The position numbers and the translations under genes were made by a program. The notes under the pieces are model-generated. The model was not told where the DNA came from. It did not search any database and worked only from the letters and a program-made list of their open reading frames with translations. 64,000 bases of DNA, from assembly GCA_002786065.1 (NCBI GenBank), contig NHNY01000001.1:1240001-1304000 (forward strand). Direction: 5' to 3'. Source of the stretch: Microcyclospora pomicola (Eukaryota; Ascomycota; Dothideomycetes; Capnodiales). Positions 1 to 64,000 of the stretch are shown here, in pieces; position 1 is the first letter of the stretch, and each line of letters starts with the position of its first letter.

Positions 1-642
1 GCACAATATCAAGGACCTCGAAAAACATCTCCCGTCTGTGGCTTCCATCAACGGCATGCAAGTCAAGGGTAGATGGATCACAGGCAAGGAGGTCTGATTT
101 CAGCTCTGACATGACATTACACAGACTATCTTCAGGCACTGCAAGACGACAACCGAATCAACGTTGAGAAAATCGGTTCGGGTAATTGGTACTGGTCGTT
201 CACCTCACAGGAAAAGCACATACGCCAGAAAGCACTTGTAGATGCGCAGGATCTTCACGACAAAGCCACCGTCCTCGTTGATGAGCTGAAGCAGAAGCTG
301 GCCGAGATCGTTTCCCAGCGCGCTGACGAGGAGGAAATGCTCGGAGAGACGGGCGAGCGACGCGAAGACCTCGATGCCGTTAAAGCAACGCTACAGAAGG
401 ACATTCACCTACTGCAAATGGAGCTTGATGCTTACAAAGATAATGATCCTGTCGAGCTGGAGTCAAAGAAAGCAGAAGTGCTGGAAGCGAGGGCACGCGC
501 TGAGCAGTACACGGACGAGATTGAGGCCATGGAGAGCTATATCATGTCGCAGGGGATGGACTCGGAGGCTGTACGGGCGATGCGGGAGGAGTGGTATGGC
601 GAACAGTACGATGCTCAGGAAGGATGTCTGAAGGAGCTGTGA
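1..642 (+). CDS. MND1: Meiotic nuclear division protein 1 (MND1), 3' part
   Basis: Mnd1 works with Hop2 as a heterodimer that helps Dmc1/Rad51 carry out strand invasion in meiosis. The gene enters the window already inside the coding region. Exon 1 reads from base 2 to 68, with the family's Lys-Asp-Leu-Glu-Lys and Ser-Ile-Asn-Gly-Met-Gln-Val signatures. A short intron (69-124) interrupts an Asp codon. Exon 2 (125-642) continues with a Tyr-Leu-Gln-Ala-Leu stretch and a Gly-Asn-Trp-Tyr-Trp-Ser-Phe segment, the end of the N-terminal winged-helix part. The rest is a long charged coiled coil, as expected for the Hop2-binding region. The start codon lies outside the window. Family assignment rests on recognised motifs; the intron was placed by frame continuity. 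Confidence 0.9.
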
Positions 643-1262
643 GAGAAGTGCTATTTGCGCTGTTGGTATCTGACGGCTACTTGTGGATTCCTCTATGGAG
701 AGCAGGGAGAGCCGGAACCTGCTTTGCGTTCAACAATCACACAAGGTCCAGGGATTCGTGTGGTCAGCCTGGCTTGCAGTCACAGTAATCCTACTTCATC
801 CGCAGCATCAGTATGACACAGTCCAGCACGGATCTCTATAAGGTGCTCTGAAACCGAGTCATACAGACTGTCTTCCAGTCACTCCTTACGAAACAGGCTG
901 GCACAGCCCGGCCACATTCGAGTCATCAATGCTCTCTGTTCAAGGAGAGTTTCACAGCTGTACCAACACGTTGAGAAGTCTATAGAAAGCAATGGTCGTG
1001 CCTGAGGCGACAACCCTGCGCCCCGTTTGTCATCGTCATTCAGCACTGGCCCGCGTCCAAGCCCCACCATACGTCCAATGCTGGCCGATGTCATATGCTA
1101 ATTTTGAGTCTTTCCCCGAAGTCAAGCCAGCCCATTCATTACATATCTCTTGCCAGAACTCTCTCTTAGGAGGACACCCACAGGCTCGCTCCGGAAACAG
1201 TTCAGCCATTCTTTCCTCCAGTCAAACTAAACCCTAGTTAACAGCTTGCAACTTCGAACATC
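643..1262. other. Intergenic region between MND1 and HEL2
   Basis: This 620-base stretch has stop codons in all frames and no recognisable gene. It must hold the MND1 3' end and the promoter of the next gene. Confidence 0.5.
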
Positions 1263-3662
1263 ATGGCGGACACCACGTCTGCTCAGAATGGATCCCAGGC
1301 CACTCCGAACAGCAGGGGGGGTGGTAGTGGTAGAGGACGTGGAAACCATTCCAGAGGCGGCGCCGGTGCAGGTCAACAAGGAGAATCTCGGGGGAGAAGC
1401 AGAGGACGCGGGCGCGGTGGTAGAGGACGAGGAGACCACAAACCTCGCGCCGACAACAATGGCCGGGTCTCAGCGATCGCAGGAGAACATAATCCTGCGG
1501 CATCACAACCACCTCCACAGCCCGGCGGAAAAGGCGTCTTTGGTGGTCGCCTGACCAAAGACGCCCAGGAGAAACCCCAAGGCGAGACGGAAGGTGCGAC
1601 ACCTGCGGAGGATGAGGTCGAGGCAGAGGTTTGCTTCATCTGCGCTTCCGACATCTCCCACCAGTGTGTAGCACCTTGCAACCACCGCACATGCCACATT
1701 TGCGCTCTCAGGTTGCGAGCGTTATACAAGACCAAGGCATGTGCACACTGTCGGACGGAAGCTGCGAATGTGATTTTCACCGACGAAGGCGAAAAGCGCT
1801 ACGAAGATTACGTTGCGAGTGACTTTTTCGACACCGACAAGAATCTGGGGATCAGCTATGAGAAGAAGGAGATCCTCGAGGACACAGTGCTTCTGCTTCG
1901 GTATAACTGCCCGGAGGAGAGCTGCGATGTGGCCTGCAGAGGCTGGGGAGATCTCAAGGGCCATGTACGCACCGTCCACCAGAAAGTGATGTGCGATTTG
2001 TGTATCTTGAACAAGAAAGTCTTTGCACATGAGCACGAGCTTTTCACTCATCAGGAGCTGAAGAAACATGAAAAGTACGGCGACGACAATCCGGGTGCGG
2101 TAGATCAGAGCGGTTTCAAAGGTCATCCCGAATGTGGTTTCTGCAGGCAGCGATTTTACGGAGATGATGAGCTGTACACACACTGCAGAGACAGTCACGA
2201 ACGATGTCATTTGTGCGACAGACGGACAGGGGGGAACAACCCGCAATACTTTCTCAATTATCAAGCACTGGACCAACACTTCAACCGGGATCACTTCCCC
2301 TGCTTAGACTCTGAATGTCAAGAGAAGAAGTTCGTTGTCTTCGACTCCGAGATCGACCTCAAGGCGCATCAATTGGAACAGCATCCAAATGGCTTGTCGA
2401 AAGACGCGAGACGAGACGCGAGGCGAGTCGACTTGTCGAATTTCGACTACCGACAGCAGTATCAGGTATCAAGGCCCCGAGGAGGCGGTCGAAGAGGTGG
2501 GCGCGGTCGCGATCCGAATGCCGACCCTATGCCTGCATCATCGGGCGGGCATATGTCCCGTGCAGAAGTAGCACATCAACGCGAGCGCGAGATACAAAGC
2601 GCACAAACGGTCTCAAGCCGTACTTTTGGCGGTTCACTCACCCAGCCCGAACCCTCGACACGAGCAAATGGTCGTGCAGCAGTATCTCCACGCCCTGCGA
2701 ACGTTCAGCCTGCATTTCCCGCGCTCAATGCCCAGCCCAGCTCGAATGCTCCAACGTCACCTCGTACCGCAGAAGCACTGACTCCACAAGAGCAAGCTCG
2801 CCGACTGCGGCACGCTGCAGTGACGGAGCGTGCGTCAACTCTGCTGCGAAATGACCAGGCAAAGCTTACTGAGTTCCGTGATCATATCTCCTCGTACCGC
2901 AATGGCACCGTTAGTGCGCCCAATCTTATTGACTTCTTCTTTACACTTTTCCAGACCTCATCCGCCGAGCTTGGGAAGCTCATCAAAGAGCTCGCCGACA
3001 TATTCGAGGTTGCCGGAAAAAGCAATGCGCTTCTGAAGGCGTGGTCAGACTGGAAAGCGATCAACGAGGACTACCCGTCACTGCCGGGAGGTCCTACTGG
3101 TAGCCATACATCCACGTCCGCTGGTGTACTAAGTGCAGGCGTCGGATCTTCGCGTGTCCTCAAGCTCAAATCATCCACTGCCCAAAGTGGCCGCAGCGTC
3201 GGCGCCGGTCCCTCGAAGACCTGGAGCACCGCGACAGGACATCCAGGCGCCAGCAATCCGCCCTCAGGCTTCAGCCCCTTCCCTTCTCTCCCATCTGCCA
3301 AAAAGCCAGCATCATCCGCTTCTAACGCTGGCTGGCTTGCTATGCGCCCTGCCACAGCCTCCTCGAACTCGAGCTCCGCGGCTCCTAGCCGAGCACAATC
3401 CAGCGTCAACCTGCGCCAGCAGGCACCCGTTTCTGGCGACGCCTTCCCCTCCCTACCTGCCGCCAAGAAGCCCACTAGCACTGTCTTCTCGCCCGGCTAT
3501 AGAGGAGCGGGAGTGTTGCGACCTAATGCTACGTCATCGGTGAATGCATGGCAGGCTGGAGGCACTGCGAGTGCACCCATTTCACCGCCACCCGAAACGG
3601 ATTCAGACTTCAAGGGCAAGGGGAAGAAGGGAAAGAAACAGGTTCTGTTCAATTGGGGGTAA
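1263..3662 (+). CDS. HEL2: RING/C2H2 E3 ubiquitin ligase, Hel2/ZNF598 family
   Basis: Hel2 (ZNF598 in animals) recognises collided ribosomes and ubiquitinates small-subunit proteins, starting ribosome-associated quality control in the cytoplasm. The single-exon product has 799 residues. An Arg/Gly-rich N-terminus (residues 10-60) is followed by a RING finger at about 122-165 with the order Cys-x2-Cys, Cys-x-His-x2-Cys, Cys-x2-Cys. Several C2H2-type fingers follow between about 210 and 370 (for example Cys-Asp-Leu-Cys and Cys-His-Leu-Cys). Next come a conserved helical block near 520-610 and a Ser/Pro-rich tail ending in Lys-rich sequence. The repeated Phe-Pro-Ser-Leu-Pro motifs in the tail are typical of fungal members. 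The ATG at 1263 follows an in-frame stop-rich leader. It converges on the exchanger gene downstream. Confidence 0.93.
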   Translation: MADTTSAQNGSQATPNSRGGGSGRGRGNHSRGGAGAGQQGESRGRSRGRGRGGRGRGDHKPRADNNGRVSAIAGEHNPAASQPPPQPGGKGVFGGRLTKDAQEKPQGETEGATPAEDEVEAEVCFICASDISHQCVAPCNHRTCHICALRLRALYKTKACAHCRTEAANVIFTDEGEKRYEDYVASDFFDTDKNLGISYEKKEILEDTVLLLRYNCPEESCDVACRGWGDLKGHVRTVHQKVMCDLCILNKKVFAHEHELFTHQELKKHEKYGDDNPGAVDQSGFKGHPECGFCRQRFYGDDELYTHCRDSHERCHLCDRRTGGNNPQYFLNYQALDQHFNRDHFPCLDSECQEKKFVVFDSEIDLKAHQLEQHPNGLSKDARRDARRVDLSNFDYRQQYQVSRPRGGGRRGGRGRDPNADPMPASSGGHMSRAEVAHQREREIQSAQTVSSRTFGGSLTQPEPSTRANGRAAVSPRPANVQPAFPALNAQPSSNAPTSPRTAEALTPQEQARRLRHAAVTERASTLLRNDQAKLTEFRDHISSYRNGTVSAPNLIDFFFTLFQTSSAELGKLIKELADIFEVAGKSNALLKAWSDWKAINEDYPSLPGGPTGSHTSTSAGVLSAGVGSSRVLKLKSSTAQSGRSVGAGPSKTWSTATGHPGASNPPSGFSPFPSLPSAKKPASSASNAGWLAMRPATASSNSSSAAPSRAQSSVNLRQQAPVSGDAFPSLPAAKKPTSTVFSPGYRGAGVLRPNATSSVNAWQAGGTASAPISPPPETDSDFKGKGKKGKKQVLFNWG

Positions 3663-3985
3663 GAAGGTGGATAGGTCATGATTGGATTGTATCGACGACA
3701 ATAGTGTCACGGCGGGTTTGGAACCGGACTGATGAAACGCCAGGGTTTCTACGTGGATAGCGTAGATAGATCTAAAGCAATGCCAAATATGCCCCAAAAG
3801 GTTCTACGAGGTGAGCTTCGCTCATCCCCCTGCGCCGTGTCCAAACAGAAGTGGTATCGATCGATCAGAAAATCAAGAGCCCATGATGGAAACGTTCCCT
3901 CCCCGCAAGCGTATGTACATAGTATCCAGTTCTCAAAGTCATTCAACTGGCGTAGTTCTGACCAACACACAAAAAAAAAGACGAC
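3663..3985. other. Convergent intergenic spacer
   Basis: About 320 bases between two genes that end towards each other. I see only presumed 3' untranslated sequence, with an A-rich run near 3970. Confidence 0.5.
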
Positions 3986-6900
3986 TCATCCGCGCACCAC
4001 CTCACTCGGGCCATTTGCCCAACCCATGACCTCGATGACGACATTGCCGATGGTCGACAAGGTCCAGAGGGCGATCAGCGACCAGCCGATGCGCTTGCTC
4101 AGCACCCACTTGTTCAGGGGGACGGCGATCAGCAAGCCGACCAAGGTGACCAGCAACGTCGCGCCACTAACGATGAGCGTGTTGTCGACCTCGATCTCGT
4201 AGGTTTTGAAGTGGATATCTTTGTTCGGATGCTTCTTATGGCGATGCTCGGCGCCGCGGAGCAGGATGTAGGAACCGCTGAGGCCAATGCCGAGCAGGAT
4301 GTTGAGCATCGGGCCGCCGAAGCAGGCGGACAGCGCCATCACCGGGTAGCCTAGATTGGCGACTGTGACATCGGCGACGAGATCGCCCAAGGAGTTGCCG
4401 ACGGCGAAGATGGTTAGGCCCATAATGGCGTGTGACATGTTGAGGATGACAGCTAGAGCTTTCAAGGCGCCGACGACTTGGGCAGCGATGGTGGAGATCC
4501 AGGCAATGCTGACGACGAAGCCTGCAAGGGAGGTGATGGTGCGGTAGACTGGTGGGAAGTAGGTGGGTGTACTCGTCAGGAGGACAGGGATGAGAAGGAC
4601 GACAGAGACCAATAGACAGATGAGGATTGGTTTGATGAGCCACGAGGATGGGAGATCAGAAGGTGACTGACTGTAGAACGAGAGCACCACAAAGATGGGT
4701 GCGGTGAAGAGTTGGAGGATGAGAAGCCAACGATTCCATAGCTCTGGCGTCAGGTGCTCGTCTGGATCCATGGGCAGGGGTGATGCTAGAGGAGCAGACT
4801 GGTGGTCAACAATAGTAAGATGATGTGCATTCTCGCCAAAGTTATGGCGACGTTGCTGCTCAGTCTCCGTTGCGACCATAGCTGAATTTCCGTGTCCAGT
4901 CAAGCCGTGAGTTGAAGATAAGCTGTGGTTGTGACTACCTGGACCAGCCTCAATCTCTTCGTCTTCCTGGATCACGCCGTTCAGAGCTTCTACACCTTGA
5001 ACTGGCATTCCACTCATGCTCTTTGACCGTGCAGACTCTAGACTTGCATCTTTGTGAGCATCAAGAGAGGAGTCTTTGTCTTTGTCGGGCTCGTCCCCAA
5101 CAGGCAATGTGATGGTAAGAAGGAATACGCTTGGTGCAGCAACCAAACCAAGACATTTCTCCCACCAAGTCTTTTCGGACCAGTGATAGATGGTGGGGAA
5201 TAAGCACGAGATGATTGTGCCGGGTGGTGGTAGGATATTATAAGGCCACCAGCGCGTAGGTCGTTGATGCACATCTGCCTCTGTAGTTCCTGTCGGAACT
5301 GACTCTGGTGAGGCGATCGAACCCGGGAGATGCAAACTGGGAGGTCGAGAGCCCACGGGCGAGACCTCATCACGATACCGTGGGAACGGTGATGAGGAGG
5401 GTGTCGACGAGCGAGATCCTGTCCTGTTTGGCAATGTGATTTTCGGCAACGATCGTGCAGACGGAATCGCTTGTGGAACATCAGGTCGCATAGCCTTGAT
5501 GTTAGGGACAGTCTCATCTGTGGGTGTCCTCAGAACCATCCCTGGCCGAGGCGGCGCTAGATGTTCGGGCGACAGTGCCCTAACACTAGTGTCGATGAGC
5601 AGATGTGATGGCGCCTTTGGGGTGGGAGGCAGGACTTCCAGTGTTGGAGATCTGACACGGTTTGGAGCATCGCTCAGCAATGGCACATCAAGTGTTGAAG
5701 ACGGTCGTCGCTTTTGCTCGGGACCAGCAGCCACGTCCGATTCAGTTGACGCGACAATGCCATCACTGGGTCGGCGTATGTCCGGATCAAATCGCGGTAA
5801 ACTGGCATGATCAGCAGAAACAGCACGGGCTCGTGTTGGTGCAGATCGCGGGATCTCGTCAAAACTCGGTCTTTCCATGGTTGGCGTGGAATCTGGATGT
5901 ATTGTAATCTGGAAAGGCGGTCGAGCTGCCGGATCCGCACTGTTCGACATGTAGTCCTGCTGCTGCGCTGTCGTAAAAGATGGATCATCGGAGTACCGTC
6001 GAGCATGCAGCGGGATCGTCTGGATGTTGCGAGATCTTTGCAATGACTTAAGTACAGCCTGGAATTCGAGAGCACCAACCAACGATGGCCGCACAGGATT
6101 CATCGTATTCTTCCTCGATCTCGGTGGTCGAGTCAGGCGCATGTTCATACTGAGTTCGCTCATCCATCGTTCACGCGCTTCTTCTTCATCGTCCTCGTCT
6201 GCGGCACTCTCCCCACCTCGTTCAAGAGCACCCCAATCTTCGACCGAGAGTAAGGTGTTCGATCTCGAAGGGTGATGGTCGGGATCGTCATGATACTCCT
6301 CCTGCTCGGCCTCTAGCTCATCATTCGGCGCGAGGAAATGTCCCCTCGCGGCAGCTTCCCGTTCTCGTCTCTTCCTTCGTCTTCCTATCCACCAATGCCA
6401 TGCTACAACAAAAGTGACGTAGAAAATGTAGTAGGCCACCATGGCTACACACTCCCAGAAATGTAACCTGCCATCCCATAAAAAGAGTATGCTGAACGCG
6501 GCAGCCACAGTGAAGAACCCCACGTCTCTTATGAAACTTCTCTTGGACACTTGGAAAGGCCTGATAAGCGCCATCGATCCTGCGACCACCGCCGTTATGA
6601 AGCCAGCCGCACCAAACAGCTCGCCGACAGCCAGACTGCCGCTGTTCGTGCTCATGGCTGCGAACGTGCTGAAGACATCAGGGCTCCCATTTCCAAAAGC
6701 CAAAAAGGTAACTCCAGCCATGCTTTCGCTCATGCCCAAGATGCTCGCGATTGTGCTCAAGTTGATACAGAAAAAGTCGCTGGCCGCGATGCCGATCGTG
6801 GAGAATAACAATCCTAGCCATGATATGAGAATGACAAAGGCCAGCGGTTTGGCATGTGCCAATCTGCAGTAGAACAAATCCAGATATGCAGCGAATCCAG

Positions 6901-7180
6901 CTTCGTCCGTGGGACAGTGCTTCTTTATGAAGGCACACTGATCTCGTTGGCGGTGCACAAGCCGGCACTCCTCGTCCTCGTTTCGAAACGAGCCAATGCT
7001 GCCATTGTCACTTCTCTTTGCGATTGAGAACGTCCTGAGCTCATCTCGATCCACGTATGGCTGTCGCAGTAGGGCAAACGTCGCAAGGCAAACAGCTATG
7101 AATAGCGTCAGATAGAAGGCACGCGCAGCACGATAAGGTGGGCGTCGCCGCGGGGCGGAGCGTATTGAGGTGGGAGACAT
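3986..7180 (-). CDS. Na+/Ca2+ exchanger-family membrane protein (Ecm27/NCLX-like)
   Basis: A 1,064-residue protein of the cation/Ca2+ exchanger superfamily, probably acting in an internal membrane to move Ca2+ against another cation. An N-terminal signal-anchor-like helix (about 20-40) is followed by a first exchanger domain at about 115-270. It carries the alpha-1 motif Gly-Asn-Gly-Ser-Pro-Asp-Val-Phe. A very long hydrophilic loop (about 280-650, Pro/Ser-rich and probably cytosolic) separates it from the second domain at about 800-1060. That domain has the alpha-2 motif Gly-Asn-Ser-Leu-Gly-Asp-Leu, followed by further membrane helices. The two-domain, long-loop layout matches budding yeast Ecm27 and the animal NCLX group. 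Ion specificity cannot be read from the sequence. It is a single exon, and the ATG at 7180 is the first in frame. Confidence 0.88.
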   Translation of the reverse strand: MSPTSIRSAPRRRPPYRAARAFYLTLFIAVCLATFALLRQPYVDRDELRTFSIAKRSDNGSIGSFRNEDEECRLVHRQRDQCAFIKKHCPTDEAGFAAYLDLFYCRLAHAKPLAFVILISWLGLLFSTIGIAASDFFCINLSTIASILGMSESMAGVTFLAFGNGSPDVFSTFAAMSTNSGSLAVGELFGAAGFITAVVAGSMALIRPFQVSKRSFIRDVGFFTVAAAFSILFLWDGRLHFWECVAMVAYYIFYVTFVVAWHWWIGRRRKRREREAAARGHFLAPNDELEAEQEEYHDDPDHHPSRSNTLLSVEDWGALERGGESAADEDDEEEARERWMSELSMNMRLTRPPRSRKNTMNPVRPSLVGALEFQAVLKSLQRSRNIQTIPLHARRYSDDPSFTTAQQQDYMSNSADPAARPPFQITIHPDSTPTMERPSFDEIPRSAPTRARAVSADHASLPRFDPDIRRPSDGIVASTESDVAAGPEQKRRPSSTLDVPLLSDAPNRVRSPTLEVLPPTPKAPSHLLIDTSVRALSPEHLAPPRPGMVLRTPTDETVPNIKAMRPDVPQAIPSARSLPKITLPNRTGSRSSTPSSSPFPRYRDEVSPVGSRPPSLHLPGSIASPESVPTGTTEADVHQRPTRWWPYNILPPPGTIISCLFPTIYHWSEKTWWEKCLGLVAAPSVFLLTITLPVGDEPDKDKDSSLDAHKDASLESARSKSMSGMPVQGVEALNGVIQEDEEIEAGPGSHNHSLSSTHGLTGHGNSAMVATETEQQRRHNFGENAHHLTIVDHQSAPLASPLPMDPDEHLTPELWNRWLLILQLFTAPIFVVLSFYSQSPSDLPSSWLIKPILICLLVSVVLLIPVLLTSTPTYFPPVYRTITSLAGFVVSIAWISTIAAQVVGALKALAVILNMSHAIMGLTIFAVGNSLGDLVADVTVANLGYPVMALSACFGGPMLNILLGIGLSGSYILLRGAEHRHKKHPNKDIHFKTYEIEVDNTLIVSGATLLVTLVGLLIAVPLNKWVLSKRIGWSLIALWTLSTIGNVVIEVMGWANGPSEVVRG

Positions 7181-7800
7181 CGAGATCGCATGCTTGGGGT
7201 GGAGAGGAGATGCTACAGCATAGTGATGAGAAAGAATGAACAGAGTGAGGACAAAGAGGGCGTAGAGATAGCCAGTTCATCGGCGCACACGACAACAGCT
7301 TGGCATACCTGCTACTGTCGCTAAGGCATGCAGACGACGAGCAGCACATGATAGTCTTCCGCGAAACAAGGATGCAGCGCGTCTCTGGCGTCATGTGGCT
7401 CTAACGTGGCGCAGCTGCTGATTCATCACCGTCCCCAAACTTCAATGCTCGCTTTACCCTCAAATCGATTGGATGATACAGCACTCGATGCAGTCAATGT
7501 TCAATCTCGTATCGGCATTTCGGTCGTGTTCCTGGCCAGGTAGTAGGTCCCAATACCAGTGCGACGCCGATGCCTCATGAACATTTCTCGCGCAAGACCG
7601 AGATTCGTGGCGATAGAGAATCAATCGCTACATGCTCATAACATCCGTCGTCGACGAGCACAACGACACAAAGGATTTTGTAATGGTTTAATCGTTGAGC
7701 ATATTGAATCAGCTTGCGCGAGTAGAGCGTGAGGGAAGTTCGGTTACATTGACTCGAGAAGACCAATATGTATTACCAAACCTTCTTATGCGACAAACGC
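7181..7800. other. Intergenic region upstream of the exchanger gene
   Basis: This 620-base stretch lies between the 3' end of the reductase gene and the start of the exchanger gene, both on the minus strand. No gene is supported. It should contain the exchanger promoter. Confidence 0.45.
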
Positions 7801-8925
7801 TTACTTATTCTCAAGCTCTATAATCCTCTTCGCCACATCTCCGAAGGTCTCCTCTGCGCTTCTGATGGTCAACGCCAGAATCTCGTTCCCCTCGGTTGCA
7901 TCGAATCGAGGAAGTGAATGGCGAATTTTGGTATCTTTTCCTGTGTCCTTCGGAAGGCGGCCTTTCAGTTCTGGCACTATGTTTTGGCCTGCCAAGCCCT
8001 CGAGAGTGTTCAAGATTAGAGACGACGAAAGCTCGGCGCCCCCAATGAGGAAGCGCTTGTTAGCCGCGCCTGCTGAGGTAAGGGCACGTACATGCGCAGT
8101 AGCGAGATCTCGCACATCGATGTAGCTTGGAAAGAGACCCGCGGCGTACGTGTAAGGGAGCTCTTGAAAGGTCCCGTTGAAGAAATTGTAGACGAAGCTA
8201 ATCATGAGGTTGAGCGGTTGTAGAGTACATGGTGGGCCGAAGACGAGTCCTGGTAGGAAGACGGTGACCTTGAGAACGACAGCATTAGCTTGAATCACAC
8301 AAGTAAGAATACACTAGCGCAGAGAAACAATTACATCGAAACTCAGCTTCTTGGTCTTCATCCACTCCCACACAGCGAGCTCAGTCTCTTTCTTACTGGA
8401 GCAGTACATTATGTACTGAGACTGGCTCTGACGGGCGGATTGCGGAGTGATATCGCTCCACATAACATTCGTATACTCCTGTGGCTCATTTCCTTCCTGC
8501 GAACAGGCCTTGATGGAATGGATAGTCCCCGTGATCGAATTGGCACTGCCCGTGATCGCAACCGACTTCAGTGTCGGCGCATACTTATTCGCACTGCTGA
8601 GCAAGTTCAAAGTACCATCAACCCCAGGACGCAAGAAGTGTTTGTCGTAGTCGGTATTGAGGGCACTTGGCATAGGAGCTGCAGTGTGAACAATATGATC
8701 ATATGACTTGGCTTGAAAGATGGCATCGAAGAGACCTTCCCCAGCGTAGTCTTCAATGACTACGATTTCGAACTTCCCCTTCCATTCCGGGTGATTGGCG
8801 AGAAGTTTGTTGCTTACTGAACTGCGACGGACAGTACCAGTCACTGTATGCCCTTTACTGATAAGCTCCGCAATTATATATGCTGCGACAAAAGAGTTGG
8901 CGCCTGTGACAAGTGTATGTGGCAT
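7801..8925 (-). CDS. NAD(P)-dependent reductase, extended SDR family (Gre2-like)
   Basis: An extended short-chain dehydrogenase resembling yeast Gre2/Ari1 and plant dihydroflavonol reductases, which reduce aldehydes and ketones with NADPH. The N-terminus has the nucleotide-binding start Val-Thr-Gly-Ala-Asn-Ser-Phe-Val-Ala, an SDR variant of Gly-x2-Gly-x2-Gly. The catalytic Tyr-x3-Lys is seen as Tyr-Cys-Ser-Ser-Lys near residue 165. Coding runs 8925-8335, a 66-base intron covers 8334-8269, and coding resumes 8268-7801. The splice joins Phe-Asp to Val-Thr-Val-Phe-Leu-Pro-Gly, which is the conserved strand after the active site. The product is 352 residues, close to the family norm of about 340. 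The substrate is unknown. Confidence 0.88.
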
Positions 8926-9617
8926 TGCGAGGAGAGACGGTTTCTCAAATGACCATGGGAATGGACACAGAGGACGGTTGCGGCGAATGTTTCTGAAGCC
9001 GGAGTAACGTAAAGGAACAGACCATGTACGACATCAAGGATGCCTCTGATATGCTTATAAATCGGGCGCTCTGCATGCTCCAAATTGGTAGGTAATTATA
9101 CTCGCTACGCAAGAAGCACGCAATTAGAAACGCTGCGAATTTGGTAGACACAATCAAAAGGCCTGACACATGAATTGCTGCAGTTCATATAGAGATCTAG
9201 GATTGCTCTGAACACCTTAGGAGAATGAGCTGATTCGTAGCTCTGCTGGTTTCTGCGCGGTTTCATCGACCTGTCGTCGGCAGCAAACGTCACGGGTATC
9301 CTCTTCCTTCTCGCACCATCGTAGTAGGCTGCATCGCCACGAGTCGCTGATCGCTGAGTCCGTAAGTCAAGTTTCTTGATCTGTACCGGGAAGATGATTC
9401 TTAGCACTGGAACATTGGAGGCTAGCAGATTACTGGTCGCGCATGGCGGAGTGTCGCACATCGTGGCTGCAAGCGCGGGCAGCAACGGCACGTGACCGTG
9501 ATTGTTTACCATGTTTGCCTAAAGCGGTCATCCTAGTATGTACAACACCAGATCGATGAGTCGCGCAGTCTCTTTGGCCAACTCTACAGCATCTGCCAGG
9601 ACACGACATCGCCGACC
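8926..9617. other. Divergent promoter region (reductase / BRN1)
   Basis: About 690 bases shared by two genes pointing away from each other. Short open frames here have no recognisable product. I see no repeat or clear TATA box. Confidence 0.45.
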
Positions 9618-12239
9618 ATGCCTCGTGTACGCACGAACCCTGTGCAGGACTACATGTCGCCTGTCAAGAAAACCCAGATCCCGCTCAACGATGACCGACA
9701 CGAAAAGGCGCAGCGCCTGCAATCGCGACAAGTACTGCACTCGAAGCATATGGACGAGCTCAAGGCCGCAGCATCACCACAAAGAAAGCGCAAGTCGCTA
9801 GGAGATGGGCCTCTGACGCCCAGTCAGGCGAATGAAGAATACAATGTAGCTGGAAACGCCATAACACCGATGAAGCGCGTACCACTTCTCGCCAACTTTG
9901 AAGAGTGGATGAAAATGGCCACAGACAACAAAATCAACGCGACAAATAGCTGGAATTTCGCTCTGATCGACTACTTCCATGATATGAGCTTGTTGAAGGA
10001 GGGCAATGGAGTGAACTTTCAAAAAGCCAGCTGCACGTTGGATGCATCAGTCAAGATCTACACCAGCAGAGTAGACAGTGTTGCAACAGAAACCGGGAAG
10101 CTGCTGAGTGGACTTGCAGACAGTGGCAATAAGAAGAGACGGGATGCCGATGAGCAAGAAGGTGAAGACGGTGAAGGTGACGATGATGAGGACGAAGACG
10201 GTGCAAAGAAGAAATCCAAAAAGCGAGCCCAACGATCGGCGGAGGCGACCTTGGCCAGCTCTTTCGACCAATTACGACTGAAGAAGATGGAGCTGGAATT
10301 CTCTGTCGACCCTTTATTCAAGCAGATGTCGGCAGATTTTGATGAAGGTGGCGCCAAAGGATTGTTGATGAACCATCTTTCGATCGACGGAAATGGCAGG
10401 ATTGTGTTCGATACCAGCGACGATGCTCAAGACACTTCAATTGACGATAGTCGAAGGGATAGCATGGATCCAGAAGGCGAGGAAAGCGACGAGAAAGAAA
10501 CGACTTCCCCTGAGCCAGAGCTAAAGGACGGACCCATCGACATAGCAGGTCTGGCGGCCAGATTCTTTCCAAATCTCGACAAACTTGATGAGCAAGATAT
10601 CTGTCCGTCACTAAAAACCTTCGAGCTGGGATCCGGGAGTAGCGCCCTCGACCTACCGTTCCTGAAAGCTCCCGAAGATTGGCGGAATGAGGACACGAAG
10701 ACTGGAGACGCACCTGGACAAAGCGAAGACACCCTGTCAGACGATGTTGGAGCCTTCGGAATGGATGACGGTGATGAAGGATTCGGAGGCATGGACTTGC
10801 CACTTGACACGGGTTTTGGAGAGGGTGGAGACGTCTGGGCCAAGTCCGCTGCACTAGCACAACCACAGCGGACCCAAGATCTGCTCGTGGATGGCAATGA
10901 CGAAGGTGGAGAAGTTGGCACCTTCGATACTGAAAGCAATTCATTCGGGGTTATGTTGCAGCACCGGGACCACGATCAAGAGAATATTCTAAACTACTTC
11001 GATAATGCACTCAACAAGAACTGGGCGGGACCCGAACATTGGAAGATTGCAAGGATGAAGGAAGCAAACAAGCCCGCTCAGCCGCAACGAGTGCGCAAAG
11101 AAAAGGAGCCCTTTGAGATCGATTTCGCAGCACCGATGAGCCAAGAACTGGCGACGCTGTTGTACACCACAGCAAAAGATCCCAAGACAATCAATCTTCC
11201 AAAGAACCAGCGAAGAAGCAAGACCCGGAACTTACTACCGGACGACAAGCACTTCAATTCCAAGGATTTGTTGAAGCTGTTCCTCAAACCGAAGGCAAGA
11301 ATTGGCACCAGGAGGGGTGGACATTCAACTCGACAGATCCCCGCTGACGGTGAGATCGATGAAGCATATTGGGCGGCAAATCGTGGTCCGGACATGCAGG
11401 ATGCTCCTCATCCAATGGACGACAACGGTGCGCCTGGCGGCTATGATGCGAACTTCTTCGGCGACGACAATCCATACTCTGCGGGCCACGACATGAACGA
11501 CGATGATGAATTTGCCGATGCTCACGAGATCCTGCCCAGCACCGACGATGCTGGCATAGGGCCCATTGGGCCTGGTATAGACGGCATACCGGTCAGTGCA
11601 TCACAAGGTGATGCTTTTGGAGTCAATCTAGTCACACAGTCACGACGATCACGACCAGAATATGTACAGTATGCGCGAGTCGCCAAAAAGGTGGACGTGA
11701 GGAGGCTGAAGGAAGAGATATGGCGGGGCACTGGTCTTGAAGAGCAGGTGAGTAACTTTCTTCGCGTGTGGAAATATAAAGCGTCCGCAAGCATACCAAG
11801 CACATACGACCACAGGCGACTGAGAACTGGGCATCCCGTCCGCTCTGCCATACATAAGCAGTCGACCGGCGAATTAGTAGTACGGTGGGTGACCACGTGC
11901 GAATCCTCGCTGTTGTATGTTTTGTTTTGCATCTCGAAAGTTTTGAAGAACGCCAAGCATGAAACGGTCAGCTAACATCTTCGCTAGTCTTCAACCACAC
12001 CACCAGCCAGCATCTCTCCCAAACCAGCTGATGGTTCATTACGATTCACCTCGCTCATGCGCAATCTGCAACACGTCTACCCGCAGAAAGCCATGGCAGA
12101 CATCAGCACGTCGTACGGGTTCATCTGTCTCTTACATCTTGCGAACGAGAAAGGCTTGGTCATCGAGAATGTCGAGGGTTGGCAAGATCTGACCGTGCGG
12201 AAGGACTTCACGGCTGTCGATCTGGACGTCGCGGGTTGA
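9618..12239 (+). CDS. BRN1: Condensin complex subunit 2 (Brn1/Cnd2/CAP-H)
   Basis: The kleisin subunit of condensin, which bridges Smc2 and Smc4 and is needed for chromosome compaction in mitosis. Exon 1 (9618-11747) encodes 710 residues and exon 2 (11988-12239) encodes 83, giving 793 residues. Visible family features are the N-terminal region that lists the DNA-binding and Smc2 sides (about 85-170), long acidic linkers, the central repeated Asp-rich blocks, and the C-terminal winged-helix part that begins at Val-Asp-Val-Arg-Arg-Leu-Lys and ends after the intron with Ile-Ser-Thr-Ser-Tyr-Gly-Phe-Ile. The 240-base intron is long for this window, and exon 1's frame stays open through almost all of it. 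The downstream exon was chosen because it restores the conserved end. Confidence 0.92.
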
Positions 12240-12738
12240 ATTGGATCAGCTTGATGATGTGCAGTGGTTGGATTCAATGTTGTCGTCTGTACATGAATGT
12301 AAATGACCTATTAAGCCGTGGCTTTCGTTTCATTGAGTGTTAATTCGATGGCCTGGTCCCAGGACGCATCTTGTGTTGACGTTTTGACATGACAAGCCAT
12401 GGATAGCAATGCCTACGTATACCCCATCTCATACGCCCGACAGTTCGGTGAAGGATGATCATGAGCATATCGCAAAACTCTATGACAGTGAGGCTCCGAG
12501 AGGGCTTGAAATATTACGAGACAGAATAGCACAGTCATGCGGGAATGTGGAAGTAGAGACGCAAACGTTACTACCGAACATGAAGACTCATATGCCATCA
12601 TTGCGCTTGTTCACCATAATCCTGCAATCGTGGGACATTGCGGCACTACAGAACTACTCCAAATCATACATGGACCGCCATCAGAAAACGACAAGAACAA
12701 CGTCAATAACAGATCGTTCCACATCAGCCCCAATTCTT
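12240..12738. other. Convergent intergenic spacer (BRN1 / GFA1)
   Basis: About 500 bases between two genes that end towards each other. Open frames here on the plus strand run into the antisense of GFA1 and are not genes. Confidence 0.5.
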
Positions 12739-15012
<2,274 letters not shown>

Positions 15013-16720
15013 GCTTGCTGCTTAAGAGGAAAAGGAAAGGATGTTTGAGTTTGGGGTGGTTTGCAGATCACCAGATCTTGGATCGTGAAGCGCAAGATCA
15101 GACACTGAGCAAGTCGGTGTGCAGCAGACGCGGTGTCGTCAATCTCGTGATACTGGTCGTACTAAAAACGAATGGAGCAGAATTTGGAGGATGTGTAGGT
15201 GAGTCGTCAAGGTATGGTGTGAATGTATACGAGGTCAAGGATGAAGATGGGAGGTGGTTGTGGTTGTGTTTGTAGTTGTGAATTAGAGTTGTTGTTTTGA
15301 TAGAACATGCGCAGCTTACATACTGCCCAAGCCCACCAGGCGTCTCGGGCTTACTCTCCCACTTCTGCTCCCCACCACTACGGTACTCAACCACGTCTCA
15401 GGGTGCAGCAGACCACGTCCAATGACCAGACAGAACCACCTCGCACGAACCAGGACCGCCGTTTGTAGTTCAGCCCCTGCTTCTATTTAGCAACACCCGC
15501 CACGTATACATACGACGCCGCAAATTCAATACTGTCCGTCGTCCCAGAATCCAGTACATTATCGTCGTATTGCTTGTCTACCAAAGCTAGATATCAATAC
15601 AGATCTGTGCAGAGGATCTTCTGACTGCACACAGGCCAGTCGGTGGCCATGTGAGTGGCTTGGAAGCTCGCCGTGGCAACAACTCTAACCATAAAGTTGC
15701 TTAGGAGCCACGCAGCCTGTCAGGTACCGCGCCAGTGAGCTATTCTCGGTATCGCCAAGACAGGCATTTCTGAATCCTGCGTCGTCGATTATCGCCGAGC
15801 ATACTGACGGTGCCCAAACGTTCATAACTCTCGGGCCTTTTGCAATGCCGTGCACACCGGTAATCCCGGATACCGATGCCTTGAGCCCATGAGGTCACAC
15901 GAGAAGCATCCCAGATGTGGGACGGCGCTGCGTGATAACGCTGTAGCCGGTCTCCTGATGCCAATGCTATTTCAGGATTCAGGGATGGCCATGTTCTTGC
16001 AGCATTCTGACAGAACTGCAACGGGAAAGTGTATAGTCGCTGAGCCACCGTCTTATTCCCAGAACGAGTCTGTAGTGGTCTTGTTTCAGATTGGGATGAC
16101 TGTTGATCTCGTCGAGTAGGTAGGACGTTCGACGACCGAACTTTGCGAATCTACTCTGCGTTACTTGGTAACATTCTTCCTTGTCACTTCGTCCGCAAAG
16201 CCCATGAAGCGAGGTGTTTGACATGTCATGGAGAAAGTGCGCGTGCGAGATGAAGCGAAACAGGTATGTACGATCGAATGAAAATTACGTGTCTGGAATG
16301 TACCTAATCGAGGCGATATCAGTGTCAAAATGTGAGGCCAAAGTGACTGCATGTGCGGAACCTTCCCATTTGGGATTGACATCATCTTCACATGCTGGAT
16401 ATTATTTGATATCTCGCACACCCCGGTGAATGCTACATCTACATCTTGCGATCTACTCTCAAGGCGCACTGCTGAGTCGTTCTTGAAGTCGGGGATGTCT
16501 CTTCAGGAAGTCTTTGCGTGCTGGCCATCGGATCTGAGCATGTGAAAAGCTAGCCGGCTTGTTTCAATGATCCTGTCCCGCTGAACATCTCTCATGCAGT
16601 GTCTAGCCTGTAAACATCTCCGGCCAGAAGTGCCTGTCTCATGTTCTCTCAGGTGTCCGCAAGATTGCCTGGGAATTGTATTTGTACGGAGACTTGAAGA
16701 GTTGTTGGCAACACTTCAAG
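15013..16720. other. Long divergent intergenic region (GFA1 / RFX-array gene)
   Basis: About 1.7 kb with no supported gene. On the minus strand the part next to GFA1 (about 15130-15300) is rich in A, C and T with few G, as in 5' leaders of well-expressed fungal genes, so GFA1 may have a long leader. The rest holds only short open frames without recognisable domains. The promoter and possibly a 5' non-coding exon of the RFX-array gene should lie at the right-hand end. Confidence 0.45.
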
Positions 16721-19700
16721 ATGACATGGACTTTTTGGGGTGGCGGAAACAGGACGTCACAACCAACCAATTTGACACCACCTTCCAATGCTGGCAGACC
16801 CACAGACTTATTGGAAGAATCTCGAGGCCCCTCTGAGTCTCATCCCGAGGGAGTTACTCGTAATTATCTCCATGGCCAAGGAAGGTCGCGATCAGCACGG
16901 CATTCGACAAGATCATTGCTTGATGCTCGACAGTCTCAGAGCCATATGAACGATAGCAGTGACGAGAGCCAGGCTGAGGAAGTGGCAGTTGCAGTAGAAC
17001 TCGCCACTAGGGGTGAAACAGTGCCGAGCATGAAACGTAAAGTCAAGGGCAAGACCGCCAATATCTCGGAGGGCAAAAAGCGGAAGCTCGAGGCGACAGT
17101 AGATCGTCAGCCATCTGCTCAAACTCAAATAGCCAAGAAGCAAAAGGCCGGCTCGCGAGTAACCAATCCGAAACCGTCGAGGACGCGGGATCAGGTCGAA
17201 AGTGAGTACGATACAAGCAGCCAGAGCGATGAGGACGAGAGCTCCAATGCAATATCGAACGGTCGAGGCCAATCCTCTACAAGTATGGATACGGACAGCA
17301 GTGATGAGAGCGGATCTGAGGAAGAAGAAGATGATGATGACGATGAAACAGACGACGATACCAGCAGCGAGGATGATAAATACCAGTATCGCAGACCAGA
17401 CGAAGAGGAAATCATCGAGGCAGCCAAAGTGCGATCCAATCAACGTGAGAAGCTTAGAGCTCATGACCGAGCACCGGCTGAAGTCCCTGCGACCAGTACA
17501 TCTCAGGCTTTGGAGGCGAGGCTCAAACAGAGACATGATTGGTATACTACTTAATTCAAACAACGACAGGATTCCACTAACAGTATATCAGGATTGTGAC
17601 ACATGTCTGTAGACACGACGGAAAGTCAATAGCTCTGCAAGATGTTCTTGTCGTCTACAAGTATCTTTGCGCCACAGACGGTGCGGTCACCTTGAGTCGG
17701 ATACGAGTCGCTCTCAAATCAGTTTTCCCCGAGCTGAACAACACGGGAGGCCAGGGCATGTCACAATCGGTCTCCGGGTATTACTGGCAAGCATCAGCTG
17801 TCAGTGAAGTTGCTCAGATTATGATGCGTAACTGGTAGGTGGGAATAGCTGCTATATCGTGATCGCGACATATTTTGCTCACACTCATCAGGATACAGAA
17901 CAACATAATTTTTGGCCCCCAATTTTCAGGGTCACCCGAGGATTCTGCCACATGGGCTGCTTGCAAAGAAAGCTTGCACGATCTTGCAGATTTCGTGTCG
18001 TTCTCTATGTTCTTGGATATCCTTCAGCAGCTCTTTCCTGGCACAGGCGCGACGGGCTGGGGCCTGAGAACGAAGCTGCCGTCGACCCATCGTACCATAG
18101 CGACTACAGACCCGCAAAATGTCACTACATCTACAAGTCATCCCGCCGATGAGGCGACTGGGATTCCAGACATACCCCAGACTCGCTTCGAAGATGCGTT
18201 TCAAGCTTGGTATGTTCTCAGACATCGGTCGCTGGGCAATTGCGAACCTGAGCACTAATGACTCTGCAGGATTCGCGCTAATTGCGTTCACCTCAATTTT
18301 GTTACCACTAATATAAATAGAAAGAGCGTGCTCAAAGTAGCAGAGAAGCATTTCGGGCTGACAGTCAGTCAAAAGAAGTTCGATAAGGCTATCAGAGAGG
18401 TCTTCCCTGAATGTCAAGATGCGCCAGTGCAAAGCCTCTATACTGGTATCGTGACTCGGGAAGCGTTCGATAGAGCTCGCAATTTACTGGAGACCAGCGA
18501 TGTATACGAGTGGTACGCAAGCTCGCCAACAGACCGCGGGCGTGAATGCTGACCAGTGAGCAGGCTACGTAGTGTTGTGAGATACAATCATGACTCTCAA
18601 GTGCCTTATACAGCGCTACGAAAGTCGTACTTCAGCTTCTCTAAGGACTGCATAGCGCTGTCTCACTTCACTCTTGCGATAGCGCTCAAGAAAACATTCC
18701 CCAGCCTCAAAATCACGAGCCCGCAACAAGGCTCTATTGCAGCCATTGAGTTGCTTGGGAAATATGTCACGGCATCAAGCTCTCCTGCACTGATGCGAGT
18801 TCGTACTTGGTAAGTCATTGCAAAGGTCAACCTGATGTTGGACATCACTAAAGCATGTATAGGGTTCGTGCAAATTTCTTGCCCAACCCTGGAAGTTACA
18901 TCAACCCACGTGAGATGATGGAAGTGTGCCAGGTCGCTCATTCAGACGATGAACTCAACGCATCATTGCTTGATTCCGCACTCCGGTCAGAGTTCCCCGA
19001 GCTCTCTGCCGTCGATCGAGGACTGGTTCAAGGCTTGAAGCCCAATGACCTCGCAGGGTCTCGATGGAGTAGTCAGCTACTGCAACTTGGCCAACTACGG
19101 GAACAGAGACGAAATTGGTAAGACTGTTACCATTGGCATTGTCCCATATGTCCGACACTGACTGATATCAAAGGTTGCTATCACATTGTCAACAAATGAA
19201 GAACTCCAAGACACCATCCAAAATCGCGACCTTCTTCCAAATATATAAGACCTCGCATCCTGAGGACTTTGTTTCCCTGCGCGCATTCGTGCAAGAAGTA
19301 TGGAGAGTCTTTCCGTCACGAGGCAAATCCAGACATGTTGGGCTCCGCTACATTGAGAGTTCAGACGACGTGGATTCGATGGTGGCCCGTTGGTCAGTCA
19401 AACATCTGTCTGTTCTTGGCAAATCACTAATTTTCAGTACAGGATAAATGCAAGTATCGTCTACGACTCGACCTATGCACTGGACCTAGTACAGATCTAC
19501 CATGTATACCAGGCTGCTAGCCGGATTCAGGTGGTATCAATGGATGCCTTTCATTCTATGCTCAAGAAGCTCTTTCCCGACATCGACTCTGCAGATTCGA
19601 TACACTTGAGGGGTGTCAAGTACAAATCAGCTGAACCATGTGCCGCGAACTTAAGACTTACAGGGCATGTGGTGTCAGATGCTGATGCTGCTGGGAACCT

Positions 19701-20955
19701 ACAGTCAGAAAACCCTGGTCTTGTAAATGATCAAAGACTGGGATTGGTCGACGGCCAGAATCATGAGGCCGCAAGAGTGCTCACTCATGTCAAGATTGAA
19801 GATCAGAGTCTACCCGAGAATGTAAACGGAGTTCGCACGAGTCCTGTGGGCAGCGTGAATACTACCGAGACTGCACTTCCCAGTCTTCCAACTATGGAAC
19901 CAACCATCATAGCACAGAATGGTAATGTGCCAGCCGAAATTGGAACTTCAACAACAGCAGTCCTCCAAGAGACCCGTTCAGATCAGCCAGAAACAGCGGG
20001 GACGACCAAGACGACAAAGCCAACGGCCACAACTTCAGATGAGCCGCCGCAGGACCTTACTAGCCACGTTCCCCAAGTCAACCCTACGACAACACATGTC
20101 GGTGCAGATTGGTTCCGACAGTACATAATGTACGAAGCTGAGTCCGAGCTCAATATGGACGAAGCTCACAGTATGCATTCCAACGCTTGTGTTGTATCGG
20201 GAAAGCAGCCTTACACGAGGCCTATATTCAGCCGAGCGCTAGCACGTCTGTTTCCTGAGGTACGAGTCATGCAGGCTGCGTCTCATGTGCGTGGACTCAA
20301 ATTCACGATGCCGGCTCAATATCCGGCCAAGGATCGTGAGGCGCCGCTCGATCCTCAAGATGGTGAAGAAGATCTAGCTCCAGCTTCTTCAGAGCACAAA
20401 CCTCAATTCATCAAAGCAGAAACAGTTGACTTGTGCGAGGACGACAATGCAAGAGACGTACCAGCTGGTGTTTCCGGAGACATCGCGCTGTCTGAACCTA
20501 CCCACAACATCTCCACACCCGATGTTCCGCTTCCACGGTCTGCACCATCAGCGATGGCGCCGCCCGATGCAGTCCAAGTCGCAATCGGACACATCATTCT
20601 AGACTCTCCAGATCATCTGTTCTTCCACCATCACCTCAGCACCGTCATCGACGCGTGTGCGTCAATTTCTTCGAGCATTCAGGGTCTTGATGGTATGATC
20701 GATCTTGTTCAAGCCAGAGCAAAAGAGTTCGGCGTGACTCGGGATCTCTCCCGACTGAACAGGATGTTGAGAGGCGTTTGGCTACAGCGTCATGTTTCTC
20801 ACTTAGCAGAGGAGGTTCGATCATCTGAAGCCTTTGTCCAGGTCGCTGCTTCGATTCTTACGAGTGGCACTGAGCATCATGGGCCTGGTTTCGTGGAGCA
20901 AGTACTCGCAAGGGTCAGACAGGTTCCAGGCACAGACACGACGATGCCATCTTGA
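16721..20955 (+). CDS. Protein with eight tandem RFX-like winged-helix modules
   Basis: No named orthologue is recognised. I join eight exons: 16721-17541, 17592-17834, 17892-18209, 18270-18512, 18564-18809, 18863-19117, 19174-19392 and 19443-20955, giving 1,285 residues. Residues 1-273 are hydrophilic, with Lys-rich nuclear-localisation-like patches and a long Asp/Glu/Ser tract (about 165-235). Eight units follow, opening at Trp274, 355, 461, 542, 624, 709, 782 and 1005. Each has Trp-[Ile/Leu/Val/Phe], a variable stretch, a helix, then a block ending in Phe-Pro, as in RFX DNA-binding domains (and the RFX-like domains of ARID2/Rsc9). Units 7 and 8 also keep the following Arg-Gly-x-Lys-[Tyr/Phe]. 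The C-terminal 180 residues are helical. Introns are 50-60 bases with branch-like CACTAA/CTGAC sites. A nuclear DNA- or chromatin-binding role is inference. The ATG at 16721 is the first in the open frame; an upstream exon is possible. Confidence 0.8.
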
Positions 20956-21568
20956 GAGGTCTATGCTGACCTCATCTGCTTGCATTGGACATAACTCTTT
21001 CTGTTCGGCATCGTCATCGAGCTTCGCATCGTGCCACTGCTTGAGTGGATTGATCATGGTAGAAATATGTACACTGCCTGCCAAGCGGCAATAATTACAT
21101 CTGATATGGTCAACATTGATTCAGCCATGAATCGTCACCCTCGAAAATCTTGTGGTTTAAGCATCATGTCTACCTCCGTCGCAAGCTTCGAAGGAGCATA
21201 TATGCTATATGCTGTTCTACAGCTTCCAGTATTGACGCCTGCTCAGGTGTCTTAGACTACACATCTATTGTGGCAGTTGTGACTTGGGCATCTCTGGAAT
21301 TAGCCAGTCGTACAGCCTGTTAGCATCACTTCTCGTTATAGATAAGAGAATCGATTTGGAGCCCTGATACACACCGTGAGCGATCCGCCGAAATGTACTG
21401 CATATGCAAATGTATATGACGACGTAAGGTGGTAAGGTATTAGCAGATCTCCACGGCTTCACTCGGCTCGGATCCAGCAAGGATGTGGGGCTGCGACGAG
21501 GTGAGAACCATCTCACGTCCCCTCTATCCTCACATATTTTTACCAAATCAAAGCCTGATCAACACATC
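20956..21568. other. Intergenic region upstream of the nitronate monooxygenase gene
   Basis: About 610 bases between two plus-strand genes. A short AT-rich near-palindrome occurs around 21198-21212. No gene is supported. Confidence 0.45.
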
Positions 21569-22695
21569 ATGTCACTGAAATCAAAAGTTCCTTGGGCGAA
21601 GAGCCCGATCGTAATCAATGCTCCAGTATGTCTGCCTGACCTAGCCATGTCGCTCCCGCAACCACCAATCCGTCCCATGTTTCAATGCTGTAAAGGTGCC
21701 ACCGCTGATGCCAACAGATGGCAGGATCCGCCGGGGGCAACCTCGCCAGTGCCGTCACCAACGCCGGCGGAGTCGGCCTGATCGGCATCGACGGCAATCT
21801 CGAAGGCATCAGCAAGCAACTAGACATTGCTTGTGCAAAGCTCACCCGGCAAGCGAACGGGCTATTGCCCGTGGGCTTGGGTGTCTTGACCTTCCTGATG
21901 GACGCGGACAAAGTCTTCGAGCTCTTGGCACAGTACAAGCCCGCGATCGTCTGGTTGTTCGCCGCCCCGCAGCTCGCGGACTACGCCGTCTGGACGCGCA
22001 AGGCGCGAGCGGCGTTGCCGCACGATACCCAGGTCTGGATCCAAGTCGGTAGCGTGGCGGGCGCGCTGCAGATTGCGCGCGAGTGTGCGCCGGACGTACT
22101 GAGTCTGCAAGGGAGCGATGCAGGCGGACACGGGTTTGAGAAAGGTGCGGGGATCATCTCGCTCGTGCCGGAGGTGGCGGATGCGTTGACCGCAGCTGGC
22201 TTGACGCAGATCCCGCTCGTGGCAGCAGGCGGGATTGCGGACGCACGTGGAGCGGCGGCGGCATTGACATTAGGCGCGCAAGGAGTGGTCATGGGGACCC
22301 GTTTCCTGGCCGCGAGTGAGACCGATCTACATCCCGTCTGGCGCAAGGCAGTGCTTGGGACGAGCGATGGTGGGCGGACCACGGTTCGTGCGAGGTTGTT
22401 CGATAACCTGAGGGGTCCGAGCATATGGCCTGGCGAGTACGATGGGCGGAGCATCGTGATGGAGAGCTATACAGAGCACGTGGCTGGGGCCGACATTGAA
22501 GACCTTCGCAAGAAGGTGAAGGTGGCGCTGCAAGGGGCAGAACGCGGGTTTGGTGTGGATGGTAAGGGGAGAGTCGCAATGTGGGCGGGGACCGGGGTCG
22601 GCTTGGTCAAGCAGGAGCAGAGTGCGAGAGAGATTGTTGAGCAGACGAGAGCAGGCATCATAGAGGTCCTCGATAGAACGAAGGCGCGGTTATGA
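21569..22695 (+). CDS. Nitronate monooxygenase (2-nitropropane dioxygenase family)
   Basis: An FMN enzyme of the TIM-barrel nitronate monooxygenase family, which oxidises alkyl nitronates such as propionate-3-nitronate with O2. Exon 1 (21569-21625) gives 19 residues ending Ile-Asn-Ala-Pro, and exon 2 starts at 21718 with Met-Ala-Gly-Ser-Ala-Gly-Gly. The join recreates the family's conserved start, Pro-Met-Ala-Gly. The FMN/active-site segment Gly-Ser-Asp-Ala-Gly-Gly-His-Gly is present near residue 155, with the phosphate-binding Ala-Ala-Gly-Gly-Ile-Ala-Asp and Met-Gly-Thr-Arg-Phe-Leu-Ala after it. The total is 344 residues, a normal length. The 92-base intron is longer than most here. Exon 2 is visibly richer in G and C than neighbouring genes. 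The natural substrate cannot be told. Confidence 0.9.
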
Positions 22696-22949
22696 GTACG
22701 AGATATTGATGTTCATGAGTCCCGTTACAGTGCGAAACCATCACAGGCGTAAATGCACATCATCCTAGCAACATCTATTTCATGGGAGGCTGTAAGAACC
22801 AACTTTCCTTACATTAGACCCCTTGTAGCGATGTAGATTTTCTCCTGCATGCCTGCTCGTGAACAGTGCACAAAACAATAGAAAGTTCGGTATCATTTGA
22901 TATCATGAGGTATGTGGTAAGAAAAGAACCTGCTGAATTCTTGGTCGTT

Positions 22950-23962
22950 CTAATCTCCTTTCACTTGCCCACTTCGTTCCTTCAGCTCTACTTTACCAAA
23001 ACCTCTATGCTTGAGATCCTTGCCGTTGACGGCAGCGTAAAGCCATATCAAAAATCCGGTGCTCAAAGCCATGAGTAATGCCGAGAAAGCAAACAGCCTG
23101 CGGACACGTGTAAGTGACGTTCGTTCACTTGCTCAACATCGCAATTGCAAACTTACCCGACCCTCTGATAGGTGTCCAGCACCTCGAAGATGGGGTATGG
23201 GTAGAACTTGTTGAAAGTGTAGCATCTTTCCACCCAGTACCAGTATGAAAAGGCAATTACAGCACTCAATCCGAATGCTGGGACGAAAGCGATCGTATAT
23301 GGCGGCGAGAAGAACAAAAGATCGATCACCAGTGCAATAGCCGGTACTGCATGGAAGGAGAAGTCGGTCGGAAAGTCGATTGGTGGCGCCCAGTCTGGCA
23401 GCACGAGTGATTGATCAATCTAGATGATTAGTCAGCATTGACTTCGACATGTCTCGAGGATACGGATGTAGCGATATAGGTTCCAATGACTGGACTCATC
23501 ATGACATTGCGCTCGGATCTTGCCCTGGGTGGACTCACATTCTTCAATCCCCAGTATAGAATACTAATCAAGCACTCCATCGGTGCGCTGGCCACACTCA
23601 ACGTGTTCTTCAAGGCGAACAATCTCCTACTCAGCGTGATGTCCGCTAGCAAACCAATCGCGAAGGTGAGAGCTGCAGCCGAGAGCCCAATGATAGTCAG
23701 GTATTGAAGATGCCATCCATAAGAGTCGTTGATTTGTGTCGGATGCCGCACAAGCTGATCGAAGGAGTATGCGAAGGAGGAAAGGCCAATGAGCTGTGTT
23801 GAAGTTTAGCCGTCAGCTTTGCACGTTCATTGCCCGGAACGCTCAAGATCAATGCACAGAGAGGATACGTACATGGAGCAGTGCACTGCTGCCTCGTGAA
23901 GGTGACGGGAGCCGTTGTAGCGGGTGCTGTCGGTACAGCTTTTGAGCGAGCTTGTTCGCCAT
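22950..23962 (-). CDS. AIG1/FAR-17a-like multi-pass membrane protein
   Basis: A membrane protein of the androgen-induced 1 (AIG1)/FAR-17a family. Animal members hydrolyse fatty acid esters of hydroxy fatty acids; the fungal role is not established. I assemble four exons: 23962-23873, 23793-23539, 23419-23157 and 23097-22950, giving 251 residues. The N-terminus contains His-Pro-Leu-Gln-Arg-Leu-Pro-Ser-Pro-Ser-Arg-Gly, then Ile-Asn-Asp-Ser-Tyr-Gly-Trp-His-Leu-Gln-Tyr-Leu-Thr, both typical of fungal members. Five or six hydrophobic segments follow. A Phe-His-Ala-Val-Pro-Ala segment near residue 145 carries the conserved His, and Thr89-region residues fit the proposed Thr/His active site (inference). 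The end is short and charged (Gly-Lys-Asp-Leu-Lys-His). It sits tail-to-tail with the nitronate monooxygenase gene, 250 bases apart. Confidence 0.86.
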
Positions 23963-24905
23963 TGGAACAAGAACCAAAGATCTCGATGTATCGGTCTATA
24001 TGTATGGAGGTGTATTTGTACAGAACACTGAACGCGTGCCCAAGCGAGTGACGAAGTTGTTACCTGTTCCTGAAGAATGCATGCGTGCATGTGACTTTGC
24101 GGGAAAACATGGAGTGAGGTGAACCCATACAGCCGATCGATCGAAATTCACCCGCCAATGACCTCATAAGAGTCGCATGTGTTGGCGTCCACCGTGCGTC
24201 TTTCATGTGCTAATCCATCACGTGTCGAGGCCAATGCACGCCTCACCTCACTACTGACGAACATCACGACCTTGCGCAGTCTACGCTTTCCATTGCCTTC
24301 GGTTGGTGCAGAAATGCCACACAGTAGCTTCGATGGCGATATATGTGCAATCCGAGAAAGTCTGGCTCGCGTGGTCGAGATTGAAGAGAGGGAGGTCTGC
24401 TTAGCATTGTACTGAACATCCGAGCGGGCTCGATCGATACCAGACTAGGTCAACCTCGTCTTGCACTTACATTCTAGCATGTCCACCGTGAAAGCATCCG
24501 TTGTCTCGCAACCAGCGTGCAGGCCGTGAAGGTTTGTCATCCGCCTAGTCTTCAGCAGGTCCTTGAGATGCCAGAAGAATTCCAGCCCACAGCTTCTGGT
24601 GCAACAATATCCGGACTGAACGTACGTTGAAGTCGAGCACAGTACCCAATGGTAAGATTAGAACGAAGCTCGAGATACTCGATCGTGAGCAGTCTTATCA
24701 TGTGGTCTTACTATACAAGTGAACGGTGTTGCTGTGGCTGAGTGAAGCTCACAGTCAAAGATCGGCACGCTTTACATATCACTCCCATGCTAGCGGCGGT
24801 AGTATCCGTCAGTCTGCATTTCAGCTCGAATAACTTTTTTTCGCACATGGGAGAGACGTGATACCGCGACACACTACTCACGCGACTTTACCAAACAATT
24901 CCACA
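23963..24905. other. Divergent promoter region (AIG1-like / SRP40-like)
   Basis: About 940 bases between two genes pointing away from each other. Only short open frames without recognisable product are present, for example one at 24179-24415. A T run sits about 70 bases before the SRP40-like start. Confidence 0.45.
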
Positions 24906-26258
24906 ATGGCTAAGAAGACCTTGATCGTTGCGGACGGAGATGCGGCAATGGTTCCAGCTTCAGTCTGGACACAAACTGGCAAAGAAGCACCACGATTACA
25001 GGACGTCCTTTCTCAATGCGCACACTTCTTCGAGGAACTCGGATTCGACAAGACGCTCAAGGCGCTTCTGAAAGAGACGACAGACAAACACAACATCAAA
25101 GTGAACGTTGAGGGTTGGAAGACTGGACCTGCGACTTTGATGAGTTTGTGGGCACTGCATCATGATGAGAAGCAATCGTTCCCGACCCTTCTCGTGAAAG
25201 AGGCTGGAGAGGATAGCAGCGACAGCGATAGCGAGAGTGAGGACAGCTCAGATTCCGACAGCGATTCGAGCGATGACGGTGCTGAGGTCGCCGCTACCAC
25301 CACTGCAAGTCAGAAGCGCAAGCGAGTGCTTACGCCTTCGAGTGACGAGACCGAGGATAGCTCGAGCGCTTCTGACAGTAGCGACAGCGATTCTGAGGAC
25401 GAGCGACCAGTAAAGCGAAGCAAGGTATCACCTGTGAAGGTCAAAGAAGATGATAGCAGCGACGCAAGCAGTAGCAGCTCGGAAAGCGACAGTGAAGACA
25501 ACCCAGCGCCGGAAACTGTTGCGGACGATTCAGACTCAGACTCAGAAAGCTCGAGCTCCGCATCAAGCTCGGACTCTGACAGCGAGAGCTCAGATTCAGA
25601 GCCGGAAGAGAACAACCCGACGACGAAATCATCATCATCATCATCCGGCTCGGACAGTTCTAGCTCCGACTCGAGTTCCGACTCTGAAGACAGCGATGCA
25701 CCGCCTCCCAAGAGCAAAGGAAAGGCCAAGAAGACCAAGATTCAGCCCAAAGAGGATTCAACAGGTTCGTCGACCTCATCAGCTACGCTTGTAGCCGAGG
25801 ACGACATCCCAGCATCAAAGAAAGCAAAGAAGGCGTCCAAGAAACAGCAGAAGGAAAAGACGGAAGAGGTTGTTGTCGCAGCTACATCAGAAGAAGAGAA
25901 TAGCGGGATGCACCCAGATCGTATGGCGCGCCTTCCAAGCACAGCTGTCGGCACCGAGATTACGCCGAAAGGCAAGAAGAGCAATATTCCCTTCTCAAGA
26001 ATCCCTTCAGACATCAAGGTTGACCCACGGTTCTCGAACAATGAGTACGTCTCATACGATTATGCGGATCGTGCGCATCAAGATCTGATCGTCACGCGGG
26101 GCAAAGGATTCACCAAAGAGAAGAACAAGAAGAAGAGAGGTAATATCATGGAACTTGTCCAGCTATGAAAGAAGATCAGATGCTAACTCTTTCGCGCAGG
26201 TGCTTACCGTGGAGGCGCGATCGATTTCACCAACCGTGGTATCAAATTCGACGATTGA
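24906..26258 (+). CDS. SRP40: SRP40/NOLC1-like nucleolar phosphoprotein
   Basis: A relative of yeast Srp40 and animal Nopp140/NOLC1, nucleolar chaperones of snoRNPs. Exon 1 is 24906-26139, an intron with a CTAAC branch site covers 26140-26199, and exon 2 is 26200-26258, giving 430 residues. The N-terminus is a LisH-like helical region (about 25-75). The middle (about 100-300) is made of Ser/Asp/Glu runs, dense casein-kinase-2 type sites, broken by Lys-rich patches. The C-terminal SRP40 domain (about 363-430) reads Phe-Ser-Arg-Ile-Pro, then Tyr-Asp-Tyr-Ala-Asp-Arg-Ala, then Gly-Lys-Gly-Phe-Thr-Lys-Glu-Lys-Asn-Lys-Lys-Lys-Arg-Gly. The intron falls inside this last motif and exon 2 finishes it with Tyr-Arg-Gly-Gly. 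I chose the second in-frame ATG for its CACAATGG context; one at 24858 would add 16 residues. Confidence 0.9.
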
Positions 26259-26935
26259 GCAAGCTTGAATCCATGACACAATTCCATGCCGTGCAGTGAG
26301 CATACTGTTAGGCGGGGAATCGCAGAACAGACACCCAGCATATCTTCAAAGTGCCGGTGGGACACGTATGCCGCCACGGCGCATTGATCACGGTTTGGAG
26401 ATTAGCGGCGGTGACATCCTCGACTGAAGCATTGTTTTGACGAAACAGGCGCCCCCATGTTGAGAACCGAAGTCCGAAGGGGTATATGAAGAGCTTGTGT
26501 AATCTTCTCATACTTGACATTTTATTTGGAGCGTTATGAATGTTTTGCACTCTGCAATATATAGAAGTGGCTATGCGCGCGACAGTTGTATACCATTTGG
26601 ACTGTACCTTTCGATACCGTGTCACGATCTCGTAGTGCAAGCCTGGTGGTAATGAAAGGCACATTTACTCAACCATTCCTCGTCCGTACGATAGCGCAAG
26701 CGCAACTCTCCAGTCTACAATCAATTACCATGGTATATTACTTTGGGTTAGCGAATCCTCTCCTAGATCCTGGACCGTCACAAGCTGCTTCATTCGCTTT
26801 CAATACGGGCCAAGACGTGTGAGTGACATTCACGTTGATCATATCTCATCATATTTCCAGAATCTATCTACCTTTCCTATAACCATAGTGCAATCGGGCG
26901 CTGCGGCATACAATTGCCCCCTCTACTGCTCCTGC
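26259..26935. other. Convergent intergenic spacer
   Basis: About 680 bases between the SRP40-like gene and the inositol phosphatase gene, which end towards each other. No gene is supported. Confidence 0.45.
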
Positions 26936-29900
26936 TCAAGAAGGTTTCAGCGGCACCCACTCCCTCAGATCTTGATCGCCGTCCGCGTCCATCAACTGCG
27001 ACGCGGCCGCTTGCTTCCTAGGCGGTAGCGGCGGGGTTCCTGAAGTGGCTGTCGATACGAGAGATTTCTGGTCTGCAGGGCCCGCAATGCTCTTGACTGC
27101 GTGGTCGCCGGCACCGCTTCGTCGTGGAGCTGGTGGCGCAGGTACTGATCGGGAGGAGGCGACCGAGGCTGTGGACTGGCCGCTTGCGGACCTGAGTAGG
27201 GAGGGTTTGGAGGGCTTGAGCGGCGCTGGCTTACGTAGGGTCTGCTTGAGGTGTACACGGCTGGCTTCTGGGGAGTCCTCAGGAGCCGATGGGCGAGGCG
27301 GTTTCGCAGGAGCATCATGGTCTGATTGTGGAGGAGGCGGCAGTTGGCTGCGGGCAGATGTATCGGCGGACGACGGCTCGGGCTTACTGATCTTGACCCA
27401 GCCTGGTTCATTGGAAGGTGCCCATGGGTTCGATGGACGCGAGGGGTTCGGGATGTGATCATTGTCAGGTGGCCTGACTGTGGATCGCGCTGGCATACCG
27501 TTATCCAGCCACCATTTCCGACGGTCCGAGCTAGCAGGAGGCAGACTCGGCTCGATGGAGTCATACCCATACAAAGATTCGTCATCGCTATCAGCGCCCT
27601 TGCTGGCAGTATGGTCGCCGACCGAAGCCCTTCTTTTCCGGTACAGCTCATTGCTGATAGCATCCTTCTTAGTCTGATCGACTACACTTGCTGTGCACTG
27701 AAACAGGCCCCAGACCGGTCTGTGGTCAGAGAACCTCAACGGAGCTACATCATAATGTATTTGGCGGAGGTTATCACCTTTAGTCAGGATCCTGTCGCAC
27801 CATGCCGGTATACGCGCTTTCTCGGACGAGTCATAGACGTCTGAGTTGAGGTTGTATTTGTAGGTCGGCATGAATTTCGGCATCTGCTCCGAGTAATAGA
27901 GGAAAGTCCTGCCATGAACCATTTGCAGATTGAGCTGGTCATTCTCGTACAATTGCTCCAGATCTTGTTGTTCAATCAATTGGCGAGCACGCTCGTTGCT
28001 GATGCCGATGCGATAGTTGAAGTCGCCGAACCACAGGATTGTGTTATGATCATCAATCGATCTGTTGCGTTGGAAGCGCAGTCCGTGTGAAATGGTCCGG
28101 TAGTCCTGGTTCCTTTCCTCGTAATTGGCGAAGCCCGCAGCCAGATGAGCGGTTACGAGGCAGATGGATGTATCTGCATAGTCCATACGAATGGCCACTG
28201 CGCCCTTGTTGCCAGCCATACCACTCAAACCCGTCTTCTTTACGCTACCTTCCACATTCTTGATATAGGGCAACACACTTGTCTTGACGAACACAGAAAG
28301 TGAAGCGCCGACAAGCTGGCCGCCCCGAAGCAAAACATATTCTTCTGCTCCATGTCGTTGTGCATTTGTGTTCAGTGTCTTCCGAACCGCTTCATCCCAG
28401 ATGGCGCGTCGATGAGGATCAGTGCTCATGATTTGCTGGACATCTAAGTCCACGATTTCCTGAAAGCCAATTGCCACAATGTCCGGCACCGGGGCGGTAG
28501 TGTTGATTTTGGGACACAGCCAAGGCGAGAGATCTTGACTTGCACCTTCCGCTTTGCCGTTCAGATTGAATGTCCCAATGAAAATGCTGATCTGCTCCGT
28601 AGTACTATATTCGGAGGATCGCCGCGTGAGTTCACTGGTCACCCAATCATTTATCGGGTCGTACAGATGAACAGGCATTTGCCCAATGAGACGACCCAAA
28701 AGCATATCGATGGTGTTTTGACGTCCTTTATCCTCAAAATTGTTGATGTACAATCTCTGGGCAGACTTTCTCATGTCTGCCAAAGCACCAGCAAACGACA
28801 TCTTGCCTGACCTTGTGAATGATGACTTCAATGCTCCAGTACCAGCATAGATTTTCGACAATGCATCTCCACAATCTGCCCACAGTGTGCCATGCCTGGC
28901 CCAAAAGTCTGATGTTGGCCGGCGCTCACCTTGCTGAGTAATGAACAACTCAAGCGCGAGCTGCGAGATGATGGTCTGAACCAGATTGGTCCGGTCGAGA
29001 CAATCCAAACAATTGGTCCGGAATACGCCGACTTGCTTGAGGACTTCGTTTTGTCCGATAATGGAATGCTTGCGGCCATTCTTCTCTACTACCTCGGCAA
29101 TCTCCTCACTTAGAAAGTACTCAAACGCGATGGCCGCATCCTGGATGTAACGTCTGATACCACTTGCTGCTTCGTAACCACTCGGCCCCTTGGTCTCGGC
29201 ATGGAAATCATAGTTAATGTCCAGTATATGCCTATGCTCCCCGGTTTCAGCGTCGGCACTGCTTTCGATATGTCTGTTTAGCGGACTTTGGTCGATGTGA
29301 TGTTTGTACTGACGGGTAAGCTGAGTTTCGTTTGGTTTCTCCTTACTCAGCAGGTTTACTACGAATACATCACCATAACCCTCGATAAGAGTCTCGAAAT
29401 GTTTGTCAAAGGCGGGTTGCGTGGCTTCCACAGACCGGGCGATTTGTATCTTTTGTTGGCCAGGAAGACCGCTTGACTGCTCCCAAAACAACGGCACACT
29501 GCCACGAACCTGTACGTACGAGAAGCACATCGCATCGGAGCAGAAAATCAGTTCTGTCTCGACAAAGTTTGCCACGTTCCCATCATCATCGATACCTCGA
29601 GCGTTGAATCTTGTACCAGCTCTCCGACATGACAGTCGTGAAATCAAGGTCATGTTCGATGGCATTCCGGAAGAGGTGCTTCGAACAGGAGTTGATGATG
29701 CCGGCACAGTCACTGTGCTGGCGAAACCTCGAATGACACTAGTGAGGATCCGAGAGTTGTCGAGTGCGAGTCTTTCCTTCTCTGACAATCTCGAACGAAA
29801 CTCGACGAGGGGCTGGATCATATAGGTATTCCAAAGGAACCCGATATCGAGACTATCCATGGCGATCGTGCTAGCTTCTGCCGGTCTTTCTTGAAGCTTC

Positions 29901-30439
29901 TTAGTAAGGTCGAAGTCAGGACTGTAGTAGAAGGTGCCTCCACTCAGCAATTTCTTCAGTGCCATACAAGGGTGCTCGAGAATTGGCTCGCGATGCGTCG
30001 AATGGTTATACCCATCCGCATCCAGATCATCGGTAGGGAACGGGTTGATTTGCTCATTGAGTAGATGATCATAGTTCGAGCTACTTAAGCAGTGGAACTC
30101 GACTGCATTGATTCGCTGAATGCTCTCCCCAGGCCGGACAGTCGCCGCTCTGGAACTGCTGGCCACAACGCAGAGAAAGACATCGCTATTGATAGTTACC
30201 AGGCCTAGCGTGCCTTGACAGTTCAAGGTCGTGAGCGATCGGTATTCGCTCATATCTTGAGCCTCCCATGGTGAGAACTCAACAATGCATCGCGGTGCAC
30301 CATCTTCGGAGATCGATGTAGATGAAGCGGCGGCTTTGGCTGCACTGGTCAAGGAAGCACTATGTCGAAAGATGAGCACATGTGACTCTGTGCCAAGCGC
30401 AATAGCCCGCTGAGGTCCATCTCTCAAGAACACTCGCAT
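26936..30439 (-). CDS. Synaptojanin-like polyphosphoinositide phosphatase (Inp51/52/53)
   Basis: A 1,167-residue, single-exon enzyme with two phosphatase domains, as in synaptojanin and yeast Inp51-53, which strip phosphates from PI(4,5)P2 and other lipids during endocytosis and membrane traffic. The SAC domain spans about 40-530 and keeps the Cys-x5-Arg-Thr catalytic motif (Cys-Leu-Asp-Cys-Leu-Asp-Arg-Thr) near residue 475. The inositol 5-phosphatase domain spans about 595-935, with Trp-Phe-Gly-Asp-Phe-Asn-Tyr-Arg near 801, Pro-Ala-Trp-Cys-Asp-Arg near 878, and Ser-Asp-His-Arg-Pro-Val after it. The last 230 residues are Pro/Ser-rich with several Pro-Pro-x-Pro stretches, likely SH3 or EH ligand sites. 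Both catalytic motifs look intact. Which Inp paralogue it matches is not decided. Confidence 0.94.
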   Translation of the reverse strand: MRVFLRDGPQRAIALGTESHVLIFRHSASLTSAAKAAASSTSISEDGAPRCIVEFSPWEAQDMSEYRSLTTLNCQGTLGLVTINSDVFLCVVASSSRAATVRPGESIQRINAVEFHCLSSSNYDHLLNEQINPFPTDDLDADGYNHSTHREPILEHPCMALKKLLSGGTFYYSPDFDLTKKLQERPAEASTIAMDSLDIGFLWNTYMIQPLVEFRSRLSEKERLALDNSRILTSVIRGFASTVTVPASSTPVRSTSSGMPSNMTLISRLSCRRAGTRFNARGIDDDGNVANFVETELIFCSDAMCFSYVQVRGSVPLFWEQSSGLPGQQKIQIARSVEATQPAFDKHFETLIEGYGDVFVVNLLSKEKPNETQLTRQYKHHIDQSPLNRHIESSADAETGEHRHILDINYDFHAETKGPSGYEAASGIRRYIQDAAIAFEYFLSEEIAEVVEKNGRKHSIIGQNEVLKQVGVFRTNCLDCLDRTNLVQTIISQLALELFITQQGERRPTSDFWARHGTLWADCGDALSKIYAGTGALKSSFTRSGKMSFAGALADMRKSAQRLYINNFEDKGRQNTIDMLLGRLIGQMPVHLYDPINDWVTSELTRRSSEYSTTEQISIFIGTFNLNGKAEGASQDLSPWLCPKINTTAPVPDIVAIGFQEIVDLDVQQIMSTDPHRRAIWDEAVRKTLNTNAQRHGAEEYVLLRGGQLVGASLSVFVKTSVLPYIKNVEGSVKKTGLSGMAGNKGAVAIRMDYADTSICLVTAHLAAGFANYEERNQDYRTISHGLRFQRNRSIDDHNTILWFGDFNYRIGISNERARQLIEQQDLEQLYENDQLNLQMVHGRTFLYYSEQMPKFMPTYKYNLNSDVYDSSEKARIPAWCDRILTKGDNLRQIHYDVAPLRFSDHRPVWGLFQCTASVVDQTKKDAISNELYRKRRASVGDHTASKGADSDDESLYGYDSIEPSLPPASSDRRKWWLDNGMPARSTVRPPDNDHIPNPSRPSNPWAPSNEPGWVKISKPEPSSADTSARSQLPPPPQSDHDAPAKPPRPSAPEDSPEASRVHLKQTLRKPAPLKPSKPSLLRSASGQSTASVASSRSVPAPPAPRRSGAGDHAVKSIAGPADQKSLVSTATSGTPPLPPRKQAAASQLMDADGDQDLREWVPLKPS

Positions 30440-30868
30440 GTTGCCGACAGCTCATGCTGCTGTGGCCTCCAAGACGCTTGCTCTAGCCGTTAATTGGACG
30501 GAAGATCGTGATCATGTCAAGAGAAGAGACACTGAGTGCGAGACCACGTGAGACGTGACGCTTAGGCATACGTCGTGAACAGCTGTGTGAGAAATGCGTA
30601 CATATGCCTAGACAGACGTTGCATGTAGTTGTGAGTCTGCTAACGTATAGCAAGGCACAGAACTGCCTGTTCGGTGCAATACTTCGTCATCTGTGCGCTT
30701 GGAATGTGCTCTGTCTGTTTAAGGTTTCCCGGGCCGTGAATTCGCGTGTCAACGTTATTCCCGGCTATGGCATTTATATACAGCATGGCCTTCGTGATTA
30801 TTGTACAACACCACCTCCACATTTCCCCACACTCCCTCCTCAAACTCAAACATCCCAGCACTACAATC
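30440..30868. other. Divergent promoter region (inositol phosphatase / enoyl-CoA hydratase)
   Basis: About 430 bases shared by two genes pointing away from each other. It contains a TATA-like site listed separately. Confidence 0.5.
30773..30780 (+). promoter_or_regulatory. TATA-like element upstream of the enoyl-CoA hydratase gene
   Basis: The octamer tttatata lies about 90 bases before the ATG of the hydratase gene. A C/A-rich stretch follows, as in fungal leaders. Two ATGs occur between it and the start codon, so transcription probably begins downstream of about 30800. Confidence 0.4.
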
Positions 30869-31883
30869 ATGGGCGCCAACCGTGAAGAGATTCAGCCTCC
30901 CAAGAGTTACAATGAGCTGCCATATACACAGATCCGACTTTCTCATGTTCCCGCAACCTCGGCCGAGGTCACCAAGACCATTCTGCTGACCCTGTATCGA
31001 CCCAACAAGCACAATGCCTTTACAGATGTTATGACGAGCGAGATGGAGTCTGCCTTCCGGATGCTGGACATCGACGACCGCGTGAAATGTATCGTCGTCA
31101 CGGGCCACGGGAAGATGTTCTGTGCAGGCGCAGACCTCGAGCTTGGTTTCGGAGGTGGTGGCGAAGAGAGGAATCGCGATCACCGTGATGGCGGTGGCAG
31201 AGTTGTTATGGCAATCCATCGATGCCGGAAACCCGTCATTGGAGCCATCAATGGGAGCGCAGTAGGCGTGGGCGTTACGATGACGCTGCCAATGACGATT
31301 CGGATTGCATATGAGAAGGCAAAGATTGGGCTGGTATTTGCGCGGCGAGGTCTGGTCATGGAGGCTGCAAGCAGCTTCTTCCTACCAAGACTGATCGGGT
31401 AAGATATGTCCGAGATGTAAAGACACCATGTGGTGTATTTCGCTGACAAAGATGAGTTGAAGAATGAGCCGTGCCCTACATCTCGTCACTACTGGAGCTG
31501 TGTATCCTGCAAATCATCGTCTACTGGACCAACTTTACTCAGAATTGCTCCCTTCGCCAGATCAGGTTCTGCCCCGCGCCCTTGCCATCGCTGAGGAGAT
31601 CGCTGCGAACACCAGCACCATCTCAACTCATCTCTGCCGTGAGATGATGTACCGCGACACAGGCAGCGCAGAAGCGCAGCATCTGCTTGATAGCCGGCTT
31701 CTACACGAGATCTTTCGTGGTCGCGACAACAAAGAAGGCATACAGTCTTTCCTCGAGAAGCGCCCGGCAGAGTTCGCAGGTACAATACAGGAGGATGCAC
31801 CATCTGCGTATCCGTGGTGGGATCCCATAGATACAGGTAGTACCGCGGTTGCAAAGGGAGGACAGTCGAAACCAAAGTTGTAA
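30869..31883 (+). CDS. Enoyl-CoA hydratase/isomerase family protein, probably peroxisomal
   Basis: A crotonase-fold enzyme acting on acyl-CoA thioesters, most likely in fatty-acid beta-oxidation. Exon 1 is 30869-31398, a 64-base intron follows, and exon 2 is 31463-31883, giving 316 residues. The first oxyanion-hole segment Gly-Lys-Met-Phe-Cys-Ala-Gly-Ala-Asp-Leu lies near residue 88. The second, Gly-Ala-Ile-Asn-Gly-Ser-Ala-Val-Gly-Val-Gly, lies near 130. The Glu-Ala-Ala-Ser-Ser-Phe-Phe-Leu-Pro-Arg-Leu-Ile-Gly block follows. The intron splits the Gly codon at its end. The last three residues are Pro-Lys-Leu, a PTS1-type signal, so peroxisomal import is likely. It resembles yeast Eci1/Dci1-like and other fungal hydratases; the exact reaction is not decided. 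Confidence 0.9.
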
Positions 31884-32103
31884 ATCCTCGGCTGTAATTG
31901 GAAATGAAAACCTGTGGTTCGAGTGTCTCCGATTCTGGTTCTTTCACGCCTGAGGTTGGTGCGACTTCTTCGGACTTGAAGCCACGCCTCCGTACGTCCA
32001 TGAACTGACCAAGATACTTGCCTCTGACACCAAGAGATGTACGAGGCTTGCGAAGCAAGATCTGACCAACCTGAGAGTTGTAACAGCGTCGACCACCCAC
32101 GAA

Positions 32104-32667
32104 TCAAGGCCTGTAAGATCTGCGTCCCTCGCTTCTGCCGATATTGGCATCCGAAGCTGACGGTGCGTCAATATACCTGTATGTTTCGAATTCGTCCCGT
32201 GGCCTCGAGAAACCTCGCTCGCGTCTAATCTCCCGCTCGCGTTCGTGAAGACTGTAGACACTGGGAGGCGGCCTCGACCTTGACTGCGATGATCTGCGCG
32301 TATGCGTCGTCGCTTTCGAGGTCTTAGATCGCACATCCTCGTAAGAGCTAGAGGCGCTACTAGAGAAGTCTTCCACGTCTTCATTCACTTCCACATAGTG
32401 CGAGCGAGTCCTGCTAGGTGAGCGCACACTTGGAGCCCTCATGCTAGGCGCCTTTGTACTTGGCGGTGGTATCACTGAAGGTGGCCTGACTGATCGTGGT
32501 GGTGGAGGAGCCACTTCGGGCAGAGAGAGCGCCGCGGATCGACGCTCCTCAATCTGCGTACGCGAATAGATTTCCGGAGGTGATGAGTATCGCTGTGCTC
32601 TTGTCGCCCGCTTCACTCGTGCGGGCGCCGGATATGGCTCTTCTTCGGTGACATTGACCCAACACAT
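32104..32667 (-). CDS. Hypothetical Ser/Arg/Pro-rich protein (doubtful start)
   Basis: An open frame of at least 187 codons on the minus strand with no recognised domain. It begins near a Cys-Pro-Met-Cys-Trp motif, then becomes Pro-rich (about 45-90) and Ser/Arg-rich with many Arg-Glu pairs, and ends Arg-Ser-Tyr-Arg-Pro. The open frame extends upstream to about 32733 without an ATG. So either translation starts at the Met inside the Cys-Pro-Met-Cys motif (used here), or an upstream exon is spliced in at one of several AG sites near 32690-32710. Its composition looks like real, disordered protein rather than antisense noise, but nothing more can be said. Confidence 0.35.
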   Translation of the reverse strand: MCWVNVTEEEPYPAPARVKRATRAQRYSSPPEIYSRTQIEERRSAALSLPEVAPPPPRSVRPPSVIPPPSTKAPSMRAPSVRSPSRTRSHYVEVNEDVEDFSSSASSSYEDVRSKTSKATTHTRRSSQSRSRPPPSVYSLHEREREIRRERGFSRPRDEFETYRYIDAPSASDANIGRSEGRRSYRP

Positions 32668-32709
32668 TGGACAAGTCTTGATGGCCACTGGGCTTGCCGC
32701 TGGGTCCAA

Positions 32710-33389
32710 GAAATGCGGTGAGCAGGAGATGTTTTAGGGAAGCAAGCGGAAGGTGGAAGACGAGTGACAGGTCTATGCGGGAAAGACAAAAATCCGGCAG
32801 CAAACACTGCCAACTTATCTGCTCGGTAGTGTGGGATGTTCCCTGTCTAACGATGATGATGGTTGCATAGATATACTTTCGATGCTTCTAGGCCACGTCC
32901 TCGGAGCATGGCAGTCTGGGCTTAGCATGTCTGGTCGGGCACCAATCGCACCGGCATGGTAAGGACTGGGAGCAATACAGAAGTTAAAGATCGCCAATGA
33001 AGCCAGCGATGCGATTAAGGCGTGGAGGAGGCCAAGCGATGATATTGTCATTGGTTTCAATCGTTGTTCAATTCATGTTGTACAGGAACGTTACCTTTTG
33101 CATCCAGCTGTTTCATTCGTTCCATGTATTTTAAGGGACCCGATGACGAAGATCGCAACAGCCGGTCTCTAGCACGTGAAGAGTGACACAACTCGTGCAT
33201 GCTTGGTCTCGAAGGAACAATGGCGGACGACACGTCGTAGGATACGACAAGGTTGGGCCCTGCATCAAGCTCTTTCGCGCCTGTCGACTTTCTTACAGGA
33301 ACCATCTCGTGCTTTTCGGAAACACAACTCTCTGCGGCTCAATCCTGACCACGCAGTATGGGTCGGCACAAAGAGGTGTTACACGCAAC
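32710..33389. other. Intergenic region upstream of RCY1
   Basis: About 680 bases. It may hold an upstream exon of the minus-strand hypothetical gene as well as the RCY1 promoter. The RCY1 frame is open back to about 33183 but has no ATG there. Confidence 0.4.
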
Positions 33390-36323
33390 ATGAACCATCG
33401 TTCAAGCACTGGCATGACAGGCAACAATGCCAATCCTCGCCGTTCCCGGAATCTGGCACATATTCGTAATGCCACACTCGAAGGTCCGATCAAAGGCAAC
33501 CATGTGCTTGCCTCGTTGCGAGCCACGCAGATCATTGCGTCGAAGCCTGTCCTACCCGCTGAGCTGATCGCGACTATCCTGGACTACCTTCCACCGCCCG
33601 ACCTCATGCGATTTGCTTTGGTGTCTCATCGCATGCGTGAGATGGTATACGATGACACACGCTGGATACAGAAGCTGAAATTGCTTGGGGTATGGGACGA
33701 AGCAGAGGCACGGCGACGGGTCGAAGATGCATTGAAGAAGAAGGCTGAAACACAAGCTCGGTTTGCTGAAGGTGCGAGCACACTAGGCACAAGTGGAGTG
33801 GGACGAAATCATGCCGGCAGCATCACACTCTTTGACGCAGGTCTTGAGGAGCAGCAGTACAGGAAGTCGCTGGTGACTACAGCTAAACGAAGAGCGACGT
33901 TGAGTGACGGGTTCGACGAGCTGACCATCTCCGCCTCGTCGAATCCGAATTCAACGAGAACAAGCGATCCGAACTCTGCTCTGACAATCCTTAGCAGGGT
34001 TCGATCAATACGTGGCCGAGCTCGGCAGGAGTTTGGCAAGGTCTATGCGGCACTAGCACCTCTGTATACGGATCTTGCAAAATCAGCTGATCACTCAAAC
34101 GCCATTGTTTTTCGCACGTATCGTGACCCAGATCAGCAGGCCCAAATCCTGTCAAACCTGAAGCACTTCGCACAATGCGATAACACGCCTTCATGGTCGC
34201 AGCGCGAGCAGAAACTCGACAGCATCATCGAAGCGTTCGAAAATGCCGTCCTTCAAGAGTTCGAGCAAGGGTATGCAGCTGGCGATGTCGATGGTCGAAT
34301 GCACAGGTATGCCCACGTCCTTTTCACCATGAACGGTGGTCACGCCGGCGTAGACTCCTTCATAGCTTTCCACCCCCTGTTAGCACGAAAGATGAGTGTC
34401 GGTAACCCTCTTGAATGTCTGGAAGCCGTGGCACCTGGCCATGTGGACCTCAATCCCGCGCAAAGATTCTTCGAGAGACTCGCAAGAATCATGGTGGAAC
34501 AATCAGAGACCATTGACAGAGTCTTCCCTGCTTCCCTTGATGCGCTGACGCCCTTTTTGTCACGACTCTGTAACGACATCATCTCTGATTATATTACCGT
34601 GCTTCTGGACGAGGCTCATGAGCGAAGCATCGAGACATACGTCAAAGCCGTTTCGGGGACCTTTGAGCAATCACTACGCTTTATAGCTTCGCTGAAGCCA
34701 TCAAGATCTTCAACGGCCGACTTTGCCGAACAGGCGAGGCTCCTCGTGACTCAAGTCTTCGAGAGACATATTGATTTCTACCTGACCGAAGAGTTGGCAC
34801 TGTTTAGAAATAAGTCTCAATCCGAGGTTAGCTTTTGGGAGAAAGAGCTTTCGGATCAAGAAGCGTCCACCGAGTCGTTCTTCATGTCAAACATCAACCG
34901 ACAAGCTGCGAAGCGAGACTTTCTTTCATCGTTCAAGAAAGTGGTTATGATGCCGGTAAATGTGCTTCCAGCCTTCTCGCCTTTTGGTTCGTCAAAGGCG
35001 GCTGCTGCCAATGACCCATTAGCCAAGATAGCAGCTAGCGAAACGACACTACACGCCCGTTCTCGAACATCTACATTGAGCGGACTAGATACTCCTGGAC
35101 GTTCACAAACGCCAACTCAAGAAGCCCCAACAAACGAGCTTGCCGCGAAAGCTGCTATCATGAATTCCCGTTTAGAAGGCATCAAGTCGCTCTTCAGTAT
35201 AGAGGTAGCACTGAGCCTAACACACCTCGCGAAAGCGTCGTTAGAGCGTACGGCCAACATGGTACGCATGGGCGGCCAGCACGGCGTGGCAGCGAAGGCA
35301 CAATGCAGCGCAATCTTCGTATCCCTCCTCCAGCTTCTCGGTGATCGTCATGTGAAGAACGGTTTCGACAAAGCAGTTGGCCATCTCAGTGAATACAATC
35401 CTCGTGATGTGCGACAGTTTCGTCAGCAAGCCACCAACGGAGATGCCAGCTCAACAGCTGAAAGTCATGGCGTAGAGCCTCTAGTGACCTTCCTAGAGCT
35501 AGTAAACGTGGGCGACCTTATACAACAAATGATTGATGTCTTCTACAGCCAAGAACTTGTTGCTGCAAAACTCATCGATAGGGATGACTTCCTCGAACCT
35601 GCTGTGAAAGAGAAGAAACACTTCGAGCAGATGCTGGATGAACGCGTCGCGGCCGGTCTCAACAAGGGCATTGATGTTCTGATAGACGAAGTGGAATACA
35701 TATTCGCCACCACACAGCCTGCAACAGATTTCAATCCTGGTGCTGACAAGGCTGGTGAGCCACCGACCATGGTAGACATCGGACCCAGCAACACCGCACA
35801 TCAGGTTGTTTCGATTGTGAAGGGACATACGAGCATGTTGGTGGGTAGCACCGACAAGAATGTGCTCGACGTCTTCATGCAAGAGGTTGGCCTACGCCTT
35901 TTCGGTGCACTGTGCAAGCACTTCAAGCGTCAGCGCATTTCCGTCGACGGCTCCATCAAACTCATCTCCGACATCAACCACTACAGCTCATTTATCGCCA
36001 CCTTCCGGCAGAAATCGCTGCAGCCATACTTCCAGGCGTTGCGCGAGCTCGGCCAGATCTATCTGGTGCACATCGACCCGCCCGCGGCATATTTCGGGGG
36101 CGCGAATGGGGGGAAGAAACGCGGAAGCATTCTATCGACCAAGAACAGTGTCACTGCTACGCAAGCCAAAGAATTGGCGACGATCATTGCGGACAATGGC
36201 CGGTATTGTGGCATATTTCCCGCTGAAGAGGTTTATGAATTTGCCGAGCGGAGAGCGGATTGGTACTTGGTCAAAGGAGACGTGGAACGAGCTATGTATG
36301 GAGTCGGGTGTTGCGTTATGTGA
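33390..36323 (+). CDS. RCY1: Recyclin: F-box protein with Sec10-like domain (Rcy1/Pof6)
   Basis: Recyclin-type proteins act in recycling of membrane proteins from endosomes and in exocytosis. They bind Skp1 through the F-box. The 977-residue single-exon product has an F-box at about 53-100 (Leu-Pro-Ala-Glu-Leu-Ile, then Phe-Ala-Leu-Val-Ser-His-Arg-Met-Arg) and a long helical Sec10-like region from about 200 to the end. It finishes with Cys-Cys-Val-Met, a CAAX box, as yeast Rcy1 does, so prenylation and membrane attachment are expected. I start at the first ATG in the frame. It ends 200 bases from RRP9, which runs the other way. Confidence 0.93.
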   Translation: MNHRSSTGMTGNNANPRRSRNLAHIRNATLEGPIKGNHVLASLRATQIIASKPVLPAELIATILDYLPPPDLMRFALVSHRMREMVYDDTRWIQKLKLLGVWDEAEARRRVEDALKKKAETQARFAEGASTLGTSGVGRNHAGSITLFDAGLEEQQYRKSLVTTAKRRATLSDGFDELTISASSNPNSTRTSDPNSALTILSRVRSIRGRARQEFGKVYAALAPLYTDLAKSADHSNAIVFRTYRDPDQQAQILSNLKHFAQCDNTPSWSQREQKLDSIIEAFENAVLQEFEQGYAAGDVDGRMHRYAHVLFTMNGGHAGVDSFIAFHPLLARKMSVGNPLECLEAVAPGHVDLNPAQRFFERLARIMVEQSETIDRVFPASLDALTPFLSRLCNDIISDYITVLLDEAHERSIETYVKAVSGTFEQSLRFIASLKPSRSSTADFAEQARLLVTQVFERHIDFYLTEELALFRNKSQSEVSFWEKELSDQEASTESFFMSNINRQAAKRDFLSSFKKVVMMPVNVLPAFSPFGSSKAAAANDPLAKIAASETTLHARSRTSTLSGLDTPGRSQTPTQEAPTNELAAKAAIMNSRLEGIKSLFSIEVALSLTHLAKASLERTANMVRMGGQHGVAAKAQCSAIFVSLLQLLGDRHVKNGFDKAVGHLSEYNPRDVRQFRQQATNGDASSTAESHGVEPLVTFLELVNVGDLIQQMIDVFYSQELVAAKLIDRDDFLEPAVKEKKHFEQMLDERVAAGLNKGIDVLIDEVEYIFATTQPATDFNPGADKAGEPPTMVDIGPSNTAHQVVSIVKGHTSMLVGSTDKNVLDVFMQEVGLRLFGALCKHFKRQRISVDGSIKLISDINHYSSFIATFRQKSLQPYFQALRELGQIYLVHIDPPAAYFGGANGGKKRGSILSTKNSVTATQAKELATIIADNGRYCGIFPAEEVYEFAERRADWYLVKGDVERAMYGVGCCVM

Positions 36324-36524
36324 ACAGTGATTTACTTTCTGTAACGACTTGCACACAACACGAAAGGTTATATAGCCTGTACTCGCCCCTCGAATTCCGT
36401 GTTGTATCACTTGATCGATTGCCAGGTCATGAAGATGGCAATGCCTGATGACTTGATCATTGTGCCGGAGGATTTATATAGCACAGATATTGTACACATA
36501 TATTCGCACGACCAAGGAGTCGTT

Positions 36525-38315
36525 CTAGCTAAAGCCGGCAAAGTCATCTGCCATTTCTTCGTTCTCCTCCTGCTCATCTTCTTCAGCTTCAGCCGTTCCA
36601 CTATCGCTTAGAACGCGCTTCGGTACCTCAAACACTATTACAGCAGTCTTGCCGTCCGATATGCGCTTCCATCGACCCAGACGTGATTCTTTGCCGATGG
36701 CGGCAGCGACGAGGAATCCTTCCTTGCCGCGGACACCGCGATCGATAATACTGAGATCGTTGATGATGCCTTTTACAAGCCCGCTATCTCGTCGAGACTC
36801 GCCATCACTGTTTGCAAGAGCCTCGATCTCTCCATTGGTCTCTGGCTCAACGGAGGACAGTCGAACGTGTTGTGGAGTTTCAGTGCTACCTAGAGGGCCC
36901 AATGCTTCGATGCGACGCTTGTCAGGGGTAAGTCGCCAAGCACGTACGTGGCCGTCCCAACTGCCACTTACGAATGTGTCAGAAAAGGGCACCGCGCGAA
37001 GGGCTGTAATCCACCGCGGCTGTGGTTCCTGGAACACATATTGTGCCTCGGGCACTTCTTCTGCTGATAACGAATCCATGGGTAATGCCGGATCCAGACC
37101 ATGGGCTAGTGGATAGGTGAAGACCGGCTTTTTCTTGTGGATATTCCAGATAGACAAAGAGCCGTTATCGGATCCGGTGATGAATGTTTCGTCATCAATA
37201 CAAGCTACGCGGTCCATTGACCCTTCATTGTAGGCTTTGGCTGTGCTGAGCACATCTGCATCTCTTGGCTTCGAAGGCGCACCACCGCCACGAAAGACAA
37301 GCTGCGACTCTTCCACCACTTTCCATAATCGTGCTGTTCGGTCGCGTGCACCAACCGTCACACATTTCTCCTGTGCCAGTGCACTCACATCCACCACCTC
37401 ATCCTGATGACCAAAAAGCGTTTCCACGTACGCGAGCTCGTCGCAATGCCACATCTTGACTGTTCGATCTTTACTTGCGCTGAACAGCTGATTTGTTCCG
37501 CGACGGAACGCCAGTGAAACGACAGAGTCTCGATGTTGCGGGAAAACCTTGAGCGGCTTGAGAGTAGCGGCATCCCAGACTATCAGTTTGTTGTCTGCTC
37601 CACCGGTCGCTACAAACTTCCCATCTTGTGAAGCGGCTATGCATAATATCTCACGGTCATGTCCTTGATAGTCGCGATTGTTTTTCTGCCGCCGGTCACC
37701 ACGGACATAACGTACTCGCTTCGGTGTTAATCGTGGTCTTCGGATCTGTTTGCTTTGATCAAGATTTGACCCAACAGATGGGAGTTCCCACTTCGTTAAG
37801 ACCATTTCCTTGCTGACCGCATACACGTATTGTCCTTGGATCGCAACACCGGTAATGCTCTTGTTGCCTCTGTCGACAGTAGCTGTCCTTCGTACCGCCC
37901 TGCTCCAATCTGCTTCTTCCGCAAGCCACCGGTAAAGCTTTCCTTTACTTTCGGCAGTATCTTCCTTCAACCTGTCACCCATCCGTCGCCGTAGATTCTC
38001 AGCGTCCACATCTTTCGCATCGAAGCCTACTTCATCGAGGACTTCCTTATGTGTATTTGCGAGGTATTGCTCGGCCAGACGTATCCTCCTTGCTGCAGGA
38101 TCTTCTCCTGCAAAATCTCCGTCTTCGTCGCTGTCCGATCCTGCAAAATCCTCAAGTCTTTCCTTCGGCGCATCGTCATCTTCATCATCGCTGCCAGAGA
38201 TGGACTCGTCGCGAGATTCCCTTGCTTTGCTGCGTTTCACATGCTGTTTGTCGTTCGGCTGTTGGGTCCTCTTCCGCTTCTTCTGTGAAGCAGGCAGGGT
38301 GAAGAAGGAAGACAT
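36525..38315 (-). CDS. RRP9: U3 snoRNP WD40 protein Rrp9 (U3-55K)
   Basis: Rrp9 binds U3 snoRNA in the box C/D snoRNP that directs early 18S rRNA processing in the nucleolus. The 596-residue single-exon product begins with a basic and acidic disordered region (about 1-90). A conserved helical part follows, with Glu-Gln-Tyr-Leu (about 80-150). Next are about seven WD40 repeats (about 155-560), for example Gly-His-Asp-Arg-Glu-Ile-Leu-Cys and Ser-Ala-Ser-Lys-Asp-Arg-Thr-Val-Lys-Met-Trp. The Arg-Tyr-Val-Arg-Gly-Asp-Arg-Arg-Gln-Lys segment ahead of the first repeat is distinctive for Rrp9. An acidic tail ends the protein. Confidence 0.93.
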   Translation of the reverse strand: MSSFFTLPASQKKRKRTQQPNDKQHVKRSKARESRDESISGSDDEDDDAPKERLEDFAGSDSDEDGDFAGEDPAARRIRLAEQYLANTHKEVLDEVGFDAKDVDAENLRRRMGDRLKEDTAESKGKLYRWLAEEADWSRAVRRTATVDRGNKSITGVAIQGQYVYAVSKEMVLTKWELPSVGSNLDQSKQIRRPRLTPKRVRYVRGDRRQKNNRDYQGHDREILCIAASQDGKFVATGGADNKLIVWDAATLKPLKVFPQHRDSVVSLAFRRGTNQLFSASKDRTVKMWHCDELAYVETLFGHQDEVVDVSALAQEKCVTVGARDRTARLWKVVEESQLVFRGGGAPSKPRDADVLSTAKAYNEGSMDRVACIDDETFITGSDNGSLSIWNIHKKKPVFTYPLAHGLDPALPMDSLSAEEVPEAQYVFQEPQPRWITALRAVPFSDTFVSGSWDGHVRAWRLTPDKRRIEALGPLGSTETPQHVRLSSVEPETNGEIEALANSDGESRRDSGLVKGIINDLSIIDRGVRGKEGFLVAAAIGKESRLGRWKRISDGKTAVIVFEVPKRVLSDSGTAEAEEDEQEENEEMADDFAGFS

Positions 38316-38582
38316 AATGTCTAATGGCGAAGACGACGCAGAAGTCCTGGCCTAAGTTGTTCAACTTTCGAACCTACAAAATTTCGGGATAATAACTGTA
38401 GCTGCCCCGAAATTTTGGAAGTGTGGCGGTGCAGACGGCGGCGTCAATGCCGCTGTGGCTAAAGTCGGTTCACTCCCTTCCTCACGTAAACCGAACATAC
38501 CTCCTGTCAACGCATCAAAGCACGTTTGAAATGCGTACAACTCCGAATGTATTGCATTCAGTAGACATCGAGATGGTGCAGA

Positions 38583-40243
38583 ATGGGAAGAAGGCAATAC
38601 CTGACACGCCTGGCGCTAGGCCGCTCACCGTACCTGAATGACACTGAACAAGATGCAAGCTCCTCTCGCACGCCACCGGCGTCCAGGAGCGAGTTCGAGC
38701 CAAGCCAATATGCTCAACAATATGATGCAAAGGGCCGACCAGTCAACTCACACGTTGAAACGGAAAGGGCAAAAATGCGCGATGCACAGAACTCTGTCTT
38801 GGCCCTGGTTGGTGTGGTAGAAGATCGCAGCAGCAAAGAGCAAGAGGTAGCTAAGCGAGTCAAGCACATTAAGAATGAACGACGTAAGGTGCTTGTAGCA
38901 GAGACCGACTTTGGCGAAGAGCTTGATCTAGCAGCGAGCGTTGCTCGATCACTCGGTCTATGGTTTGCGGAGAGCCTGATGATGCGTTTCCAGATTGGTT
39001 TCTTCGAGTCAAATTGGTCGTTCATGGATGTGGTCTGGATGGAAGCACGACGAGCAAGAGGCAGTGGTTGGAGAGGCCTCATGGGAGTCCTGGTACCCGG
39101 TGCGCCTTGTTATCTTCTCCATCAGACTGTACGAGCGGGATTGGCATTCGGTGCTGAACTCATCACGGACTCGGTGCAGAAGCTTGTTATCCGACAACCA
39201 GGACTTCGCTATAGAACGGCAAAGACGATACGTCGTATATGTGATGTTTTTCTCGTGGTCTCAATGGCGGCCATAGACGTTGCTTTGCTACCCTTCGAAT
39301 ATCACACCACGGTACAGATGCTTGGTCTTCAACCGAGCACTACCTGGTTCCCACCACTCCAGGCATTCTTCCCGAGGACGCCGAACGCAATGCAACAGGC
39401 TCTATTGCGACCCTACATCGGCACGCCTATATTAAGCTACGCAGCCTTGCCAAGATGTCTGCTTCTGCTAAGATGCACTCTTTTCCGAGATCTGGCCGAT
39501 CCAACCTCACTGGTTGCCTTGATAACCTCTTTTCGCTACCCCACCATAAACGATTGTTTCCGACGCTCTGTTTTGGAAGAACAGCAGCAACCAAAATTCT
39601 GGAACGATCCCCTAGGCTACACATTGCAGCAAGCTCTGAATCTACGCATAATCTTTACAAGCTGGTGTGGCTGGAATGTAAGCACTTCTGAGACATCGCG
39701 ACGTGGTAATGGTACGCTCGAGAACGATATGAGTGTCGAGCGACATCAAGACGGCAGTATCAGCGAGCATCAACATCGAGCAACGTCATTGGCACACCTG
39801 GTTCCCACCTTCCTAGCGGTCAGCGTAGACCAGCTCCTGCAAAGTGTGCTTTTGTTGCCGTTCGACATATTTACAATGCGGATAGTTACAGCTTCATTCA
39901 TGGCTTCACCATTCGTAAAGTCGCTCGGAGCTTTGACAGGAGAGCGCCATCTCAGTCACCCGTTCGACGCTTTGATGTACTCACATGACACCTCTGTTCC
40001 TGCTTCGCAGATATTGGGCAAATTCGCAAGCAATATCGGCTTGAGTCTCGCTTTACAGGCTTCTACGCATGCAGTCTTCTTCGCTGGTGTCTACAGAGTA
40101 AGTCGTTACTTTGGAGTTCGAGGCTTCGATTGGGGATCACGATGCAAGATTGGCACTATTGTAAGTATATGCTTCGCCTTTCGATGAGTGTAGAACGCTC
40201 ACACCTGTCTCAGTCATATACCTTCCCATTCAAAACCGAATGA
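38583..40243 (+). CDS. Conserved-looking membrane protein of unknown function
   Basis: I do not recognise this gene. Exon 1 is 38583-40160, an intron (40161-40213) follows, and exon 2 (40214-40243) adds nine residues, giving 535. The N-terminal 120 residues are hydrophilic, with a charged helical stretch. Hydrophobic segments occur near residues 155-200, 218-240, 285-305, 415-440 and 480-505. Small motifs such as Trp-Arg-Gly-Leu-Met-Gly-Val-Leu-Val-Pro-Gly vaguely recall mitochondrial carrier repeats, but the threefold carrier signature is not visible. The second exon was chosen because it follows a good GT/AG pair and ends promptly. It is divergent from RRP9, 270 bases apart, and converges on the MFS gene. 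Confidence 0.7.
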
Positions 40244-40302
40244 TGACCACACCGGATGCGCCGCCGATGTTAGACCCCATGATCAGCCGAAATATCATTC
40301 TG

Positions 40303-41933
40303 CTATAGCGGCTCTGTCTGAGCAGCAGACTCTCTCTGCCGCACAACTTTCCATGTGAGAACAACAGAAAGAACGGCTCCTGCGACCAAAACTATACACA
40401 CAGTATAGCTGAAACGATAGAAGGGTCCAAATTTCGTCTGGTAGATATGTGGCCCGACGAGCCCGGCGCAACGCGCAACGGCGCTTGTCACCCCAATCGC
40501 GAAGCCGGTTGAAGTGGTACCACGTACGGCTCGTATGCGTTCTACTTCGATGTCAGTCCTTAACAAGTCTCAACCGCTTCTGTGCATGATCACCTACCTG
40601 GCCAGAGTATTGGCAGGACAGTCAACCCGCAAGCCATTGCTAATACTACAAAGCAGTATTTGGCCACGGCACTTCTCACTGTGAACAAGAGGATGTAAGC
40701 TGTCAGTATCACAGTCTCTAGTATTATAGCTGTGATCCAAGGTCTCCACCTGTTGACATGGATCATTGCTCCAATGCAAAGAGTCAGACCACAGCCTAAC
40801 GCAAACGGTGGCATCGTCAAAAGTTGCGAAACCGAAGAGTTCTCGAGCTGCAGAGCATAGGTGATTGATGGTAAGGCAAGCCCGATGCTTTCAGCGCCCA
40901 TCGTATGTGTGAGCCAAAGTGCCTGGAAGGACCAGAAAGTTACGTCCTTCAGCACGAGAGCCTTGACCTCGCCGAAGTCCCAGGTTTTGCTTTCGGCAGA
41001 CGGTTGCGTTGCGGGCAGGGCTGTAATGACGAGATCTTTCTCTTGCTGCGTAAGGAACTTTGCTGTCTGAGGATAGTTCGGCAGGCAGAACAGAGTGACG
41101 ATCCCAAGCGCCACAGCAGGAAGGCCTTCAATGAGGAAGATCCATCTCCATCCAGCAAGACCACCGACATTATTCATGAAAGAGATCCCGTACGCAAGGG
41201 TTCCCGAAAAAGTCCCCGAGACCAATGCACAGCCCGCTAGCACGGATATCCGCAGCGTGAGTCTGTCCGCGGAATACCAGAAACTCAAGTGGTACAATAC
41301 TCCTGAGAGAAATCCTGCCTCTGCCCAGCCCAGCAATATCCTGCACGTCAGCAGTCCTCCGAAGCTCGAACAAGCTGCCTGACAAGCGGCTATGATGCCC
41401 CAGGTGATCATGATCCGCGCCATCCATATTCGCGGACTGAATTTCTTCATCATCAACACCGAGACTGGTTCGAAGAGGATTTCGGTATAGAAGAAGGCTG
41501 ACAAGATCCATGCCCATTGCTGCGACGTGAGGTTGCCAAGCTGGACTTTGATGTTCGAGGAGCGGGACTCGGCGTTCAAGATGGCGACATTGGTAATGTT
41601 GCGCTGGGAAACCTTGAGGATGAGGTGAACCACGGAGTAGAAGAGCACCAAACGAATATCAAGTTTGCGATGCACAGCAGCAATGTTTGGAGTTTCCTCT
41701 GGAACAAGCGTAGTAATCGGACTGCATTCTGTGACGGACGTCTTAGGCGCAAGCGAAGAGGTCGATGGTACCAGCGTCGCTTCAGAATCGTTTCGAAGGG
41801 GTTCTGGTTGTGAAGACTGGTCGGGCGCAAATGCTCCGTACCGCTGACAGTGACGAGAGCATTTACCGTCGCTTGCGCTATGTTCATGTTTTCTTGCGCA
41901 TCGACCATGCCCTACTGTTCGCTTTGCGTCCAT
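40303..41933 (-). CDS. MFS transporter, allantoate/anion permease (Dal5) family
   Basis: A 12-helix major facilitator of the anion:cation symporter group (Dal5, Tna1, Fen2 and relatives), which imports organic anions such as allantoate, nicotinate or pantothenate at the plasma membrane. Exon 1 is 41933-40598, an intron covers 40597-40545, and exon 2 is 40544-40303, giving 525 residues. After about 85 hydrophilic residues come the first helix and the segment Asn-Ile-x-Asn-Ala. Next are Gly-Trp-Ala-Glu-Ala-Gly-Phe in helix 4 and Trp-Arg-Trp-Ile-Phe-Leu-Ile-Glu-Gly in helix 6, both hallmarks of the family. The segment after helix 10 is shorter than usual: the common Asn-Asn-x2-Gly motif is not seen at the splice. 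Substrate unknown. Confidence 0.87.
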
Positions 41934-42681
41934 GGTCGCACCCCTGGACTCTGACGGTGATGGGGAAAGTACACTTGGGCTACATACAGCAGGAATAGTA
42001 CAAAAAGAGGACGGAGCATGTATATCAGATCAATGGAACCTACCTGCACGATCAACTCACGATAGTATCCCTGTTACACTTAACCAAGGCAACGTCCCGA
42101 TATGCTGGTCTAAGAGGGGTTTGCTGGGCTATCAGTTCTTTCTGAGTATCCATATTCACCCAGCCTACGCTTACTACGGTGTCGATGTGGTTGGTCAAAT
42201 GTCGCAACCTTGTATATGCGATTACCCATGCGACCACTGTCCTGCGTTCGCCGTAGCGATAAGCATAATGTTTGAAGAGTCGAACTGAACTGTATCCACC
42301 TATCGATCGAAACTAGGTATTATGCAGATCGGCCTGCGGTTGATCTGTCATGCTTTTGTGTTGTGGCTCAAGGGTAGGTACTTTTGAACGCATGAACCGG
42401 ACGCAAGATCAGAGCTTCACCGGTATCTGATCGAAGTGATCTCTATCACTCATCTACCAGCGACCGGGTCGAACACCTTTACTTTAATTCACATGTGACA
42501 AACTCTCCATTCTGCGAATTTGATCAAATCTGAAAGGGCGAGGAAATGGTAATTTGTAGCACGACATTTGTCAACGGTCAAAAGTCGCCGTAAGTGCTCT
42601 TTATACCCCAGCTTAAAGCTCGCCTCGCGTCCTAAACGCGCTTGTAATTGTCGCTCAGACTACATGTAAACACAACTCACC
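41934..42681. other. Divergent promoter region (MFS transporter / TPR-F-box gene)
   Basis: About 750 bases. A TATA-like stretch (tttatac) sits about 80 bases before the F-box gene's ATG. No gene is supported. Confidence 0.45.
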
Positions 42682-44447
42682 ATGGAACGTTTCAAAGCCC
42701 AAGGAAACGAGCACTACAAGCGTACAGAGTATAGGAAGGCTCTGGAATCCTTCGATCGTGCGGTGGGACGCGGCCAGACTGCTCAGCTTCTTGACAACCG
42801 TGCGGCATGTCACGAAAGACTGGGAGATCTGCAGGCGGCGCTGAAAGATGCTAAGAAGACCATTCAGCTGCAACGCGAGGATCCTACCGGTTACTTACGT
42901 GCTGGTCGAATCCTTATGAAAATGGGAAGACCAAGTGTGGCATTTGAGATATATACGCACGCATTGAAGAGCGTCAAACATGTCGGACAGGGCTATGAGG
43001 TTGGCAGAACCCTCGCATATTTGCATTACAGTTCATGCATGCTGACACTCGATAGCGTCTCTATACACTTCACAGGTCACTCATGGACGACATATCACCT
43101 CCCGGTAGTGTTGACCCGCTCACAGTGTTGCCACGGGAGCTGGTCGAGTATATCTTGGAGTATCTGTCCTTCAGGCAACGCACAAATGCATGCCGCGTTT
43201 CCAAACAGTGGGCTCGCTTCATTCGGTCTACTTCTCACCTCTGGCAACACCTCGACCTGACTGGTGCTCGGCGGAGGGTGGCGAATGCTTTCATCAGCCG
43301 AGCCATCAACATTGCGAGGAAAAGGCTAACCACTGCGACTTTGACAGATATTCATGACCCAGCAGGAGTGCTCGCAGCACTGGTAGCTCATTGCTCGTTA
43401 CAAGAAATCAATTTATTAGGAATTGGCATGTGGTCTGAAGCTATTAGCACCGCTCTTGCAAAAGCCGGTTCGTTGGAGACGCTACGAGTCTTGCGAGGGA
43501 ACATCACAACAGATCCACTCTTGCAGATAGTCTTACATGCTCGTGCCTCCACTCTGCGCACGTTCGAACTCGATCGCTCAGAGTTATGCATTGGTACCGC
43601 ATGGTTTGTGTGCAACGGACTCACCTCGATCGCTCTCAAGGGTAGGGTGCGTGATGGGCACAAGCTGAAACATTACCGGCAGGCGTTCCCGATGCTACGG
43701 TCGCTCAAGCTCGTGGCCACCTCGCAACAATCCGCAAGAATTCCGAGATCTTGGGGCATCGATTTGGTGTCCGAGTCTAACGACCCGATGCAGACCGACA
43801 TTGAGCACTTGGAGATTGTCAACTATTGCTTCTCGGGAGGCAACCTCGAGCTGGCCCCATCTCTGCGCGTGCTGAGACTTGGCGACATGTATGCCCAATA
43901 CCCGCTCATCGAGGTTCGCGATCTTCGAGCTCCACATGCGACCGGACCTCCGCCGAGCAACCTTCCGCTTCTCGAAGAGCTGGCGCTCAACATCAGTGGT
44001 CTCGATATCCAACTGGTGGCATCGTTGCTGACGGAAAGACACAACGATCATCCGAAAGAGCTCCCCGAGCTTGATCGCGACGTACCCTCATCCTTGCGCC
44101 GTCTGATATTGTGCAACATGTCCATCGTCGGCTTCATGAGCGTCTTCAACCACGCGCGGCTCCGCGATCTGCATGAGCTCGAACTCCGTCTGGTCGACCT
44201 TACCGACGAGCACGTTGCCGTCGTGCTGAAGCAGTGCCCGAAACTACGCTCGCTGGATCTCAGCAACTCGCTGATCACGGGCGTCGCGGTCAAACAGATC
44301 GTCCGCGAGTCCGAGGTCAGCCGCCTCGTGCTCCATGACTGCCGCAAACTCTCCATCGACGCGGTGGATTGGGCGCGTCAGCAGGACGTGAGCGTCGACT
44401 ATCGCATGAAAGAGATGTCCGGGGCAGGGAGGAGGATCCGGTACTGA
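42682..44447 (+). CDS. TPR/F-box/LRR protein, Pof3/Dia2 type
   Basis: An SCF ubiquitin-ligase subunit resembling fission yeast Pof3 and budding yeast Dia2, which protect genome stability and act on the replication machinery. Exon 1 (42682-42999) encodes TPR motifs at residues 1-105 (Gly-Asn-Glu-His-Tyr-Lys, Asn-Arg-Ala-Ala-Cys-His). The intron covers 43000-43055. Exon 2 (43056-44447) gives the F-box (about 128-172, Leu-Pro-Arg-Glu-Leu-Val-Glu-Tyr-Ile-Leu-Glu-Tyr-Leu) and leucine-rich repeats to residue 569. I chose the acceptor at 43055 because it alone keeps the frame into Leu-His-Arg-Ser-Leu, the usual linker. Total length is close to Pof3. It ends next to the zinc-cluster gene on the other strand. 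Confidence 0.9.
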
Positions 44448-45016
44448 AAGAAGGACGGCGAGGATCGGTTGTATCAGTATACGTGGGCGAGCTATTCAGG
44501 AGGCACCATTGCCGGAGTGAGGAGGATGTGGCAATAACAGGACGTGTTGCAACGACGAGCATACGAGATGACGATTGGAATGATCATGAAGCGACGATTG
44601 TTGTTCTTGAAATGAATCTGATGATCGATCCCAAAAGGTGGCATCAATTCTGGAATGCGTACAGGCATACAGGGCCTTATTAGATGCGCCCTGTCCCCTT
44701 CTATCGCTGTCGTAGCGTCATCAATCATCGTGCGGATCCAAACGAAAGTCTACGTTTCGCAGAGGCTGGATTGGCCGCTTCCACGCGAGAAGAAGCATGT
44801 TCTCCAAAATCAGTTCGTTCGTGAGTTCGTGAGTTCGTTTAAATCGTCAAGGTCGTCAGAGCGCCAGGTTTCAACTGGAGCATTCATTTCTCCTTTCAAA
44901 GCAATCAGTCCCGCTATGTTGTGTAAGTGCAGCTCTGGACAGGGGCCGAATCCAATGCTCTATCAAGAGTGCTGTAGCTTACATCAAAGACCAATGATGT
45001 GATGTATACATGTTGC
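44448..45016. other. Convergent intergenic spacer
   Basis: About 570 bases between two genes that end towards each other. A small direct repeat of gagttcgt occurs near 44822-44840. No gene is supported. Confidence 0.45.
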
Positions 45017-47855
45017 TCATGGCGGCAAGCGCAGAAACGGGAGCAGGAAGCGCGCGACCAGCCGCGAGGTGTAGATACACTGGTTTTCGGGCTTGAATGT
45101 CACATCACGGCGAGCCTGTAGGTGAGACGCTGGTCGTGTTCTCAGTATCGAGCAACGGAAAAGCGTCAGGGAGCAACGAGGTAAACTTACCATTCTCGAC
45201 GACGGAGTTGTACAGATCGCGCAGGAAGGCTTGCGCATGCGGATCCCTGAGCTCCGGGGTGGCGTTGCCGAAACTGCCGCGCGACCATTTACGGTCGCGA
45301 TACTTGTTCTGGAACAGCTGGACGAGGAAGGTGTACCGCTCATCGATGCGCGCGCAGGCGTTCTCGGCTTCTTGGTTCGCCGCTTCGGCGGTCATTTCAC
45401 CCTTGGAGATCTTCGCGTCGGCTTGCAGGATGATGGTGTGCTGGGCTTCTTCGAGCACCATGGCGAAGCCGAGCATGACGCAGAAGGCGGGCAGCCAGGT
45501 GGACTCACGTTGCTTGCTGGAGTGGAGCGTCTGCTGCTGCCAGCACAGGATGTTATTGTAGATGATGCCACGCAGAATGCTGAAGAAGAACTTCAGCTGG
45601 CGATTGGCGAGACGTGGAGAGGTGAAAGGCTGTTGGGTACTAGGGACGCCCGTGTGGCTGATGGAGTTCATGACGGTGAAGAAGTCGTCTTCTTCGATGG
45701 TCAGCGTGTGGCCCATGATATAGGTGATGGCCATCATGCGAATGATCTTCTGAAGAACACCTTGGAGCTGAAAATCTGTGTCAGCTCACGACTCAGTGTG
45801 CATACATACGTGAAAACTTACGTCGTCATCATTGGTGTTCATGTACAGTCTACACATGGAGTGGAGCATTCTTGCTTGAAACCCGTTGGTCTGTGACTCT
45901 TCTTCAAAGCACGTCCAGCCAAAGTCGTTAAGATGCTCTGGCTGGAGCGCACGATCGAGATACGACTCTGCGCGTATCTGATCTGCGGTATCAAGGTGCA
46001 GCAGTCCGAGTGGCGGTGAATACTTGGTTAAACGTAGAGTCATCCCCTGCTTGTCCTGTCTGTACTGATACTGGCCGAGCAGCTCCATTGTTCTCGGAAC
46101 AAACTCGTACACATGCCATTCCAGGGGCGGACCATAGCCGCATGTCAAACGTATATCGATGCGTTTGTGCTTCTCCCAGCGCGAGACCTGGTCTTTGACA
46201 CAATCTTCTATGCTTTGCTTCTGATGCATCAAGGTCATTGATGCTGTGTGACGATGTCAGCAGTCATTATAATGTACGTACGGAGATGTGTAGTGGCTGA
46301 ACTTACGAGGCAGGAAATCGAGCACAAGGTCTGGAAGCTTAAGACGTGCGCACGGGAAGTAATAAAGCGTGCCTTTTCGTGCTTTGGTTTTACAACGCGC
46401 GCAGGGCGTACCCTCGTCCGGACACTAAATGAGCACATATCAGCACGGTGACGACACAAATGCCGAGCAGTAACCACCCACAGGATCTCTCTGGAAGACG
46501 CATCCCCAGCACGCGCCTGTCTTTCGCATTTGGGAACTCTTGACACGGGCATTTGGGGACAAGGGTTTGTGCTTCTCTCTTCCACCTCGGCGTGCTGTTG
46601 CGCGATCGGTCTGTGACAACCGGCCAGGAAGACGCTGACCAGGTACAGCTGGTTGGAGTGGTCGCGCAGCGGCGTTGTTTGGAGTGAGGTTTGCAGCGGC
46701 AGTGTTGATCTGATGTTGTTGATGCCGGCTCCTGGTCGCCAGTGATGTGACACTTCTGTGATGAGGTGCTCCTGATGTGAACGCTGGTGCTGAGTCGTGA
46801 AGCACAGGTGGCGCCCGCATGTCCTCGTCTTGTCTGGATGTATCGTGGATGTCACTGACACCGACGGGCAGTTGAGTGGTGTTGAACTGATTGTAGCCAT
46901 GATTGCTTGATATTAGGCCCAGAAGAGTCTGCTGTGTCGTATCATGCGCCGGTCGCACTTGATGATACGGCAGTACATTGTCGTGCGCATGGTATGTCCC
47001 ACCATCAACGTTCAGAACATTGGCAGCTTGAAATTGTCCGAGTAGGTAGGCCGATGTCACATCGCTGTGGTTTGCGCGGTGCACAGAAACATTACCATCA
47101 AAAGTCTGCGCGAAAGTGCCGTCCAAGTTGTCACAACCTGCCAGTGGATCAGGGTCATAGTCGCCAGAAGCATAATCTGTCGGCATGAAGCCTGGGACCA
47201 TGTGCGTATCAGCGTGGCCGAATCGGCCGACATTGTGGTCTTTCATCCATCCGCCAGTGGCTGAGGTCGATGCAAGAGACGACCACGGCTGATGCTGTTG
47301 AGCGAGGGACGGGAAGACAGACGGAGACGGGGACTTGGGATCGGAGGATGTCACCCATGAAGAGAGTGGGGGCGGATTTTGGTCCACACTGCGACGATCA
47401 CCCCCCGAGTCACTGCTCATGCTGTTGAGCAAGACATAACTGCCAGTGGAGGGACTGGCGTGGATGATCGGATCTGTCTGCTCTTCATCAGGGTGTTCAC
47501 GAGAGTCAGTGGGATGGTCATCATAAAGCCCCGAGCCAGATCCGGGAGTGTAGACAAGTGAAGCAGTATGTGGAGAGATTGAAACGGATCTGGCACTGTT
47601 GCTACCACTACACCGTTCTGAGCTGGACTTGTTCGGCGACTCCGTGACCTGGGATGGAGCATGATGGGCAGGGCCGACGACCAGCGACGGATCAACGTGG
47701 TGCGGGAAATCAGGGAACTCTGACAATGAGGGCCTGCCTCTGGTCATGTCTGTGAGATCTGGCAGTGCAGAAAAAGCAGAGAGGAATTCGTCGTCGGTCA
47801 GAAGAGGACTGTCGAGGTCGAACGGACGCAAGCAAGGCATGGCCATTGACGCCAT
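45017..47855 (-). CDS. Zinc-cluster transcription factor with central, variant zinc domain
   Basis: I assemble five exons: 47855-46482, 46424-46307, 46243-45822, 45767-45191 and 45129-45017, giving 867 residues. Residues 1-440 are Ser/Pro/Gln-rich and disordered. The zinc domain is in the middle: Cys449, 452, 459, 466, 469 and 483, interrupted by an intron after Pro458. The spacing fits a Zn2Cys6 domain except that the last gap is 13 residues instead of about 6-8. The C-terminal part is helical and resembles the regulatory half of some fungal factors with this cluster form (inference). The first ATG in the open frame is at 47855; the frame stays open upstream to a GTG at 48083. The target genes are unknown. 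Confidence 0.84.
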
Positions 47856-49444
47856 CTTGAGCGAGGCCGACTCCGACAACAATGATGGCTCTAGCCCTGG
47901 CCGGTGAGCAGATAACGCTACGCTTCGCGACAGTGGACGCCGCAACGGCGCATCGAAAGTTGCTGTGGTTCGGTTGCCACAACGGATTGCAACTGGTGCG
48001 GGAACACAGAAGGTTCGCGTTCGATCCTTTGGCGGGTCAGACGATGACCCGAATGATCTTTGCGAAAGGTGTGACTGAGGCACACGAACAGACCGGTGAA
48101 AGATGAGCGGCTGAAATTGGGACTCTTATGCCTGGCCGGTGAAAGCAGTTGGGGACACCTCGGTACAGATCCAGTCTCAGGCCTGGGGATATGGACTTCT
48201 TGACCCTGTCCACGAAGTATTCGGCCTGTTGGTGGAGAGGAAATGTGTAGCCTATGTAGCTACAGGAAGAGTGGGAACATTTACACAAGGTGCAGTCAAT
48301 GTGTCCGACGAGAACGTGTCGTGGGGGAGGTGCCGTAGTGTGCGACCAGGCTGCGAGGCAGTGCACGACAGTCGGCCAGTAGAACTACTCTATAGGTTGG
48401 TACCGTAGTTATGCGGAGTGACAACAGCAACCTCGTCTGTACATCCAAGTACTCGTCCACAGCCACAATCCCATAAGATACAACGATCTACCTTTGCCCT
48501 TGCTCGAGTGTTCCCACACCACCACGATGCACGACACACCGGGTCTTCTGCAGAGGTGCCTGGCCGGAGACTTGCTCCCAGGTCCGTCTGACGATCGAGC
48601 TATGGTCGATCAATGCCGACGAGTCTTACGAGACCTAGCACTGCCTCCACCGACCCTGCTGGATGACGAGGAAGTTCGCAATGCTGCCGATATGTAGAAG
48701 GGATGATTGCTATATGGCCATATGCTTTACATTCTGCTCCCTACCGATTGGCAATGTTGTCCACCTCCAGAGCATCCCCCGCCACATACGCAGGGTCATT
48801 TTCATCGCCGTGCTCATCACCCCAACCACAAACTATTCATAACCATACCACTGCACCATGCTTGTTCCCAACGAGTCGGTCAAGCATCAATAGTACCGTA
48901 ACAGGAGCGGACTCCAGAAATCGCAACCTGTTTCGTGTCGCCACGGCCAGGCAGAGTGATCGATTACCTGTCCCACGGCAGTCCCAGCATTGACCTCAGC
49001 CGAGCGGCTCTCCGTCACCGAACATAACCAGCTTTCCAACAATTTCACCCTCACTTCCTAGGGTCGACAGTTTCCAAGTTTGAAATGCCGAAAGTCCATG
49101 CTTTGGTGTCATCTGCCTTCGTGTTTCTTGCTGAACGTGTGTAGGATTACGCTGCTTTCCCCATCATATGACGTAGCCTTGACACTGCTGTCCGGTGTTT
49201 GGACGAAGCTTCCACCATCACACCTTGCCTATGCTTCCGCCAAGCAACGCACAGTTGGTCTTCACCCGTCGTATATCGTGCTTTGCTGGCTTGGAAAGAT
49301 ACCAGGTGTCGAACTTTGTGTCCAGCAAAAGCTGCTTGGTCAAGTGATTCTTACCTATGAGCACCACAGGTCGTTGAATTTGCTTGCTGGGCAAGCTTGA
49401 ATTGACGATCGACAACCCACTGCATCAATTACTACTGTAGCAGA
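47856..49444. other. Long divergent intergenic region
   Basis: About 1.6 kb between the zinc-cluster gene and the SMP-C2 gene. Short open frames (for example 48494-48697) have no recognised product. It is about as long as the 15.0-16.7 kb gap, and both long gaps border putative regulatory genes. Confidence 0.4.
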
Positions 49445-52400
49445 ATGTCAGGCCAGGATGATGCCGACGAGACTCGTCGGCGCTACCAGGCCCCCTACAC
49501 CGGTCACCACACGATCCCTACCATCAAGAAGTATGAGCAGGAGAAGGAAGAACGTAAAGCCCTGGCTGGAGGTGCAGACGGTGGAGCTGGCTCCACAGAG
49601 TCAAAGTCCCAGCAATACAAAGACTCCTGGCGTGATTGGTGGAATAGCACAGACAAGCAGAATGATGGTGCCGATCAGCAGAAGAATACGAACCAAGGCC
49701 TTGTGGAAGAGCACGATGAAGAGGATGAGGACGACACGGACGACTACGAAGATGAGGAACCAAATATGGTTGACACATCTGAAACCGCGCCTGGCTCGCA
49801 AGACCCGAAACAGAAGAGGAAAGGTATGAAGAAGAAGCGAAAGCATGATGGCGAGGCGGAACGTCAAGTCACGGATCCCGTCACCCATCTGCCTGTCACG
49901 ATCCGTGATTACACCGCCGCGGCGCTTAAACAACTACCGGAGAATGAGCCTGCGTTCGGCTCTACCAAGCGCACGGCCACCGGTCTAAGCAATAAAGATA
50001 AGTCAAACAAAGAGTTACAGAAGGAGTATCACGGGATGGAGCGTGACCTACAGTCGGACGAATCGCTCTTCCCGCCGCCCAGCTTCAACGCGGTTCGCAA
50101 GGAGATCATGGATGTCAACAAATTAGGAATCACGGTGGGTATTGTAGGCGTTGCGAGTATCTTGGCTCTTGCTTTTGGGATACAAAGTTTAACGCGACTG
50201 TTGGAGCTGGAGTCATACATCGGTGACCAGGAAAAGCTGTCGTGGCTGATTCCGCTGGCGGTGGGGGCTACGCTCGTTCTGATGACTGTCGGAGGGGTGT
50301 ACTACCTGATAATAGGCATACGAACTTGGATGACGAATCGCATGAATGATGTGTGGGAAGAACAGGTGTGGGAAGCCGATCGCAAGGTCAAGCGTGGACC
50401 AGCGAAGCGTCATGAGACAGAGACTGTAGCCTGGCTGAACTCATTGCTTTCTGCTGTCTGGCCCTTGATCAACCCTGATCTGTTTACAAGTCTGGGCGAC
50501 AGTGAGTACTTTTATTGTTATCCATATTCAGGAAACGGTGTCGCTAACATCATCACAGTGCTCGAAGATGTCATGCAGGCTTCTTTGCCAAGTATGGTAC
50601 AGATGGTCAGCGTGGATGATATCGGTCAGGGGTCGGAGAGCATTCGTATACTCGGCGTCCGGTGGTTACCCACAGGCGCTGCTGCTCGATCGGTCGCATC
50701 CAATGGCAAGTTGAAGTCCAAACAGGACCACAAGCATGAGAGCGACCGTACGGTTCCCGGAGAAGGCGAAGTGGACGATGCTGCGGAGAATAAAGACGAT
50801 TCTAGAGATGATGGGGAGAACAACTCGGGAGATGGAACTGATAAAGAGATTGCAGAAGGGATGGAGGCTGAGGAAGGTGATTTCATCAACCTCGAGGTTG
50901 CTTTCGCATATCGGGCACGATCAGACCAAAAATCATCGCTGGAGAACAGGACAAAGGACATGCATCTATTCCTTGCCTTCTATCTGCCAGCAAACATCAA
51001 AATACCCGTGTGGGTGGATCTCCGAGGCGTCGTTGGAACGGTACGACTACGACTGCAGCTCACACCAGACCCGCCATTCTTTGCGCTGTGCACTCTCACG
51101 TTTCTCGGTCAACCGAAAGTCGACATCAGCTGTATTCCAATCCTCCGACGGGCTCCAAATATCATGGATCTGCCTCTCATCAGTAATTTCGTCCAGTCAT
51201 CTGTCGATGCTGCAATGGCTGAGTATGTGGCTCCAAAGAGTTTGACGCTCGATCTCAAAGATATGCTCGCTGGCGACGACTTCAAGAAGGACACCAACGC
51301 TCGAGGAGTTCTTGTGGTCCACATCAAACGTGGCTACGACTTCAGAATGGGCGACCCAAGTGTGCCTCTCATCAAGGATGGTGGCGCGGACCCTTACGTT
51401 TCACTCGCTTGGGCGAAGTTTGGCAAACCACTCTGGAGTACTCGGGTCCTGCTCAAGGAGATGGAGCCTTGCTGGGAAGAAACAGCATATCTCCTCGTGA
51501 CACCAGACGAACTGGATGTAGATGAACGACTTCGTGTACAGTTGTGGGATTCCGATCGTCTTTCTGCCGATGACGATCTGGGCCGTATTGAGCTTGACAT
51601 CAAGCAGCTGATGAAAGATGAGTCGACCAACGGCAAGATGGCGGATCGTACTGATGGCTTCCGTGCTCTGAAGGCAGGCGAAGACATGCCAGGAAAGCTA
51701 GAATGGAGTATTGGCTACTTCTCCAAAGTCCGAATCCAAAGATGTCAGCTCGAACAACAGACATTTGATCCGGATGTCAAGACAGTGGAACAGTTGGATG
51801 AGAAAGTCGACCAAGTTTGCAAGCGCAAGCTTCGGGAAGCAAACATCAAGGACGGCAAAGACAACCGAGACGCCATGGAATTGCAGCAGCAGAAAGCACA
51901 AGAGCGGAAGATGCGGGAAGACGCCATGATGATCTCGGCTCCGCCACCTGAAGGCTATCCGAGCGGCATCTTCAGCCTACAGATTCATCAAATCACTGGG
52001 CTAGGATTCAAGACGCCCCGAAAGGATCGCAACGAGGCTGATGGCGAGCATCCGATTGAGGAAGCAGAGGAGGGCGAGGATCTACCATCTGCTTACTGCA
52101 CGGTCATCATCAACCATGCGAAAGTGTTCAAGACGCGCACCAAGCCGAAGAATGCGAAACCATTCTACAACGCTGGAGTGGAACGATTCCTACCTGATTG
52201 GCGCAATGCAGAGGTTTATGTGTCGGTACGAGACGCCCGTGTGAAGGAGGACGACCCGCTGCACGGAATCGTGCATCTACCGCTGGGCGAAGTCTTCAAG
52301 GAACGCTCGCAAATCAATGGCTTCTACCCTCTGACAGGCGGAGTGGGTTTCGGCAGAATCAGATTGTCCATGGTCTGGCGCAGTGTGCAGTTACAATCAC

Positions 52401-53490
52401 CGCCCAAAGCATTGGGCTGGGAATTCGGCACGCTCGAAGTCAAGCCTGGATTCGCAGCAGCCAACGTCCCCGAAAACCTCAGGCAGATGAAGATTCGCTT
52501 TCACACCGACATCGGCAGCGGCAAGATGTACCCGAACAAGGACGATGCTACCTGGACCACGAGCCGCAAGATCAAAAGCCTGCAGCTTCCTGTACGTCGG
52601 CACTATTCCAGCTGTGTAGCCGTGCAATTTCGGCAGCACGGTCTAGTCGGCGACAAAACGGCTGCATTCGCTATTCTCTGGCTTCGCGAGATCCCTGACG
52701 AGGACGAGAAAGAAATCACCTTGCCTGTGTGGAAAGGCGACTTCAAACGCGCCATCGCATGCTGCCAGGAAAGCTATGGTGAGCGCCTGGGCGAGATCAA
52801 GCTCAACCTCACCTTCTGGAGCGGCCTCGGCGGCGCACACAGTAAGTGGGCGTCCAAGGACCCGGACATGCGCAACGTCGTCGAAGTCCTCGACACGGCG
52901 CGCGACAACTACGAAAGCTTCCAGAGCGCCAAGGACGCGGGCATCGTGGACGAAGAGGATACGAGCTCGAGCGACTACGACTCGTCCGACGACGAGGATG
53001 CTGATGACGCGCGTTCTGGCGACAGAGATGATGGTGTCGATGGGAAGCTCGCGCGTCAACGACCGGATGGCGGCGTGCGAGCATTCGGCGACGATGGAAA
53101 TGACGACGCCCGAAGCACGACCGCAAGTACTACAGACGGGAAGCAGTCGGGCAAGCAGAATATCCTCGAGCGTGCGAAGGACTACAAGAAACATATGAAG
53201 AGCGAGCATCGACGGAACCGCGGCGTGATGCAGTGGAGGGTACGTCGACTCTATCCCTTTCCATGCCTACCCTCTCCCTCCCTCGTCGCTACTGACTAAC
53301 CTAACATCCTCCTTCCCCTTCTGTCAAGCACATCCTCCGCAGCCCCGTTCTTTCACTCATGCTGACCACCAGAACACAGCTCCCACGCACCGCCAAATGG
53401 GCCGTCCACAAAGCCGAGGCGCTCGAGTCGAAGGTCTCGGGCTTGATGAAACATCATGACCGCGAGCCGGATATCGAGAGGGAGGTGTAA
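49445..53490 (+). CDS. SMP and C2 domain membrane tether (Mug190/tricalbin-like)
   Basis: A large protein resembling fission yeast Mug190 and tricalbins, which hold ER close to the plasma membrane and move lipids through an SMP domain. Exon 1 is 49445-50501, exon 2 is 50559-53239, and a last exon ends at 53490. It begins at 53380 (1,282 residues) or, using a stronger upstream acceptor, at 53329 (1,299 residues); both keep the frame. Residues 1-215 are charged and disordered. A paired hydrophobic hairpin lies at about 225-295. The SMP region begins at Val-Ala-Trp-Leu-Asn-Ser-Leu-Leu (about 325) and continues to about 600. C2 domains lie at about 610-760 and 830-990, the first with Asp-Pro-Tyr-Val. 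A further C2-like region and an acidic tail follow. Confidence 0.88.
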
Positions 53491-53968
53491 GAATTATCCG
53501 AGCTGTCGAAGCAACGGACGTAGCACTGAGGTCTCTTTTGGAGTGAGACGGAACGGCTGTGTATAAATCTGGGACACTTGAGTTGCTAAAGGATGAGATG
53601 TGAAAAGTTATTTTCACTGGAGATGTTGGGTTGATGGACGATTCCAATCATGCGCGGGCCAGGAAGCGAGCATAGTTGGGGCTTCTAGCCAGGGCATGAA
53701 AATGTGCTATTGGGTTTGCATCACAGTGGGAGGAAATACTCTCTTACACTATGGTCTATGCATCACGAGACATGAGAAATGAGAGATGTGTGGTTCTCAC
53801 AATCCGACATGGACAGACACGCCTTATTGCTTTGAAGGGGTGGAACTTCATACGAAGAGCACATGCTTGATGCGGATTATCTACGTTGTCTCATGGTCGT
53901 CTTTGCCTCGTACATGTCAGCATGTTTCCTGTCTCCCTGTAACGGCCATGTCATGTAAGCAACGCACT
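53491..53968. other. Convergent intergenic spacer
   Basis: About 480 bases between the SMP-C2 gene and MSH3, which end towards each other. No gene is supported. Confidence 0.5.
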
Positions 53969-56900
53969 TCACAGCTGCTCTAAGCCAGCGACGAGGTGTT
54001 CGAGCTCGTCCGCTCCGCCATTGCTGAGCAGGCCGCCGACCGCTTTACGCAAGTACGCCATTCGGCGGCGATTCTGCTGCATTTCCATCTGCTTGCTGCG
54101 CCGATCCGCCTCTTCAATCAGAGACCGCGGGAGACCAGCGAGGCGGGCCACGTTCAGGCCATAGCTACGATGGGCGACGCCATCGGCGACTTCGTAGAGG
54201 AAGGTGATGTGGTCGTCGCCGGCCGGGGTGCGGTGCTCGGAGAAGCGCATGTGGACGTTGCGCAGCTCGCCGGCGGGGAAGTGGGTGGCCATGCGCGCGA
54301 GGGTCTGGTAGTGGGTGATGAAGAGGGTGAAGCTGCGCAGCGCGGTGACGAGGTGGTGCAGGACAGCCTGGGCGATAGCGAGCCCGTCGTGCGTTGAGGT
54401 GCCGCGACCCAGCTCGTCGAGGATCACCAGGCTGCGAGGCGATGCTTGCTTGAGGATGTCGCTGGTCTCGGACAACTCCACCATGAAGGTGCTTTCGCCC
54501 TTCATCATGTTGTCGAAAGCGCCCATCCGGGTGAAGACGGCGTCGAGAAGGCCCAGTCGAGCAGACTGTGCTGGGACATATGACCCGATCTGGGCCATGA
54601 TCGCGATCAGCGCGACCGACCGGACGTAGGAAGATTTGCCTCCCATGTTCGGTCCCGTGATGAGCAGAGCACGACTGCCTTCGACAGACAGATGTAAATC
54701 GTTAGGCACAAAGTTGTCTAGCAAGAGCTGCTCCACCATTGGATGGCGACCAGCTTCGATGTCGATGCCGTTCGTCTCCGTGAATTCAGGTTTGCAGTAA
54801 CCCGGCTGACTCGCGACTTCTGCCAGCGAAATGAGGCAATCAAGCACTGCTAAGGATTGAATGCAGTCCCGAAACGCTTGGTACTTGTTACCTATGTCTG
54901 TCAGAAGATCTGTAAAGGCGGCATCGCATGCGTTTGCAAGTGCTTCCTTATGCTGATCGCGCTCTCGGACCAGACGGACCACTTCTGGGGCATGGTATCT
55001 TGAGACCTTTTTAGTACCACTGATCTTGGCCCAAGAAGCTGGGACGTTCTTCAGGAATTGATTATCGAGCTCGATCAGATAGTCGATACCAGCAACCGTG
55101 ACATACTCCACCTTCTTTCGTTTCAGCTTCTCCGCCGCGGCCGCGCGAAACTCGTTGAGGTCATGCTCAACTGCTGTGATAGCCACTTTTTGATCGGTGA
55201 TGTCCTCGGTCTCATGCTCATCCCGAAAGAAACTATACTTGTCGTCTGCTTTAGCAGCTTCAGCGTTGATCTTGTCAAGGTAGCCAACGACATCATCTCC
55301 GATCCTGGGAAGTGATGCGATTGCTTCGCTGAGCAATTCAGACTTGAACCCTGTATCTTCAGACGATGAGACATGGGCATATTCTTGCGCTATCAATTGC
55401 AGTGTCTGCAAGACAGCTAGAAGTTCTGGTCGGCTAGCTTTCTTGTAGTAGATTCTAATCAGCGACTTCTCCAGATCGGTCTTGGTCTTGGTTAGGAGGC
55501 CAACGATGCGATCTACTCCAGTCGATTGCTGGCCATCTTTGAGCTCTTCCACGGCAACGACGCGCTCGTTAAGTTTGGCGCGATCGAGTAGAGGTCTGCC
55601 AACCCACTTACGTAGTAGTCTCTGCCCAAAGCGTGTCTTTGTTCGGTCAAGAGTCCAAAAGAGACTACCACGTTCAGAATGGTCGGTCTGGTTCCGATAA
55701 ATCTCGAGACTGTTTAGAGTGTTGCCGTTCAGTAGCATGTGAGCTCGTGCGCTGAACGATTGAAAGTATTTGGTCAAATCAAAGACGTGTTCAAGCTTAT
55801 ACTCCGCAAGATACGTGATCATCGCGGAGAGGCAGACCGTAGCATTCTCTGATAGTTTGTGGATCTTGTCCAGCAAAGTACCAGTCTCTTGCGACGACTC
55901 CACCTGCGATGATGCATCGTTGGACTTTGACTTCTCAGCATAAAAGTTGGTGATATGACTATAAGCTTGCGCAGCCATTGTTTTCGGCTTCTCGATTCGC
56001 TCGACTCGAGCTTTATCTCCGAACACATTTGTTTTGCTGCCCGACAAGTGCTGTACAAGCTTTTCCGTGGCCTTCGAAACATCGCCGACGATCAGGAACT
56101 CGCATGGCGCAATGTGTAGCAATCTTGTTTCGAGTTCGCTGCGCATCCATCCGTCCTCGAAGTCGTCGTAGATGATATCACCCGTGGAAGGTTGCACAGC
56201 AACAAGACCAATCTGAACTTTCTCGTCCGAACCCCAGCCTCTGGCTCGGCTCTCAGTCAAGCAGAGCAAATGTCCCGTAGCTGTGGCTCCACTTTCAGGA
56301 GCGCCAACGGCAGGATCAAGGCCTTCTTGATCATCGATATATGTGCCTTTGGTGTAGAGGTTGGTAAGGCCTCGCTCGAAAGCCTTGTTTCGATTATCTC
56401 CTGCTGCTTTCAAGGCCGCCGTTTCCAGCTGTCTTACTACGCCAACCTTGTGGCCTGCGGAAACCAATCGTTTCACGTGAACGTGCAATCGATGGACTGG
56501 GATGCTCGCAGACGCGAAGCGATCAATATGTGCTTCTGACGGATGTTCATCGAAACGGAACTTCCCCGGTATACAGACTATGCTCAGTTCCTTGGCAGCA
56601 ATCCTAGCATCCTCGCCGAAGAACCGGAACTTGTAGCCCACTTCTATCACCAAGACAGTGTCCATGTGCTTCCGCTTGATCTCCAGCACTTGTTTCTCCA
56701 TTGGTGTCAACTTGTCCTTGCCCTTTTTCGCAGGCGCTGCCTTCCGTCCCCGACCTTTCGGAGCTGCTGCTTCAGGTTCCTGTTCAGCTTCATCCTCCTC
56801 ATTGGGTTCTTCGTCTTCTTGTGTCTCCTCGGTGATCAATCGATTCCGTCTTTTGATATCGGCGATACTACCAGGTTTACCAAGACGTTTCACAAACTTC

Positions 56901-57427
56901 TCATGCAAACGTTGCTTGATCTTCCGCGACTCTTCGTCGTCATCGTTTTCGGTACTGGGCTCTGCTACATCTTGTAGCGCGGGAGAGCTTGAGAAGAGGT
57001 ACTTCGAGGTTCGTCCGGTGGTCTTGTTCTTCGGTTCGGCATTGGCAGCACGTTCAACCAAAGAGTTGTCGAGATCTTCGTGCCTTTCACTCAAGAACAA
57101 CCCATCTTCTGTGGTGACATTCGGCTTTGATCGTTTGAGAGGCTGCGGAAGCTCGGGTTCATCCTCTATCTCTTGTGCCAGCTCTCGCTTTTTTGACAGT
57201 CGTCGCGACTGGTTCTCTTTACCATCTTCTTCATTGACGAAGAACGCTCCATCGTGCGTCTGCGCGTGCTGAAACCGTTCGATGCCAAGTGTCGACGTTG
57301 GTACTTCTGGTTCGCGGGGCGATTTGGGTTTGGGTTTTGATGTTGCTGCTGGTTTCGTGAAGAAGCTTGATATAGACTGTTGCTTTTTCGCTTGTGTGAG
57401 TGAAGGCGGCGAGCGCTGCGAGCTCAT
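53969..57427 (-). CDS. MSH3: DNA mismatch repair protein Msh3
   Basis: Msh3 pairs with Msh2 (MutSbeta) to recognise insertion/deletion loops in nuclear DNA. The 1,152-residue single-exon product has a canonical PCNA-binding box at residues 16-23 (Gln-Gln-Ser-Ile-Ser-Ser-Phe-Phe) and a disordered acidic/basic region to about 290. The mismatch-binding domain (about 290-410) contains [12 protein letters not shown], which marks Msh3 rather than Msh6. Connector, lever and clamp domains follow. The ATPase (about 880-1120) has Walker A Gly-Pro-Asn-Met-Gly-Gly-Lys-Ser near 922 and Walker B Leu-Asp-Glu-Leu-Gly-Arg-Gly-Thr-Ser. I start at the ATG just before the PCNA box; an in-frame ATG at 57619 would add 64 residues. 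Confidence 0.95.
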
Positions 57428-58859
57428 ATCGTCTGTATACTGCTTATGGCAGCTGCATTGGCACTTACTAGAACATACGGAATATCGGCGCTGGTAAATG
57501 TACGGACGTGGAAGTTGCGCGTCATTGAACTCTATCACGAACTCACGTGCTCTAGCAAAACCACTTACGGCGACCCTATATACTGTTGACATCAAACTGC
57601 CTATAGCCTTGAGGCGCATACTCTACTCGAAGTGATATCTGGGACATCATAAGGTTACGGCACGAGGCAGAAAATAGGCTTCATACATGAGGACAATGCA
57701 CAATATAACCTCGCAACCTGGAGGGTATTATCGATCCGTACGTTTTTGCTCGCCAACATTGTAGCAATCTGTGGCTACTTGCATCTCGAATATTCAGCGA
57801 ATTAGTAGTCTTGTGGTGGGCAATCCTATGTTGCTAGAATCCAGCTCCTGATTGAGGCGTCGACAGTGATGGTTCACAAGAATGGCTTGAAGGTATGCCA
57901 TTGTGAAAAGGAATCTGGTTACGCATCACCACTAAGTCGAGCTCATTCTTGTGCAGAGAACCTAGTCCTGAAGGATGTAACACGATCATCCACCTAGTAT
58001 GTATTGCAGGATGTTATTTAGTAGTCTTTTAACAAGATCAAGCACAGAGCGTGGAGCAGACAGGCTGATGTGACAGAAGGCCTGGAACGTTAGAGCAACA
58101 AGCATTGTAGCACAAAGATCCACAAGGCATAACAAATTAGATCTTCCTTGGCTCAGTGATATGTTCAAGACGTTTTCAGTCGGCTTCCGCGCTGTGGATG
58201 CACAGATCCCACGCCTAGGAATGGTTGGTGAGAGATGGCCATACACACATACATTTTACTCGTTGTTTGGCTATCCTCACCAAGCGGCGCGAAGGGGGCC
58301 GGCATATGTCGTCTAATATCGACGGTGGACAAGGTTCGAGAGGGTCTCCTGATACACAGTTCCAATAATAACGCAGAGGACCCTGTTTGGACGCGCACAG
58401 CCTCAATTGACACGGGCGGCAGATGTGCTAGACCGAGGAGCCTTTGGTGCTGAAGGATGCGATTTGTGCCAGCGCACCGTCAACGGTATGCTGTGTTGAT
58501 GCCCTGCTCGACGGACTGTAACTGGACTGCGGTGCGAATGCTTCCGACCACAACACGTCCAGTACTGGCAACGCATGCTATTGGCTGCGGCTACGTAGCC
58601 CTCGAGCCACCACGGGTGCAGCGAGTGTTTGACATTTGAACCGGGTGTGATGGACGACGGATGGTTGTCATGACATGGAAAGGCGCCCTGTGATGCGCGG
58701 GTAGTGGAGGAAGTGTAGTCGGTGGTTGTTGATCACATGTGATTGATGTCGATGTCGATGTCGTCTCGCGTTGTTCTGCCTCAGTCCTCACCCCCAAAGC
58801 AGCCAAGTCGCACGCCAGGCAAGCGCAAGCAAAGAAACTGCTGAGACGCTTTCTCACGA
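57428..58859. other. Divergent intergenic region (MSH3 / 14-3-3)
   Basis: About 1.4 kb with no supported gene. A short tandem of gatgtc occurs near 58743-58762. The part near 57428-57619 is an in-frame extension of MSH3. Confidence 0.45.
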
Positions 58860-59010
58860 TCCGACTCCACCATCACCGACCACCAAACACTCACCTCCCA
58901 CTTCCAACCTTGCCCACCCCATACTACTCCACCACCTCCTCGAACACTATCAACACTACCAACCTCATCCCCCTCCGAACGCACCTCTTTCCACCACACC
59001 TGATCGAATC
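58860..59010 (+). promoter_or_regulatory. C/A/T-rich 5' leader of the 14-3-3 gene
   Basis: About 150 bases just before the 14-3-3 start are almost free of G and rich in CCA, CTC and ACC. Such pyrimidine/A-rich leaders are common ahead of strongly expressed fungal genes and probably cover the transcription start region. Confidence 0.5.
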
Positions 59011-60407
59011 ATGGCCACCGAGGTACGTCCCATCTGTATTCAGACCCCCTGCGAGCCTTCCGTAGCTCGCGGCCCCCCTCATTCTCAACAAAAAGCTGTT
59101 TCAGCGGACCCTGATCAAGCGAACGCGCCTCGGATGCCATACTGACTGACCCATTTCCTACAGCGCGAAAGGTAGCATATCCTCCCATATTGCGGTTCCA
59201 CGAAGCGAATCGTCTAGTAAAAGAGCATGCTGTTGACAGTCTATACAGCAAGACCTTCCTCGCACGACTGTGCGAGCAGGCCGAGCGCTACGATGGTACG
59301 TGGTACCACATCCCAGACAACAGAGATAGCAATACTGACGGCAAGTCTTTGCGCCCACAGAGATGGTTGGCTACATGAAGGTGAGTGAAGCAGCTCGTTC
59401 ACCTGGACATCGTCATTGAGCAAGCACTGACAAACATCGTACAGGAAGTCGCAAAGGTACAAACACCCCCACCAATTCGGAGAACCCTTTCGTCGTGACC
59501 GCTGTCATCACACGCCCGATCTCGCGGCATTCCAGTAATACTGACGTCGCATTAGATCGGCGGCGAGCTCACAGTCGACGAGCGTAACCTCCTTTCCGTT
59601 GCCTACAAGAACGTCGTCGGCACCCGCCGTGCCTCGTGGCGCATCATCTCCAGCATCGAGCAGAAGGAGGAGGCCAAGGGCTCAGACAAGCACGTTGGCA
59701 TCATCCGCGAGTACCGTCAGAAGATCGAGCTCGAGCTCGAAAAGGTCTGCCAGGATGTGCTCGACGTGCTCGATGAGAGCCTCATCCCCAAGGCTGAGAC
59801 TGGCGAGAGCAAAGTCTTCTACCACAAGATGTACGTGCACTTATCACGCCGTGCATGTCATTGTCGCGCTGATGCTGATGATATTACAGGAAGGGTGACT
59901 ATCACCGCTACCTCGCCGAGTTCGCGTCTGGCGAGAAGCGCAAGACTGCTGCAACCGCCGCGCACGAGGCTTACAAGGTATACATAACGTTTTCCTACCC
60001 CCTGAACGATCAGCACCGTATGCTGACCACCACACCAGAACGCCACCGACGTTGCTCAAACCGAGCTCACCCCAACCCACCCAATCCGCCTTGGCCTCGC
60101 GCTCAACTTCTCCGTCTTCTACTACGAGATCCTCAACTCTCCCGACCGTGCATGCCACCTTGCAAAGCAGGCCTTCGACGATGCGATTGCTGAGCTGGAT
60201 AGTCTCTCTGAAGAATCGTACCGCGACAGCACCCTCATCATGCAACTCCTCAGGGACAACCTTACCCTTTGGACGTCTTCGGATGGTGCTGAGCCTGAGG
60301 CCGCTGCTGCCGGTGAGACCAAGGCTGAGGAGAAGACAACCGAGGCCACTGCTGGCGAGACCAAGCCTGATGCTGTCGCTGAGCCTGAGCCCGCCGCCGC
60401 CTCTTAA
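59011..60407 (+). CDS. 14-3-3 protein
   Basis: 14-3-3 proteins are dimeric adaptors that bind phosphoserine/threonine motifs and steer many signalling, metabolic and cell-cycle proteins. I assemble eight exons: 59011-59022, 59164-59171, 59249-59295, 59361-59380, 59445-59456, 59556-59830, 59890-59977 and 60039-60407, giving 276 residues. Four exons are tiny (12, 8, 20 and 12 bases), yet the joined start reads [19 protein letters not shown], the expected family start. The signatures [10 protein letters not shown] and the [15 protein letters not shown] block are intact. The Ala/Glu-rich tail is typical of fungal members. Confidence 0.95.
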
Positions 60408-61220
60408 GCGAAACGACAATATCAGACAACGTCACGTGTTCTATGTCCAGCGTCACTACTTCGGCTTCCTTTTGGCGTTGGCTTGCAAGGTTAGCGATGT
60501 GGAGAGCGATCCATCATTCCCAAGGGGGTGACCAGAAGTGAGAGATTGTGTATGTGGCTGGGCGGTTTCCGTGTGAGCGGAGTCGATGGCACAGGCTATA
60601 CCTTTCTCCTTTGATCACACAAAGACGAAGAAGCCAGAGAAATTCAGTGTCTTTTTTCAGCAAATTATGCGCATTATAACCACATGCAGCACAGCGCTCG
60701 GTGCGCCATCATCGTCAAACCTACAATCTTTCAACTCCCCATGAATTCTTGTTCTTCTCTTACCATTCTGAATTTGCACACATGATATCCGCCCTGAGAA
60801 ATGCTATCGCGTGCAGCTTTATCGTGTTTGCTGTGGGCGTCTTACGCCACCAACCAGCTTCGTCCGAAGTGTGCTTGCTTGGGCGCCGCGCCACAACGTA
60901 CTACGACGAACAATCCCTACAGATCAGGTTCATAGGAGAGGAGATGTCCTTTGACTACTGGGATTAAGCATTCTAAGTCTTTGTCGCGTGACACATCATG
61001 CCATGTCCATTTCTGACTACAGTACCTGCACCTGGCGTGCCGAGACATAATAATGCTCTCACTTGAAACCTTGTAGGCAGTCAGGTAAACACCGCGTCAA
61101 CATCGCTTCACCTCCTGTAGCTGGGTGATTCCATACTCCCCAATGCAACGCCCACCTGACAACCTCCGTCCTCGCCTCCCAACCAAAAACCAAAGCGTCA
61201 AAACCCAAACCCTCAGTACA
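60408..61220. other. Convergent intergenic spacer (14-3-3 / TRM112)
   Basis: About 810 bases. One 62-codon frame at 60782-60967 starts with a hydrophobic segment but has no other support. The rest has no gene. Confidence 0.45.
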
Positions 61221-61941
61221 TCAGACCATATGGCTCGGCAGTAGAAAGTTCGCAATCCCTTCCTTCACCGCGTACTCGTGCTGGCAGTGGCCGCAGACCA
61301 GCTTGCCGCTCGCGATGCACGTCTCCATCAGCAGGGTGTGCAGGTCGCGCAGCGTCTGGGACGGTGTCGCTGCGACGGGGGTAGGTGAGGGGACGTCTGC
61401 TTGTGCATCTGCTTCTTGTTGTTGTTGTGGCGGTAGAAGGAGATCTTCCCGGGCCGGGGGTTGGGCGGGTAGGGCTGGGAGGCCGAGCTGGGAGGTGGTT
61501 AGTGGGAGGCAGGTCGGGGGGAGAGTGATTAGAGTGAGTGGCGTGGTGGTTGGGTCGTGACGAGGACGGAAGGAGGGCGTCGATCATGGATAGGGGAGAC
61601 GATGTCGAGACATGTCAGCATCACGAAGCAAAATGCTCGCATGCGCCGAACAGCTCTGCACCGTGTCTCTCTGCCTCGTCTTCACATCCCCTCCACAGGA
61701 CAATCCGAGACGTCTGATCCTGCAAAGCAACGCAAAAGAACGATCAACTTCTTACCTCCTCCGTCAACGTGCGCAACGCCTCCCACTCCAGCCGCGGCAA
61801 CATGTTGACCAAGAACGGCGGGTTCAGCTCCATCTCCGTCTGCTCCAGCTCGGCGTCGCGCGGGTGCAGCGGAAACGCCGCGGGCTCAGACTTGCATGTC
61901 TTGCGCGCACAGGTCAGGAAGTTGAGCGTGAGGAGTTTCAT
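61221..61941 (-). CDS. TRM112: Trm112, methyltransferase activator subunit
   Basis: Trm112 is a small zinc protein that stabilises and activates several methyltransferases acting on tRNA, rRNA and release factor eRF1. Exon 1 is 61941-61756, an intron covers 61755-61488, and exon 2 is 61487-61221, giving 150 residues. It begins Met-Lys-Leu-Leu-Thr-Leu-Asn-Phe-Leu-Thr-Cys with Cys11 and Cys16, and ends with a Cys-Gly-His-Cys pair, so both halves of the zinc site are present. The last residues Ile-Ala-Asn-Phe-Leu-Leu-Pro-Ser-His-Met-Val are the conserved family end. An insert rich in Gln, Pro and Ala lies in the middle. The 268-base intron is the longest among confident genes here. Confidence 0.93.
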
Positions 61942-62593
61942 TTGTTCCTTTGCTTGGTCGTTGATTTCCTTGGCGTCGTTGTTTGGAAGAGCAGTCCCAC
62001 AGGTGTAATGGTTCGTGGCGGCTAGAATCTTGGTTTCTTCTTTGGTCTCAGAAGGGTCGGAATTAATGGTGAGATGTGGTCCCCGTAGCAGCAAGTCCTT
62101 ATGGGGTTGACGTTGTTGTGGTCCGCACAACCATGGACTTCGATTCTCTCGTCGAGGAACCAAACTCTGATCGAATGAAATCTTTCTTTCTCCCCGCAAA
62201 GCTGTACTTGGTAGTCCCGATTGAAGTGCGCAAATGGTGTCGAGACAGTTTCCTTCCAACGGATCCGACTATTGAATTATGCGGTCTGCTGGCCTCAAGA
62301 TTCTGTTGTTATGGTAAGTGTGGGTTGTAACCATTTTGAGCCGAGAAAAGCGAAGTCATGAACTTCTACCCACAACCGCGCTAGTGAACAACTGGAGGCG
62401 TACATGTAAGGTACGGACTCAGCGCATGCAAAATAAATCTGCACCATGAAACAACTTCAACATGAGCGGCTCTTGTGAATTGGGTCTTTCATATTTCATC
62501 CCACTAGTGAGTCGATGACATCGCATGTCGAAAAAACGGACCAGACACGAAGTGGTAAAGGAGTAATGAGGCAAAGTGAGATCTATTTGGTGA
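61942..62593. other. Intergenic region upstream of TRM112
   Basis: About 650 bases on the promoter side of TRM112. A frame open through 62259 is an extension of TRM112 exon 1 without conserved sequence. No gene is supported. Confidence 0.4.
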
Positions 62594-62872
62594 TCATGTC
62601 CCATCCGCCCCTTTTGCTTGACCAAGTCGACCATCGACTACATCTGAGAGTACATTTATGTAAAGTAAGACAACGATAAAAATGCGTGCGACGCTAAATA
62701 CATTGCCGTGCGTGTAATTGGGCCAGGCGAGAAACCCAACAGGCGGAAAACACCGTCCGTCTAAAATGAACGCCGCTCCTGCCAGACTGATAACAAGCTC
62801 CATGAGCTGGCCGCGGAACCAAAAAGTGATAGGAAAAGCGGCCAGAGAGTAAGAATACAAGATCCCGAACAT
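62594..62872 (-). CDS. Possible small membrane protein (doubtful)
   Basis: A 92-residue frame beginning Met-Phe-Gly-Ile-Leu-Tyr-Ser-Tyr has three hydrophobic stretches (about 4-18, 24-38 and 62-80) and could be a small membrane protein. The frame is open further upstream to 63046 but only from a GTG. It lies just downstream of, and on the same strand as, the next gene, so it may equally be 3' untranslated sequence of that gene. No family is recognised. Confidence 0.25.
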   Translation of the reverse strand: MFGILYSYSLAAFPITFWFRGQLMELVISLAGAAFILDGRCFPPVGFLAWPNYTHGNVFSVARIFIVVLLYINVLSDVVDGRLGQAKGADGT

Positions 62873-63045
62873 CCAAGCCTTGCGGCTTCTGCCCTTCAGA
62901 GCCGTCGTTCCTTTTTGGTGTTGCCCGTTTCCCAGTGCATGCGCGCCCTCCTGTAAATCCCGTACCTGGATGTGCTCAGGTGCACACGTTATCGAGTCGC
63001 TTTTTTCCCCATTAGATCCTTCGGATGCTACGTCCGGCCGGACCA

Positions 63046-64000
63046 CTAGTCGAAGCTGTTGTACAATTCGCTTAGTGCTGGTTCCTTATTCTCCTTGTCT
63101 TTCCGGCGCCAGCTGAACTTCTTTTCCGAGCGTTTCTTGGCCATTTCTGCCCAACCCTCGTCATCATCATCGTCAGCGGGCTTGCTGATGGCTTTGGGGG
63201 TGCCCTTAGGCTTGTCGATCACGCGAATGGTCGATTTGCTTGGCTGCTGAACTTCTGAAGCAGCTTGACCAGCCAATGCTTGCAGTGTCATTGATGAAGT
63301 CATGCTGTTCGTTCGGCCGTCGCCACCTTGAGTGACAGGGCGGTAGCGAGATGGCATTCCCACGTTGCTTCGCTCGCTAGGTGCAATGGATGGCGTGTAG
63401 CCAGGACCAGGGCCGCCGCCGGACAAGCTCAGACCTTGTACAGACGGTGCATAGCTGCCGAGAACAGGGAGCTGACTCGCAGGTCGTTGCGGACCTTGAG
63501 GGGCAGCCCATCCTGTAGGTGGGGCCGTCATGGTCATTGCACGCCCCTGATTAGGTGGCATACCAAATCCAGTGCTGCTAGCAACAGATGTCGGACGTTG
63601 ACCTGCCATAGGCACTCCAAGGTAGTCCGAAGTTGGCTGATACATTGGCTGAGGTGACTGCCCCATTTGCTGTTGCATTGCCATCATGTTCTGCATCATC
63701 TGCATCTGCATGGCCATGAACTGTTGCATTTGCTGAGATGCAGGATCTGAACCCAGCATGGGCATTTGCGGCATCTGCATGCCAGGCATCATCGGCATAG
63801 CAAGACCACTTGGCTGGTATGCTGATGGCGTGGTAACATTGCCCATGGGCATGTTTTGCGGCATTTGCGGTTGTTGACTTGCCGCATTGTACGTCCCGGT
63901 AATAGGATTTGGGCTTCCCCGGCGCGCTGCTTTGGCACGCTCTTCACTTGCGATCACGCCTACCAATCCTCCTGGGTAGTTGCCTTGTGCGGGTCCTCCA
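63046..64000 (-). CDS. Met/Gln-rich protein of unknown function, C-terminal part
   Basis: The frame is open to the window edge, so the N-terminal part is missing. The visible 318 residues begin Gly-Gly-Pro-Ala-Gln-Gly-Asn-Tyr-Pro-Gly-Gly-Leu-Val-Gly-Val-Ile-Ala-Ser-Glu-Glu-Arg, which looks like the end of a conserved segment. A Met/Gln/Pro-rich region follows (repeats of Met-Gln-Met and Met-Pro-Met), then a Gly/Ser/Pro-rich region. A short conserved-looking end has an Asp run, Gly-Trp-Ala-Glu-Met-Ala-Lys-Lys-Arg-Ser-Glu-Lys-Lys-Phe-Ser-Trp-Arg and Leu-Tyr-Asn-Ser-Phe-Asp. I do not recognise the family from this part. Confidence 0.8.
   Translation of the reverse strand, partial: GGPAQGNYPGGLVGVIASEERAKAARRGSPNPITGTYNAASQQPQMPQNMPMGNVTTPSAYQPSGLAMPMMPGMQMPQMPMLGSDPASQQMQQFMAMQMQMMQNMMAMQQQMGQSPQPMYQPTSDYLGVPMAGQRPTSVASSTGFGMPPNQGRAMTMTAPPTGWAAPQGPQRPASQLPVLGSYAPSVQGLSLSGGGPGPGYTPSIAPSERSNVGMPSRYRPVTQGGDGRTNSMTSSMTLQALAGQAASEVQQPSKSTIRVIDKPKGTPKAISKPADDDDDEGWAEMAKKRSEKKFSWRRKDKENKEPALSELYNSFD

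Follow-up and report, generated by a model that had tools for sequence, protein, structure and literature searches.

Eight tandem RFX-like units, probably winged helices, in a Microcyclospora pomicola protein with introns in the leading tryptophan codons

A gene of Microcyclospora pomicola very probably encodes an array of eight units with homology to the RFX DNA-binding domain. The gene lies in the window, the 64,000-nt stretch of DNA that was analyzed (assembly GCA_002786065.1, contig NHNY01000001.1, positions 1,240,001 to 1,304,000 of the forward strand). To our knowledge, proteins carry no more than one RFX-like domain, which either serves to read the X-box or is found in chromatin remodelers, and no protein with several RFX domains was present among the matches listed in a search of the titles and abstract openings of the open-licence literature. 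If the reading is correct, an eight-unit array with the Trp-codon intron of an RFX gene would clearly exemplify the multiplication of a DNA-binding exon into a repeat protein, and its ancestry would be readable from the intron.

Gene model and the eight units

The gene model contained seven introns of 50 to 60 nt each, and its stop codon ended at position 20955. The start codon (ATG at 16721) is putative and was picked to fit the residue numbering of the original prediction, which had given the span as 17540..20320; the gene extends well beyond both coordinates (16721-20955). The features were as follows, with identities to the relative P0003 where these apply.

16721..20955, + strand: whole gene, ATG to stop; 8 exons, seven introns, 1285 aa (spliced translation)
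16721..17541, + strand: exon 1; disordered-looking N-terminus, net charge -14; ends in the TG of Trp274
17030..17149, + strand: basic clusters KRKVKGK, KKRKLE, and KKQK, read from the translation
17297..17380 (ends approximate), + strand: Asp/Glu/Ser-rich acidic tract, read from the translation
17542..17591, + strand: intron 1, splits TG/G of Trp274
17592..17834, + strand: exon 2, unit 1 (Trp274), 243 nt
17835..17891, + strand: intron 2, splits TG/G of Trp355
17892..18209, + strand: exon 3, unit 2 (Trp355), 318 nt
18210..18269, + strand: intron 3, splits TG/G of Trp461
18270..18512, + strand: exon 4, unit 3 (Trp461), 243 nt; best stretch of the PF02257 match
18513..18563, + strand: intron 4, splits TG/G of Trp542
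18564..18809, + strand: exon 5, unit 4 (Trp542), 246 nt; weakest unit by leave-one-out shuffles
18810..18862, + strand: intron 5, splits TG/G of Trp624
18863..19117, + strand: exon 6, unit 5 (Trp624), 255 nt
19118..19173, + strand: intron 6, splits TG/G of Trp709
19174..19392, + strand: exon 7, unit 6 (Trp709), 219 nt
19393..19442, + strand: intron 7, splits TG/G of Trp782
19443..19650, + strand: unit 7 (Trp782), start of exon 8, from the translation and leave-one-out profile
19651..20109, + strand: linker between units 7 and 8, low complexity by eye
20110..20328, + strand: unit 8 (Trp1005), without an intron at the Trp; 31/68 aligned residues identical to P0003
20572..20952, + strand: C-terminal domain; 86/127 aligned residues identical to P0003

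Intron ends were set by eye, and the frame-keeping GT..AG pairs of 40 to 130 nt were then enumerated near each, which gave 1, 5, 3, 8, 3, 1, and 6 pairs for introns 1 to 7, respectively. Where a GTRNG donor was present (introns 2 to 6), it was the modeled donor; alternative acceptors exist for introns 4 and 5. The donors of introns 1 and 7 were of non-GTRNG type, and the modeled pair of intron 1 was its sole frame-keeping pair. Retention of any of introns 1 to 6 would bring in an in-frame stop, and retention of intron 7 (50 nt) would shift the frame.

The predicted unit starts at Trp274, 355, 461, 542, 624, 709, 782, and 1005 were matched exactly in the spliced translation. The Phe-x(7)-Phe-Pro motif or close variants, also predicted, were found as FP in all eight units, with Phe eight positions before the Phe of FP in five of them (units 2, 3, 6, 7, and 8); this position is taken by Ile in unit 1 and by Leu in units 4 and 5. 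A Gly late in the unit could be aligned in all eight, and the next residue was hydrophobic or aromatic in seven (Lys in unit 4). Units 1 to 7 are contiguous, and unit 8 is set apart by a linker of about 150 residues. Identity to unit 1 among the units was just 15 to 22%. In a leave-one-out test, each unit was scored with a profile of the other seven against 1,000 shuffles in which the leading Trp was kept fixed (790 to 989 of the 1,000 received a score, and the remainder were counted as below the real score). For units 1, 2, 3, 5, 6, and 7, no shuffle equaled or exceeded the real score; the counts were 4/1,000 for unit 4 and 1/1,000 for unit 8. By these profile scores, the eight units are mutually homologous. 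A scan with the unit profile of 2,360 six-frame fragments, taken from the window and from loci L001 to L012, found no ninth unit; the array's own units were recovered again in the overlapping loci L002 to L005, and all other matches had E values of at least 0.18.

RFX-like identity of the units

The RFX-like identity put forward in the original prediction was supported on sequence grounds by a Pfam match, a PDB ranking, a reversed control, a profile-profile comparison, and an intron position; of the two functions put forward there, the reading of a long X-box-like site lost ground, and the scaffold is preferred (see below). The whole protein scored 29.5 bits against Pfam RFX_DNA_binding (PF02257; cut-off, 27), with no single stretch passing. 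When the eight units were compared singly with this profile, none reached the cut-off, and one (unit 3) gave a weak match (E, 0.19).

Against the PDB (177,635 sequences), the unit profile placed RFX5 first (E, 3.6e-4), the sole match significant by itself, and ARID2 second and third (E, 0.074 and 0.15; neither significant by itself); these were the top three of six matches up to an E of 10. A nine-row unit profile returned the same RFX5 and ARID2 entries as its only three matches, and a control profile of reversed units found neither RFX5 nor ARID2 in the PDB. Scores of the unit profile were 26.4 bits for the RFX5 fragment, 19.0 bits for the ARID2 fragment, and 16.4 bits for the RFX domain of the genome's own RFX gene, each reached by 0 of 2,000 shuffles; the genome's own Rsc9 domain was the weakest of the five scored (5.3 bits, reached by 7 of 2,000 shuffles). 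Furthermore, a profile-profile search of the units against RFX entries gave an E of 9e-6 in one comparison. With the RFX profile alone, unit 5 failed to reach significance (169 of 1,000 shuffles reached the score), and most other units scored weakly. The genome's own RFX gene minus its leading Trp had E values of 0.27 to 0.32 (6.4 to 6.7 bits) with the unit profile in the scan of 2,360 fragments and was thus no better than chance fragments in the same scan (best E, 0.18). The units probably adopt a winged-helix fold.

Single-unit Pfam matches to HTH_57 and HTHP were weak and were dismissed as chance. When the whole protein was compared with the PDB by phmmer, 19 matches were obtained (best E, 0.44); all of them fell on the acidic stretch around residues 151 to 263 and were dismissed as compositional.

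Intron positions, ancestry, and relatives

All seven introns interrupted the leading Trp codon of units 1 to 7 at the same phase, and each of exons 2 to 8 still starts within such a codon; the Trp codon of unit 8 is uninterrupted. The lengths of all six internal exons were divisible by three. The genome's own RFX gene carried an intron in the same Trp codon and the same phase, and the signature of this intron was present in 33 of 120 RFX database entries. The shared codon, the exon lengths, and the intron of the genome's RFX gene suggest exon duplication from an RFX-type ancestor, in which the array gene would have grown by repeated duplication of one exon.

In common with RFX transcription factors (RFX1 type, PF02257 plus PF25340), the units have a Trp start, a hydrophobic helix pattern, and the F...FP helix, and the leading-Trp intron is shared with M. 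pomicola's own RFX gene. Unlike these factors, which have one domain, the array has eight, without the RRLGxRG...YHY wing. The BCD domain (PF25340) was not among the Pfam matches of the array protein up to an E of 10, whereas the genome's own RFX gene matched it at 1.1e-23.

A whole-protein homologue search scored on residues 260 to 1090 gave none at E <= 1e-3 among 7,999 candidates; this scoring omitted the C-terminal domain, the best conserved part, and orthologues in annotated fungi may still exist. A search with exon 8 (8,000 candidates scored, with length limits that left out full-length proteins) gave one partial relative. The exon-8 alignment matched by pattern 80 stretches in bacterial and archaeal genomes and 32 in viral contigs, with no relatives by tblastn in either set. 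Within the M. pomicola genome, the 810-aa array recovered the gene itself only, and PF02257 recovered the RFX gene only, missing the array gene; few candidates were scored and reading was exon by exon in both searches, so diverged arrays could be missed. Compared with P0003, the C-terminal domain was the most conserved of three parts. It had no Pfam match in either of the two sequences and four PDB matches, the best at an E of 0.51. Unit 8 of P0003 was without the leading Trp and without the Pro of FP.

Possible roles of the array

Quite possibly, though tentatively, the array protein is a nuclear multivalent chromatin scaffold and not a reader of one DNA word. The eight diverged domains would act on chromatin in the nucleus; the basic clusters at 17030..17149 look like nuclear localization signals. 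The more basic units (3, 4, and 6; net charge, +4 to +5) might touch DNA without strict sequence choice, and the neutral or acidic units (2, 5, and 7; net negative) together with the conserved C-terminal domain might bind proteins, a role suggested by the loss of DNA-contact features.

This scaffold is preferred over the reading of a long X-box-like site. The RFX wing motif RRLGxRGxxxYHY, as read from the genome's own RFX gene, has a DNA-reading role; it was absent from all eight units. Unit net charges ranged from -5 to +5, compared with +9 for the genome's own RFX domain; those of the RFX5 and ARID2 fragments (+3 and +4) were not much above those of some units. The missing wing and the lower basicity relative to the genome's RFX domain weaken the idea of site reading. 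hRFX1 is reported to use strands 2 and 3 and wing W1 for contact with the major groove (PMC8998557), and RFX DNA-contact residues are reported to be largely invariant (PMC10530576). The related RFX-like domains of ARID2 and Rsc9 are found in chromatin remodelers (PMC9741621, PMC6959994), in line with a scaffold on chromatin.

It is unlikely that the units bind side by side like those of a multi-finger protein and jointly read a DNA site that is long or repeated: their RFX-type homology and the charge of units 3, 4, and 6 would fit such a protein, but the loss of the wing, the net negative units, and the unequal unit exons (219 to 318 nt) argue against it. It is rather unlikely that the protein belongs to a SWI/SNF-type remodeler, as an accessory or a fungal-specific part, with the array acting near exit DNA in the way of the Rsc9/ARID2 RFX-like domain. 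In PBAF, an unassigned density that touches DNA past the exit site may, according to the authors of the study, be the ARID2 RFX-like domain and/or zinc finger (PMC9741621). The ARID2 ranks in the PDB search, not significant by themselves, and the Gly-hydrophobic-basic ending after FP of units 5 to 8, by eye like that of ARID2/Rsc9 and unlike the RFX wing, are consistent with a remodeler part. ARID2 and Rsc9, however, have one diverged RFX-like domain in a protein with ARID, whereas the array protein gave no ARID match up to an E of 10 and no armadillo or zinc-finger match in Pfam; furthermore, M. pomicola carries a separate Rsc9-like gene whose frame runs through the Trp codon without the intron found in the array gene, and whose domain matched the unit profile least of the five scored. 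The ARID matches in the genome lay in four places, all on contigs other than that of the array gene.

Quite unlikely is a further reading, in which multiplication of a transcription factor's DNA-binding exon gave rise to a new class of modular array protein. Every internal exon would then be a complete winged-helix unit whose skipping, gain, or loss keeps the frame, and unit number, by transcript or by species, could tune long-range chromatin or DNA contact. A decaying or weakly constrained gene, with an array kept by chance and no set function, is very improbable; the low identity of the units to unit 1 and the absence of the Trp and of the Pro of FP from unit 8 of P0003 would suit it, but an open frame of 1,285 codons spans seven introns, and identity to P0003 was retained in unit 8 and the C-terminal domain. 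Least probable is a convergent helical repeat family, never described and not RFX-like. Single units were missed by Pfam, the winged-helix fold is putative, and the RFX gene minus its leading Trp was not above chance, all of which would suit such a family; set against this, the Pfam, PDB, profile, own-RFX intron, and database signature results, which are of different types, agree with one another, and the control with reversed units was clean.

The array would permit a direct test of the role of an RFX-like domain once its DNA-reading wing is lost and of whether winged helices turn into protein-binding repeats. Several winged helices per chain, which serve mainly as structural and nucleic acid contacts, are known from TFIIIC tau138 and RNA polymerase III C82, which resemble the array in their tandem arrangement and differ from it in belonging to other winged-helix families.

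Gene structure and relatedness of the eight units

The array gene is a single spliced gene on the plus strand, and its eight joined exons form an uninterrupted frame of 1,285 aa:

16721-17541, +, exon 1 (splicing, translation)
17592-17834, +, exon 2 (splicing, translation)
17892-18209, +, exon 3 (splicing, translation)
18270-18512, +, exon 4 (splicing, translation)
18564-18809, +, exon 5 (splicing, translation)
18863-19117, +, exon 6 (splicing, translation)
19174-19392, +, exon 7 (splicing, translation)
19443-20955, +, exon 8 (splicing, translation)

The spliced frame placed Trp at exactly the eight positions at which the original prediction had opened its units; the putative start codon is an ATG chosen to match the residue numbering of that prediction. 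Intron ends were picked by eye, and the frame-keeping GT..AG pairs of 40 to 130 nt nearby, listed afterwards, numbered 1, 5, 3, 8, 3, 1, and 6 for introns 1 to 7. Among these pairs, GTRNG donors were present for introns 2 to 6, with the modeled donor being the GTRNG one every time, and none was present at introns 1 and 7; alternative acceptors are possible for introns 4 and 5. Retention would bring an in-frame stop with introns 1 to 6 and a frameshift with intron 7, and a CTRAY branch motif occurred in every intron except intron 2 (six of seven).

In the eight-row alignment of the units, only Trp1, the Phe-Pro motif, and a late Gly were invariant, and identity to unit 1 was 15 to 22%. When a profile of seven units was scored on the eighth, units 1 to 8 obtained 23.0, 9.1, 16.6, 7.6, 14.7, 9.6, 30.9, and 7.4 bits, and among 1,000 shuffles per unit, with the first Trp held fixed, 0, 0, 0, 4, 0, 0, 0, and 1 reached the real score. 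Together, these scores and counts indicate at the sequence level that all eight units are related, units 4 and 8 with the least certainty.

RFX-like identity of the units

The Pfam RFX_DNA_binding profile matched the array protein as a whole (29.5 bits, E 1.2e-6, cut-off 27), with no single stretch above the cut-off, and of the eight units scanned singly only unit 3 gave an RFX match, a weak one (E 0.19). A profile built from the units, searched against 177,635 distinct PDB sequences, retrieved RFX5 first (E 3.6e-4) and ARID2 next (E 0.074 and 0.15), the rest being three unrelated proteins (E 0.2, 0.76, and 0.95). Adding the unit of P0003, a partial relative, left the same three RFX5/ARID2 matches and none else, at weaker values (E 0.0057, 0.23, and 0.45); reversed units gave two unrelated matches with E above 1. 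The unit profile scored 16.4 bits on the canonical RFX domain of the same genome, 26.4 on RFX5, 19.0 on ARID2, and 25.3 on the P0003 unit, scores reached by 0 of 2,000 shuffles in each case, and 5.3 bits on the genome's own Rsc9 domain (7 of 2,000). By hhalign, the units matched 45 distinct RFX domains with 83% probability (E 9.1e-6, for one comparison); these domains came from 68 extracted out of 120 RFX proteins, the other 52 not fitting the extraction pattern.

Two results count against the RFX-like reading. The 45-domain RFX profile alone was weak on single units, with 1, 18, 7, 26, 169, 1, 11, and 22 per 1,000 shuffles reaching the real score for units 1 to 8, and when the unit profile was scanned over 2,360 six-frame fragments, the own RFX gene, represented in that set with the leading Trp missing, scored no better than chance fragments (E 0.27 to 0.32). 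The tandem RFX-like array of the original prediction was confirmed, the RFX-like identity of its units being well supported by sequence.

Intron positions and origin of the repeated exon

In each of units 1 to 7, the codon for the leading Trp is cut as TG|G by one of the seven introns, unit 8 having no intron there, and all six internal exons (243, 318, 243, 246, 255, and 219 nt) are divisible by three. The single PF02257 place found in the genome (98 bits) is the own RFX gene, in which an intron, its ends chosen by eye, likewise cuts the TG|G of the leading Trp; in this locus (L006, G000:C34:1002000-1007500), the Trp codon holding the intron opens the DNA-binding domain.

Among the best 120 of 745 matched RFX relatives, the residue at the leading-Trp place was Trp in 72, Arg in 33, and Leu, Met, and Gln in one each, while 11 entries began too late and one lacked an anchor. 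The best matches that carry names are fungi, mostly Dothideomycetes, the nearest named one being Meristemomyces frigidus (97% over a 75-residue stretch); one entry carries a plant name. In the 33 Arg entries the residues ahead of Arg differ from the usual LFAML run, and the RFX entry P0109 has the LFAML run and Trp, then 14 unrelated residues, and then Arg. Because AG|G, an Arg codon, arises where an intron end is read through, these entries are most simply taken, from the proteins, as unspliced calls across the same Trp-codon intron, which suggests that this intron is present elsewhere. RFX entries (P0109, P0027, P0036, P0038, and others) often start with or contain residues that look like translated intron ahead of the DNA-binding domain, so that the leading Trp is missing from them.

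In the own Rsc9-like gene (ARID, E 6.5e-14; domain against RSC9 of PDB 6k15, E 2.9e-10), reading continues across the Trp with no intron. The Trp-codon intron of the own RFX gene and its absence from Rsc9 therefore favor an RFX-type ancestor of the array exon, whereas the chain after Phe-Pro in several units resembles ARID2/Rsc9 more than RFX; either gene may have been the donor. The array protein carries the RFX-like domain many times over, and its introns apparently preserve a record of how the copies multiplied.

Functional features, relatives, and surroundings

The RFX wing motif, the DNA-contacting part of RFX, was found in none of the eight units. Extensive contacts with the major groove are described for hRFX1, made by strands 2 and 3 together with wing W1 (PMC8998557), and RFX contact residues are reported to be largely invariant (PMC10530576). 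Net charges over 66 residues were +2, -3, +4, +5, -5, +4, -1, and +2 for units 1 to 8. By comparison, the own RFX domain (71 residues) carries +9, own Rsc9 and an ARID2 fragment +4 each, and an RFX5 fragment without the wing +3; charge alone is therefore not decisive on function. The N-terminus is acidic (net -14 across 273 residues), with basic clusters resembling putative nuclear signals, and Pfam found no BCD or ARID domain in the array protein. In PBAF, an unassigned density touches DNA beyond the exit site, and the study's authors suggest that it may come from the RFX-like domain of ARID2 (PMC9741621), and that of Rsc9 is described as likely part of the RSC tail (PMC6959994). From these observations, we prefer to read the array protein as a putative multivalent chromatin scaffold.

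The sole relative found, under search settings that could have missed full-length orthologs, was P0003, a metagenome protein of 301 aa that aligns with the final part of exon 8 (E 1.6e-68, 47% over 56%). Unit 8 shares 31 of 68 positions with it and the linker 20 of 80, whereas the C-terminal domain (20572-20952), with 86 of 127 identical, is the best conserved of the three. This domain, which had no Pfam match, may form the functional core of the protein or serve in dimerization or partner binding. With the array as query, a search of limited sensitivity, no second array was found in the genome.

Around the array, 13 of 19 open frames of at least 250 aa were scanned with Pfam. Matches included ZNF598-like, sodium/calcium exchanger, SIS/glutamine-amidotransferase, nitronate monooxygenase, SRP40-like, synaptojanin-like, Sec10/F-box, WD40, MFS, and F-box/LRR proteins, as well as condensin subunit 2:

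9537-11972, condensin subunit 2 (Cnd2), encoded in a single frame that lies upstream of the array gene (Pfam)

Two of the 13 frames had no Pfam match, and no transposon family was among the matches listed, which for one frame were 25 of its 29. The long open frames at 46443-48125 (561 aa) and 38565-40184 (540 aa) had no Pfam match at E <= 0.001. GC content was 0.49 to 0.56 across the window, the lowest of 32 2-kb bins being the two over the array (16001-20000; 0.494 and 0.492), a small difference. Elsewhere in the genome, at L008 (G000:C10:311389-311643), an ARID domain lies in a short frame; coding stretches close to it appear, judged by eye, to be SH3-like and zinc-finger-like, an unusual setting for ARID.
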